Source: an uncultured Deferribacterales bacterium (GTDB lineage: Bacteria; Chrysiogenota; Deferribacteres; Deferribacterales; Mucispirillaceae). From it: DNA of 41,971 bases. Below are positions 1-41,971 of the stretch, piece by piece. Both the position numbers and the translations under genes were made by a program. The first letter of the stretch is position 1. Each line of letters opens with the position of its first letter. The stretch covers positions 1-41,971 of the forward strand of contig CANTXF010000036.1 of the NCBI GenBank assembly GCA_947853665.1, written 5' to 3'. The notes beneath the pieces were generated by a model. That model searched no databases. It saw nothing but the letters and a program-made list of their open reading frames with translations, and was not told the origin of the DNA.

Positions 1-20
1 TGCCCTGGAGCAAGCCTCCG

Positions 21-72
21 TATTATAAATATTTCCCATAACTTTATTAATCTACGTAAAGGTATAGTTGCG
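21..72 (+). repeat. Copy 1 of a ~50-bp intergenic repeat
   Basis: This AT-rich stretch begins TATTATAAATATTTCCCATA and ends around GGTATAGTTGCG. Its left half matches, base for base over most positions, the copies at 14093 (reverse strand) and 34063. Its right half (ATCTACGTAAAGGTATAG) corresponds to GTCTGCGTTAAGGGATAG of the copy at 14093. A 6-7 base longer spacer separates the halves, a trait shared with the copy at 4181. It lies upstream of the EFR1-type gene in that gene's orientation. Function unknown. Confidence 0.5.
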
Positions 73-96
73 AAAAGTTATTTCCGGCTGAGCGAA

Positions 97-131
97 GGCG
101 CGGGATAAGTTGGTTTCCGCGCCGCTTTTTT
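97..131 (+). terminator. Rho-independent terminator
   Basis: GGCGCGG (97-103) pairs with CCGCGCC (117-123) across a 13-base loop, and is followed by GC and six T. It ends transcripts entering from the left or starting in the repeat at 21-72, well before the gene at 286. Confidence 0.7.
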
Positions 132-285
132 ATGTGCGGGAAAGATTGGGGAAGTCTTTTAAGCGGCTTTTTCGGCCGCCGTTTTTATTTATTCCGGCGG
201 GATTATTATAAGCGGTTTCCGGCCTAGCCTTATACAGGCCGTTTCCGTTTTTATAAGGACCGGCCGGAGACAGAAGGAGAGGGAA

Positions 286-1050
286 ATGTTTAAAAACTTA
301 TCTGTCGTATATTTCAGCCCCACGGGAGGCGTAAAAAAAGCAGCCCTTTGCCTTGCCGGCGGTCTGGCGGAAAATATTACCGAAATAGACATATCCGGGA
401 ACGACGATAAAGCTTACGGGTTTGGCGAGGGGGATGCCGTTCTTTTTGCCGTTCCCGTTTTCGGAGGCAGAATACCCGCTTTCGCTGCCGGTAAAATTAA
501 AAATTTCAGCTCCCGGGGCGCGCTGGTGGTAACCGTCGTCGTTTATGGAAACAGGGCCTACGAGGACGCTCTTCTTGAGCTTAACGACTTGACGGAAAGG
601 CAGGGCTTTATTGTGGCCGCTTCTGCCGCCCTGATAGCCATGCATTCGATGGCTCCCGACGTGGCCCAGGGCAGGCCCGACGCCGCCGACGAGGAGGTTA
701 TAAAAGGCTTTGTATCCTTAATCGCCGAAAAAATCGGCAAGGGAGGCGCTTTGACCCCCGTAAAGGTTCCGGGCGGCAGACCTTACAGAGAATGGACGCC
801 TATGCCCGTTACTCCGGCAGTGTCCGAAAGCTGCACATTCTGCGGCGTGTGCGCATTAATGTGCCCCGTTTTTGCCATACCCGTACAGAATCCCGGAACC
901 ACCCTGGGCGATAAGTGCATATTATGTATGCGCTGCGTCGCCGTATGCCCCCGCAAGTCCCGCTCCCTGCCTGCTTTCGCCGAGGCCGCGATAGGGGAAA
1001 AGCTCGCGCCATTTAAGGATATGCGTAAAGAAAACGAGCTTTTTATTTAA
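286..1050 (+). CDS. EFR1-type flavodoxin/ferredoxin fusion protein
   Basis: 254 residues: an N-terminal flavodoxin-like fold fused to a C-terminal bacterial-type ferredoxin. The flavin-phosphate loop is YFSPTGGV (9-16). Other flavodoxin loops are PVFGGRIP (57-64) and VVYGNRAYEDAL (85-96). Two CxxCxxCxxxCP motifs sit at Cys183/186/189/193 and Cys211/214/217/221, enough for two [4Fe-4S] clusters. This matches the EFR1 family of cytoplasmic flavodoxin-ferredoxin proteins found in anaerobes, thought to carry electrons between ferredoxin and flavin. The physiological partner is not known. The ATG start has an AGAAGGAGAG ribosome site upstream. The gene stands alone, between terminator-like hairpins, and its ATA-rich codon use is native, unlike the genes that follow. 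Confidence 0.85.
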   Translation: MFKNLSVVYFSPTGGVKKAALCLAGGLAENITEIDISGNDDKAYGFGEGDAVLFAVPVFGGRIPAFAAGKIKNFSSRGALVVTVVVYGNRAYEDALLELNDLTERQGFIVAASAALIAMHSMAPDVAQGRPDAADEEVIKGFVSLIAEKIGKGGALTPVKVPGGRPYREWTPMPVTPAVSESCTFCGVCALMCPVFAIPVQNPGTTLGDKCILCMRCVAVCPRKSRSLPAFAEAAIGEKLAPFKDMRKENELFI

Positions 1051-1065
1051 TTTTTTTCGCCGGTC

Positions 1066-1099
1066 GCCGGGCTGCTCGCCGCTCGGCTTTGGTTTTTTT
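1066..1099 (+). terminator. Probable terminator after the EFR1-type gene
   Basis: GCCG (1066-1069) pairs with CGGC (1084-1087), with an inner GGC/GCC helix and a 3-base bulge. The run TTTGGTTTTTTT follows. The stem is imperfect, so this is a moderate call. The rest of the gap to 1287 shows nothing recognisable. Confidence 0.45.
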
Positions 1100-1287
1100 A
1101 CATTTTATGAGCCGCGTTATTTTGCCGCATAATTAATTCCTGCCAGCCGTAGCAGGCCATCTTTCCGTAGTGCCGTTTCTGCGGCCGTATGTCCTTTCGG
1201 TGAGGAAATCCCGCCGCTTTCATTTCTTTTTTCCGTTGATGTCCGTTCTTTAATGGATTTTATTTTTTTAATTTTTTGTAAACAATC

Positions 1288-1356
1288 TTGAAATTGGCCG
1301 GGAAATTTGTTATCTTAAAAAAAAAAAGTCAATAAATTGACTATAAATAATTTGAC
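1288..1356 (+). promoter_or_regulatory. Promoter and MarR-type operator of the nitroreductase block
   Basis: TTGAAA (1288-1293), a 17-base spacer and TATCTT (1311-1316) form a sigma-70-type promoter. Just downstream GTCAATAAATTGAC (1328-1341) is an inverted repeat with 5-bp arms, and a further TTGAC half-site lies at 1352-1356. An inverted repeat over the start region of a marR gene is the usual layout for an autorepressing MarR protein. The binding itself is inferred. Confidence 0.6.
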
Positions 1357-1358
1357 TG

Positions 1359-1823
1359 TTGGAATATGCCGTGACTAAAGAGGACAGAAGAAACGCATAT
1401 CTTTATTGCAAATTCAGAGACGAGCAGTTCGCCTTGTATGACGAATATGCAAAGCGCTGCGGTATGATGATGAAAACATTGCTGGTAGTAAACGTCCTTT
1501 TTTATGCGAAGGAAGGAATTACCCAGACAGAAATATGCCGCAGAACGTTCCAGTCTAAGCAAACCGTGAATTTGATTATTAAAAATCTTTTGGCAGACAG
1601 TTATGTTACCGTTACCGAAGTACCGGAGAACAAACGCAATAAACTGGTGCAGATGACCGAAGCAGGTCGCACATACTGCGAAAAAGTGGTTAGGCATATC
1701 ACATGGGCAGAAGATACCGCTATGTCTATGTTTACACCGGAAGAACAAAAACAGCTTATCGACCTTTCAAGGACATTTACAAAAAATCTTACTATGCTGG
1801 TAAATCAAGAAATGGAGGACTAA
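1359..1823 (+). CDS. MarR-family transcriptional regulator
   Basis: 154 residues with a central winged helix-turn-helix: EGITQTEICRRTFQSKQTVN (about 52-71) is the helix-turn-helix and the wing runs through VPENKRNKLVQMTEAGR. Helical ends would form the dimer. It most likely represses its own operon through the inverted repeat at 1328-1341 and is released by a small ligand, perhaps a nitro- or quinone-type compound given its nitroreductase neighbours (inference). The TTG start directly follows an in-frame stop and lacks a clear ribosome site; GTG at 1371, with a weak GGA ahead, is an equal candidate. Codon choice (ATT for Ile, more A+T) differs from the native genes on both sides, and the sequence looks like proteins of Clostridia. 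Confidence 0.85.
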   Translation: MEYAVTKEDRRNAYLYCKFRDEQFALYDEYAKRCGMMMKTLLVVNVLFYAKEGITQTEICRRTFQSKQTVNLIIKNLLADSYVTVTEVPENKRNKLVQMTEAGRTYCEKVVRHITWAEDTAMSMFTPEEQKQLIDLSRTFTKNLTMLVNQEMED

Positions 1824-1825
1824 AA

Positions 1826-2425
1826 ATGGAATTTTATGAGGTTGTCAATAAAAGAAGAAGTATTCGTCAATTTGAGGATAGAGAGATTCCCAGAGAAGTG
1901 TTAGAGAGGATTTTGGACGCAGGGTTAAAAGCTCCATCTTCTAATCATCAAAGAAGGTGGGAATTGCTAACGCTAACAGATAAAACTCTCATTTTAGATT
2001 TGGCTAAATTTATTCGACCTTACCCTTGCCGTATAACGGAACCGAAAACTCCGCAGCAGGAAATGTTTAAAATCGCATATCCGCGCCAGCGCAGTATGAT
2101 TGAAGAAGCCGCTTGTGTAATTTTGCCTTACTTCAAACAGAAGTACACATTTGATAATGATAAAAACGGCTACGGTCTTATGGATTATGGCGCTACATGG
2201 GCATTGGTGGAAAATATGCTTCTTGCTGCAACGGCTGAGGGAATAGGGTCTGTCGTTCATATTCCAGTCAAGAAAGAGCCGGAACAAATCAAAGCGTTTA
2301 TGAACGTCCCCGACGGTTATTATCTTCCGGCTTTGGTTGTTCTTGGCTATCCAGCAAAAGACGCTCTTCTACCGTCGCAAGTCGAAGCGACAGTTAAAAA
2401 TAAAGTACGGTGGAATAAATGGTAA
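1826..2425 (+). CDS. Nitroreductase-family FMN protein (first of a pair)
   Basis: 199 residues. Start chosen at ATG 1826, which has GGAGG (1814-1818) seven bases upstream and gives the family N-terminus MEFYEVVNKRRSIRQFEDRE. RRSIRQF (10-16) and APSSNHQRRWE are the FMN-phosphate-binding stretches. The later GATWALVENMLLAATAEGIG and ALVVLGYP segments are typical of the NfsB/FRP fold. Such enzymes are cytoplasmic FMN oxidoreductases using NAD(P)H, dimeric, acting on nitroaromatics, quinones or flavins; the substrate here cannot be told. It starts two bases after the marR stop, so it is co-transcribed with it. Codon usage is AT-rich and foreign to the surroundings. Confidence 0.85.
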   Translation: MEFYEVVNKRRSIRQFEDREIPREVLERILDAGLKAPSSNHQRRWELLTLTDKTLILDLAKFIRPYPCRITEPKTPQQEMFKIAYPRQRSMIEEAACVILPYFKQKYTFDNDKNGYGLMDYGATWALVENMLLAATAEGIGSVVHIPVKKEPEQIKAFMNVPDGYYLPALVVLGYPAKDALLPSQVEATVKNKVRWNKW

Positions 2426-2448
2426 GTAACCGGGAGGATTGCATAAAA

Positions 2449-3063
2449 ATGGAATTTAACGAAGTGATTAAAAAAAGAAAGACCAGTCGGGAATGGACTG
2501 ATCGAGAAGTTGATTTTGAAGCGATTAAAAGAATTATTGAAGCGGGTATGAAAGCTCCCTCTTGGGACCACTACCGCAACTGGCAATTTATTGTTTTGCA
2601 TGAACGCGAGGACAAGGAGCGTGCTTTTGCCTACGCAAAAACCGTTGCCCAGCGTTATGTTGATAGCAACCGTACCTATGTACGACCTAATTTAGCACAG
2701 AAGATGTATGCTTATGCTATGCCGAGGCAATATACAATGCTGGTTGACTGTCCGTATGTAATTATTCCCTTGTTCAAATGCAACAGACTTAACGCCGAGT
2801 GGGTCAGCAAATTAAATCCTCTTACAACGGCTTGGTGCGTTGCGGAAAATATTATGCTTGCCGTTATTAACGAGGGACTTGGTTACTCTCTGCGGATTCC
2901 ATTAAATAGGGAACATGATGTAGTGCTTAAAGAATTGGGTGTGCCACAGGGCTATATGACCCCTTGCTTTATCGGTGCAGGCTATCCTAAAGAAGATGAA
3001 ATCATTTTGGAGCAGTACGACACTACCCCGGACAGCCATATTCACATGGGAGGTTGGCAATAA
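2449..3063 (+). CDS. Nitroreductase-family FMN protein (second of a pair)
   Basis: 204 residues. ATG 2449 is preferred over an in-frame ATG at 2419: GGGAGG (2432-2437) precedes it and MEFNEVIKKRKTSREW lines up with the start of the preceding protein. APSWDHYRNWQFI is the FMN-binding stretch, and TAWCVAENIMLAVINEGLG with CFIGAGYP corresponds to segments of the first protein. The two are clearly paralogous but well diverged, so a tandem duplication would be old, or they came together as a pair. Possibly they act as a heterodimer or on different substrates (inference). The stop TAA shares its last base with the next ATG. Confidence 0.85.
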   Translation: MEFNEVIKKRKTSREWTDREVDFEAIKRIIEAGMKAPSWDHYRNWQFIVLHEREDKERAFAYAKTVAQRYVDSNRTYVRPNLAQKMYAYAMPRQYTMLVDCPYVIIPLFKCNRLNAEWVSKLNPLTTAWCVAENIMLAVINEGLGYSLRIPLNREHDVVLKELGVPQGYMTPCFIGAGYPKEDEIILEQYDTTPDSHIHMGGWQ

Positions 3064-3962
3064 TGGACAGCTTACTCATTCGGGAAATCAAGGTAAAAAA
3101 TATTATTACAAAATCTAATTTACCTGTATGTGAATATTCCGTAAACCCTTATGTTGGCTGTACCCATAGCTGTCAATATTGCTATGCGTCTTTTATGAAG
3201 CGTTTTACCGGCCATACGGAGCCGTGGGGAGAATTTTTGGACGTGAAGACCTGGCCGGAGATTAAGAATCCGGAAAAATATGCAGGCCGGGAATTGTTTA
3301 TCGGCTCCGTAACGGACCCGTATCTTCCGCAGGAGGAAACTTACGGCCGCACAAGAGCCCTGCTTATGCAACTTCGGGGAAGCGGCGCCAAAATTAGTAT
3401 AGCGACGAAAAGCGATTTGGTACTGCGCGATCTCGACTTGATAAAATCTTTCCCGGACGCCCGCGTTTCCTGGTCCGTCAATACGCTGGACGAGGGCTTT
3501 AAATCTGATACGGACCGCGCCGTATCGATTGACAGGCGGCTTGCAGCTATGGAGACCTTTTACCGGGCTGGTGTTCGCACAACCTGCTTTGTCTCCCCTA
3601 TTTTTCCGGGTATTACGGATACGGAAGCGATTATACGGAGGGTAAAAAATCAGTGCAATCTGATTTGGCTTGAAAATCTCAATCTGCGCGGTTCTTACAA
3701 AGCGGCTGTCATGAAATATATAGTAAGCTCCCGTCCGCATTTGCTTCCCCTGTACAGTGAGATTTACTGTGACGGAAAGCTGAGCTATTGGGAGGAACTT
3801 AACGTAAAGCTGGAAGCCTGCGCCGCTGAAATCGGTCTGGACTACGTAACCAACGACGACAGTATGAAGCGTCCTTTCAGCGCGCCGCCAGTAATTGTGA
3901 ATTATTTTTACCATGAACGGATTAAAAAATCCGCGCGGAAAAACGGCGGTAATCATGTTTGA
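3063..3962 (+). CDS. SPL-family (Rv2578c-like) radical SAM protein
   Basis: 299 residues. Start set at ATG 3063 (GGGAGG at 3048-3053, nine bases upstream), overlapping the previous stop by one base. VGCTHSCQYCYA gives the cluster cysteines 33, 37 and 40 (CxxxCxxC), which bind the [4Fe-4S] cluster that cleaves S-adenosylmethionine. SVTDPYLPQE and the SWSVNT strand are typical of the spore-photoproduct-lyase-like radical SAM family common in Clostridia. The reaction is unknown; it is not a true spore photoproduct lyase. Its last eight bases overlap a small downstream frame. G+C is higher than in the two nitroreductase genes, so the block may be composite. Confidence 0.85.
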   Translation: MDSLLIREIKVKNIITKSNLPVCEYSVNPYVGCTHSCQYCYASFMKRFTGHTEPWGEFLDVKTWPEIKNPEKYAGRELFIGSVTDPYLPQEETYGRTRALLMQLRGSGAKISIATKSDLVLRDLDLIKSFPDARVSWSVNTLDEGFKSDTDRAVSIDRRLAAMETFYRAGVRTTCFVSPIFPGITDTEAIIRRVKNQCNLIWLENLNLRGSYKAAVMKYIVSSRPHLLPLYSEIYCDGKLSYWEELNVKLEACAAEIGLDYVTNDDSMKRPFSAPPVIVNYFYHERIKKSARKNGGNHV

Positions 3963-4077
3963 ATTGCCGTGGAAGGCGGCTTTAAAGCGCATGTTTGAGC
4001 GGCTGATAAAAGAACCTGCGTTTTTAAGGCAATCCAACTGGCCTGAAAGCGGCCGTCCTTCCTTCTGCGGCAGCTAG
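3955..4077 (+). CDS. Possible 40-residue ORF overlapping the radical SAM gene
   Basis: ATG 3955 opens a 40-codon frame ending at TAG 4075-4077. The product is basic and amphipathic at its start (FELPWKAALKRMFERLIKEP) and ends in a cysteine-containing tail, FCGS. It overlaps the radical SAM stop by eight bases, an arrangement that favours translational coupling, but the ribosome site (GGCGG) is weak. It could be a real small partner, the remnant of a longer gene, or chance. I do not recognise it. Confidence 0.3.
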   Translation: MFELPWKAALKRMFERLIKEPAFLRQSNWPESGRPSFCGS

Positions 4078-4180
4078 GAATCGGGCCGAAGCGCCCGGCA
4101 AGGCTCCGTATGATGCCTTAATCTTAAGTTTGCTTTACCGCGCAGGTCTGATTATGAATGTTTGTGAGACCGCGGGGCTG

Positions 4181-4233
4181 ATATTTTAATTATTTCTATA
4201 ACCTTATGCTGATCTGCGTGAGTATATGGCTGT
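4181..4233 (+). repeat. Copy 2 of the ~50-bp intergenic repeat (diverged)
   Basis: ATATTTTAATTATTTCTATA followed after a spacer by GATCTGCGTGAGTATATGGC resembles the copy at 21-72 in both halves and shares its longer spacer. It is on the same strand as that copy, so the two bracket the EFR1 gene and the acquired block as direct repeats. No plus-strand gene follows until 11541, so here it cannot be a simple promoter of a neighbour. This is the weakest of the five matches. Confidence 0.4.
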
Positions 4234-4335
4234 GAATCGCCCCTGATGATCCGCAGCCGATAAGAAAAGCGCTGGCGATGCGCCGGATATCCGGCGGTAC
4301 CTTAGATAATATAAAATATATTTTCTCTATTAAAA
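4234..4335. other. Intergenic sequence with a perfect 16-bp palindrome
   Basis: CGCCGGATATCCGGCG (4281-4296) is a perfect palindrome with no loop, followed by AT-rich sequence. No gene is seen between 4078 and 4404. The palindrome may be an operator or simply part of the 3' region of pstS; its role is unknown. Confidence 0.4.
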
Positions 4336-4366
4336 ACAGAACCCGGCGGAGCTTCTGCCGCCGGGC
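4336..4366 (-). terminator. Terminator of pstS
   Basis: CCCGGCGG (4342-4349) pairs with CCGCCGGG (4358-4365) across eight bases. Read on the minus strand it is followed by TTCTGTTTTT, 40 bases beyond the pstS stop. It may also act weakly on plus-strand transcripts (CTTTTC). Confidence 0.75.
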
Positions 4367-4404
4367 TTTTCGAAAGAGGGGTTTCAAGCCCCGTGCTGTA
4401 AATT

Positions 4405-5406
4405 TTACTTTATGTTTTTTGAAACGTAATCCCTTATATCGTTTTTCAGACCTTCGGGAAGCGGCACATAGAAAAGTTTTTTTGCCGTTTCGTCTCCCTT
4501 GGAGAAGCTCCAGTCGAAAAATTTAAAAGCGTTTTTGCTTTTTTCCGGGCTGTCTTTCCGCAGGAGTATAAAAGAGGCTCCAGCTATGGGCCAGGAGTCG
4601 TCACCGTCGGAATTGGTCATCCAGAGGCTGTATCCGGCGGTTCTGTCCCATTTAGCGCCGGAAGCGGCGGCGGAGAAAGTCTCCATAGTGGGGGATACGG
4701 CTTTGCCTGCCTTGTTTACGATTTTCGTGTAGGCGATTTTATTCTGGTTGGCATAGGCGAATTCAACGTAGCCTATGGAGTTTTTTATCTGTTTTACGTA
4801 TCCGGCTACCCCGTCGTTTCCTTTGCCGCCTACTCCCGTCGTCCAGTTTACGGTTTTGCCTTTGCCCATTTTTGCCGCCCATTCCTCCGAAGCGCGGGCC
4901 AGATAATTTGTAAACATTGCCGTAGTGCCGGAGCTGTCCGAACGGTGCACTACTGTTATTTTCGCGTCGGGCAGTTTAAGCTCTTTATTAACGGAGGCTA
5001 TTTCCGGGTCGCTCCATTTGGTTATTTTGCCCATGAATATACCGGCTATTATGTCCGGCGTAAGGGTAAGGCCGTTTTCCGCCACTCCGTCTATATTTAC
5101 TACAAGCACTACTCCGCCTATTATGGCCGGAAACTGTATAAGGCCGTTTTTTTCAAGCTCCTGGCTGCTCATGGGTTCGTCGCTCGCCCCGAAATCGACC
5201 GTTTTGGCAAGTATCTGCTTTATGCCTCCGCCGGAGCCTATGCCCTGGTAGTTTACCCTGGTTTTGGTTTCGGCGTTATATCCGTAAGCCCAGGCCGAAT
5301 AGGCGGCGTAAGGGAACGTGGCTCCGGCCCCGTTTATGTTGTTCTGAGCGAAGGCCTGCGCCGCAAACAGCGACATAGTGAAAAACAGCAATAATTTTTT
5401 TAACAT
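4405..5406 (-). CDS. pstS: Periplasmic phosphate-binding protein PstS
   Basis: 333 residues with a Sec signal peptide (KK, hydrophobic core, AFA at 18-20, cleavage before QN). The mature start NGAGATFPY, GIGSGGGIKQI, VDFGASDEP and HRSDSSGTT are the phosphate-binding loops of PstS. It captures orthophosphate in the periplasm and hands it to PstCA. There is no lipobox, so it is soluble, which suits a diderm. Unusually it is the last gene of the locus, 297 bases after phoR, rather than heading the pst operon. It has its own PHO box (5481-5498), a GGAGG ribosome site and a terminator (4336-4366), so it is probably transcribed alone and to a higher level. Confidence 0.95.
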   Translation of the reverse strand: MLKKLLLFFTMSLFAAQAFAQNNINGAGATFPYAAYSAWAYGYNAETKTRVNYQGIGSGGGIKQILAKTVDFGASDEPMSSQELEKNGLIQFPAIIGGVVLVVNIDGVAENGLTLTPDIIAGIFMGKITKWSDPEIASVNKELKLPDAKITVVHRSDSSGTTAMFTNYLARASEEWAAKMGKGKTVNWTTGVGGKGNDGVAGYVKQIKNSIGYVEFAYANQNKIAYTKIVNKAGKAVSPTMETFSAAASGAKWDRTAGYSLWMTNSDGDDSWPIAGASFILLRKDSPEKSKNAFKFFDWSFSKGDETAKKLFYVPLPEGLKNDIRDYVSKNIK

Positions 5407-5480
5407 TTTTTCCTCCGAAATACCGGCTTTACCGCCGATAAGGGATAATATACCGGTTCTGTTCCGCGCTTATCAAATTA

Positions 5481-5498
5481 ATGTAAAATAAATGTAAA
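5481..5498 (-). promoter_or_regulatory. PHO box upstream of pstS
   Basis: On the minus strand two copies of TTTACAT are separated by four bases, giving the 11-bp direct-repeat spacing of a PhoB dimer site. It lies about 75 bases before the pstS start. GATAAG just downstream could be a -10. PhoB is encoded at 7419-8093. Binding is inferred from repeat geometry. Confidence 0.7.
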
Positions 5499-5634
5499 TA
5501 CTTCGCCGTGAAAGAGCCGGCCCTTGTGGAGAGCAGCCGCAGTCTCCGCTTAAGCTGCCGCTGAAAAGACGGCAAAGGGATAAAGCGCAGGCGGCGCGGC
5601 ATAACACGCTCCTGCGGAAAGATGTTTTATGCGG

Positions 5635-5658
5635 ATATGGGCCCGCAGGGGCCCATAT
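5635..5658. other. Perfect 10-bp hairpin between phoR and pstS
   Basis: ATATGGGCCC (5635-5644) pairs with GGGCCCATAT (5649-5658) across GCAG. It sits 46 bases past the phoR stop. On the minus strand no T-run follows, so it is not a standard terminator. It could stall or protect the 3' end of the phoR message, or bind a protein. Confidence 0.55.
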
Positions 5659-5703
5659 ATTTTAAAAAAGACGCGGAATTGTTAAAACGTTTTTTCTTTA
5701 TTT

Positions 5704-7422
5704 TTATTCTTCTTCTTCCGTTTCCTTTTCTCTTAGAGTGGCTTCGAAAGTGTTGCCGCCCATATCGTTTTCACGGACACTGGCTTTTCCGCCGTAAAGC
5801 TCCGCTATATGTTTTACTATGGCTAGCCCCAGGCCGCTGCCGGAGTAGGAGCGGGTTCTTGATTTTGAAACGGTGTAAAACCGTTCGAATATTCTTTTTC
5901 TGTCCGTTTCCGGTATGAGCGGCCCCTCGTCGGACACGGATATTTTAAGCCTGCCGTTGTCCCTGTTTATATCAACCAGTATTTTTTCGCCGGAAGAATA
6001 TTTTATCGCGTTGTTTATAAAGTTTGCCAGCACGCTTTCAAGATGCTCCGCGCGCACGCCGGCCTTTCCGCCGCAGGAGGAGCATATTATTTTTTTTCCG
6101 TTATTAAAATTAAGCAGCACGTCAAGGTCTTTTATTACTTCGTCCACGTCAGCCGGTTTTTTTACCGTAACGGAGCTTCCGGCCGATTCCAGGCGGTGAA
6201 GGTCAAGAATATCGTTTATTATGGAGTTCAGTTTGCCGGAATTTCTGTAAATTGTTTCCGTGAATCTGGAGCGTATGTTTTCGGGCATTGCATCGTCTTT
6301 TAAAATAGTTTCGGAAGCTCCCATTATAAGGGAGAGGGGCGTTTTTATCTCGTGGGCGATATTTCCTATCAGCTCCGTTTTAAAGGCCTCGTACTGAATC
6401 CTGTCCGTAACTTCCTTAAACACCGCCAGTATCTGGCCGTTTATTCTTTTAACGTAAAGCTCGAATATGCCGTCCCTGAATTTAACGCGCCTTCGCTCCG
6501 CGTCGTCCTGCTCCGCCGCCTGTTTGAAGAACATTATAGTTTCCACGTCGTTCATGTCCTTTATAACGTTCATGCCTTTTTCAAGGCGCAGGCCGAGATA
6601 TTCGGAAGCCTGGGCGTTAAAATGGGCTATTTCTCCAGTTTCCGTCAGAAGTATTATCCCTTCGTCCATAGATACGAATATGGAATTAAGCTTTTCCCTT
6701 TCCGTCTCTGCGGATTTTTTTTCCGCGGCCAGGCTCGCGTGCATTTTGTATATAAGCTCCGCTATTTCGTTTACAGCTTCGTCCCGGAATATGGGAGGGT
6801 GGTAGTTTTCGCTTCCCGAGGATACGGCGTCGCCGAATTCCTTAAGGCGTTTCATCGGCTCCGACAGGCGGCGGGCCAGATAGGCCGATACAGCCGCGGA
6901 AATTACAAGCACGGCGGCGAAAAGGATGCCGGAATTTCTCAAGGCGTCCGATTTGATTTTTTCAAGATACGCTCCGTCGGAGGCTATGCGCAGTATACTG
7001 CCGTTTTCGGTTTTTTCCGCGTAATATACGGTAGGATTTCCGGTTGTGGGGCTTTTACGCACGGAATAGAAGGGCTCGCCGTAATAAGCGTTTCTTATTT
7101 CGTCCCGCGTGCGGTGGTTGCTCATGGAGGCCGCCTGTCCGTAAGGCAGGGCGGAATCGTTAAGCACCGTTCCGTCCGGAGCGATTATTGTTATCCTTAC
7201 GCCGCCCGAATTCCCGGCTTTTTTCAGTTTTTCGTAGGCGGCTTCGGAGGTGGGGTTGCTTAAATCTATATTGCGCACCAGGTTCCATTTTTCTTTCATA
7301 GTGGCGTAGAACCGGTCGTTGGCGTTTACAGCCGTTATGTTATAATTAAAGTAAAAGGCCAGGAGCAGCACGCAGGCGGCAGGCAGGTATATTATTGCGA
7401 AAAGCCGTGGAAATGACGTCAT
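5704..7422 (-). CDS. phoR: Phosphate sensor histidine kinase PhoR
   Basis: 572 residues: TM1 about 8-28, a periplasmic region (30-163), TM2 about 164-184, HAMP (about 185-235), a PAS domain (about 244-340) and a kinase core. The phospho-acceptor is His357 in NIAHEIKTPL, the N box NFINNAIKYS is at 467-476, and the G2 box GSGLGLAI at 528-535. The G1 box reads SDEGPLIP, with Leu where DxGxG usually has its second Gly. It phosphorylates PhoB when phosphate is short, with PhoU and PstB holding it off in the known system. ATG overlaps the phoB TGA by four bases. The large periplasmic part, longer than in E. coli PhoR, may sense a further signal (inference). Confidence 0.88.
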   Translation of the reverse strand: MTSFPRLFAIIYLPAACVLLLAFYFNYNITAVNANDRFYATMKEKWNLVRNIDLSNPTSEAAYEKLKKAGNSGGVRITIIAPDGTVLNDSALPYGQAASMSNHRTRDEIRNAYYGEPFYSVRKSPTTGNPTVYYAEKTENGSILRIASDGAYLEKIKSDALRNSGILFAAVLVISAAVSAYLARRLSEPMKRLKEFGDAVSSGSENYHPPIFRDEAVNEIAELIYKMHASLAAEKKSAETEREKLNSIFVSMDEGIILLTETGEIAHFNAQASEYLGLRLEKGMNVIKDMNDVETIMFFKQAAEQDDAERRRVKFRDGIFELYVKRINGQILAVFKEVTDRIQYEAFKTELIGNIAHEIKTPLSLIMGASETILKDDAMPENIRSRFTETIYRNSGKLNSIINDILDLHRLESAGSSVTVKKPADVDEVIKDLDVLLNFNNGKKIICSSCGGKAGVRAEHLESVLANFINNAIKYSSGEKILVDINRDNGRLKISVSDEGPLIPETDRKRIFERFYTVSKSRTRSYSGSGLGLAIVKHIAELYGGKASVRENDMGGNTFEATLREKETEEEE

Positions 7423-8093
7423 TCTTCAACTCCGTAGCCGATTTTAGGTATGGATTTTATTATGTCGCCTTTAGGCCCTAGCTTTTTTCTTAATGTGGAT
7501 ACGTGGGAGTCCACCGTCCTTGTCATGGATTCGGAGTCGTATCCCCAGACTGTGTTCAGAAGCTGGTTTCTTGTAAATATTTTATTCGGGCTTGATATAA
7601 ATATTTTAAGCAGCTCGTATTCCTTATGGGTCAGCCTGATTTCCCCGCCGTCAGAAAAAACCTTGCGCCGGGAGCCGTCCATTTTTATGCCCATATATTC
7701 AAGGGGAGCTCCTTCTTCCGCCTTGACTCCCCTGCGCAGCACCGTGTTTATTTTGGCCGCCAGTATCTCCATACTGAAAGGCTTGGGCAGATAATCGTCC
7801 GCTCCGTGTTCCAGAGCGGTTATTATGTCGTGCTCCGCGTTTTTGGCCGATATTATTATTACCGGAATATTTTTTATCCCCTCTCTGTTCCGCACTATGT
7901 CGAGAAACTGCATCCCTTTAAGTCCCGGCAGCATCAAATCCAGCAGTATAATGTCAACCTTTATGTCGTCCAGCATAATCAGGGCGTCGTTGGCGTTATC
8001 GGCGGACGTTACGGAAAATCCGTTTTTCTGAAGGTTATAAATTACAAGGTCCCGTATGTCCGGGTCGTCCTCAACCAGCATTATTTTGTTCAT
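7419..8093 (-). CDS. phoB: Phosphate response regulator PhoB (OmpR family)
   Basis: 224 residues. The receiver domain (1-118) carries acidic residues Glu8-Asp9-Asp10, phospho-acceptor Asp52 in LLDLMLPG and Lys104 in LPKPF. The C-terminal OmpR-type winged helix (about 130-224) includes RLTHKEYELLKIF, the recognition stretch RTVDSHVSTLRKKLG and the GYGVEE end. It should bind the 11-bp-phased repeats at 5481 and 11401 and activate both transcripts. Its start lies inside phoU with GGAGG six bases ahead, and its end overlaps phoR, so all three are translationally coupled. Confidence 0.9.
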   Translation of the reverse strand: MNKIMLVEDDPDIRDLVIYNLQKNGFSVTSADNANDALIMLDDIKVDIILLDLMLPGLKGMQFLDIVRNREGIKNIPVIIISAKNAEHDIITALEHGADDYLPKPFSMEILAAKINTVLRRGVKAEEGAPLEYMGIKMDGSRRKVFSDGGEIRLTHKEYELLKIFISSPNKIFTRNQLLNTVWGYDSESMTRTVDSHVSTLRKKLGPKGDIIKSIPKIGYGVEE

Positions 8094-8760
8094 CGTCGTC
8101 CTCCGGCTTTTGGTGCCTTAATATTTTACCCGTAACCATAAAAGACACCAGCTCCGCTATGTTTTTGCCGTGGTCGGCTATCCTCTCGAGCCTTCTCGTT
8201 ATATTTATGAGCTTTATCACGGCTTTTGTCTTCGTTACGTCCTCGGCTATATAGGTTATAAGTTCCCTCGTTATCTGGTTCTGATAGGCGTCTATTTTTT
8301 CGTCTTCCTTTATTATCGCCAGCGCCTTTTTTTCATCTTTGGAAAAATAGGCGTCTATTGCTCCTTTTACCATATCGGAAGCCGCCACGGCCATGTTGGG
8401 AAGGTCTATATATTCCTTTACCTTCGGCATGGAGGATAATTTTATGGACTGCTTGCATATATTGCGGCAGTGGTCGCCTATTCTTTCAAGGTCTACGATT
8501 ATGCGCAGGGCCGTTATTATATAGCGCAGGTCGGAAGCTTTAGGCTCGTAAAGGGCTATTATACGGGTGCAAAGTTCGTCTATCTTTACGTCCAGCTCGT
8601 CTATGCGCCTGTCGGACTCCATAATCTGCCTGGCTTTTTCGATATTTCCCGTAACCAGGGTATCCACGGAGCCGCTTATCATCTTTGAAACGGCCTCGCT
8701 CATTTCCGCGAGGTTTCCGCGGAGCTCCATATATTCCGTGTCGGCGGGTTTTGCGGTCAT
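8071..8760 (-). CDS. phoU: Phosphate signalling protein PhoU
   Basis: 229 residues, all-helical, with two PhoU repeats: ELDVKIDELC to IVDLERIGDHCRNI (about 54-103), and KIDAYQNQITRELI to LINITRRLERIADHGKNIAEL. The two ERIGDH/ERIADH sequences are the metal-binding E/DxxxD signatures. PhoU is a cytoplasmic regulator linking the PstSCAB transporter to PhoR, keeping the kinase quiet when phosphate is ample. AGGAGAT precedes the ATG. It follows pstB by 42 bases and overlaps phoB by 23. Confidence 0.93.
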   Translation of the reverse strand: MTAKPADTEYMELRGNLAEMSEAVSKMISGSVDTLVTGNIEKARQIMESDRRIDELDVKIDELCTRIIALYEPKASDLRYIITALRIIVDLERIGDHCRNICKQSIKLSSMPKVKEYIDLPNMAVAASDMVKGAIDAYFSKDEKKALAIIKEDEKIDAYQNQITRELITYIAEDVTKTKAVIKLINITRRLERIADHGKNIAELVSFMVTGKILRHQKPEDDDEQNNAG

Positions 8761-8802
8761 TTTTATCTCCTGATAATGGTTTTTGCGCCGGGTACGGCGT
8801 CG

Positions 8803-9567
8803 TCAGCCGAAACGCCCGGTAATATAATCTTCCGTGAGCTTTTCGTTGGGCGCGGTAAACATAACGTCGGTTTTGTCGTATTCCACAAGCCGCCCCAGAT
8901 ACATAAAAGCGGTGTAATCCGAGATTCTGGCGGCCTGCTGCATGTTGTGCGTTACTATCACGATAGTAACTTTATTTTTTATGCTTGTCATCAGCTCTTC
9001 TATCTTGCCTGTGGAGATAGGGTCGAGAGCGCTTGTAGGCTCGTCGAACAGTATTACGTCCGGCTCCACGGCAAGGGCTCTTGCTATGACAAGGCGCTGC
9101 TGCTGCCCTCCCGAAAGGCCTCCGGCGCTGGTATTCAGGCGGTCGGACACTTCGTCCCACAGGGCCGCCTGCTTAATCGCTTTTTCTATCCTGTCTGCAA
9201 GTTCGGTTTTGTTTTTTATCCCCTTCAGCCGCAGGCCGTAGGCTATGTTGTCGAATATGGTCATGGGAAAGGGCGTTGGCTTTTGGAAAACCATGCCCAT
9301 TTCGGACCGGAGGGACGTTACGTCCGTATCTTTATCCAGAATGTTTTTTCCCTTGAATATTATTTCCCCTTCGTGGCGGTTGCCGGCATAAAGGTCGTGC
9401 ATTCTGTTGAAGCAGCGCAGCAGGGTCGTTTTTCCGCAGCCGGAAGGCCCTATGAGGGCGGTTATCCTGTTTTTTTCCACGTCCATGGAAACGCCCTGCA
9501 CCGCGTGTTTTTTGCCGTAGTAAAAGTTTAAGTCCCTTACCCGCAGTATTACGTCGCGCTGTTCCAT
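8803..9567 (-). CDS. pstB: Phosphate ABC transporter ATPase PstB
   Basis: 254 residues when started at ATG 9567, whose A is shared with the pstA stop and which has GGAGG eleven bases upstream. Upstream in-frame starts lack a ribosome site and would overlap pstA. Walker A is GPSGCGKTT, the signature LSGGQQQR, Walker [13 protein letters not shown] and the switch histidine is in IVTHN. A PstB dimer hydrolyses ATP to drive phosphate through PstC-PstA, and in known systems its state is also read by PhoU. Confidence 0.95.
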
Positions 9568-10418
9568 CAGTTTTTGTACCTCCATTTTATGAACTGCCGC
9601 CCCAGGATGTTTATTATAAGTATGAAAAGCGTTATCACGAAGGATGCGGCCCAGGCCAGCTTTACCCACTCCTCGTAAGGGGAGGCGGCGTATTGGTATA
9701 TTGTTACCGTCAGGGACGGCATCGGGCCGGACATATCGAACGTGAGGAAATTATTGTTGAACGATGTAAAGAGCAGCGGGGCCGTTTCTCCCGCGACCCG
9801 TGCCACGGAAAGAAGGATACCGGTAAAAATACCGGCCGCCGCGCCGCGCCATACGACCTGGGTTATCACTTTATAGTAGGGCGCTCCGAGAGCGAAGGCC
9901 GCTTCCCTCGTCGTCCAGGGCACAAGGCGCATCATCTCCTCCGTCGTCCTGATTACGATAGGCAGCATTATAACGGCCAGCGCCGCCGCTCCGGCCCATC
10001 CGTTGAACCCGCCGAAGGGCTTAACCAGAATGGAGTATATAAACGTGCCTATTATTATGGACGGCATACTTACCGTAATATCGGAGAGTCCGCTTATGAA
10101 CCTTCCTATTTTGGAGAAACGGCCGTATTCGGCGAGAAAGGTGCCTCCCAGTATCCCTAAGGGAACGCCTATCAGCACCGCTCCTCCCGTAAGCATAAGC
10201 TGGCCTGCGAAAGCCTGCCTGAGGCCGCCTTCTGCCCCCGCCATCATGGGAGGCGCCGCGTCCAGCGTAAAAAGCTTCAGATTTATGCTCATAATGCCGT
10301 GGCGCAGCACGTCCGCAAGTATATAAAAAAGGAAAAACAGACCGAGAGCCGCGGCGCAGGCGGATAAGACAAGAGCTGCCGCGTTCGTTATTTTTCTGCG
10401 TGCGTAGCCTGTAATCAT
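9567..10418 (-). CDS. pstA: Phosphate ABC transporter permease PstA
   Basis: 283 residues with six predicted membrane helices (first at about 13-37, last at about 253-271). The cytoplasmic coupling loop holds the EAA motif [20 protein letters not shown], which docks on PstB. Pairs with PstC to form the inner-membrane phosphate channel. Start and stop overlap pstC (four bases, ATGA) and pstB (one base). Confidence 0.93.
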
Positions 10419-11344
10419 CGGTTTACCTTCTTTCTTATGTATATTTTTGCCGCCGTCAGTGTGGCGAAGTTGGCTATGAACAGTATAAAGGCCAGCAAAA
10501 AGAGGCTTGACATATGCAGGCCGGAGGCTTCGTTGAATTCGTTGGCAAGAACCGACGTTATCGTCGTATACGGGTCGAAAAGGGAATTAAGAGGCCCGTG
10601 CCTGTTGCCTATAACGTAGGCTATTGCCATTGTTTCCCCCAGAGCCCTTCCGGCGGCGATTATTATGCCGCTGTTTGTACCCGTTTTGCAGTAGGGCATT
10701 ACTACGTCCCTTATCACTTCCCACTTGGTAGCGCCTATGCCGTAGGCCGATTCCTTCAGTATGGCGGGAGTCTGGGAGAATGTGTCTCTTGCAATGCTTG
10801 CGATATAAGGCACTATCATTATGCTTAAAACGAGGCTTGCTGTAAATATGCTTACTCCGCCAGCGTATTGGGCGCTGAAAAAGGAGCCTATAAAAGGTAT
10901 CTGGCCAAAAGTCCCGCCTATCCATTTCTGCAGCGTGTTTTCTATTAATGGGGCGAAAGTGAAAAGGCCCCACATACCATATATTATGCTTGGAATAGCG
11001 GCCAGAAGCTCTATTGCCATGCTTATGGACCCTTTCAGAAAAGACGGGCACAGCTCCGTTATGAATACGGCTATGCCTATCGCCACTGGCACGGCTATCA
11101 GCAGGGCTCCCGCTGACGTGAGAACTGTGCCGGCAAGAGGTCTGAAGCCGCCGAATACGTTTTCCGCGTAATCCCAGCGCGTTTCCGTTATGAATCTGAA
11201 AAATCCGTATTCCCTCACGGCCGGCGCCGATTCCAGGCAAAGGCAGGCGAAAATGCCCAGCACCGCCATTATTACGGTAAAGGAGGAAAGAAAGGTTACG
11301 CCTGAAAACACGCCGTTAACGGCTCTGGTTCGTTTTGCGTCCAT
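10415..11344 (-). CDS. pstC: Phosphate ABC transporter permease PstC
   Basis: 309 residues with six predicted membrane helices (first about 15-37). The segment EYGFFRFITETRWD and the EAA-type loop ESAYGIGATKWEVIRDVVMP are characteristic of PstC. First gene of the pst-pho transcript; a GAGGA ribosome site precedes the ATG and three PHO-box repeats lie 57-85 bases upstream. Faces the AEC transporter gene at 11541 across a 196-base divergent promoter region. Confidence 0.93.
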   Translation of the reverse strand: MDAKRTRAVNGVFSGVTFLSSFTVIMAVLGIFACLCLESAPAVREYGFFRFITETRWDYAENVFGGFRPLAGTVLTSAGALLIAVPVAIGIAVFITELCPSFLKGSISMAIELLAAIPSIIYGMWGLFTFAPLIENTLQKWIGGTFGQIPFIGSFFSAQYAGGVSIFTASLVLSIMIVPYIASIARDTFSQTPAILKESAYGIGATKWEVIRDVVMPYCKTGTNSGIIIAAGRALGETMAIAYVIGNRHGPLNSLFDPYTTITSVLANEFNEASGLHMSSLFLLAFILFIANFATLTAAKIYIRKKVNR

Positions 11345-11400
11345 TTGGTTTTATCCTCTTCTGTTCTGTCGGGGCAGGATAGCGCGGAGGGGTCTTTTAT

Positions 11401-11429
11401 GTGTTAAGTTTTTGTAATATTTTTGTAAA
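11401..11429 (-). promoter_or_regulatory. Triple PHO box upstream of pstC
   Basis: On the minus strand three 7-base units (TTTACAA, ATTACAA, TTAACAC) recur every 11 bp; on the plus strand the key G bases are at 11403, 11414 and 11425. That is the geometry of tandem PhoB binding. CATAAA, about ten bases past the second unit, could be the -10. PhoB control is inferred. Confidence 0.7.
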
Positions 11430-11540
11430 ATACCCCGGCCATGCGGCAGTATAAAATAATTTTTTTTAAGCCTTGCAATAGAATAAAAAGGGGAGTAGAA
11501 CAACCCCCTGAAAAATCGTTTAGACGCAAGAGGAATATTT

Positions 11541-12473
11541 ATGACGCTGTTTCATTCGATAGAAAGTATTTTTTCCGTATATATCATTATCGCCGTAGGG
11601 TACTTTCTTACAAAAAAAGGTATATTCGATACCGGCACCGGCGGCCAGTTCGCCTGGCTGGTGGTAAACGTTACGTTCCCGGCATATATTATAGCCGCCC
11701 TGCCGGATCAGTTCACCTCCGCAAAAATAGCCGGCGCTTTCTGGGGCATAGTGGCCGCTTTCGCGGCTACGGTGGCGCTTTATCCAATAGGCTATCTTAT
11801 AGCCCGCCTTCTAAAGGTGGAAGAGAGCAAACGCAACGTGTTCGTGGCTATGATAGTTTTTTCCAACGTTGTATTTATCGGCCTTCCGGTAAACTCCGCC
11901 CTTTTCGGAGACAGCTCCGTGGAATTTGTGCTGCAGTATTACGTGGCCAATACGGTAATCTTCTGGACCATAGGCATTTATTTTCTCCAGTCCAATCCGT
12001 CTATGGGGATAAAGCCTAAGATAAACCTTAAGCAGCTGGCTTTAAACCCGCCCCTTCTTGCCACCGTTATAGCCATTGTTCTCGTGCTGCTGGACGTTAA
12101 GGTGCCTTTCGTCATTAAAAACCCTTTTCTGATACTGGGCAACATGACAACGCCTCTGGCCACCTTGTTTATGGGCATAGTGTTTTCGGAGATAAACCTG
12201 AAGGATTTTAAGGCATCAAAAGATATGATCGCCGTTATGGCCGGCAGATTTGCCGTAGCCCCTGCCGTAATCTGGGCTCTCATGGCTTTTACGTCGTTTC
12301 CCCTGCTTATGAAGGAGGTTTTCGTAATACAGGCCGCCATGCCGGTAATGAACCAGGTAACCATATCTAGCAGGTATTACGGCGCGGATTATAAATATTC
12401 CACCGTTATTACTGTATGGTCCTTTATTATAAGCATGTTTGTCATTCCGATTTACGTTATGGTGTTCGGATAG
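11541..12473 (+). CDS. AEC-family permease (auxin efflux carrier superfamily)
   Basis: 310 residues with about ten hydrophobic helices in two halves. VVNVTFPAYIIAALP (near 43-57) and the later AAMPVMNQVTISSRYYGAD hold the conserved crossover prolines and polar residues of the AEC family. Members export or import organic acids such as malate, or amino-acid derivatives; the substrate here is unknown. Ribosome site AGAGGAAT before ATG 11541, preceded by a small GGGG/CCCC hairpin in the leader. It ends in a strong terminator. Proximity to aspartase suggests, weakly, C4-acid traffic. Confidence 0.85.
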   Translation: MTLFHSIESIFSVYIIIAVGYFLTKKGIFDTGTGGQFAWLVVNVTFPAYIIAALPDQFTSAKIAGAFWGIVAAFAATVALYPIGYLIARLLKVEESKRNVFVAMIVFSNVVFIGLPVNSALFGDSSVEFVLQYYVANTVIFWTIGIYFLQSNPSMGIKPKINLKQLALNPPLLATVIAIVLVLLDVKVPFVIKNPFLILGNMTTPLATLFMGIVFSEINLKDFKASKDMIAVMAGRFAVAPAVIWALMAFTSFPLLMKEVFVIQAAMPVMNQVTISSRYYGADYKYSTVITVWSFIISMFVIPIYVMVFG

Positions 12474-12478
12474 GTAAG

Positions 12479-12506
12479 GAAAGCGGCTTTTAAAAGCCGC
12501 TTTTTT
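12479..12506 (+). terminator. Terminator of the AEC gene, palindromic
   Basis: AAGCGGCTTTT (12481-12491) is followed directly by its complement AAAAGCCGCTT (12492-12502) and TTTTT. It sits between two converging genes and could serve both; on the minus strand the trailing T-run is shorter (TTTCC). Confidence 0.8.
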
Positions 12507-13977
12507 ATTCGCATATATTTTTATCCGCTTCTATTTCTTCCGATTTCAGGCCGGCGCATCCGGCTATGGAACTGAAAATCCAGTTTTGGGCGGGTTTTCT
12601 TTTACCGTTTGCCGTTATTTTTTCGTTAAGGCCGGTTTCGTTTTCAAGGGCGGGGGAAACCCATATTCCGAAAACCGTGGTTCCTTCCGCGGCCGCCGGG
12701 CTTTTTTCCGTATCCTCCCCGGCAAGTCCGGTAAATATTATTATCGCCCGCCTATTTTCCAGCTTTCTGGAAGCTTCGTATATGAAGGCGTCTATAAAAT
12801 CCATATAGTTAAGATATTCCGCTTCCCGAATATTTTGCCCGTCCGGCCTTTTTTTATTGAATATTTCCGGGTATCTGGCCTTTACTTCCGGCAGGGTGCC
12901 TTCTATGTTTACCGTTATAAATCCGCCGCCGTTTTCAAGGATTTCCGTTATCGCGTCCATGGCGGCGAATGGGTTTGGAGAGCCGGCGGATTTTATTTCT
13001 TCATACGCGCCGGCCTCTTTACCGGCTTCGGCGGAAAATGGCAGGCTTTTTATAAGGGAATTTGACACGTTTATCCAGTGAGTCGCGTATCCGGCGGAGG
13101 AAAACATGGATACTACCGTTCTTTTTTCCGCCGCCGGGCCGAAATTTTCTTTCGACGCTTTTGTAAGGGCGCACATCATAGATACGCCGGTATCTCCGGA
13201 ACATGGCTCGATGCCGGTAAATATGTTCATATTAACGGAGTCCGCTAGAGGCATTGCGCCGGGTTTTTTAAAAAAGATGTCTGACATTCTGTCGGAAACT
13301 ATAACCAGCACCGTAACGTCTTTTTCTCCCGGCACGGCTTTTAGAGGTTCTTTCTCTGCGGAAAGAATTGCCCTGGACAGGCCGCCTGATATATATTCCT
13401 GCATACCGGCCATATATGCCGCAGGCATCGGCGTAAAATCTTTTCCCGTTTCCGATATGTATCTCGCGGAACCTGCCGCCAGAATAAGAGCGACGGCAAA
13501 AACCTGCCCGCGCCTTACTGCCGATTTATCCGCCGCGAAAAATCTGGCGATCCCGAGGGCAAGCCCTAAAAAGAACATGGAGGCCAGATATACTCCGTTT
13601 TCCGGATTGGAGATAAAAAAAGACACAGTTTCGTTGGAAGTGAAAAGGGGGGCTGTTCTTGACGTAGTATCAAGATGGAGCTCCGAGGCGTAGAGCCTGC
13701 TTACCGCCCCTAAATAAAAAAGTATGGGGCACGACGCCGCGAAAACGTATTTCGACAGCATAAGCAGAAAAAACACCGCCAGGCAGCAGAATATGGACGC
13801 CGCCATAAGGGCCGCGTCTCCGTAAACGCTTTCGGATACCGCTTTTATTCTTGGCCCCTCGAAAAGGGCGGAATAGAGGCAGGATGTAAACAGCAGAAGC
13901 ACGTAATATATTACGGAGCTTTTATCCCATGGTACTTTTGTGAATATGCTGTATTTACGCATCTGGTTTCCCGACAT
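12505..13977 (-). CDS. EptA-like membrane protein with eroded metal site
   Basis: 490 residues. Several membrane helices fill residues 22-170, followed by a periplasmic sulfatase-fold domain as in phosphoethanolamine transferases (EptA, MCR). Family marks kept: VTVLVIVSD (221-229), Cys259 and Cys269 ten residues apart with Thr263 four after the first (the disulfide and nucleophile spacing of MCR-1), AGYATHWINVSN (295-306) and RYPEIF (368-373). Family marks lost: the HxxGSH stretch reads VNIEGTL, and the FSDHGE metal motif reads FTGLAGE (415-421), so Asp and His ligands are missing. The GE of GETxRAD is also absent, though Asp229 could replace it. It is therefore either inactive, with a binding or regulatory role, or uses another chemistry. 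Native codon usage; no frameshift. Confidence 0.65.
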   Translation of the reverse strand: MSGNQMRKYSIFTKVPWDKSSVIYYVLLLFTSCLYSALFEGPRIKAVSESVYGDAALMAASIFCCLAVFFLLMLSKYVFAASCPILFYLGAVSRLYASELHLDTTSRTAPLFTSNETVSFFISNPENGVYLASMFFLGLALGIARFFAADKSAVRRGQVFAVALILAAGSARYISETGKDFTPMPAAYMAGMQEYISGGLSRAILSAEKEPLKAVPGEKDVTVLVIVSDRMSDIFFKKPGAMPLADSVNMNIFTGIEPCSGDTGVSMMCALTKASKENFGPAAEKRTVVSMFSSAGYATHWINVSNSLIKSLPFSAEAGKEAGAYEEIKSAGSPNPFAAMDAITEILENGGGFITVNIEGTLPEVKARYPEIFNKKRPDGQNIREAEYLNYMDFIDAFIYEASRKLENRRAIIIFTGLAGEDTEKSPAAAEGTTVFGIWVSPALENETGLNEKITANGKRKPAQNWIFSSIAGCAGLKSEEIEADKNICE

Positions 13978-14604
13978 ATACTTACCGCCTTAATGATTTC
14001 TCCGCCCCGCTCTGCGGCGGGATGTGGCATATTGAAGCAAACTTACGGAAATTGCAAATATTTTGCATGGTTCGGAGAAAACCGTCAAAGTATTTGGCGG
14101 CTATCCCTTAACGCAGACAGTTATGGCAAATAATTATAATAATGCTTTTTTTATTCGTCAAAAGCATTTAATAATAAACCGTGAGCGGCACACGGCAAAC
14201 TCTCCCGATAAGCCCTTATCGGGCGCATTGCAGGACGCTTCGGCTTATATTCTTCAATGCCCCGGGCCAAGGCAGTAAATATTTTCCGTAATTTTTCATA
14301 AGTCTGCGCAAGGGGGATCGCCGCGTTATAAAAGGAAAAGCATATTTTTATTAGGTTTTATGCCGCTTCCGTCTAAATATCATAATAATGCAAGGCTTTA
14401 AGCCTTTAAATTTATTTAAAATAAAATTGTTCTAAAATTACATAAAAAATTCAGATAATATTATTAAATTGCTATGTATATGTTTGCCTTAAAAAATAAT
14501 GCCATAATCTTTTAAGGTATAATTATTTGATATTTAATGATAAAATATACGTATGGCTATACCGTGCCTGTTTAAAATGATAAACGTTGTTATGCAATAA
14601 AATG
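13978..14604. other. Long divergent intergenic region rich in palindromes
   Basis: No convincing gene lies between the minus-strand EptA-like gene and aspA. The region holds TGCAAA/TTTGCA (14053-14067), the repeat at 14093-14141, a hairpin of AATGCTTTT with AAAAGCATT (14141-14149/14160-14168), and the near-perfect palindrome CCCGATAAGCCCTTATCGGG (14204-14223). After about 14360 the sequence turns very AT-rich. TGCAA-N7-TTGCA (14593-14609) overlaps the aspA -35 box. Confidence 0.55.
14093..14141 (-). repeat. Copy 3 of the ~50-bp intergenic repeat
   Basis: Read on the plus strand it contains ACGCAGACAGTTATGGCAAA followed by TAATTATAATA. Over 49 bases it matches the copy at 38373-38421 at 37 positions without gaps. 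It also matches the copy at 34063-34116 on the opposite strand. It lies about 115 bases upstream of the EptA-like gene in the same relative orientation as the copies before ftsZ and the chemoreceptor. Confidence 0.75.
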
Positions 14605-14633
14605 TTGCAGCCTTATTTTATGTGTGATATTAT
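14605..14633 (+). promoter_or_regulatory. Promoter of aspA
   Basis: TTGCAG (14605-14610), 17 bases, then TATTAT (14628-14633): a good sigma-70-type promoter giving a leader of about 75 bases. The inverted repeat TGCAA-N7-TTGCA overlaps the -35, a position suited to a repressor or activator. Confidence 0.65.
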
Positions 14634-14715
14634 CAATATAGTCGGTAAGGAACATTAAACCGCTTGGGCAGGGTTTTTATATTCTGCCTGAAATAAATAT
14701 TTTAAGGAGCGGAAT

Positions 14716-16140
14716 ATGTCGCAATTTCGTACGGAGCATGATTTTCTCGGGGACAAAGAAGTACCGGTTGACGCCTATTACGGCGTTCAGACAATGCGCG
14801 CTATAGAGAATTTCCCCATTACGGGATACCGTCTTCATCCTGCCATGATAAAGAGCATGGCCATAGTAAAAAAGGCGGCCGCTCTGGCCAACGCCGACGT
14901 GGGCGAAATGCCGAAAGATATTGCCGATGCGATAGCCAAAGCTGCGGACGACGTTATAGCGGGCAAATTCAACGACTGGTTCGTTGTGGATCCTATTCAG
15001 GGAGGGGCAGGCACTTCCATAAACATGAACACGAACGAAGTGATAGCCAACCGCGCCCTTGAAATAATGGGCAAGCCCAAGGGGTCGTATAATATTATTT
15101 CCCCCAACAGCCATGTGAATATGGCTCAGAGCACGAACGACTCCTTTCCTACGGCGGCTCACCTTACCATAGCCTTTCTGCTGGAAGAGCTTCTCAAGGT
15201 TATGGAGGATATGCGCAAAATGTTCGTCAAAAAGGCGGACGAATTCGATAAAATAATCAAAATGGGCCGCACCCACCTTCAGGACGCAGTGCCCATAAGG
15301 CTGGGGCAGGAGTTCAGGGCTTATTCCAGGGTAGTGGCGAGGGATATAAAGCGTATATCGTCCGCCAGAGAGCACATGCTGGAAGTTAACATGGGAGCTA
15401 CTGCTGTAGGAACGGGCCTTAACGCCGATCCGGAATATATAAAGCGGGTCGTCAAATATCTCGGTGAATTTACCGGCTTTCCCATTAAAGGCGCCGAGGA
15501 CCTTGTGGACGGCACTCAGAACTGCGACGGCTACGCGGAAGTTTCGGCTCTTCTTAAAGTTTGTATGATAAGTATGTCCAAAATATGCAACGACCTGCGC
15601 CTTATGGCTTCCGGCCCGCGCTGCGGTCTCAGCGAGCTCAATCTTCCGGCCCGCCAGCCGGGAAGCTCGATTATGCCGGGAAAGGTCAACCCGGTAATGG
15701 CCGAGGTTATCAACCAGATAGCTTTTCAGGTTATAGGAAACGACATTACAGTTACTATGGGCGTAGAAGCCGGCCAGTTCGAGCTGAACGTTATGGAGCC
15801 TGTTTTCGTTTTTAACGTGGTGCAGTCTATCGTTATAATGACCAACGGTTTCAGGGTGTTCACCAAATATCTGCTTACGGACCTTACCGCCAACGCTGAC
15901 AGGATGAAAAACTATGTGGAAAACTCCGTCGGCATAGTTACCGCCATAAACCCCCATGTGGGCTACGAGACCGCTTCGAGGCTGGCCAGAGAGGCCAACG
16001 TTACGGGCAAGCCAATCAGGGAGCTGATATTGAGGGATAAAGTCCTTACGGAGGATGAAATCGACGTTATTCTCGACCCCGTAGGTATGACTACCCCCGG
16101 TATTTCCGGAGCGGAGCTTAAAAAGAATAAAAAGAAATAA
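14716..16140 (+). CDS. aspA: Aspartate ammonia-lyase
   Basis: 474 residues, full length for the fumarase/aspartase superfamily. It converts L-aspartate to fumarate and ammonia in the cytoplasm. Visible marks: RTEHDFLGDKEVP at the N-terminus (typical of aspartase), GGAGTSINMNTNEVIANRA, SPNSHVNMAQSTND, GRTHLQDAVP and the superfamily signature GSSIMPGKVNP with its mobile catalytic serine loop. RTEHD and the HVN/HLQ context favour aspartase over class II fumarase. AAGGAG is six bases before the ATG. A single-gene transcript with its own promoter and a strong terminator. Fumarate made here could feed fumarate respiration (inference). Confidence 0.93.
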   Translation: MSQFRTEHDFLGDKEVPVDAYYGVQTMRAIENFPITGYRLHPAMIKSMAIVKKAAALANADVGEMPKDIADAIAKAADDVIAGKFNDWFVVDPIQGGAGTSINMNTNEVIANRALEIMGKPKGSYNIISPNSHVNMAQSTNDSFPTAAHLTIAFLLEELLKVMEDMRKMFVKKADEFDKIIKMGRTHLQDAVPIRLGQEFRAYSRVVARDIKRISSAREHMLEVNMGATAVGTGLNADPEYIKRVVKYLGEFTGFPIKGAEDLVDGTQNCDGYAEVSALLKVCMISMSKICNDLRLMASGPRCGLSELNLPARQPGSSIMPGKVNPVMAEVINQIAFQVIGNDITVTMGVEAGQFELNVMEPVFVFNVVQSIVIMTNGFRVFTKYLLTDLTANADRMKNYVENSVGIVTAINPHVGYETASRLAREANVTGKPIRELILRDKVLTEDEIDVILDPVGMTTPGISGAELKKNKKK

Positions 16141-16149
16141 TTTTTCTTT

Positions 16150-16177
16150 CCCCCGCCTCAGGCGGGGGATTTTTTTA
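16150..16177 (+). terminator. Terminator of aspA
   Basis: CCCCCGCC (16150-16157), loop TCA, GGCGGGGG (16161-16168), then A and a run of T. A textbook intrinsic terminator ten bases after the stop. Confidence 0.92.
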
Positions 16178-16593
16178 TAAACTGAACGGATTGTTTTTTT
16201 TTAACGAACGGCAGCCGCGGTCTTATTTATATAGCTGCTGAAATCCCCGTATACCGGCAGTTTACGGGATAAACCTTTCCTGCTGACTCCGCTATCCCGC
16301 TAGGGCGGGGTATTCCTGATGCTGAAGCCCGCCGCGCCTTAAAACCTGCGCTTTCATAAAATAAATACATTACTTACAGTATCTTATATTTAACTTATCC
16401 TTGATTATTGCGGCGAATTATATTATGGATATTAGTCGGATAATGTTTTTTTGCGGTATTTCTGCGTTTTCGGGCGTTTTTTCACTGCCGCCGTATTTTT
16501 AATGACGCGTTATTTTTTAGGATATCATTAAATGAAAGTCGTTTACTTTTTATTTTTTCGGCCGATAAGCACTTTACCGTACGGGGTCTAATA
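16178..16593. other. Intergenic sequence without a recognised gene
   Basis: Contains a CCCGC/GCGGG hairpin near 16297-16310 and a TCATT-A-AATGA inverted repeat (16525-16535) 58 bases before the next start. I see no coding frame, RNA gene or clear promoter. Confidence 0.4.
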
Positions 16594-17586
16594 ATGAGCG
16601 CTTACAGGTCTTTCGTAGTCGGCGAAAATAACGGTGCGGTTTCCGGTGAGATAACCATAAGAAACTCCCGGGATCTTCCGCCCGGCGACGTGCTTATTAA
16701 AGTAAAATATTCTTCTTTAAATTATTTCGACGCTCTTGCAATGGCGGGGGATAAGGAAATATCAGGCCGTTATCCCCATACTCCTGGTATGGACGCGGCG
16801 GGCGTGGTTCTCGAGTCGTCGTGCGCAGATTTTCACCCGGGAGACGAGGTGGTAGTCGCCGGGTGCGGCCTGGGTATCGACATACCCGGCGGCTTCGGCG
16901 AATATGTGCGCGTTCCCGCCGAGTGCGTATTGCCCCTGCCTACCGGGCTTACCATGAAAGCCTGTATGACTGTGGGGTCGGACGGGCTTGCGGCCGCTCT
17001 TGCCGTTATGAACCTTATGGCCGCCGGAGGCCGTTCCGGCAATGACAGCGCGGTCGTTTCAGGGGCCGTTTCCGGCATGGGATGCATTGCTCTTGCTCTG
17101 CTTTCCAAATGCGGCTTTCGCGTTACCGCCGTCGTAAAGGATACGGCGGACGCGGATTTTGCCAAAACTGTTGGAGCCGCGGAAGTCGTATCGTGCGAAA
17201 AATTTACCGATATGGGCGCAGGCTCCATGCTTCCGGATAAATACGCCGTCGGAGTCGACACTCTTGGAGGGGGGGTTCTTTCCTCCATAATACGCTCCCT
17301 TAAAAAAAGCGGTTCGGTGGCCGTATGCTCGGCAATGGTTTCGGACGAGCTTGCCGTTTCCCTTCGTCCCCTCGTGTTGCGCGGAGTAAATATTTTGGGC
17401 ATAAACGCGGCGGACTGCCCGGCGGCCCTTAGAAAAGAATCCTGGCATAGGTTGGCGGGGGAGTGGTATCTTAAAGTCCTTCCCATGCTCTGCACCGAAA
17501 TTTCTCTCATGGAGCTGCCTGAATACGGCGAAAGGTTCCTTAAAGGCGAGATCAAGGGCCGTATAGTCATAAATCACGAGCTTTAA
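16594..17586 (+). CDS. YhdH/AcuI-family quinone oxidoreductase-like protein
   Basis: 330 residues, a zinc-independent medium-chain dehydrogenase/reductase. The order of marks follows YhdH/AcuI: YSSLNYFDALAMAGD (36-50), PHTPGMDAAGVV, GGFGEYVRVPAECVLPLPTG, the nucleotide-binding turn SGAVSGMGCIALALLSK, a GVDTLGGGVL strand and RIVINHEL at the end. AcuI reduces acryloyl-CoA to propionyl-CoA with NADPH; whether that is the reaction here is unproven because related members reduce other enoyl compounds. Ribosome site is weak (GGGG). It stands alone with no partner for a propionate or acrylate pathway in view. Confidence 0.8.
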   Translation: MSAYRSFVVGENNGAVSGEITIRNSRDLPPGDVLIKVKYSSLNYFDALAMAGDKEISGRYPHTPGMDAAGVVLESSCADFHPGDEVVVAGCGLGIDIPGGFGEYVRVPAECVLPLPTGLTMKACMTVGSDGLAAALAVMNLMAAGGRSGNDSAVVSGAVSGMGCIALALLSKCGFRVTAVVKDTADADFAKTVGAAEVVSCEKFTDMGAGSMLPDKYAVGVDTLGGGVLSSIIRSLKKSGSVAVCSAMVSDELAVSLRPLVLRGVNILGINAADCPAALRKESWHRLAGEWYLKVLPMLCTEISLMELPEYGERFLKGEIKGRIVINHEL

Positions 17587-17674
17587 CGGTTTTGCGGCGT
17601 TTTTCATAAATTTATTGCCGAATATGAGCAGTAAATGTATACTGATACCGTTATTCGTTAATCGGCGGTGATAT

Positions 17675-18784
17675 ATGATCCGTTTATTTTCGTTGTTGTT
17701 ATTTTTTATACCCTTTTTTATATTGTGCCACGACGCTTCCGCTCAGGCGCAGGCAAGGTTTTCGCCTGTGGCCGCCCTGCCTAAAACGGGCTATATATAC
17801 GGAGTCGTAAAGATACCGGACGGCCGCGCCTGGAAAACCTCCTCCGTGTCTTTCAGAAAGGGCGATCGCGTTTACGCCGTCGTCCCCGATAATCAATCCG
17901 CCGTTTTTCCCGCCATAAAGGTATCTTCCATGGGTTTTTACAAAGATTTTGCCGTTATAGGAGGCCAGGAATCCGAGGATTTGAGAAACGCCTGGATAAT
18001 AATGCTTTATCTCGGGAAAGAACCCCGTCTTGTGGATGCGGTAAAATATTCGCTTCTCGATAACTACGATTACGATTTTTATTTCGATCTGCCCTCCATA
18101 GACGCTCCCGGGGATATAGGCGACATGGACGGCAACGGTATGCCCGAAACCGAACTTGATTTTTATCAGCGCAAATTCCGCATGCTGCTGAAAATATCTG
18201 AAAAGGGCCTTCATATCGACTACTCTTCCCCGTATTACATCAGGTCTTTCAATAAGCTGAAAAACTCTGCCGAAAAGGACGAGTATCAATTCCGCGAATA
18301 TCTGCTTTACGGTATTCTCACGGGCAGAATATCGGAGCGGGACGGGGTTGAAAAATTCGTCGGAAGAAATTCCTCGGAAATGGGCAACGCCCCTTCGATT
18401 ATATCGAAAGCCGTGGAGCTTAAAAAACTGGCCGGTAGCCTCGGGGCCTCCGATATGCTGACAGCCTATTTTTCCGGGGAGCTGGAGGCTCAGGACGTGG
18501 CTATGAAGCTGGATGAAAAGGGGCGGGACAGCTCCGCATTCATGTTCGCCGTGTTCGAGCTTGAGAAGGAGCTTAATCTGCTTCATCTGGATGAAGTGGC
18601 GTTTAATGATTTCACGGCTTATTTTTCCGACGGGATAGACGAGGCGGAATTCAGAAAATCTGCCGCCAGATCCCTGGCTTCTTACAGCGGTGATATTTAC
18701 TCCATTCTTACGAATTTCAGGTCGCTGGATTCCGCCCTGCATAAAACGCCTGCTTTAAAATTGCAGTCCTTCGATATTAAGTAA
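17675..18784 (+). CDS. Unknown exported protein
   Basis: 369 residues with a clear Sec signal peptide (hydrophobic 3-18, ASA-Q near 23). The first half is beta-rich; DIGDMDGNGMPETELDF (near 149-165) looks like a DxDxNG calcium loop followed by an acidic tail. The second half is helical (about 185-350). No lipobox and no later membrane helix, so probably periplasmic or secreted. I do not recognise a family. The start has GGCGGTG upstream. It follows the YhdH-like gene by 88 bases and ends in a terminator, so the two could be one transcript. Confidence 0.7.
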   Translation: MIRLFSLLLFFIPFFILCHDASAQAQARFSPVAALPKTGYIYGVVKIPDGRAWKTSSVSFRKGDRVYAVVPDNQSAVFPAIKVSSMGFYKDFAVIGGQESEDLRNAWIIMLYLGKEPRLVDAVKYSLLDNYDYDFYFDLPSIDAPGDIGDMDGNGMPETELDFYQRKFRMLLKISEKGLHIDYSSPYYIRSFNKLKNSAEKDEYQFREYLLYGILTGRISERDGVEKFVGRNSSEMGNAPSIISKAVELKKLAGSLGASDMLTAYFSGELEAQDVAMKLDEKGRDSSAFMFAVFELEKELNLLHLDEVAFNDFTAYFSDGIDEAEFRKSAARSLASYSGDIYSILTNFRSLDSALHKTPALKLQSFDIK

Positions 18785-18808
18785 AAACCTCTTATTGGAA
18801 CATATTGT

Positions 18809-18836
18809 AAAGGCCGCCTTTAAGACGGCCTTTTTT
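18809..18836 (+). terminator. Terminator of the exported-protein gene
   Basis: AAGGCCG (18810-18816) pairs with CGGCCTT (18826-18832), followed by TTTT. It separates this transcript from the dcw cluster. Confidence 0.8.
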
Positions 18837-19042
18837 GTATCCTTCCCCGTTTTTTTAACGGATTGCCGAAGATGGATCTTAGTCTTTAAGCGCCTGAAAT
18901 AGGCGGGAGGGCGCCGGTTCTTAAAGCGCCGCGTTTGCCTGTCCCGGCGGGTTTATTCTTTGCGTGTGATACGCTTTCTTTACAGACTGCCGCTTTTCGC
19001 TTTGAAACTTCCTTTTTGCTTATATTCAAGCCATTTATTTTC

Positions 19043-19071
19043 TTGACGGTTGCGGCTAATTTTATTATAAA
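19043..19071 (+). promoter_or_regulatory. Promoter of the dcw cluster (mraZ)
   Basis: TTGACG (19043-19048), 17 bases, TATAAA (19066-19071). A near-consensus sigma-70-type promoter; its start point would fall inside the TGGCAT array that follows. Upstream, 18837-19042 holds only short GC hairpins (for example CGCCT/AGGCG near 18890) and no gene. Confidence 0.75.
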
Positions 19072-19126
19072 TGGCATGTAGTGGCATAATATGTATTGAA
19101 ATGGCATAAATCGCCAAAGGTTGGCA
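19072..19126 (+). promoter_or_regulatory. MraZ operator: TGGCA boxes on 10-bp phasing
   Basis: TGGCAT occurs at 19072, 19082 and 19102, and TGGCAA at 19122. Degenerate forms (TGTATT, CGCCAA) sit at the in-phase positions 19092 and 19112. All steps are multiples of 10 bp, one helical turn. In other bacteria MraZ binds short direct repeats of the TGGG type with 10-bp spacing near its own start. The array lies right after the promoter, so repression is likely. The link to MraZ is inference from position and geometry. Confidence 0.6.
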
Positions 19127-19588
19127 ATGGGATTTAAAGGCACGTATCTTAATAAATTTGACGAAGCCGGCCGCATAAGCCTTCCCGCAAAAATGAGGGA
19201 GGAGCTTAAGGCTAACGATTGGGGCAATACCCTTGTGGCTTATTACGCCTTTAAAACCAAATGTATAAAAATACTTCCCGGCTCGGTATTCGGGAAGATG
19301 GAAAAGAAATATCTTGAAAACCCGCCGTCTAACGAACGCCTTGCCAATGCGTACAGAGGTATGTTCGCCTCCTCCGTTGATTTGGAGATAAACGGCTCGG
19401 GCAGGATAAGCATACCCGCTTCTCACAGAGCCAAGGCCGCTCTGGGCGAGGAATGTTACGTTATAGGCGTCAACGACAAGATAGAAATATGGAATAAGGA
19501 AGCCTGGGAAGCCCAGATAGCCAAAATAGAAGAGGAACTATCTTCCGAAGACGGTTTTGACGACGGCATCAACGGAATGCTTTTTTAA
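19127..19588 (+). CDS. mraZ: Transcriptional regulator MraZ
   Basis: 153 residues when started at ATG 19127 (AAAGG six bases ahead; TTG 19121 is possible). Two AbrB-like MraZ repeats: FDEAGRISLPAKMREEL (about 11-27) and INGSGRISIPASHRAKA (about 89-105) are the DxxGRxxxP DNA-binding loops. MraZ forms ring oligomers and represses the dcw cluster from its first promoter. It heads the cluster, as usual. The second loop has N-G-S-G instead of D-x-x-G but keeps GRISIP. Confidence 0.93.
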   Translation: MGFKGTYLNKFDEAGRISLPAKMREELKANDWGNTLVAYYAFKTKCIKILPGSVFGKMEKKYLENPPSNERLANAYRGMFASSVDLEINGSGRISIPASHRAKAALGEECYVIGVNDKIEIWNKEAWEAQIAKIEEELSSEDGFDDGINGMLF

Positions 19589-19611
19589 ACCTTTTAAAGC
19601 GGGAGCGGATT

Positions 19612-20535
19612 TTGCATACCCCGGTTTTGCTTAACGAGCTGATAAAAATGATGGATATAAAAAGCTCCGGAATTTATGCGGACTGTACGGGAGGCGGAGG
19701 CGGCCATGCTGCTGCCGTGCTTGAAAGGCTTTCTCCGGAAGGCAGGCTTCTTATTCTCGACAGAGACCCGCAGGCCGTGGAAAGGCTTATAGCCCGCTTT
19801 AACGGTGACGGCAGGGTTACGGTGTTTCGCAGCAATTTTTCCGATATAGATACGGTATTTGATAAAGCCGGGATAGATAAGGCGGACGGCATATACGCGG
19901 ACTTCGGCGTTTCGTCCTTTCAGCTTGAGGACGGCTCAAGAGGGTTTTCCTTCCGCAACGACGGCCCGATAGATATGCGTATGGACACGGCCAAAGGCGT
20001 GTCGGCGGCGGAGGTAGTAAACACGTTCACCGCCGAGAACATCGCCGTTATCATCGCTAAATTCGGCGAGGAAAAATTTGCCCGGCGCATCGCTTCCGAA
20101 ATAACGAGAAGGCGGGCGCTGAAAAAATTTTCCACTACCGGAGAGCTTGCTGAAACGGTAAAGGCGGCTGTGCCCAGAAAATTCCATAAAAAGGGCATCC
20201 ATCCCGCCACAAAGACCTTTCAGGCTCTGCGTATATTCGTAAACGGCGAGCTTGAAGCCATAGGCGAGCTTATGGGCAAAATAGGAGGCCTGCTTAAAGC
20301 GGGAGGCCGTTTCGGAGGCATATCCTTTCACTCCCTGGAGGACAGGATAGTGAAGGACTGCTTGTCGGAATACTCTAAGGACTGCGTATGTCCGCCGGAG
20401 CTGCCCGTTTGCGTGTGCGGCAAAAGGGCGGAGTTCAGGATAATAACGAGAAAGCCCGTGACGCCCTCTGAAATCGAAGTGGAGGCGAACCCTCTTTCAC
20501 GGAGCGCAAAACTCAGGATAGCGGAGAAATTATAA
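19612..20535 (+). CDS. rsmH: 16S rRNA (cytosine-1402-N4)-methyltransferase RsmH
   Basis: 307 residues, started at TTG 19612 with GGGAG (19601-19605) upstream, giving the family start HTPVLLNELI. SAM-binding loop DCTGGGGGHAAAVL (near 24-37), YADFGVSSFQLED, KTFQALRIFVNGELEAI and GISFHSLEDRIVK are the RsmH signatures. Methylates N4 of C1402 in the ribosomal P site. The carboxyl part has a CVCPPELPVCVCG cysteine cluster, usual in the family. Stop and ftsL start overlap by one base. Confidence 0.95.
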   Translation: MHTPVLLNELIKMMDIKSSGIYADCTGGGGGHAAAVLERLSPEGRLLILDRDPQAVERLIARFNGDGRVTVFRSNFSDIDTVFDKAGIDKADGIYADFGVSSFQLEDGSRGFSFRNDGPIDMRMDTAKGVSAAEVVNTFTAENIAVIIAKFGEEKFARRIASEITRRRALKKFSTTGELAETVKAAVPRKFHKKGIHPATKTFQALRIFVNGELEAIGELMGKIGGLLKAGGRFGGISFHSLEDRIVKDCLSEYSKDCVCPPELPVCVCGKRAEFRIITRKPVTPSEIEVEANPLSRSAKLRIAEKL

Positions 20536-20834
20536 TGAGAGCCATGATAGCCCAAGTATCCAGTATAGGAATCGGTTTTAAACCGGCGGCGGCCGTTCTT
20601 ACGCTGCTTTTCATATTTTTTATGGCGGCTCTTATCGTGGTAAGGCAGCAGTGTATACGTCAGGGGTATGAGATTTCGTCCCTTACCGTGTCTATGGATA
20701 AGAAAAACCTGGAGTACGAGCTGCTTTCCAGGGAATATTCCCTGTCTCTCCGCAGAGAAGCGCTTATGGAAAAAGCCGCCGGAATGGATTTTGTTTTTCC
20801 CGTTGGCGGCAGGGTATTTTATGTTCAACGATAA
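20535..20834 (+). CDS. ftsL: Cell division protein FtsL
   Basis: 99 residues: a short cytoplasmic tail, one membrane helix (about 20-39) and a periplasmic coiled-coil-like stretch (about 42-85) that would pair with an FtsB/DivIC protein. Sequence is poorly conserved, as is normal for FtsL; the call rests on size, topology and position between rsmH and ftsI. Overlaps rsmH by one base and ftsI by 14. Confidence 0.85.
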   Translation: MRAMIAQVSSIGIGFKPAAAVLTLLFIFFMAALIVVRQQCIRQGYEISSLTVSMDKKNLEYELLSREYSLSLRREALMEKAAGMDFVFPVGGRVFYVQR

Positions 20835-22506
20835 ACTGACTGCAAGGCTTTTTGCCGGTTTCGGCATATTTATTTTTATCGTCGTGGCCGTGCGCCTTTT
20901 CGACCTCCAGGTGATAGACGGCGAAAGATATTCGTCTTTCGTAAATTCCCAGATAAACGCCCGTCTTTCCGTGTCCAAAAACAGGGGCTACATATACGAC
21001 AGGGACGGCGGCGTGGTCGCCAGAAACAAAAGCACCGCATCCCTTTACGCTTTCAGAAAAAATATAGATAATTACAACAAATTTATAAAGGATTTGGCCG
21101 GGTACGGCATAACCCTCAGCCAGAAAACAAAGAACGCCCTTGCCAAAACCGACTCCTTTACCTGGGTGGCCCGCGGCGTAGATCTGGACAAAGCCGAAAA
21201 AATGGTCGGCAGGATAAAAGGGCTGGAATATTTTAAAGAGGAAGCCCGCTTTTACCCTCAAGGGTCCATGATGGCGAACCTTATAGGCTTTACCGGCGTG
21301 GACAACCAGGGCCGCTCCGGTATAGAATACGCCCTTGATAAGGAGCTTTCCGGCAAAAAGGTTACGGTGGCGTCCTTAAGGGATTCCAGAGGCAGGCTTA
21401 TTCTTTTCGACGATAAATCCGACGTGCTGAAATCGGATACGGAGGTTTATCTTACCGTATCTTCCCGTATACAGTCCGCGGCGGAATATCTTTTAAGGCA
21501 GGGCGCCATGAAGTTCGGCGCCAAAGACGGCTCCGTAATAGCCATGGATATAAGGACGGGGGATATAATTCTCGCCGCCAGCGTGCAGTCCTTCGACCCT
21601 CACAGCTATTACAGGTATCCGAAAAGCGCCTGGAAAAACCATCCGTTTTCGTATGTTTATGAGCCGGGTTCCATATTCAAAACCGTGGCTTTCAGCTATC
21701 TTTCCGAGACGGGCAGGCTCAACAAGGCCCGCCTCGTGGACACGGGCAAAAAGATAAGCATAGGCGGCTACACTTACAGCGATACGAAAAATTACGGAGT
21801 GCTTACGGTGGACGAGGTATATACTCACTCCAGCAACATAGGCACGGCCACGCTTATGAAGGACGAAAGAAACGCCGATTTTTACTCCTTTCTCAAAAAA
21901 GCGGGCTTCGGCTCCAAAACGGGGATATACGGCCTTGGCGAGGAAAGCGGCGTGCTTAAAGACGCTTCCCAGTGGTCCCGCACAAGCCGCACCTCAATAG
22001 CCATAGGATACGAAGTGATGGTGACGCCCCTCCAGATGGCCAGGTTTTACGCCGCCGTCGCTAACGGCGGTATTATGGTAAAGCCCAGGATAATATCCAG
22101 AATGGTGAAAAACGGCAAGGTTACGGTTCCTGAAACCTCGGAGGAACGGATAATGTCCTCCGAAACCGCCGAATATATTTTAGGCCTTATGCAGAAGACT
22201 GTGGAGGACGGCACCGGTGTAAACGCCAGAACGAGGCTTACTAAGGTGGCTGGAAAAACTGGCACAGCTTCCATATACGATAATAAGCTTAAAGCCTACT
22301 CCAAGCGCAATTATTCCGCCAGCTTCGCCGGAGTGTTCCCAGCGGAGGACCCTAAAATAGCTATGGTGGTAGTTTACGAATCTCCCACAAGCTCCATATA
22401 CGGAGGCTCTACGGCGGCAAACGTTTTCCGCCAGATCGCGGAGTTCGTCTCCACCGAGTTCAGATATATAGAGCCTGATCTGAGGGTGGCCTATGCGGAT
22501 AAATGA
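20821..22506 (+). CDS. ftsI: Septal peptidoglycan transpeptidase FtsI (PBP3)
   Basis: 561 residues from ATG 20821; longer in-frame openings would run deep into ftsL. One membrane anchor (about 8-24), a pedestal domain (RGYIYDRDGGVVA, 55-67) and a class B transpeptidase domain. Active-site motifs: Ser284-Ile-Phe-Lys287, Ser337-Ser-Asn339 and Lys479-Thr-Gly481. It cross-links septal peptidoglycan in the periplasm, working with FtsW. There is no C-terminal PASTA domain, which separates it from many Gram-positive PBPs. Overlaps murE by 14 bases. Confidence 0.93.
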   Translation: MFNDKLTARLFAGFGIFIFIVVAVRLFDLQVIDGERYSSFVNSQINARLSVSKNRGYIYDRDGGVVARNKSTASLYAFRKNIDNYNKFIKDLAGYGITLSQKTKNALAKTDSFTWVARGVDLDKAEKMVGRIKGLEYFKEEARFYPQGSMMANLIGFTGVDNQGRSGIEYALDKELSGKKVTVASLRDSRGRLILFDDKSDVLKSDTEVYLTVSSRIQSAAEYLLRQGAMKFGAKDGSVIAMDIRTGDIILAASVQSFDPHSYYRYPKSAWKNHPFSYVYEPGSIFKTVAFSYLSETGRLNKARLVDTGKKISIGGYTYSDTKNYGVLTVDEVYTHSSNIGTATLMKDERNADFYSFLKKAGFGSKTGIYGLGEESGVLKDASQWSRTSRTSIAIGYEVMVTPLQMARFYAAVANGGIMVKPRIISRMVKNGKVTVPETSEERIMSSETAEYILGLMQKTVEDGTGVNARTRLTKVAGKTGTASIYDNKLKAYSKRNYSASFAGVFPAEDPKIAMVVVYESPTSSIYGGSTAANVFRQIAEFVSTEFRYIEPDLRVAYADK

Positions 22507-23953
22507 TATGCTCCTGCTTATCGCTCCGGCGGAAACCTGCGGGGCGGAGGAAAGGGGAAACCTTGAAATAAACAGAATAGCGTTCGACAGCCGCGATAGA
22601 AAAAAATCGTCGGTTTTTTTCGCTTATAAAGGGGAAACTTACGACTCCAACGCGGATGCCATAAATATTTACGAGGAGGGAGCGGCCGATTTCATCGTGG
22701 CGGAAAAATATCTCGGCCCGTCCGTGCCCCACGCCGTTGTAGAAAACGGCAGGAAGGCCCTTTCGGAAACCCTTTCGGCTTTTTTCGGAAGCCCTCTTAA
22801 AAATTATAAATCCGCCGCCGTAACGGGGACGAACGGCAAAACGACGACGACGTATATTCTTGATTCCGTGTTCCGCGCGGCCGGTGGAAAAACCGTAAGG
22901 ATAGGCACTACGGGGGCGGAAGTCGCCGGCAGGCTTTATCCGCTGGATAACACCACGCCGTCGGCTTACGAATTTTTTTCGCTGCTGGCAGAAGGCGTTA
23001 AGGAAGGCTGCTCCTACGCGTCTATGGAAATTTCTTCCCACGCGCTGGCTCAGGGCCGGGTCGCGGGGGCGAAATTCAATGCCGCGGTTTTTACTAACCT
23101 TACCGGCGACCATATGGATTTTCACAAAACCATGGATAATTATTTTGAAGCCAAGGCCTCCCTTTTCGACAGCGGCATGAGCGAATGGAAGGTGATAAAT
23201 ACCGGCCATGATTACGGAAAGCGTCTTGCGGAGAGAATCAAAAGCGGTCTCATAACTTTTTCCGTCAAGGGAGAGGCCGATATTTATCCTGTGGATTATA
23301 AATTCGACGTTGGCGGCATAGAGGGAGTGTTATCGGTTTTCGGCCGCAAAACGGATATACGCTCCGGTCTTACGGGCGAGTATAATCTTGAAAACATACT
23401 GGGAGCAGTCGGCGCTTCTTACGCCCTTAACGTTCCGGAAAAATCCGTGACGGAAGGAATAGCCGCTCTTGATAGCGTTCCCGGGCGTCTTGAAAGGGTA
23501 GGAGGCGCGCCTTTTACCGTATTCGTCGATTACGCCCACACGGACGACGCCCTTAAAAACATTCTAGTTTCCCTGCGGGGGCTGACCTGCGGCCGGATAA
23601 TAACCGTGTTCGGCGCCGGAGGCGACAGGGACGGCTCCAAACGGCCCCGCATGGGGAAAACGGCTTCATCCCTCTCGGATACAGCGGTAGTTACCAGCGA
23701 CAATCCGCGGACTGAAGACCCGGATAAGATAATAGCCGACATAATGGCGGGAATTACCGAAAAGGAAAACGTAATCGTGGAGCCTGACAGGGAAAAGGCC
23801 ATAGAAGCCGCCGTTAATATGGCTTCCGAGGGAGACATTATACTTATAGCCGGAAAAGGCCACGAAAATTATCAGATAATAGGAAAAACCAAATATCCCT
23901 TCGACGACAGGCTTGCCGCCGAAAAATACATTAAACGGGCGGGGCTATGCTGA
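22493..23953 (+). CDS. murE: UDP-MurNAc-tripeptide synthetase MurE
   Basis: 486 residues. ATP loop TGTNGKTTT (111-119), the STE-like EISSHALAQGRV (179-190), Lys221 in FEAKASLF (the carbamylated lysine in the family), and DNPR at 403-406 followed by TEDP. DNPR marks enzymes that add meso-diaminopimelate, so the wall is DAP-type. The cytoplasmic reaction adds the third residue to UDP-MurNAc-L-Ala-D-Glu. Overlaps ftsI by 14 and murF by 7 bases. Confidence 0.95.
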   Translation: MRINDMLLLIAPAETCGAEERGNLEINRIAFDSRDRKKSSVFFAYKGETYDSNADAINIYEEGAADFIVAEKYLGPSVPHAVVENGRKALSETLSAFFGSPLKNYKSAAVTGTNGKTTTTYILDSVFRAAGGKTVRIGTTGAEVAGRLYPLDNTTPSAYEFFSLLAEGVKEGCSYASMEISSHALAQGRVAGAKFNAAVFTNLTGDHMDFHKTMDNYFEAKASLFDSGMSEWKVINTGHDYGKRLAERIKSGLITFSVKGEADIYPVDYKFDVGGIEGVLSVFGRKTDIRSGLTGEYNLENILGAVGASYALNVPEKSVTEGIAALDSVPGRLERVGGAPFTVFVDYAHTDDALKNILVSLRGLTCGRIITVFGAGGDRDGSKRPRMGKTASSLSDTAVVTSDNPRTEDPDKIIADIMAGITEKENVIVEPDREKAIEAAVNMASEGDIILIAGKGHENYQIIGKTKYPFDDRLAAEKYIKRAGLC

Positions 23954-25287
23954 TTTCCGAAATAGTTTCCCTTATGCCGGGGATAAAGGATTTTAAAATA
24001 GAATCAGACGTTCCGGTAAAAGGCGCCGTTCTCGATTCGCGTCTTGTAAAAAAGGGCAGCCTTTTTTTCTGCGTTTCAGGAGAAATCTCCGACGGAAACA
24101 AATTCGCTTCCGCGGCTCTTTCTTTAGGAGCCTCCGCCGTTATAATGGACGGCGAAGCCGAATACGCGGGAATTTCCGGCAATAAATTTCTTGTTGAAAA
24201 CACTCTCTTTTCCATGCGGGAGCTTGGAAAACGCAGGTATGAGTTATCCCGCGCCTGTAAAGTGGCGGTTACCGGGTCTTTCGGCAAAACCGGCACCAAG
24301 GAAATGCTTAAACTGGTATTAGGCTCCATAGGCGGCGTTTACGCCACGGAGGGCAATAAAAACAATATGCTTGGCGTTACTCTTACTGGCTGCGGCATGG
24401 ACGAAAGCGACTTCGCCGTTGTGGAAATGGGAAGCAACGCTCCCGGAGAGATAGAGGCTCTTTCCCGGGCGGTGAAGCCGGATATTGCCGTTATAACTTC
24501 CGTAGGACACGCCCATGCCGGCAGGCTTGGCGGTCTGAAAGGCGCTGCCGCGGAAAAGCTGTCCGTCGTTTACGGCCTGAAACCGGGCGGCATTCTTATC
24601 GCGCCTTACTATCTTAAGGACGGCTTTCCGGCAGGCGATTATAAAGCCTTTACCTTCGGGCAGTCCGAAAAGGCCGATATATACGCCAGAGATATAGTTC
24701 ATCACGGTTTTTACGTTACTTTCCGCGTAAACGGAAGCGATATTCTTTACAGGATAAACCATCCGTATTCCCACATGGCCGAAGGCGCCCTTGCCGCTAT
24801 CGCGGCCGCCCGCCTGCTGGGAGCGGACGAAAAAGACGTTTCCGCGGCTCTGGAAGGATTTTCGCCGTTAAAGGGCAGGGGCAGCATGGAAAGAGCGGGG
24901 AACCTTACGATCATAGACGATACATATAACGCCGGCCTGGAATCGGTGGAAAAGGCGGCGGAAAGCCTTTCCTCTATGCCAGTAGAGCCTAAATACGCCG
25001 TGTTCGGCGAAATAGGGGAAATAGAGGGATACGAGGAAGAGGTTTATAAAAAAATCGCTTCCCTTGCGGACAGATATCCGTCCGTAACCTTTTACCTTTG
25101 CGGAGAATCCTACGGAAAAATCCCGGTTTCGGGCAACCGCCTTATATTTACGGACCGTGGTAAGGCTCTTGAAGCAGTTAAGGAAATAAAAAGCGGCGTC
25201 GTCGCAGTAAAGGCTTCGAGAAGCAAAAGGTTCGAAGAATTTTTAGAAGCCGTGAAAGGCTCCGCCGGAGGGACCGATGCTTTATAA
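23947..25287 (+). CDS. murF: UDP-MurNAc-tripeptide--D-Ala-D-Ala ligase MurF
   Basis: 446 residues with the three Mur-ligase domains. The ATP loop reads TGSFGKTGTK (109-118), with Gly in place of the second of the usual three threonines; similar GKTGTK loops exist in other MurF proteins. GNKNNMLGVTLT and EMGSNAPGEIEAL are typical of MurF. IDDTYNAG has Gly where YNAN is common. It adds D-Ala-D-Ala made by Ddl (31144). Overlaps murE by 7 and mraY by 11 bases. Confidence 0.93.
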   Translation: MLISEIVSLMPGIKDFKIESDVPVKGAVLDSRLVKKGSLFFCVSGEISDGNKFASAALSLGASAVIMDGEAEYAGISGNKFLVENTLFSMRELGKRRYELSRACKVAVTGSFGKTGTKEMLKLVLGSIGGVYATEGNKNNMLGVTLTGCGMDESDFAVVEMGSNAPGEIEALSRAVKPDIAVITSVGHAHAGRLGGLKGAAAEKLSVVYGLKPGGILIAPYYLKDGFPAGDYKAFTFGQSEKADIYARDIVHHGFYVTFRVNGSDILYRINHPYSHMAEGALAAIAAARLLGADEKDVSAALEGFSPLKGRGSMERAGNLTIIDDTYNAGLESVEKAAESLSSMPVEPKYAVFGEIGEIEGYEEEVYKKIASLADRYPSVTFYLCGESYGKIPVSGNRLIFTDRGKALEAVKEIKSGVVAVKASRSKRFEEFLEAVKGSAGGTDAL

Positions 25288-26362
25288 TCTGCTTTATCCG
25301 CTGGCGGAATATGTGTCCGTGTTCAACGTATTCAGATACCTGACTTTCAGGACGATGTACGCCACCCTTACGGCTCTGCTCATAACCATGCTGATAGGCA
25401 CCCTCGTTACGAACCTGCTTAAAAAGTGGAAGCTTGCCCAGATGACTAAGGGATACGAACCCAAGAGGCATAAATCCAAAGAGGGCACGCCAACTATGGG
25501 CGGTCTTATAATAATAGCCGCCAGCGTGGTGGCTACGCTTCTCTGGTCGGATATGTCCAACCACTATATATGGATAACTCTTTTCGTATATATAAGTTTT
25601 GCCTGCATAGGCTTTGCCGACGACTACGTTAAGACCATACGGCGCAATCCTGAGGGATTAAGCGGCAGATTTAAGTTTTTCCTTGAGATGATAGTGGCTC
25701 TTATAGCCTCCGCTCTTTTGATCGTTTTAGATAAATCGGGAGTGGGAACGGTGCTTACGGTGCCTTTCTTTAAAAACCTGGCTTTCCAGCTTTCCTGGTT
25801 TTATCTGATATTCGCGGCGGTTGTTATCGTAGGCACAAGCAACGCGGTAAACCTTACCGACGGTCTCGACGGCCTTGCCACCATGCCTGCCGTTACGGCT
25901 TTTACCGCATACGCCGTGCTTGCTTACCTGACCGGAAATATGGTATTTTCCGAATATCTGCATCAGCCTTTTATAAGAGGCGTGGGCGAGCTTTCCGTTT
26001 TCTGCGGGGCCATGCTTGGGGCGGGTTTGGGCTTTTTGTGGTTCAACACCTTTCCTGCCACGGTTTTTATGGGAGACGTGGGCAGTCTTTCCATGGGGGC
26101 GGCGCTGGGCGTTGTGGCCTGCATCGTTAAGCAGGAAGTTCTGCTTCTTATAATAGGCGGGGTTTTCGTTATGGAGACTCTTTCCGTAATACTCCAGGTA
26201 GGCTATTTCAGGCTTACGGGAGGCAAAAGGCTTTTCCGCATGGCTCCCCTGCATCACCATTTCGAGCTTAAAGGGTGGTCGGAGCCTAAGATAATAGTGC
26301 GGTTCTGGATAATAACGTTTATTTTGGTGCTGGTTGCCATGAGCACCCTTAAATTGAGGTAA
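25277..26362 (+). CDS. mraY: Phospho-MurNAc-pentapeptide transferase MraY
   Basis: 361 residues, ten membrane helices. HKSKEGTPTMGG (65-76), the Mg-binding DDY at 115-117, NLTDGLDGLA (192-201), catalytic-site Asp267 in GDVGSLSMG and the HHH loop 326-328 (APLHHHFELKGW) are all present. Transfers phospho-MurNAc-pentapeptide to undecaprenyl phosphate at the inner membrane to make lipid I. Ends four bases before murD. Confidence 0.96.
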   Translation: MLYNLLYPLAEYVSVFNVFRYLTFRTMYATLTALLITMLIGTLVTNLLKKWKLAQMTKGYEPKRHKSKEGTPTMGGLIIIAASVVATLLWSDMSNHYIWITLFVYISFACIGFADDYVKTIRRNPEGLSGRFKFFLEMIVALIASALLIVLDKSGVGTVLTVPFFKNLAFQLSWFYLIFAAVVIVGTSNAVNLTDGLDGLATMPAVTAFTAYAVLAYLTGNMVFSEYLHQPFIRGVGELSVFCGAMLGAGLGFLWFNTFPATVFMGDVGSLSMGAALGVVACIVKQEVLLLIIGGVFVMETLSVILQVGYFRLTGGKRLFRMAPLHHHFELKGWSEPKIIVRFWIITFILVLVAMSTLKLR

Positions 26363-26366
26363 AAGG

Positions 26367-27638
26367 ATGAATGCCGCCATTATAGGCTACGGCAAAAGCG
26401 GCGCCGCGGCCGAAAAACTTTTGAAACTTAAAGGCATAGAGGCCATAGACATATACGACGGCAATCCGGTTCTGGGCTTTAAAGCTATCGAGGATTTCAG
26501 AGACGGCTACGATATTACCGTTGTAAGCCCCGGAGTGGACAGGGCAAAATATAAAAACCTGCCGTCCTCCGTTACCAGCGAAATAGAGCTGGCATACGAA
26601 TTTATGCCGGACGGCGCGGAAATTCTCGCGGTAACGGGAACAAACGGCAAATCCACCACTACCCACCTTACCGCTCAGATACTTAACAATATGGGCGTTA
26701 AGGCCGCGGCCTGCGGCAACATCGGCCTGCCTTTCGCCGAGGCGGTGCTGGACGATACCGTCAGGGTATTCGTCATAGAGCTTTCCAGCTTTCAGACGGA
26801 GCTGCTGAATAATTTTGAGGCCGCCGGCGCCTGCATTATAAACGTAACCCCCGACCATCTGGACAGATACGGCTCCATGGACAAATATTACGGGGCGAAG
26901 CTCCGCCTGATGAAATTTGTGAAGGACGGCGGCCTGTTCGTCTGCGGGCCAGATAAAAAAATAATAACCGAGGCGTCCCGTTATCGTTTCCGCACTGTTA
27001 CGGTGGACGGTAATTTTAAGGATTATCCCGGGCTTTGCGGAAGCCTGCTTGATTTCGGAAGCTTTCGCGCCGATTTGTCGAAGTTTTCACTTTTCGGCCG
27101 CCATAACGCTTTAAACCTTGCGTTCGCCCTGCTTCTGGCTTCTTCCGTGAAAGAGATGCGGAGGGATGTTACGCCTTATGTGGAAAACCTTACCGGTATG
27201 CCCCACAGAACGGAGCTTGCCGGAGTGTTTAACGGCGTGCGCTGGATAAACGATTCCAAAGGCACTAACGTGGATTCCGTGGCCACGGCCCTTTCAAGCC
27301 TTAAAAAACCTTCGTGGCTGCTTATGGGCGGCAGGGACAAAAAAAGCGACTATACCGTTCTCAAGGACCTTATAAACGAAGGCGTTACCGGCCTGTGCTA
27401 TTTCGGAGAGGCCGCTCCCGTAATAAGAGGTCAGCTTTCCGGCCTTGTAAACGTCAGGGAGGAGTCCTTCGCAAGCCTTGAGGACGCGGTGAGATTCTGC
27501 GCTGCGGAAGCCGTGCCGGGAGCGACGGTTCTGCTTTCGCCGGGCTGTTCAAGCTTTGACGAATTTAAAAACTATGAAGACAGGGGCGAAAAATTCGTTT
27601 CTTACGTACGCAAATACGCGGGGAAAGAAAAATGTTGA
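26367..27638 (+). CDS. murD: UDP-MurNAc-L-alanine--D-glutamate ligase MurD
   Basis: 423 residues. N-terminal UDP-binding Rossmann turn GYGKSGAAA (7-15), ATP loop TGTNGKSTTT (90-99), ELSSFQTELL, NVTPDHLDRYGSM, Lys in the YYGAKLRLM stretch and WINDSKGTN with the LLMGGRDKKSDY and LLSPGCSSFDEF C-terminal signatures. Adds D-glutamate in the cytoplasm. Overlaps ftsW by seven bases. Confidence 0.95.
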   Translation: MNAAIIGYGKSGAAAEKLLKLKGIEAIDIYDGNPVLGFKAIEDFRDGYDITVVSPGVDRAKYKNLPSSVTSEIELAYEFMPDGAEILAVTGTNGKSTTTHLTAQILNNMGVKAAACGNIGLPFAEAVLDDTVRVFVIELSSFQTELLNNFEAAGACIINVTPDHLDRYGSMDKYYGAKLRLMKFVKDGGLFVCGPDKKIITEASRYRFRTVTVDGNFKDYPGLCGSLLDFGSFRADLSKFSLFGRHNALNLAFALLLASSVKEMRRDVTPYVENLTGMPHRTELAGVFNGVRWINDSKGTNVDSVATALSSLKKPSWLLMGGRDKKSDYTVLKDLINEGVTGLCYFGEAAPVIRGQLSGLVNVREESFASLEDAVRFCAAEAVPGATVLLSPGCSSFDEFKNYEDRGEKFVSYVRKYAGKEKC

Positions 27639-28723
27639 ATTTCAGAGACATACGTTTTCAGATACTGGCTTCCTGCGTGCTGCTCATAATGGTGGGGCTG
27701 GTGTTCATATATTCCACCGGTTCCATACAGGCCCTGCGTCTTGAACGGTCGGACACGTTTTTCTTTTTTAAGCAGTTCGTAAGCGTTATTATAGGCTTTA
27801 TCGCCCTTATAATGGCTTATCACATACCCCTGGATTTTTACAGAAAGCACGTGATGACGATTTTTTTCATTACCCTCGCTCTTCTTATAGCCGTGTTTTT
27901 CATGCCGTCCATAAACGGGGCCAAAAGATGGATAGTTCTGCCTGTATATTCTTTCCAGCCGTCGGAGCTGGCCAAGTTTACGGCCGTTCTTTATCTGGCC
28001 CATTATCTGGATAAAAAGACGGACCGTATGTGGGATTTTATGAAAGGCTTTCTTCCCGCCACGTTGCTTGTGGGCATACTGGCGGCCCTTATAATCCTGG
28101 AGCCGGATTTCGGAACCACTTTTATAATAGTTGTGGTGTCTTTCGCCATGTTTCTTGTCGGCGGGGCAAGGCTTTCGCATATTTTCGGCGTTGTCGGCAT
28201 AGTGCTTCCCATACTTATGTCGGCCCTGCTTTTCGGTTACAGAAAAGGCCGTCTGCTCAGCTTTCTGGACCCCTGGGGCGACAGATACGGCGGAGGGTAC
28301 CAGCTTATACAGTCTCTTGCCGCCGTGGGCAGCGGCGGAATAGCCGGAAAAGGCCTGGGCAATTCCACCCAGAAGCTGTTTTTCCTGCCGGAAGCCCATA
28401 CGGACTTTATCTACGCAATAATAGCGGAGGAAGCCGGGCTTATAGGGGCGTCCCTTTTGTTTCTGCTAGTTGTTTTTATGTTCAGAACCACGCTTAAAGC
28501 GGCTTTTGCCAATGAGGACAGGTTTAAGAGGCTTCTTGTTTTCGGCATATCCCTTATACTGTTCGTTCAGAGTTTCGTACACGTATTCGTGGTGCTGGGT
28601 CTTATGCCTACTAAAGGCATAACCCTTCCCTTTGTTTCCTACGGAGGCAGCGCCATGGTGTTTTCGCTGTTTTTCGTGGGAGTTATATTAAGGTCCATAG
28701 AGGAGTCCAGGCAATGCGCGTGA
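27632..28723 (+). CDS. ftsW: SEDS peptidoglycan glycosyltransferase FtsW
   Basis: 363 residues, ten membrane helices, SEDS family. FQPSELAKFTAVLYLA, the loop GGGYQLIQSLAAVGSGG with GKGLGNSTQK, the catalytic-region LPEAHTDFIYAIIAEE (with its Asp) and LPFVSYGGSAM are the family marks. Position between murD and murG supports FtsW rather than RodA. Polymerises lipid II at the septum together with FtsI. Overlaps murG by ten bases. Confidence 0.94.
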   Translation: MLNFRDIRFQILASCVLLIMVGLVFIYSTGSIQALRLERSDTFFFFKQFVSVIIGFIALIMAYHIPLDFYRKHVMTIFFITLALLIAVFFMPSINGAKRWIVLPVYSFQPSELAKFTAVLYLAHYLDKKTDRMWDFMKGFLPATLLVGILAALIILEPDFGTTFIIVVVSFAMFLVGGARLSHIFGVVGIVLPILMSALLFGYRKGRLLSFLDPWGDRYGGGYQLIQSLAAVGSGGIAGKGLGNSTQKLFFLPEAHTDFIYAIIAEEAGLIGASLLFLLVVFMFRTTLKAAFANEDRFKRLLVFGISLILFVQSFVHVFVVLGLMPTKGITLPFVSYGGSAMVFSLFFVGVILRSIEESRQCA

Positions 28724-29754
28724 TATTTGCCGGAGGCGGCACGGGGGGACATCTTTATCCGTCCGCCGCAGTGGCGGAGGTTCTTTCCCGCAGAGGGGTG
28801 GATTTTAAATTCCTCGTTTCGGACAGAGGGATAGACGCAAGAATCCTTACCCGCCTGGGCTACGACTACGCCGAGCAGAACGTTTCTCCCTTTATGGGAG
28901 CTGGCTTTGCCGGCAGGATAAAAGCCCTTGCGAAGCTGTGTTCCGCCGTGGTAAAAACGTATCCTTTAATAAACAAAGGGGATAAGGTAATTCTCACGGG
29001 AGGGTTCGCCGCGGCTCCGGCTGCCGTCGCCGCCAAACTGAAAGGCTGCGAGCTTTACCTTCACGAGCAGAACAGCGTAATGGGCCTCGTAAACAGGATA
29101 TTTGCCAAAGGGGCCAAAAAGGTTTTCCTTTCGTTTCCCGATACTAAAAACGCTTCGGGAAACACGATAGTAACGGGAAACCCGGTAAGGCGCATATTCA
29201 GAACGCTGGAAAAAAAGGAAGGCTATTCCGGCTCTGTGCTCGTTCTGGGAGGTTCTCAGGGCAGCAGGGCGATAAATAAAATAATGACCGACTCCATAGA
29301 CGGCATTATGGAAGCGGGATTTACCGTGACACACCAGACGGGCGAGGGCCTTTTCAGGGAAACTATGGAGGCCTACGGCTCCAAAACCGCCATGTACGGA
29401 GACAGGCTTTTCGTCAGGCCCTATATAGACGGCGTTGCCGCCGTTATGAGCGAGTCTGATATAGTGGTGGCAAGAGCCGGGGCAGGCACGGTGTTCGAGC
29501 TTGCAGCGGTCGGATGCCCAGCTGTTTATATACCGCTTAAAAGCGCCAGCGAAAACCACCAGTATTATAACGCCCTTGCCGCGGAGAAAGCCGGAGGCGC
29601 CCTTATTCTGGACGAGGACAAAGCCCGCGGCGGCGGACTTATAGAGAAACTGAACGAAATAAAAAACAATATAGACGTTTTCAGAAGCAGACTAAGAGAA
29701 AAGCCTCTGCCTGACAGCGCGGAGATGATAGTAAGGGAGGCTGGGATTGAATAG
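28714..29754 (+). CDS. murG: UDP-GlcNAc transferase MurG
   Basis: 346 residues, GT-B fold of family GT28. N-terminal G loop GGGTGGHLYPS (7-17), HEQNSVMGLVNR, VTGNPVRR, LGGSQGSRAIN and the nucleotide-sugar region RAGAGTVFELAAVGCPAVYI with SASENHQYYNA. It converts lipid I to lipid II on the cytoplasmic face of the membrane. Overlaps ftsW by ten bases and murC by eight. Confidence 0.96.
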   Translation: MRVIFAGGGTGGHLYPSAAVAEVLSRRGVDFKFLVSDRGIDARILTRLGYDYAEQNVSPFMGAGFAGRIKALAKLCSAVVKTYPLINKGDKVILTGGFAAAPAAVAAKLKGCELYLHEQNSVMGLVNRIFAKGAKKVFLSFPDTKNASGNTIVTGNPVRRIFRTLEKKEGYSGSVLVLGGSQGSRAINKIMTDSIDGIMEAGFTVTHQTGEGLFRETMEAYGSKTAMYGDRLFVRPYIDGVAAVMSESDIVVARAGAGTVFELAAVGCPAVYIPLKSASENHQYYNALAAEKAGGALILDEDKARGGGLIEKLNEIKNNIDVFRSRLREKPLPDSAEMIVREAGIE

Positions 29755-31147
29755 GGTTTTCGGAGGGTTCACCCACATACACTTTGTAGGCATAGGCGGC
29801 ATAGGCATGAGCGGCATAGCGGAAGTGCTTAAAAATATGGGCTTTGTTGTAAGCGGCTCCGATATAGCTTCCAACTCCAACACGGAGCGCCTTGAAGCCA
29901 TGGGCGTGAACGTGTTTGCCGGGCACCGGGCGGAAAATATCCGCAATGCCGACGTTATAGTGTTTACCTCCGCCGTGGCGGCGGATAATCCGGAAATACT
30001 TGCCGCCAGGGAAAGCCGCATACCGGTAATATCCCGCGGTGAAATGCTCTCGGAGCTTATGAGGCTTAAATACGCCGTGGCCGTGGCGGGGAGCCATGGC
30101 AAAACCACGACGACCAGCATGATGGCGGAAATCGTAAAGGCCGCTGGCCTGGACCCTACCATCCTTATAGGAGGCAGGCTCAACAGCACCGACAACAACG
30201 CCGCTCTTGGCAAAAGCAATATAATGGTGGCCGAGGCCGACGAAAGCGACAGGTCTTTCCTTATGCTTTATCCATCCATTGCCATAATTACGAATATCGA
30301 CCATGAGCACATGGAAAATTATAAGGATTTCGACGACGTTAAATCCAGCTTCGCCAGTTTCGCCAACAGGGTTCCTTTTTACGGCTGCTGTGTCGTATGC
30401 ATAGACAACGACAACGTGGCAGACATTATACCCATGATAGAAAAAAGGCTTATAACCTACGGCATAAAGGCTCAGGCGGATATAAGAGCCGTAAATATAT
30501 CAAAGGAAGGCTTCGGCGTTTCCTTCGACGTTTTGCGCGGTGATACGGTTCTCGGGCGCATATCTCTTAAGCTGCCTGGGGAGCACGTCGTTCTGAACGC
30601 TTTGGCGGCCACGGCGGCGGCTCTTGAAATGTCCGTATCTTTTTCCGTTATAGCCGAGGCCCTTTCCCGCTTCGGGGGAGTGCAGAGGAGGATGTCCAAG
30701 CGCTACGAGGACGGTTCTTTTATGGTTCTGGACGATTACGGCCACCATCCGACGGAAATAGCCACCACGCTGAAAGCCGTAAGGGAGGCCATGCCAGGCA
30801 GGAAAATATCCGTTATTTTCCAGCCGCACAGGTATTCCAGAACGAAAAACCTTATGGGCGAGTTCGCAAAATGCTTTATGGACGCGGACAAACTGTTCGT
30901 AACGGATATTTACGCAGCCTCCGAGGAACCCATAGAGGGGGTGGACTCGCAGGCGCTTATAAGGGAAATAAAAAACTACGGTTTCAGGGATATAACGTAC
31001 CTTCCCATGTGGGAGAAATTTTTTGATTATATAAACGATCTCGGGGACGGCGGAGCAGTAATAATAACTTTCGGCGCGGGAAGCATAACCAAGTTTTCTT
31101 ATGAAATAGCCAGATATCTCGAGAACGGCGGAGCGGCGGAGAAATGA
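29747..31147 (+). CDS. murC: UDP-MurNAc--L-alanine ligase MurC
   Basis: 466 residues from TTG 29747, with AAGGGAGG six bases ahead. UDP-binding turn GIGGIGMSGIA (15-25), ATP loop AGSHGKTTTT (114-123), EADESDRSFL, NIDHEHMENY and DDYGHHPTEI (family DDYGHHP). It adds the first residue, L-alanine, to UDP-MurNAc. There is no murB between this gene and ddl, where many genomes have it; murC and ddl overlap (ATGA), so MurB must be encoded elsewhere. Confidence 0.95.
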   Translation: MNRVFGGFTHIHFVGIGGIGMSGIAEVLKNMGFVVSGSDIASNSNTERLEAMGVNVFAGHRAENIRNADVIVFTSAVAADNPEILAARESRIPVISRGEMLSELMRLKYAVAVAGSHGKTTTTSMMAEIVKAAGLDPTILIGGRLNSTDNNAALGKSNIMVAEADESDRSFLMLYPSIAIITNIDHEHMENYKDFDDVKSSFASFANRVPFYGCCVVCIDNDNVADIIPMIEKRLITYGIKAQADIRAVNISKEGFGVSFDVLRGDTVLGRISLKLPGEHVVLNALAATAAALEMSVSFSVIAEALSRFGGVQRRMSKRYEDGSFMVLDDYGHHPTEIATTLKAVREAMPGRKISVIFQPHRYSRTKNLMGEFAKCFMDADKLFVTDIYAASEEPIEGVDSQALIREIKNYGFRDITYLPMWEKFFDYINDLGDGGAVIITFGAGSITKFSYEIARYLENGGAAEK

Positions 31148-32052
31148 GCAAAAAAATATGCGTTATATACGGCGGTATGTCCGCCGAAAGGGAAGTGTCT
31201 CTCAAAAGCGGTAAAAACATAGCCGACGCTTTGCGTAAAAGCTACTCCGACGTTACCCTTGTGGACGCGGATTACGATCTGGCTTCAAAGGTCGCCGCCG
31301 TTAAGCCGGACGTGTGCGTTATAGCCCTTCACGGCACTTTCGGGGAGGACGGCAGCGTTCAGGGCATGCTTGAAACCATGGGCATACCATATACAGGGTC
31401 CGGAGTGGCGGCAAGCGCCGTAACTTTCGACAAGTGCCTTGCCAAGCGCGTTTTTAAGGACGCCGGAATACCTACGCCAAGATACGTTATGGTAAAAAAA
31501 GGCGATAAAAAGGCGCCGTTCGTTCCCTGCGTCGTGAAACCTGCCAGACAGGGATCGAGCGTAGGCGTCAGCATAGTCGAAAACCCTTCCGGCTACGCTT
31601 TAGCCGTGGAGGAGGCTTTTAAATACGACTCTAAGGTAATAGCGGAGGAATTTATCTCCGGCAGGGAGCTTACCGTGCCGGTAATGGACGGCAGGGCTTT
31701 CCCGCCGATATGGATAAGGCCCAAGCGCGGCTTTTACGACTATAAAAACAAATATACCGCCGGTATGACGGATTACCTACTGGACACGGGGCTCTCAAAG
31801 GGCCGCCTCGCCACTCTTTCCAGACTGGCGGAAAAGGCTTACGGGGCCTGCGGATGCAGGTCGATGGCAAGGGTGGATTTTATCGGCACGGAAAGGGTAT
31901 TTTACGCCATAGAGGTAAATACTGTGCCAGGCATGACGGCAACCTCGCTGGTGCCGAAATCCGCGGGCAGATTAGGTTACAGTTTCGAGGAGATAGTGAG
32001 GCTCATAGCCGAGAGCGCCTCTCTGGATCACGCGCGGACGGATAAAAAATGA
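31144..32052 (+). CDS. ddl: D-alanine--D-alanine ligase
   Basis: 302 residues, ATP-grasp fold. GGMSAEREVSLKSG (10-23), LHGTFGEDGSVQGMLE, TGSGVAASAVTFDK, CVVKPARQGSSVGVSIV and the metal-binding EVNTVPGMTATSLVPK near the C-terminus are characteristic of the short (DdlB-like) form. Makes the D-Ala-D-Ala dipeptide used by MurF. Start and stop overlap murC and ftsQ by four bases each. Confidence 0.95.
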   Translation: MSKKICVIYGGMSAEREVSLKSGKNIADALRKSYSDVTLVDADYDLASKVAAVKPDVCVIALHGTFGEDGSVQGMLETMGIPYTGSGVAASAVTFDKCLAKRVFKDAGIPTPRYVMVKKGDKKAPFVPCVVKPARQGSSVGVSIVENPSGYALAVEEAFKYDSKVIAEEFISGRELTVPVMDGRAFPPIWIRPKRGFYDYKNKYTAGMTDYLLDTGLSKGRLATLSRLAEKAYGACGCRSMARVDFIGTERVFYAIEVNTVPGMTATSLVPKSAGRLGYSFEEIVRLIAESASLDHARTDKK

Positions 32053-32735
32053 GCTTGAAAAAAGTATTTAAGGCCGTTTTGCTGGGATGCGTCATATTCT
32101 CTGCCGGAGCCGGAGTTTACGCCGTTTTGGAGCGTATAAAATCCGCCGCCGTGTTCAGGGTTTCCTCCGTTGAGGTAAAGGGCGTGATAAACGCTGACAG
32201 GGACGCTCTTACCGATTTAAGCAAAAAGCTCATAGGGCTTAACATCTTCGACGGGGCGATAGAGGATATGGCCGTTTCCGACGACCCGTGGGTTCGCAGG
32301 CTTAAAGCCAACAGGGTGCTTCCGAACAGCGTTAGCCTTGTCGTTTTTGAGGAAAAGCCCCTGTTTTATTACAGAGACGGCGGAAAATGCTATATTTTTA
32401 CCGGCTCGGACAAGCGTATGCCGGCTTCCTGCGAAAACGTAAGGATAAAGACGGAAGGAGCCCTTAACGACGATAAGGCTAAAAAATTCGTGTCCATAAT
32501 GAACGATAACCCGGTGCTGGCAGGCTCCGATATAGTGCTCAAGGAATATAATTTTACGGCGGTCATAGACGGGCAGCTTATTATCTGCCCTTATGACGGC
32601 GAACTTTTTACGGAAAATTACGGGATATATGTAAATTCCCTGAAACAAAGGTATAAGCGCGTGGATTACGTCGATCTGACTGTCGGCGAAAGGATCTTCG
32701 TAAAGGGGGACCGGAATGGCTCAGGCAAAGGATAA
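32049..32735 (+). CDS. ftsQ: Cell division protein FtsQ
   Basis: 228 residues: short cytoplasmic start, one membrane helix (about 8-27), a POTRA domain (FRVSSVEVKGVINADRDALT, about 36-55, on to WVRRLKANRVLPNSVSLVVF) and a beta domain. Recruits FtsL/FtsB-type partners in the periplasm. Short for the family but with all parts present. Overlaps ftsA by 20 bases. Confidence 0.88.
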   Translation: MSLKKVFKAVLLGCVIFSAGAGVYAVLERIKSAAVFRVSSVEVKGVINADRDALTDLSKKLIGLNIFDGAIEDMAVSDDPWVRRLKANRVLPNSVSLVVFEEKPLFYYRDGGKCYIFTGSDKRMPASCENVRIKTEGALNDDKAKKFVSIMNDNPVLAGSDIVLKEYNFTAVIDGQLIICPYDGELFTENYGIYVNSLKQRYKRVDYVDLTVGERIFVKGDRNGSGKG

Positions 32736-33954
32736 TATATTTGTAGGCCTGGATATAGGCACGACTAAAATATGCGCAGTGGTGGCCCGCAGGAACATGG
32801 AGGACGGCATCGATATAATAGGCCTTGGCTCCGCTCCCAGCACCGGCATACGCAAAGGCGTGGTGGTTAATATAGATTCCACCGTGAAAGCTATAAAGGA
32901 TGCCGTGGCTTCCGCCGAGCGCATGAGCGGCGTTACGGTCAAAAGCGTCTGCGCCGGTATCGCCGGAGGCCATATAGAGAGCTTCAATTCAAGGGGCGTT
33001 GTGGCCGTAAAAAGCGGCGAGGTTACTAAAAGCGACGTGGACAGGGTGCTGGAGTCGGCTTCCGCCGTAAATATACCCATGGGATACGAGGTGCTGCATA
33101 TAATACCCCAGCAGTATATACTTGACGGTCAGAACGAAATAAAGGACCCTATAGGTATGTCGGGCGTCCGTCTTGAGGTGGAGGTGCATATAGTTACCGG
33201 CGCCGTGTCGTCCGCGACAAATATAACGAAATCCTGCACTAAAGCGGGTATCGCCGTGGAAGACATATACCTTGAACAGCTTGCCTCTTCCGAGGCGGTG
33301 CTTACCGACGACGAAAGGGAAATAGGCGTGTGCCTTATAGACGGCGGCGGCGGTACCACCGATATGGCCGTTTTCAACAGAGGCGCCGTGTATCACACGG
33401 CGGTGCTTCAGATAGGCGGCAATAATTTTACGCGGGATCTTACCTCCGGGCTTTCCACCTCGGAGGCCGAGGCGGAGAAGATAAAAATAAGAGAAGGCTG
33501 CGTTATGACGGACCTTGTCGGCCCGGACGAAACGATAGAGGTTCCTTCAGTAGGCGGCAGGCCTCCCAGGACCGTTTCAAAATCAGTAATGGCCCAGATT
33601 CTCCAGATGAGGGCTGAGGAGATATGCGAGCTTTTTCTGGGAGAGCTGCAGAAAAAAAGGCTTTTCGATATGCTTTCGGCGGGAGTGGTTATGACCGGCG
33701 GGATGTCAAATTTCAGAGGTATGGAGGAGCTTGCTTCCTCCGTGCTGGGGCTTGGCGTCCGTATAGGCAAGCCGGTGAACGTGGGCGGCCTTGCAGACCA
33801 GGTCAATAACCCCATATACGCCACGGCCGTGGGGCTTGCCAAGCTACATGCCAAAAACGGCCATTCCCAGAACATAATATCCTCCGGAAACGAGGACGGC
33901 GTGTTTAAAAAGGTATCCGAAAGGATGAAAGACTGGATGAAAGAATTTTTTTAA
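32716..33954 (+). CDS. ftsA: Cell division protein FtsA
   Basis: 412 residues, actin-like ATPase. Phosphate 1 loop GLDIGTTKICAVV (11-23), SHS2/1C domain residues about 85-165, phosphate 2 loop LIDGGGGTTDMAVF and adenosine loop VVMTGGMSNFRG. The end KKVSERMKDWMKEFF is the amphipathic membrane-targeting helix. It tethers FtsZ to the inner membrane. GGGGACC precedes the ATG inside ftsQ. A 240-base gap, unusual in this tight cluster, separates it from ftsZ. Confidence 0.95.
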   Translation: MAQAKDNIFVGLDIGTTKICAVVARRNMEDGIDIIGLGSAPSTGIRKGVVVNIDSTVKAIKDAVASAERMSGVTVKSVCAGIAGGHIESFNSRGVVAVKSGEVTKSDVDRVLESASAVNIPMGYEVLHIIPQQYILDGQNEIKDPIGMSGVRLEVEVHIVTGAVSSATNITKSCTKAGIAVEDIYLEQLASSEAVLTDDEREIGVCLIDGGGGTTDMAVFNRGAVYHTAVLQIGGNNFTRDLTSGLSTSEAEAEKIKIREGCVMTDLVGPDETIEVPSVGGRPPRTVSKSVMAQILQMRAEEICELFLGELQKKRLFDMLSAGVVMTGGMSNFRGMEELASSVLGLGVRIGKPVNVGGLADQVNNPIYATAVGLAKLHAKNGHSQNIISSGNEDGVFKKVSERMKDWMKEFF

Positions 33955-34035
33955 TGTGGACGCGGGTTCAGATTAAACGGAAATAAACGGTGATTGTGCT
34001 TTTGCGCGGATTAATGCAAAGTTGTGTAAAATATT

Positions 34036-34041
34036 TATAAT
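34036..34041 (+). promoter_or_regulatory. Possible -10 box of an ftsZ promoter
   Basis: TATAAT inside AT-rich sequence between ftsA and ftsZ. I see no matching -35 at 16-18 bases, so the call is tentative, but the long gap suggests ftsZ has its own promoter. Confidence 0.3.
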
Positions 34042-34062
34042 ATAAGGGCTTGTGACGTATGA

Positions 34063-34116
34063 GGAGCCGATATCATAATTATTTGCCGTAACTGTCTGCG
34101 TTAGGGTGTAGTTACT
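34063..34116 (+). repeat. Copy 4 of the ~50-bp intergenic repeat, before ftsZ
   Basis: It begins GGAGCCGATATCATAATTAT and continues through TTGCCGTAACTGTCTGCG to TTAGGGTGTAGTTACT. The first 22 bases match the copy at 38373-38429 (reverse strand) almost exactly, and the middle matches the copy at 14093. GTAACT and AGTTAC can pair here, but this pairing is not kept in all copies. It lies 78 bases before the ftsZ start. Confidence 0.75.
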
Positions 34117-34194
34117 GAAATAAATTACAAGGGCCTTTTATACCGGTTTGGCGGCTGGCAAAAAGGGCTTTAAGAAGAATTCGGAGGGATCGTT

Positions 34195-35334
34195 ATGGAT
34201 GATTTATTCGTACCCGAAACCATTCCTTATAAGGATGGTGCGGTTATAAAAGTAGTCGGCGTAGGCGGCGCCGGCGGCAACGCCGTTGACAACATGATAG
34301 CGGCGGGCATTTCCAACGTGGAGTTCATATCAATGAATACGGACTCCAGGGCGCTGGGCAAAAACAAGGCCGCTAATAAAATACTGTTAAGCGAAAACGG
34401 TCTTGGAGCAGGCTGTAAGCCTGAGGTGGGCAAAAACTGCGCCATAGAGCGTATCGAAAGCATAAGGAGCGCCCTTAAAGGCTCCGACATGGTGTTTATC
34501 ACCTGCGGCATGGGAGGCGGCACAGGCACGGGAGCGTCCCCGGTAATAGCCGCCGAGGCGAAATCCGCGGGGGCTCTTACCGTGGCGGTGGTTTATATGC
34601 CCCGCGTAATAGACGGCCCCAAAAAGAACGAGCTTGCCAAACAGGGTCTGGACGAGCTGATACAGTATGTGGATTCCTATATCGTCGTTCCCAACGACGG
34701 CATGCAGGACGCGGGTCATAAGAAAAACTTTTTCGAATCCCTTAAAATCGCGGACGACGTGCTGCGCCAGAGCGTGCAGGGCATAAGCGAAATGGCTACG
34801 GGAAGCGGCCACATAAATATCGACTTTGCCGACGTGAGCACCGCCATGACCGAGCGGGGCAAATCCGTTATGGGCATAGGCCGCGCCAGCGGGGAAGGCC
34901 GGGCGAAGCAGGCTTTCGAGGACGCTCTTAAAAGCCCTCTTCTTGCCGATACGAGCATTATGGGAGCTTATTTCGTGCTTGTGAACATAACCTGTAACCA
35001 GGAGGATTTCATGCAGGACGAATACGAGGAAATAAGCACCCTCGCTTTCGAACAGGCCGGTACGAACGCCCAGATAAAGGTTGGCGTAAGCTGCGACGAC
35101 AGGGACGACGGGACCCTTTCCGTTACCATCGTGGCCACGGGGATAACCGGCGCCAAAAAAAGCGAAAACGTTACCCGCATAGAGGACGTTAAACGCAAGC
35201 CTCTGGCCACCGCCGACGAAATTACCCGCAGGACGAGGAGCATATCCAAAAGCGACGGCAACCTTCGCACCATAAGCGATATAAGCGAGGATATATTCGA
35301 GATACCCACATATCTGAGAAAGCAAGCCGATTAA
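34195..35334 (+). CDS. ftsZ: Cell division GTPase FtsZ
   Basis: 379 residues, tubulin-like. VGVGGAGGNAVDNMI (21-35), tubulin signature GGGTGTG (107-113), and the T7 loop NIDFAD (208-213) that completes GTP hydrolysis in the next subunit. A linker (about 318-362) leads to the conserved tail DIFEIPTYLRKQAD, which binds FtsA. Polymerises into the cytoplasmic Z ring. TCGGAGGG precedes the ATG. The stop overlaps the following glycosyltransferase start by one base. Confidence 0.97.
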   Translation: MDDLFVPETIPYKDGAVIKVVGVGGAGGNAVDNMIAAGISNVEFISMNTDSRALGKNKAANKILLSENGLGAGCKPEVGKNCAIERIESIRSALKGSDMVFITCGMGGGTGTGASPVIAAEAKSAGALTVAVVYMPRVIDGPKKNELAKQGLDELIQYVDSYIVVPNDGMQDAGHKKNFFESLKIADDVLRQSVQGISEMATGSGHINIDFADVSTAMTERGKSVMGIGRASGEGRAKQAFEDALKSPLLADTSIMGAYFVLVNITCNQEDFMQDEYEEISTLAFEQAGTNAQIKVGVSCDDRDDGTLSVTIVATGITGAKKSENVTRIEDVKRKPLATADEITRRTRSISKSDGNLRTISDISEDIFEIPTYLRKQAD

Positions 35335-36401
35335 TGCGAATACTGCATATTATAAACGTGCGGTGGTTCAACGCCACCGCATGGTACGCTTTCAGGCTGG
35401 CGAAAGCGGCCCGGGCGGCGGGGGACGTTTCCGCCGTTGCCGGTCTTCCCTCCTCTCCCGTGGTTAATATGGCTAAGGAGGAGGGGATACCCGTTTTCGA
35501 GGCCGATTTCAATTCCAACAATATTTTCACGATTATAAAAACCGTAAGGAAAACCGCGGCTTTTATAAAGGAATTCAGACCCGATCTGGTGGTATGCCAC
35601 CGGGGGGAGATGTTCTGGTGGTTTTCCCTTTACTCCCGCTTTTTTTCCAAGGGCTGGAAGCTCGTCAGGGTAAGGGGCGACATAAGGCCGCCCACTACTG
35701 ATTTTTTCAGCAGGTTTATGCATAATTCGTGCGCGTCCGCCGTTATAACTTCCGCGGAAATTATCAGGGATAAATTTATCCGCGGCCTTAAAACCCCTCC
35801 GGAAAAAGTGTTTACTGTGTACGGCGGAGTGGATACGGACGTTTTCAGGCCGGACGCCGCCTTAAGGAGCGAAAAAAGGCGCGAGCTGGGCTATTCGCCT
35901 GGCGATTACGTGGTAAGCCTCGTAGGCAGGTTCGACCCGGTGAAAGGACACGAAACATTTTTAAAGGCCTGCTCGATACTCTATAAAAACGGCATGAAAA
36001 ATCTGCGGGTGCTTCTCGTGGGGTTTCCGGAAAATATAAAGACGAAAGACATGGAGCGCATGATAAGGGAAAACGGCCTTGAGGATATAACGTTTATCAC
36101 GGGCCGCAGAAACGACGTGCCAGGCCTTATGAACGCGTCCGATCTGGGGGTTATATCCTCCGTAGGCAGCGAGGCGATATGCCGCGTGGCCATGGAGTTT
36201 ATGGCCTGCGGGGTGCCCGTTGTGGCAAGCGACGCAGGCGTTCTGCCGGAGATGTTTTCCGGCGGCTCCATTTATCCCATGAGGGATCACGCGGCTCTGG
36301 CGGAGCGTATAAAAAACCGCGGCGGCAAGACTGAGCTTTACTGCGAAAAAGATTTTTACCGTAAATTTCTGGCTGCCTGCGGCGAAAAGATCATATCTTA
36401 A
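35334..36401 (+). CDS. Family GT4 glycosyltransferase
   Basis: 355 residues, GT-B fold. N-terminal acceptor domain begins [20 protein letters not shown]; the C-terminal donor domain has [17 protein letters not shown] (about 205-221), [17 protein letters not shown] and the EX7E motif in [20 protein letters not shown]. Likely transfers a hexose or heptose to lipopolysaccharide or another surface glycan at the inner membrane; donor and acceptor are unknown. TAATG overlap with ftsZ means it shares the division transcript, which is unusual. Its last 11 bases overlap the end of the converging chemoreceptor gene. Confidence 0.82.
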
Positions 36402-38313
36402 ATTTACTCAGTATACTGTTTAAGTTCTCCGCCCTTTCCGTAAGGTTCCTTATGGATTCCTCCACGTCGCCTATGCCTTTGCCCCCTTCGGCCATGCCGG
36501 AGGTTACCATGTCCATATTGGCGTTTATCATTTCTATATCTTTCTTTTCCCTTTCTATATATTCCGACACGTTGTCGGAGGAGCTTACGAGGCTGTCCAC
36601 CGTTTCAGACAGGGAGGCGAACACCCCGCCTGTTATTTCTATGCTTGCCACGCCGCTGTCAACGCTTGCAAGCGCGTCCTTCATGCCTTCGGAGGCCGAT
36701 TTGGACTCTTCCTGAAGGGATATTATTATGCGCTCTATCTCTTCGGTGGATTTAGTCGTTCTGTCCGCCAGCTTTCTCACCTCGTCGGCCACTACCGCAA
36801 ACCCCCGGCCCGCGTCTCCCGCCCTTGCGGCTTCTATGGCGGCGTTAAGGGCAAGTAGATTGGTCTGGGACGCTATATCGTTTATTGAATCCAGTATTAT
36901 AGATATCTGGGACGACGATTCGGAAAGCTTCATTATAGTGGCCGAAAGGCTGGAGGTTCTGTCGCTTATATGGTTTATGCTTTCGTTTACGTTGGAAAGG
37001 TTGCCGTTGCCGTCCGCTGCGGTATCGGCCGCTTTTTTCAGCAGCTCCTTGTTGGTTTCGTTGAGGGAGGCCACTTTTTCGAAGCCGGAGGCCATAGTCT
37101 GGGCGGACGAGGTGGCTTCGTCTATCTGGGAGGACTGCACGTGAAAGATACCTTTGAGTTGGTCCATAGAGGAGGACATCCGGGAGTTTTCCGTAATAAG
37201 GGCTTCCGTAGCGTCGCGGACGTCCGATATGGCTTTCTGCAGCTTCTCTATAAAAGCGTTCATGGCGGAGGCGATGTGTCCGAGGTCGTCATTCGTGTTT
37301 ACCGGCAGCCGTTTTGTAAGGTCCGATTCGCCGCTTGCCAGATTTTCCGTTACGGAGCGCAGATTTTTAATATCCCTTAAAGCTATGTTGATTATAACCA
37401 CGATCAGCGTTATTGAAAGGGCGAACATCACAAGGCCCACCGCCGCCGATTTAAAGGCGTTTTCCCTTTGCTGGGCGTAAAGCATGCTCTCTGGTATCTG
37501 ATAGATTACTGCCCAGCCGCTGTTTTCAAGGTTCTTGAAAACCACCGCCGTGGGGCCGTTTTCGCTTTCGTAAGTATATATTTTTCCTTTGTTCGCCGCG
37601 TTCGATATAAATCCGGGAAGGGCGGCAAGCCCTTTGTGCATTTTCGAAACGTTTTTAAGGGTAAGCTCCTTTTTCTCCGTTACGATAAGCGTTCCGTCCA
37701 GGGACATCAGGGCGGCGCGCCCGTCTATGCCCATGTTGGAGGTTTTAAGTATGTTATCCAGATAGTCGAATTCAAAATCTATGGAAAAAACGCCTTGCGT
37801 TTTCCCGTTTATTTTTATAGGGACGCAGAGGGTTACGCAGGGCTTGCCGGTGGTGGAATCCGTGTAAGGCTCCGATACGTAAACCCCTTCCGTTTTGCGG
37901 GCGTTTATATACCAGTCCCTTGTGCGGTGGTCGTACCCTTCCGGAATGCTGCCCACTATTCCGCTCATTACCGTTCCGTCGTCGAAGCCTATGGTAACGT
38001 CCAGGATATCAAGGTTTTCCACCATGTTGGAAGCCATTTTCTGGTATCTGAACACGTCGGACGGTTTTTCAAGCTCCATAACGTCCGCGGCAAGGGCGAC
38101 GGTCTTGCCGTAGCTTGCCAGCCACTCGTCCGTTCTGCCTGCCATGCTTGATATGATACTTGTAATATTGTTATTTATCAGAGACCTGGAATATATCGAG
38201 TTGTTATAGTAGCCGTAAGGCACTATTATGGCTATCATAAGCGCCATACATCCTATAACGGCTCCCAGTATTTTTATTTTCAGACTTATGTTGAGAAGCG
38301 AACGTATTTTCAT
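36391..38313 (-). CDS. Methyl-accepting chemotaxis protein with amino-acid dCache
   Basis: 640 residues: TM1 (about 14-34), periplasmic double Cache (about 36-285), TM2 (about 289-311), HAMP (about 312-365) and the signalling domain, with the conserved tip in [20 protein letters not shown] and [15 protein letters not shown]. Tyr127, Arg132, Trp134, Tyr135, Tyr150, Asp152 and Asp179 match in identity and spacing the ligand motif of amino-acid dCache domains (as in PctA). It should sense an amino acid in the periplasm and control CheA. No CheR-binding pentapeptide at the end (stops at SKFKI). Its stop lies inside the glycosyltransferase gene; a copy of the intergenic repeat lies 59 bases before its start. 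Confidence 0.93.
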
Positions 38314-38372
38314 GTTTTCAGCCCCCGTCTTAAACGCGTATGAATGATAAAATATTTTTTAGCTTATATATT

Positions 38373-38429
38373 TTAGGCGACTGTACACTGACGCGGACAG
38401 CTGCGGGAAATAATTATAATATCGGCTCC
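38373..38429 (-). repeat. Copy 5 of the ~50-bp intergenic repeat, before the chemoreceptor
   Basis: On the minus strand it starts GGAGCCGATATTATAATTAT and runs through TTCCCGCAGCTGTCCGCG to AGTGTACAGTCGCCTAA. It pairs best with the copies at 34063 and 14093. Orientation relative to the gene downstream is the same as for ftsZ. Confidence 0.75.
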
Positions 38430-38601
38430 GCGTCGTTTGCCGTCAGACCGGCGCGCGGCGGCAGATTCCTGCAATACCCTTATCTTATACGGTTCCTTGC
38501 AGGGCTTCCGCCGTCGTATTAGTTAAGTATATGAATATATACTATAAATATTCGGGGGGGGGCAAGTCTTTCTTTGAAAAAGGCGCGATATTTTCAGGAG
38601 T
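38430..38601. other. Intergenic sequence between LRR and chemoreceptor genes
   Basis: AGTATAT-GAAT-ATATACT (38526-38543) is an inverted repeat, followed by a run of ten G at 38554-38563. No terminator with a clear stem is visible after the LRR gene. Confidence 0.4.
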
Positions 38602-40074
38602 TCATTTTTTCCTGCGCAGGCCCCTAACCAGCAGCAGAGCAGCCAGCGCCGCCCATGCGGCGTCCGCCGCCGGAAGCGCTCCGTAAGGCAGGGCTGAGCA
38701 GCCTCCGCCCGCGGTGGATTCGAATTCGCTCAATGTGATATTGTCGTCCTCCAGGGTGTTTTTGCCGTTTACAAGGTCGGAATTTACAACGGTCTGATTA
38801 TCCGGAAAAGCGTCCTCCGGATAATTTTCGCACTGGTGGTCGAGGCGCAGTATCTGTATATCGTTTATGTATGGCACTTTGCGATAGTTTTCTCTCGGTA
38901 TGCAGTTGTAGCTTAAGCCAAGCTCCTGGATATTGGCAGTAAGGGTAAGATCCGCCACGGACGAAATATCTTTTATCACGTTATAATCGAAAACCAGACG
39001 TTTAGCCTTTTTCATGCGGGAAAGAACGCTTACGTCGCTTACACTGTTGTTCAGAAGCTGGAGGTCTCTCAGCTCCGTAAGGTTGTCCAGAGGCGAGATA
39101 TCGCTTATTCTGTTGCTGCTTCCTACAAGGACGTTGAGCCTTGTAAGATTATCCAGAGGGGAAAGGCTCGTTACCATATTTATGCTGAAATCAAGGCCGG
39201 AAAGCTCCGTCATGCCTGAAAGGGGAGAAAGATCGCTTATCCTGTTGTCTCTCAGGCTGAGATATGTCATGTGTATCATGCCGGAAAGGGGGGATATATC
39301 CGTTATTTTATTTCCCTGGAGGCTCAATACCCTCATTCTTACAAGAGAGCCCATAGGGGTTATATCTTTTATGTAATCCGGCCCCTGGTATTCCAGCGAC
39401 AGGGTTTCCAGGGAATTTATAAATGGTATGAATTCCAGATCCGTAACCCTGTTTCCTTTAAGGTCCAGATTCTTTAGCTTTTTCATGCGGGCGAGAAAGC
39501 CTATTTCAGATATTTCGGAATATGGTATTTCGAGAGTTTCAAGCCCGGTCAGGTTCCTTATGGGGGCCAGGCTTTCCACCTTCGTTCCCTTAAGGCTGAA
39601 GGAGAGGCTTTTCAGGTTGGGAAATTGCTGCAGGCCGTCCAGGCTTGTGATTTCCGGGTCGTCGCATTCTATTGCGGTTATCAGGGCGGCCTGTCCGCAC
39701 AGCATGGGCCAGCGCACCGCGTTCGAATATTTGCGCACGCAGTTTTCAAGCCGGGTTCCGTAAGGAAAAAGCACCGGGTCGGACGGGTTTTCGCAGGAAT
39801 AGTTGTCGTAAACTCCGGCAAAAAGTTCTTTGAGCTTTTTTACCGTTTCGTTGTCCTCCGTTTCGTTATCCGTTTCATTGTCCGTAGAGTTGTCCGGCGT
39901 GTTTTCGGTAGAGTTATCCGTCGAATTGTCCGTGGCGTTGTCGCTGGAATTATCGGTAGAGTTGTCGGTAATGCCGCCTCCTTCCGAGGGCGGTACGGCG
40001 TCATCCCCGTACATACGGGGAACCGCCAGAAGCGCAAGCTGTAATGTCATAAGCACGGCAACGATTATACGCAT
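38602..40074 (-). CDS. Surface leucine-rich-repeat protein with sorting-type C-terminus
   Basis: 490 residues: Sec signal (1-22 or so); an Asn/Asp/Thr linker of four-residue DNST-like units (about 36-76); a cap with four Cys; internalin-type LRRs of 22 residues (about 130-420), for example NKITDISPLSGMIHMTYLSL. The tail holds GGGCS (456-460), a hydrophobic stretch (AAWAALAALLLV) and RGLRRKK. That Gly-Cys motif, membrane helix and basic end is the plan of the MYXO-CTERM, JDVT-CTERM and Synerg-CTERM sorting signals, which are cut by membrane proteases. I expect a cell-surface adhesin or receptor; the partner protease is not in this window. An LRR variant of unknown ligand. Confidence 0.75.
   Translation of the reverse strand: MRIIVAVLMTLQLALLAVPRMYGDDAVPPSEGGGITDNSTDNSSDNATDNSTDNSTENTPDNSTDNETDNETEDNETVKKLKELFAGVYDNYSCENPSDPVLFPYGTRLENCVRKYSNAVRWPMLCGQAALITAIECDDPEITSLDGLQQFPNLKSLSFSLKGTKVESLAPIRNLTGLETLEIPYSEISEIGFLARMKKLKNLDLKGNRVTDLEFIPFINSLETLSLEYQGPDYIKDITPMGSLVRMRVLSLQGNKITDISPLSGMIHMTYLSLRDNRISDLSPLSGMTELSGLDFSINMVTSLSPLDNLTRLNVLVGSSNRISDISPLDNLTELRDLQLLNNSVSDVSVLSRMKKAKRLVFDYNVIKDISSVADLTLTANIQELGLSYNCIPRENYRKVPYINDIQILRLDHQCENYPEDAFPDNQTVVNSDLVNGKNTLEDDNITLSEFESTAGGGCSALPYGALPAADAAWAALAALLLVRGLRRKK
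39845..39970 (-). repeat. In-frame 12-nt tandem repeat inside the LRR gene
   Basis: Imperfect 12-base units encode repeats of Asp-Asn-Ser-Thr and its variants (NSS, NAT, NTP, NET). Unit number can change by slippage without breaking the frame, so linker length may vary between strains. Confidence 0.65.
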
Positions 40075-40140
40075 GGTTATATATCGTCACGACGGCTGAA
40101 AACTTAAGCCGTCAGATAGGGGCGTTTTTTTGCCTTGCGT

Positions 40141-40157
40141 TGGCACGTATTATGCTT
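40141..40157 (+). promoter_or_regulatory. Sigma-54-type promoter
   Basis: TGGCACGTATTATGCTT: GG at 40142-40143 and GC at 40154-40155 are separated by exactly ten bases, and TGGCACG matches the -24 consensus fully. It would start transcription near 40167, about 30 bases before the lipoprotein ATG. A GACGGCT/AGCCGTC hairpin (40091-40113) lies upstream, where an activator might bind. Needs RpoN and an enhancer-binding protein, neither in this window. Confidence 0.6.
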
Positions 40158-40197
40158 GTAAGAATTACAGAGAAAATTTTGCCTCCGGGAGATTAAT

Positions 40198-40815
40198 ATG
40201 ACGCGTTTTCTGCCGCTTTTCATTTTTTCGGCTTTCCTTGCCGGATGCGGGGCCAAGCCGGCCGCGCCGACGCTGGGCGTATACAGCTTCGAGGAAAATA
40301 ATTACCCGTGCGCCAAAGTGGAGTTTCCGGACCAGATAAGGCTCAAGGACGTTACCATGGAAGAAAAAAACGGGGATATGGCCGTGGTTTACGACCTCGA
40401 TATGCCGGGATATAAAATACAGGTGGTAAAAATGTACGCGGGGGCTTCCGGCTGGAGCCTCGACTCCCTGGCTTCCCTTAAAAGCGAATCCTCGAAGGTT
40501 TATGAAATAAACGGAAACGAAAACCCCGATAAATCCGCCGTAATATCCCTTGAAAGCATAGGCGGGGATATGTACCTTAAAGGCTCCGTGGCGGAATTTC
40601 TTCAAAACGACAGGGCTATGCGGGTGGACGTTTTCAGGCGGATAAAAAAACTGGGCTCCTTTAAAATAGGCAATGTGGAACAATGGAAAAATTCCGCCAC
40701 AGGCAACAGAACAATAACTAATATGCGCAATATAGTAGATTATATATACGGCAGCATATCCTCCGCCGAGTGCAGGTATAAGGAGGCAGTCGATATGGAC
40801 TGGTGGAACAGGTAA
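40198..40815 (+). CDS. Unknown lipoprotein
   Basis: 205 residues with a lipoprotein signal peptide: basic start, hydrophobic core, LAGC with lipidated Cys17. The next residue is Gly, so by the +2 rule of enterobacteria it would go to the outer membrane. The rest is mixed alpha/beta with no known domain that I can see; two more cysteines lie at about 38 and 195. GGGAG is six bases ahead of the ATG. The promoter looks sigma-54 dependent. It converges on the histidine kinase gene with a 12-base gap. Confidence 0.8.
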   Translation: MTRFLPLFIFSAFLAGCGAKPAAPTLGVYSFEENNYPCAKVEFPDQIRLKDVTMEEKNGDMAVVYDLDMPGYKIQVVKMYAGASGWSLDSLASLKSESSKVYEINGNENPDKSAVISLESIGGDMYLKGSVAEFLQNDRAMRVDVFRRIKKLGSFKIGNVEQWKNSATGNRTITNMRNIVDYIYGSISSAECRYKEAVDMDWWNR

Positions 40816-40827
40816 AGCCCGCTAAGT

Positions 40828-41971
40828 CTATTTGGAAGCGCCTTTCCTGACGAACCGGTTTATTGTGTTTAACAACACGGGCATATCTATGGGCTTAGAT
40901 ATATGCCCGTTCATGCCCGCGTTTTTCGCGGCTTCTATATCCTCTTTGAAGGCATTGGCGGTTATGGCTATTATAATTACTTTTTCCGCGTCCGCTCTTC
41001 CCGATGAGCGTATGGCCCTGGCTGCGTCGTAGCCGTTCATCTCCGGCATGTGGACGTCCATAAGGATAAGGTCGTAATATCCGGTTTCCGATTTTCCGTA
41101 AAGCTCAAGGGCGTTTTTCCCCGTTGATGCTTCAGTTATTTCCGGGTTTATGCTTTCCAGCATATTGGCTATTATCATGCGGTTTATTTCCACGTCGTCC
41201 ACTATCATTACGCGTGGTCTGCGGTTGCCCGCCGCTTCCTCCGGGATTTCCTGAATTTCTTCCGGAGGGCGGTCCGGTTTTCCGAAGGGCGCCGTGAATA
41301 TAAACGCGCTGCCTCTGCCGTATTCCGTTTCCACGGTTATGCCGCCTCCCATAAGCTCCGCCAGATGCTTCGATATGGAAAGCCCAAGCCCCGTTCCGCC
41401 GAAGGAGCGGCTTATATTAGCGTCCGCCTGTTCGAAAGGGGAGAATACTTTAGCCGCCTGCTGTTTCGTCATGCCTATGCCGTTATCTTCCACTGTAAAG
41501 GTTATTACCATGTTTTCGCCGTAGTCTTTTTCAAGACTGGCCCGCATTGATACCCGGCCGTTTTCCGGGGTAAATTTTACGGCGTTTGAAAGAAGGTTTA
41601 TAAGTATCTGCCTTACGCTTTTGCCGTCTCCAACCACATAGCGCGGCAGGTCTGCGTCCGTTTCTATTTTAAAATCCTGCCGCTTTTCCGCGGCTCTTAC
41701 GGATATCATAACCTCTATAACGTTCAAAGTCCGTTTCAGGTCGAAAACTTCCGACGCAAGCTCGTATTTTCCGGCTTCTATTTTAGACATATCGAGAACG
41801 TCGTTTACTACCGTAAGAAGGTGCACGCCAGATTCTTCTATTTTTTTAAGGGCTTCCAGAGCGTTTTTGCCGTCGTTGTTTTTTATGGCGATTCGGGACA
41901 GGCCGAGGATAACGTTGAGGGGCGTCCGTATTTCGTGGCTCATATTAGAAAGAAATATGCTTTTTGCTTTG
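40828..41971 (-). CDS. Hybrid histidine kinase/response regulator (5' end outside window)
   Basis: The frame is open past the window edge, reading AKSIFLSN before MSHEIRTPLN, so at least 380 residues of a longer protein are seen. Visible order: HisKA with phospho-acceptor His in SHEIRTPLN; HATPase with LINLLSNAVKFTP (N box), VEDNGIGM (G1) and GGTGLGLSI (G2); a linker rich in Pro and Glu; a receiver domain with VDDVEINR, acceptor Asp in ILMDVHMPEMNGYD and Lys in ISKPID. No Hpt domain follows, so phosphate must pass to a separate Hpt or the receiver acts internally. The sensor part is missing from view, so the signal is unknown. Confidence 0.93.
   Translation of the reverse strand, partial: KAKSIFLSNMSHEIRTPLNVILGLSRIAIKNNDGKNALEALKKIEESGVHLLTVVNDVLDMSKIEAGKYELASEVFDLKRTLNVIEVMISVRAAEKRQDFKIETDADLPRYVVGDGKSVRQILINLLSNAVKFTPENGRVSMRASLEKDYGENMVITFTVEDNGIGMTKQQAAKVFSPFEQADANISRSFGGTGLGLSISKHLAELMGGGITVETEYGRGSAFIFTAPFGKPDRPPEEIQEIPEEAAGNRRPRVMIVDDVEINRMIIANMLESINPEITEASTGKNALELYGKSETGYYDLILMDVHMPEMNGYDAARAIRSSGRADAEKVIIIAITANAFKEDIEAAKNAGMNGHISKPIDMPVLLNTINRFVRKGASK

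Follow-up and report, generated by a model that had tools for sequence, protein, structure and literature searches.

The EptA/MCR family, which includes the colistin-resistance enzyme MCR-1, adds phosphoethanolamine to lipid A. EptA, EptC, and MCR consist of a five-helix membrane domain and a periplasmic alkaline-phosphatase-type domain. In MCR-1, replacing any one of 17 essential residues by alanine cuts polymyxin resistance 8- to 32-fold, the E246D variant behaves like these alanine mutants, and docking places Thr112 and Glu116 in contact with the PE head group or around it (PMC8593676). YejM/PbgA/LapC, a further membrane protein in this superfamily, has an active site that is disabled or reduced. 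According to PMC7773988 and PMC6921655, its membrane domain bears the essential function, its periplasmic domain is dispensable, and the protein restrains LapB/FtsH degradation of LpxC. A dead or reduced superfamily member with a regulatory role is known in YejM, which is itself disputed: in PMC7576196, YejM is assigned Mg2+ and phosphatase activity despite an incomplete ligand set, and it retains Thr302, Asp268, Asn403, Arg451, and His468. No description of a conserved zinc-less EptA, or of a protein of the type reported below, was found in the open-access literature searched.

The gene in the window and the fold of its product

The window, the whole stretch of 41,971 nucleotides analyzed here, is contig C36 of a genome of 2.43 Mb in 68 contigs (Mucispirillaceae, Deferribacterota), and the genome sets searched contained no second genome of its genus. 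It carries the gene for a protein designated P0001. An earlier note on this DNA had described the reading frame as intact over 490 codons, which was confirmed; the gene lies on the minus strand, a point missing from that note. The features of the locus are as follows.

12505..13977, minus strand: coding sequence of the pseudo-phosphoethanolamine transferase P0001, 490 aa, ATG start, without internal stop
13438..13977, minus strand: membrane domain, residues 1–180, five long helices in the predicted model
12508..13326, minus strand: periplasmic EptA/MCR-fold domain, residues 218–490, from the predicted model and structure matches
13291..13293, minus strand: Asp229 (= MCR-1 Glu246), the sole MCR-1 zinc-ligand side chain still acidic, followed by Arg230 (alignment)
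13171..13203, minus strand: C259-x3-T263-x5-C269, former nucleophile and disulfide; Asp/Glu, Asn, and Ala in eight relatives (alignment)
13072..13095, minus strand: AGYATHWI, residues 295–302, bearing the only periplasmic His (H300, non-conserved; alignment)
12892..12912, minus strand: VNIEGTL, residues 356–362, in place of HxxGSH; N357, E359, and G360 invariant in 9/9 (alignment)
12859..12876, minus strand: RYPEIF, residues 368–373; R368 and Y369 invariant in 9/9 (alignment)
12715..12735, minus strand: FTGLAGE, residues 415–421, in place of SDHGE; G417, L418, G420, and E421 invariant in 9/9 (alignment)
12511..12558, minus strand: C474 and C489, C-terminal Cys pair, invariant in 9/9 and also found in several active-type relatives (alignment)
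14133..14161, minus strand: sigma-70-like promoter TTGACG-17-TATAAT, 11/12, about 155 nt upstream of the start codon, a consensus match only

The promoter scan of 12300–14800 gave 10 sites against 5.7 ± 2.3 in shuffled sequences. The G+C contents at the three codon positions of the P0001 gene were 0.50, 0.44, and 0.52, respectively, close to those of six neighboring genes. The gene is flanked by genes encoding an AEC-family transporter (11541–12473, PF03547) and an aspartase/fumarase-type lyase (14716–16140, PF00206). Past the AEC transporter gene, a phosphate-uptake locus occupies 4405–11344 on the minus strand and encodes a substrate-binding protein, histidine kinase, response regulator, PhoU, ABC ATPase, and two permeases. 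No RNA family reached the Rfam gathering score in the window.

Sequence searches with P0001 gave low scores. Pfam matched Sulfatase (PF00884) at an E-value of 2.4e-5 and 24.3 bits, and the full-length relatives L003 and L007 scored 19.8 and 29.9 bits (cut-off, 25). The best NCBIfam model, CptA, gave 16.5 bits against a cut-off of 404; this score alone says little, because the active-type paralogue L089 was likewise below the NCBIfam cut-offs (193 bits vs 500). In the PDB sequence search, Escherichia coli EptC was matched with an E-value of 0.33 by P0001 and of 0.0012 by a profile of P0001 and its eight relatives.

The fold was assigned from two predicted models. The model built from these nine altered sequences only had a mean pLDDT of 57.5, and its best matches were EptC and EptA with Z scores of 22.0 and 21.8, respectively, followed by phosphoglycerate mutase (Z 16.6) as the first match of another family. 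The resemblance is therefore not a matter of chance. The deeper model, to which 18 active-type sequences were added, had a mean pLDDT of 79.9; these sequences bias it toward the EptA fold, and the nine-sequence model served as the independent check. The deeper model matched full-length EptA (5fgn) with a VIA-align Z of 27.6 over 447 residues and an rmsd of 5.5, the soluble domains of EptA (4kay, Z 28.1) and EptC (4tn0, Z 27.8) with Z in the range 27.7–28.1, and the MCR-1 catalytic domain with Z of about 25, compared with 19.6 over 245 residues for YejM (6vat). Its top Foldseek matches were 5fgn (E 4e-15) and MCR-1 9nww (E 3e-14). The five long helices (residues 19–47, 51–73, 76–100, 125–147, and 157–177 in the predicted model) occupy the positions of the EptA membrane helices, and the periplasmic part has the alkaline-phosphatase-type domain, so that the model has both parts of the EptA/MCR fold.

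Loss of catalytic residues

Statements on the active site were read from alignment columns. MCR-1 positions were mapped via L113, an active-type protein above the NCBIfam cut-off (632 bits), and the equivalents of MCR-1 Cys281 and Cys291 were set by motif spacing, with the numbering taken from the earlier note. At the sites of MCR-1 Glu246, Thr247, Thr285, His395, Asp465, His466, and Glu468, P0001 has Asp229, Arg230, Thr263, Leu362, Leu418, Ala419, and Glu421, respectively, and the His478 site is a gap. In all nine pseudoenzyme rows, the Asp465 site is Leu, the His478 site is a gap, and the Glu468 equivalent is present. The His466 site is Ala in P0001 and Glu in 8/8 Mucispirillum sequences, and the His395 site is Leu in P0001 and Ala or Ser in the relatives. 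The zinc ligands Glu246/Asp465/His466 are thus Asp/Leu/Ala in P0001 and Asp/Leu/Glu in the relatives, and the substrate-site pair His395 and His478 is missing from both. The Glu246 site is Asp in all eight pseudoenzyme rows that cover it, and also in 5 of the 18 active-type rows (three full-length sequences and two catalytic pieces). The Thr247 site is Arg in P0001 and Lys in the seven other rows covering it; this Arg or Lys could occupy the emptied metal site. The sites of Thr112 and Glu116 are Asn115 and Ser119 in P0001, with Asn/His and Ser/Lys as the range in the family.

The alignment of Cys259, Thr263, and Cys269 with MCR-1 Cys281, Thr285, and Cys291, the retained RYPEIF and AGYATHWI, and the replacement of HxxGSH by VNIEGTL and of SDHGE by FTGLAGE all agreed with the earlier note. 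That note had also proposed altered chemistry in a subfamily retaining the nucleophile and the disulfide, and here the relatives speak against it: the nucleophile Thr, present in P0001, is Asn in 8/8, and the two active-site Cys residues are replaced by Asp/Glu and Ala in 8/8. Judged by the alignment, the retained nucleophile and disulfide are a relic in the genome of the window, not a trait of the subfamily. The altered motifs, in contrast, are invariant across nine sequences from two genera as NxEGxxP...RY and GLxGE and, as aligned, are new conserved motifs; further residues invariant in 9/9 include P363, S333-P334-N335, and W439-V440-S441. This conservation and the low dN/dS among the relatives (below) bear out the suggestion of a pseudoenzyme maintained by selection, and the comparison of homologues excluded random decay.

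P0001 contains just the histidines H101 and H300, with H300 as the sole one in the periplasmic domain; across the nine pseudoenzymes, no His position is invariant. The earlier note had left room for other Asp or His residues at the metal positions. A His-containing zinc site is excluded, but the Glu at the His466 site in all eight Mucispirillum sequences may contribute to a weak Mg/Ca site in those relatives. The acidic ligand site kept as Asp, the presence of two histidines only, and the loss of the nucleophile and both Cys in the relatives are points beyond that note. Since the ligand sites and, in the relatives, the nucleophile are altered, and alanine at essential residues or E246D lowers resistance in MCR-1, EptA-type zinc catalysis has very likely been lost.

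All 18 active-type rows kept Thr285, His395, Asp465, and His466. Sixteen of them came from 21 ORFs selected by the motif [SATC]DH[GN] (L122, L123, L124, L127, and L109 were omitted, and the catalytic pieces L077 and L079 were added), so that the retention of Asp465 and His466 is partly a matter of selection of the rows, which does not affect that of Thr285 and His395. The EptA-type paralogue in the window's own genome (L002/L089, contig C17) resembles P0001 in having Asp at the Glu246 site and the C-terminal Cys pair; unlike P0001, with which it shares 20% identity, it retains the nucleophile, the disulfide, and the SDHG and GSH motifs.

Constraint on the membrane domain in Mucispirillaceae

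Full-length orthologues with 32–34% identity to P0001 were found in seven Mucispirillum genomes, and a partial one in an eighth, where it is cut by the contig end (L010; not used for dN/dS, domain comparison, or tree). Wherever no contig end interrupts the gene, its frame is intact and full-length (8/8 genomes). The gene was absent from 2 of 10 Mucispirillum genomes, with completeness of 75% and 86%. No copy was found outside Mucispirillaceae in the 50 genomes searched from the phylum, which include 15 Mucispirillaceae, and no relative of P0001 was found among the viral contigs searched; the matches in genome G017 are the active-type enzyme, not the pseudoenzyme. The AEC transporter gene flanks the pseudoenzyme gene in 8/8 Mucispirillum loci and the lyase gene does so in all seven full ones, with neighbors recognized by sequence in the relatives and by Pfam in the window. 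In Mucispirillum, a cupin gene (L022:9431–9925; Cupin_5, PF06172, as tested on this copy only) overlaps the 3′ end of the pseudoenzyme gene, and an ORF of 164–170 aa with a similar start lies at this position in 8/8 Mucispirillum loci (L003–L010). The window has no cupin gene between the pseudoenzyme and AEC transporter genes.

Purifying selection on the Mucispirillum orthologues is clear: dN/dS was 0.075–0.231 in the 7 of 21 pairs with dS < 1, and 0.075–0.330 in all 21. These values cover the Mucispirillum relatives, and P0001 itself is saturated at synonymous sites against all of them (pS 0.80–0.84). Between P0001 and the seven full orthologues, identity was 40.6–42.9% in the membrane domain and 27.3–30.3% in the periplasmic domain, with the membrane domain higher in 7/7. 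Active-type enzymes showed the reverse, with the periplasmic domain better conserved in 27/27 pairs; these pairs came from 11 of the 18 rows (four Deferribacterota rows gave 6 pairs and seven other rows gave 21), and their membrane alignments, at 13–30% identity, are less certain than the catalytic ones. Of 20 Mucispirillum pairs (the pair L008–L009, with periplasmic dS = 0, was excluded), 18 had the lower dN/dS in the membrane part. In the closest pairs, L007–L008 and L007–L009, dN/dS was higher in the membrane part, opposite to the other pairs. L008 (G004) and L009 (G007) look mosaic, with periplasmic halves at dS 0 and membrane halves at dS 1.1, which points to between-species recombination.

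A third Mucispirillaceae genus has a membrane-domain homologue of 154 aa in 4/4 genomes. It aligned with residues 9–183 of P0001 (hhalign probability 96.8, E 2.8e-10). Its N-terminal [RK]QYRSFTKxxWD is similar to RKYSIFTKVPWD in P0001, and [RK]GQxF in the last helix is common to the two proteins. At E ≤ 0.001, its profile retrieved from the 50 genomes of the phylum only its own four sequences and two pseudoenzymes, and no active-type enzymes; Pfam gave no match for the copy L013. The dN/dS of the homologue was 0.10–0.21 (6 pairs). Its gene adjoins an FAD-oxidase gene in 4/4 genomes and an SLC13-type transporter gene in the 3/3 covered (names by sequence reading), with no aspartase gene alongside. 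Because this locus differs, truncation of the pseudoenzyme gene is no more than a possible source of the homologue. Neither a full-length pseudoenzyme match nor an EptA-type match (0/4) was found in these four genomes.

A single maximum-likelihood tree of 30 rows nested the pseudoenzymes as one clade (support 100/100) within the EptA-type enzymes, with a branch length of 1.95 changes per column. This clade is probably sister to the Deferribacterota EptA paralogues, with weak support (83/73); six rows, P0001 included, have deviating letter make-up, the branches are long, and the fine placement is unsure. The DUF3413 protein of Mucispirillum G004 (L111) grouped 100/100 with the long sulfatase-family rows L097 and L099, apart from the pseudoenzymes.

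Possible roles of the pseudoenzyme and its active-type paralogues

The pseudoenzymes have EptA, EptC, and MCR as their first PDB matches and share the two-domain architecture of these enzymes. Unlike them, they have no zinc site in 9/9 and no nucleophile and active-site disulfide in 8/9, and their membrane half is conserved better than the catalytic half. With YejM/PbgA/LapC they have in common the superfamily, the membrane location, and the disabled or reduced active site. P0001, however, has no DUF3413 (PF11893 was not among its Pfam matches up to E 1, and its own genome gave 0 matches), is structurally farther from YejM than from EptA (Z 19.6 vs 28.1), and stands apart in the tree. As the tree places the DUF3413 protein elsewhere, the likeness to YejM is most likely one of kind, not of descent.

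We consider the best explanation, with a probability of roughly 45%, to be that P0001 represents a conserved EptA-derived pseudoenzyme that would now act as an inner-membrane lipid or LPS sensor and regulator like YejM/PbgA. As sequence, model, and tree show, an EptA-type phosphoethanolamine transferase was duplicated and its zinc site lost in an ancestor of Mucispirillaceae. The conservation pattern shows that the zinc-less copy has since been retained for a non-catalytic function that depends more on the membrane domain than on the periplasmic one. By analogy with YejM/PbgA/LapC and LapB, we infer a regulatory or sensing role in which the emptied periplasmic pocket may bind a lipid head group as ligand and the membrane helices may relay the signal to a partner. 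If this is true, control of LPS output outside enterobacteria could be studied in a cultivated gut bacterium, since Mucispirillum schaedleri is in culture, and proteins annotated as MCR/EptA-like would need a check of their catalytic residues before being called colistin-resistance enzymes.

A more far-reaching version, which we regard as doubtful, is that a second, independent YejM-like sensor of envelope lipids was built from an EptA-type rather than a YejM-lineage enzyme. The series proposed under it would run in four stages from an active enzyme, through a zinc-less form with a relic nucleophile (the genome of the window) and a nucleophile-less form (Mucispirillum), to the membrane domain alone (the third genus). 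Such a lineage series would locate the useful part of a dead enzyme in its membrane domain, the constrained half, opposite to the pattern of active-type pairs.

The genes for LPS control were surveyed in the 15 Mucispirillaceae genomes. LpxC was found in 15/15. A LapB-like TPR protein of 368–374 codons was found in 13/15, while G012 had a 313-codon frame and G013 had none; the search was unspecific, as no Mucispirillaceae genome reached the 363-bit cut-off and 13 of 14 controls also matched, one of them above the cut-off. L129, the sole LapB-like protein tested for it, has the LapB zinc ribbon (26.0 bits, cut-off 25.7). DUF3413 (YejM) was found in 1/15. This genome setting is circumstantial, and the vacant YejM slot is weak evidence, because LapB-like proteins without YejM are common. 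The single DUF3413 (YejM-type) protein, in Mucispirillum G004 (L085, G004:C11:4076–4738), is encoded on another contig than the pseudo-EptA of that genome.

Second in rank, though on the unlikely side, is a non-catalytic membrane protein that binds or moves lipid as a scaffold or translocator and has no regulatory role. Conservation of the membrane domain would also fit a lipid-binding or transport role, and the membrane-only homologue kept in the third genus is in line with it; the changes at the Thr112 and Glu116 sites imply that any bound lipid would be handled differently. Against it stands the lack of a transporter signature, as Pfam gave Sulfatase only in the full-length proteins and nothing in L013.

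Improbable, and less likely than lipid binding, is that the protein is still an enzyme that uses an altered metal, Mg or Ca held via the Asp229 position together with Asn and Glu in Mucispirillum, or metal-free chemistry. The Asp, Asn, and Glu at three old metal-site positions may form a hard-metal (weak Mg/Ca) site in the Mucispirillum relatives, the Glu468 equivalent is kept in 9/9, and YejM with incomplete ligands is reported as a Mg-dependent phosphatase in PMC7576196. However, no sequence has the nucleophile and a second metal ligand together (Thr with Leu/Ala here, Asn with Leu/Glu in Mucispirillum), and no His is invariant. E246D alone disables MCR-1 (PMC8593676), yet active-type rows have Asp at this site as well.

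An equally improbable role, again less likely than lipid binding, is that of an inactive partner or decoy modulating the cell's own active EptA-type enzyme. The genome of the window has two active-type paralogues (contigs C17 and C27), and several Mucispirillum genomes have one. But G002, a single-contig Mucispirillum genome that is 98% complete, has the pseudoenzyme and gave no match in two EptA-type searches, which likewise found nothing in the four genomes of the third genus, where the membrane-only homologue occurs; an obligate partner of active EptA is rejected on these search results. A decaying pseudogene or an assembly artefact, which active-site loss and the long branch might suggest, is scarcely credible, and decay is refuted for the pseudoenzyme family by the intact frames, a dN/dS well under 1, and the conservation of both gene order and the new motifs.

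The active-type EptA paralogues of Mucispirillum showed a further feature. A run of 9–10 G lies at the junction of the membrane and catalytic domains in L077 (position 1487), L078 (1485), L079 (2665), and L074 (1895), from genomes G011, G008, G004, and G013, respectively. In G011, G008, and G004, the frame is broken at the run into a membrane-domain ORF of 162–164 aa and a separate catalytic ORF. The G013 copy has the run in one open frame, and the intact L075 and L076 (G007 and G009) have no run of at least 7. From the sequences, these frame breaks look like phase variation of a phosphoethanolamine transferase. The window itself has a single G/C run of at least 8, a nine-G run at 38554–38562, which follows the stop of the ORF at 38602–40074 by about 40 nt and precedes the ORF at 36391–38313 by about 240 nt (both ORFs on the minus strand).

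Follow-up and report, generated by a model that had tools for sequence, protein, structure and literature searches.

A ~50-bp repeat upstream of ftsZ as one end of a ~230-bp palindromic MITE in an uncultured Deferribacterales bacterium

The ERIC element of enterobacteria is an imperfect palindrome of about 127 bp. It is intergenic and present in tens to hundreds of copies (PMC10969869). The Correia element of Neisseria is short and transposon-like, occurs in >100 copies, has been reported to invert, and carries demonstrated promoters and an IHF site (PMC10969869). Chunjie of Geobacter uraniireducens measures 235 bp at full length, with variants of 178-235 bp, and shows dozens of intergenic and partial copies, terminal inverted repeats and target duplications (PMC10969869). 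For prokaryotic MITEs in general, a review quotes terminal repeats of ~4-30 bp (PMC10969869).

Here we analysed a 41,971-nt stretch of DNA from an uncultured Deferribacterales bacterium (the window), together with stretches covering 62% of the 2.43-Mb genome; with the window they form a genome sample of 1.54 Mb, from which totals are extrapolated. A first-pass annotation of the window had described a ~50-bp element repeated in five intergenic regions. Our results indicate that this repeat is almost certainly one end of a ~230-bp gene-less MITE, and not a common control site of ftsZ and other genes. The MITE is of a kind already known, and the family itself is new and confined to the Mucispirillum-like lineage in everything searched. 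It is like Chunjie in size and behaviour, like ERIC in being palindromic, intergenic and similarly numerous, although ERIC is shorter, and like Correia in copy number and perhaps in inversion, which swapped arms in some copies suggest; Chunjie and Correia belong to other phyla, all three are compared by description only, and no homology is claimed. In contrast to Correia, neither promoters nor an IHF site are shown for this MITE, and its terminal repeats of ~46-54 bp exceed the range quoted in the review (PMC10969869).

Structure of the element and its copies in the window

The five ~50-bp copies, first reported from positions 21, 4181, 14093, 34063 and 38373, are present at or very near these positions, and those at 14093 and 38373 share 76% identity across 49 positions (37/49). 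The distances of 59-213 bp to downstream genes are also correct (EFR1-type ferredoxin at position 286; sulfatase/EptA-like at 13977; ftsZ at 34195; chemoreceptor at 38313). The ~50-bp unit is thus a real repeat, but it is only part of an element with a true length of ~230 bp that carries the motif inverted at both ends. Four copies had been read as lying upstream of genes in the same orientation; they do precede genes, whereas their shared orientation comes largely from the presence of the motif at both MITE ends. The copy at 4181 sits between two gene 3' ends (a 302-aa ORF on the + strand and a PBP-like gene on the - strand) and not upstream. With the ftsZ copy as query, BLAST of the genome returned 40 matches, and in the flanks of most of them similarity extended over ~230 bp, with the other side closed by the inverted motif.

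Near full-length copies in the genome sample are 192-238 bp long. Their left and right ends align as imperfect inverted copies, with the outer ends paired as GGCGGCTATCCCCTWACGCAGAT...AGTTATGG; the consensus left end is GGCGGCTATCCCCTAACGCAGAT-AGTTATGGCAAATAATTATAATAATGCTCC and the right end, in inward reading, is CGCAGCTATACCCTTACGCAGATTAATGTAAAGTTATGGAAAATATTTATAATACGGCGGC. A ~6-8-bp spacer, usually located in the right arm, interrupts the match between the two ends, and the MITE profile aligns with its own reverse complement across the full length. The longest ORF in any copy encodes 12-58 aa, no transposase gene is present within a total of less than ~500 bp, and the G+C content is 44% vs 49% for the genome sample. 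In its length, inverted repeats, duplications, scattered positions between genes and lack of coding sequence, the element agrees with the features that the review lists for prokaryotic MITEs (PMC10969869).

The copies in the window differ in preservation (Table 1). In the ftsA-ftsZ spacer, a right-type end (33988-34052) faces a left-type end (34070-34116), and this copy contains the reported stretch 34063-34116. The copy ahead of the chemoreceptor gene has a likely duplication, ATATTTTA (38368-38375) and ATATTTTC (38588-38595), which match at 7/8 positions. At the start of the window, the assembly breaks inside the repeat. The window also encodes a leucine-rich-repeat protein, whose gene contains a coding repeat of 12-bp period.

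Table 1 Features of the window and of other parts of the assembly
Feature	Location	Strand	Remarks
MITE right end, cut by contig start	window 2..72	+	includes the first-reported copy at 21-72
Decayed MITE, outer far end lost	window 4064..4232	-	profile match
Full-length MITE, 230 bp, upstream of sulfatase/EptA-like gene	window 14096..14325	+	both ends present
Left target-site duplication GAAATAAA, ftsZ copy	window 33980..33987	.	exact 8/8 match to 34117-34124
MITE in ftsA-ftsZ spacer, 129 bp, internally deleted	window 33988..34116	-	inverted-repeat alignment and flanking duplication
Right target-site duplication GAAATAAA, ftsZ copy	window 34117..34124	.	exact match to the left one
ftsZ, adjoining the reported copy	window 34195..35334	+	Tubulin 3.7e-40, FtsZ_C 2.3e-19
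Decayed MITE upstream of chemoreceptor gene	window 38376..38587	+	far end degenerate, limits from putative duplication
490-aa leucine-rich-repeat protein	window 38602-40074	-	coding repeat at 39857-39966
Arm-swapped MITE copies	L086:4446-4677, L145:6161-6387, L116:12046-12275, L097:9773-9981, L088:9357-9553
IS256-family insertion sequence	G000:C16:253918-254964 (L235, L043)		1293 bp
Contig ends with hairpin-unit mosaics	C13, C17, C20, C21, C27, C29, C39, C43, C44, C50; further C53, C54, C59, C67		e.g. L130, L097, L088
Contig ends with the CxxCH-encoding gene	C7, C11, C18, C25, C28, C42, C46, C47, C48, C52, C57

Across 37 end-to-end copies, the flanks carry an 8-bp duplication with a mean identity of 0.696 at k=8 vs 0.43 expected. 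Its length is sharply 8 bp, since flank identity is near background at k=7 (0.49) and k=9 (0.44). All eight positions match in 8/37 copies vs 0.03 expected, and 0 of 20,000 permutations reached the observed mean identity. The duplications are 90% A/T. Some full-length copies have no recognisable duplication, such as the one at 14096 (2/8), for which age may account. Copies average 0.81 identity to the consensus, and by our own arithmetic independent decay of both duplications predicts ~0.66-0.70, which is close to the observed value; the duplications decay in step with the element.

The ftsA-ftsZ spacer without the element and one duplication would be ~103 bp, and by eye the corresponding spacers are of similar size in the seven closest relatives, which are Mucispirillum and uncultured members of the Deferribacteraceae with FtsZ identities of 62-64%. 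Comparison with related genomes had been suggested as a check on conservation, and in these seven Mucispirillaceae, distant relatives compared at this one locus, no MITE lies between ftsA and ftsZ. The target duplications, the inverted repeats at the ends, the scattered and truncated copies and the empty site of the relatives all show that the element is a transposon.

Abundance, arm exchange and assembly breaks

A profile search of the genome sample, in line with another check proposed with the first-pass annotation, indeed found many further copies. The 1.54 Mb contains 126 non-overlapping profile matches, 53 of them near full length, with a best E-value of 4.5e-68 in the genome sample and no matches in the same sequence reversed, so the repeat is far beyond chance. 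Together they make up 20.9 kb, or ~1.4% of the sequence sampled. The whole genome of 2.43 Mb perhaps holds ~180-200 copies by extrapolation, and a profile of the ends alone located at least 152 MITE ends genome-wide. Mean identity is 81% between full copies and the consensus and 71% among the full copies themselves, and most are therefore old. The MITE lies at 22/109 sampled contig ends, the start of this window included, and its copies account for about a fifth of the sampled assembly breaks.

In at least 5 of the 34 aligned copies (Table 1), the left outer arm holds the long spacer and the right outer arm the short one, with the orientation of the centre kept; a cruder count gave 7/37. This arrangement suggests inversion or gene conversion between the MITE arms, either of which would give swapped arms. 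It is a long shot that, in a lineage-specific palindromic MITE with inverting outer arms, such inversion or outward promoters at the ends could switch or set neighbouring genes, including ftsZ.

Two other kinds of repeat were observed in this assembly. A second intergenic family consists of mosaics of ~35-45-bp hairpin units (GAGCCGCATTAATTGAGGCGGCTC; GCGACGCGCGAC...; ACGTCTGC...GCAGACGT) joined by the linker TTTCTGTCCACCA, which occurs 35 times in 1.54 Mb and 0 times in the window, and it too is found at contig ends (Table 1). In addition, 11 contig ends mark assembly breaks at a multicopy gene whose 3' part, by eye, encodes a CxxCH (heme-binding) motif; this suggests a repeated cytochrome gene family behind these breaks.

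Genomic placement and folding of the copies

Among 83 copies away from contig edges, only 5 show >30% overlap with an ORF of 100 aa or longer, vs 4545/4937 random placements (92%). For these tests, genes were taken to be long ORFs, picked by simple greedy selection with no curated annotation. Of the 78 intergenic copies, 41 occupy tandem gaps, 23 convergent gaps and 14 divergent gaps, vs ~44, 15 and 19 expected from all gaps >= 60 bp (p = 0.05). The left end, which when read outward gives the core of the first-reported motif, faces 34 gene 5' ends and 31 3' ends (baseline 53% 5', p = 1.0), so that the clustering of copies before gene starts, which had been put forward as a check, is not seen. 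For the right end, gene 3' ends outnumber 5' ends by 46:27 (p = 0.007, uncorrected). This placement fits insertion and selection against damage, not a regulatory site.

These data bear on the proposal that the repeat is a shared operator or promoter of a global (cell-cycle or growth) regulator acting upstream of ftsZ, the chemoreceptor gene and others. Four of the five copies in the window do precede genes at 59-213 bp, a TATAAT-like sequence lies within the inner end of the MITE, and a consensus-like copy contains 2 sigma-70-like matches vs 1.0 expected by chance. However, the left end has no genome-wide preference for 5' ends and the right end prefers 3' ends, convergent gaps are if anything enriched (23/78 vs ~15 expected), the conserved unit is ~230 bp long with duplicated flanks, and relatives lack the element between ftsA and ftsZ. 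As a general explanation, an operator or promoter is contradicted by the genome-wide placement, the unit length and the empty ftsZ spacers, and we give it very little credence.

A narrower possibility is partial co-option of the MITE at some loci, ftsZ for example, where it would provide an outward promoter or a transcript-end hairpin. Precedents exist in Correia and in several further MITEs (PMC10969869), a weak promoter-like match is present at 34050-34079 in the ftsZ copy, and the lean of right ends to gene 3' ends would accord with it. On the other hand, the number of promoter-like matches stays within the range of chance (2 vs 1.0-1.1 expected), no intrinsic terminator was found, and the orientation bias of the right ends is weak and uncorrected. 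Co-option of this kind is therefore rather unlikely, at some loci only.

Single copies of the palindrome fold strongly, with -76.5 kcal/mol (z -6.8) for a consensus-like copy and -77.1 kcal/mol (z -4.75) for the copy at 14096..14325, which could point to a structured leader or small RNA produced from it. However, the fold is accounted for by the palindrome, and the placement of the copies does not favour 5' leaders. Compensatory substitutions, proposed as a further check, did not exceed shuffles in the hairpin of 34 aligned copies: cells were paired at 78.1% vs 77.9%, the covariation score was 0.129 vs 0.128, and 240/500 shuffles scored as high. RNAalifold gave no consensus pairs across the 34 copies, and Rfam had no match within the window. 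A leader RNA or conserved RNA structure was rejected on these grounds and is highly improbable; the stem goes back to the ancestral palindrome, whose arms decay independently. Since there is neither 5'-end enrichment nor compensatory substitution, the operator and the leader RNA are disfavoured and a MITE mobilised in trans is favoured. Thus, among the explanations first offered for the repeat, the small mobile repeat stands, whereas a regulator site or promoter and a leader RNA do not as general explanations.

Mobilisation, distribution and implications

Eight transposase Pfam families were searched across the whole assembly, and IS256 was the sole family matched; ISL3, IS1595, DDE_Tnp_1 (IS4/5), IS240/IS6, IS66, IS1 and rve transposases were absent from it. 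The IS256-type element, with ends GAGCCTGTNNNNAATTTTGTGTAA, is multicopy, judged from 8 contig ends. Duplications of 8 bp are usual for IS256 elements, as for this MITE, but the terminal repeats differ: those of the IS256-type element resemble the MITE ends no better than shuffles (p 0.36-0.99), and it was rejected as the partner. Only one pair of MITE ends, L099:3534-5448, is widely spaced; between them lie ordinary genes and a complete MITE but no recognised transposase, and this pair was likewise rejected. This draft assembly, which breaks at repeats and was read base by base over 62% of its length, yielded no autonomous element whose ends match those of the MITE. Because the IS256-type ends do not resemble those of the MITE, the autonomous partner is lost, unassembled or of another family than the eight searched.

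According to the mechanism that we propose, a DDE-type transposase acting in trans would have bound the MITE ends, copied or moved the MITE and cut A/T-rich intergenic DNA with an 8-bp stagger, giving the 8-bp duplication. This transposase would now be lost or missing from the assembly. The persistence of the MITE would be neutral (selfish), and where a single copy affects a neighbouring gene, for instance ftsZ, the effect would be incidental to that copy.

Against 39 relatives from the family and order, the full MITE gave a single weak match of 31 bp, and in 14 family genomes the end profile gave marginal matches only (best E 0.0017). Exact 25-mers of the MITE were absent from GTDB genomes and IMG/VR, sets that may omit the source genome, and blastn of phage and plasmid collections returned no match. 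The genus of this Mucispirillum-like bacterium is covered by one genome. A limited literature search found no MITE or insertion-sequence report relevant to Mucispirillum or Deferribacter.

These results remove a false lead, the idea that ftsZ and other genes are preceded by a common control site. They also describe an abundant MITE family for the Deferribacterales/Mucispirillum lineage, of which the same limited literature search turned up no previous description. The copies could serve as strain-typing markers and as a means to ask whether palindromic MITEs change the expression of essential genes.
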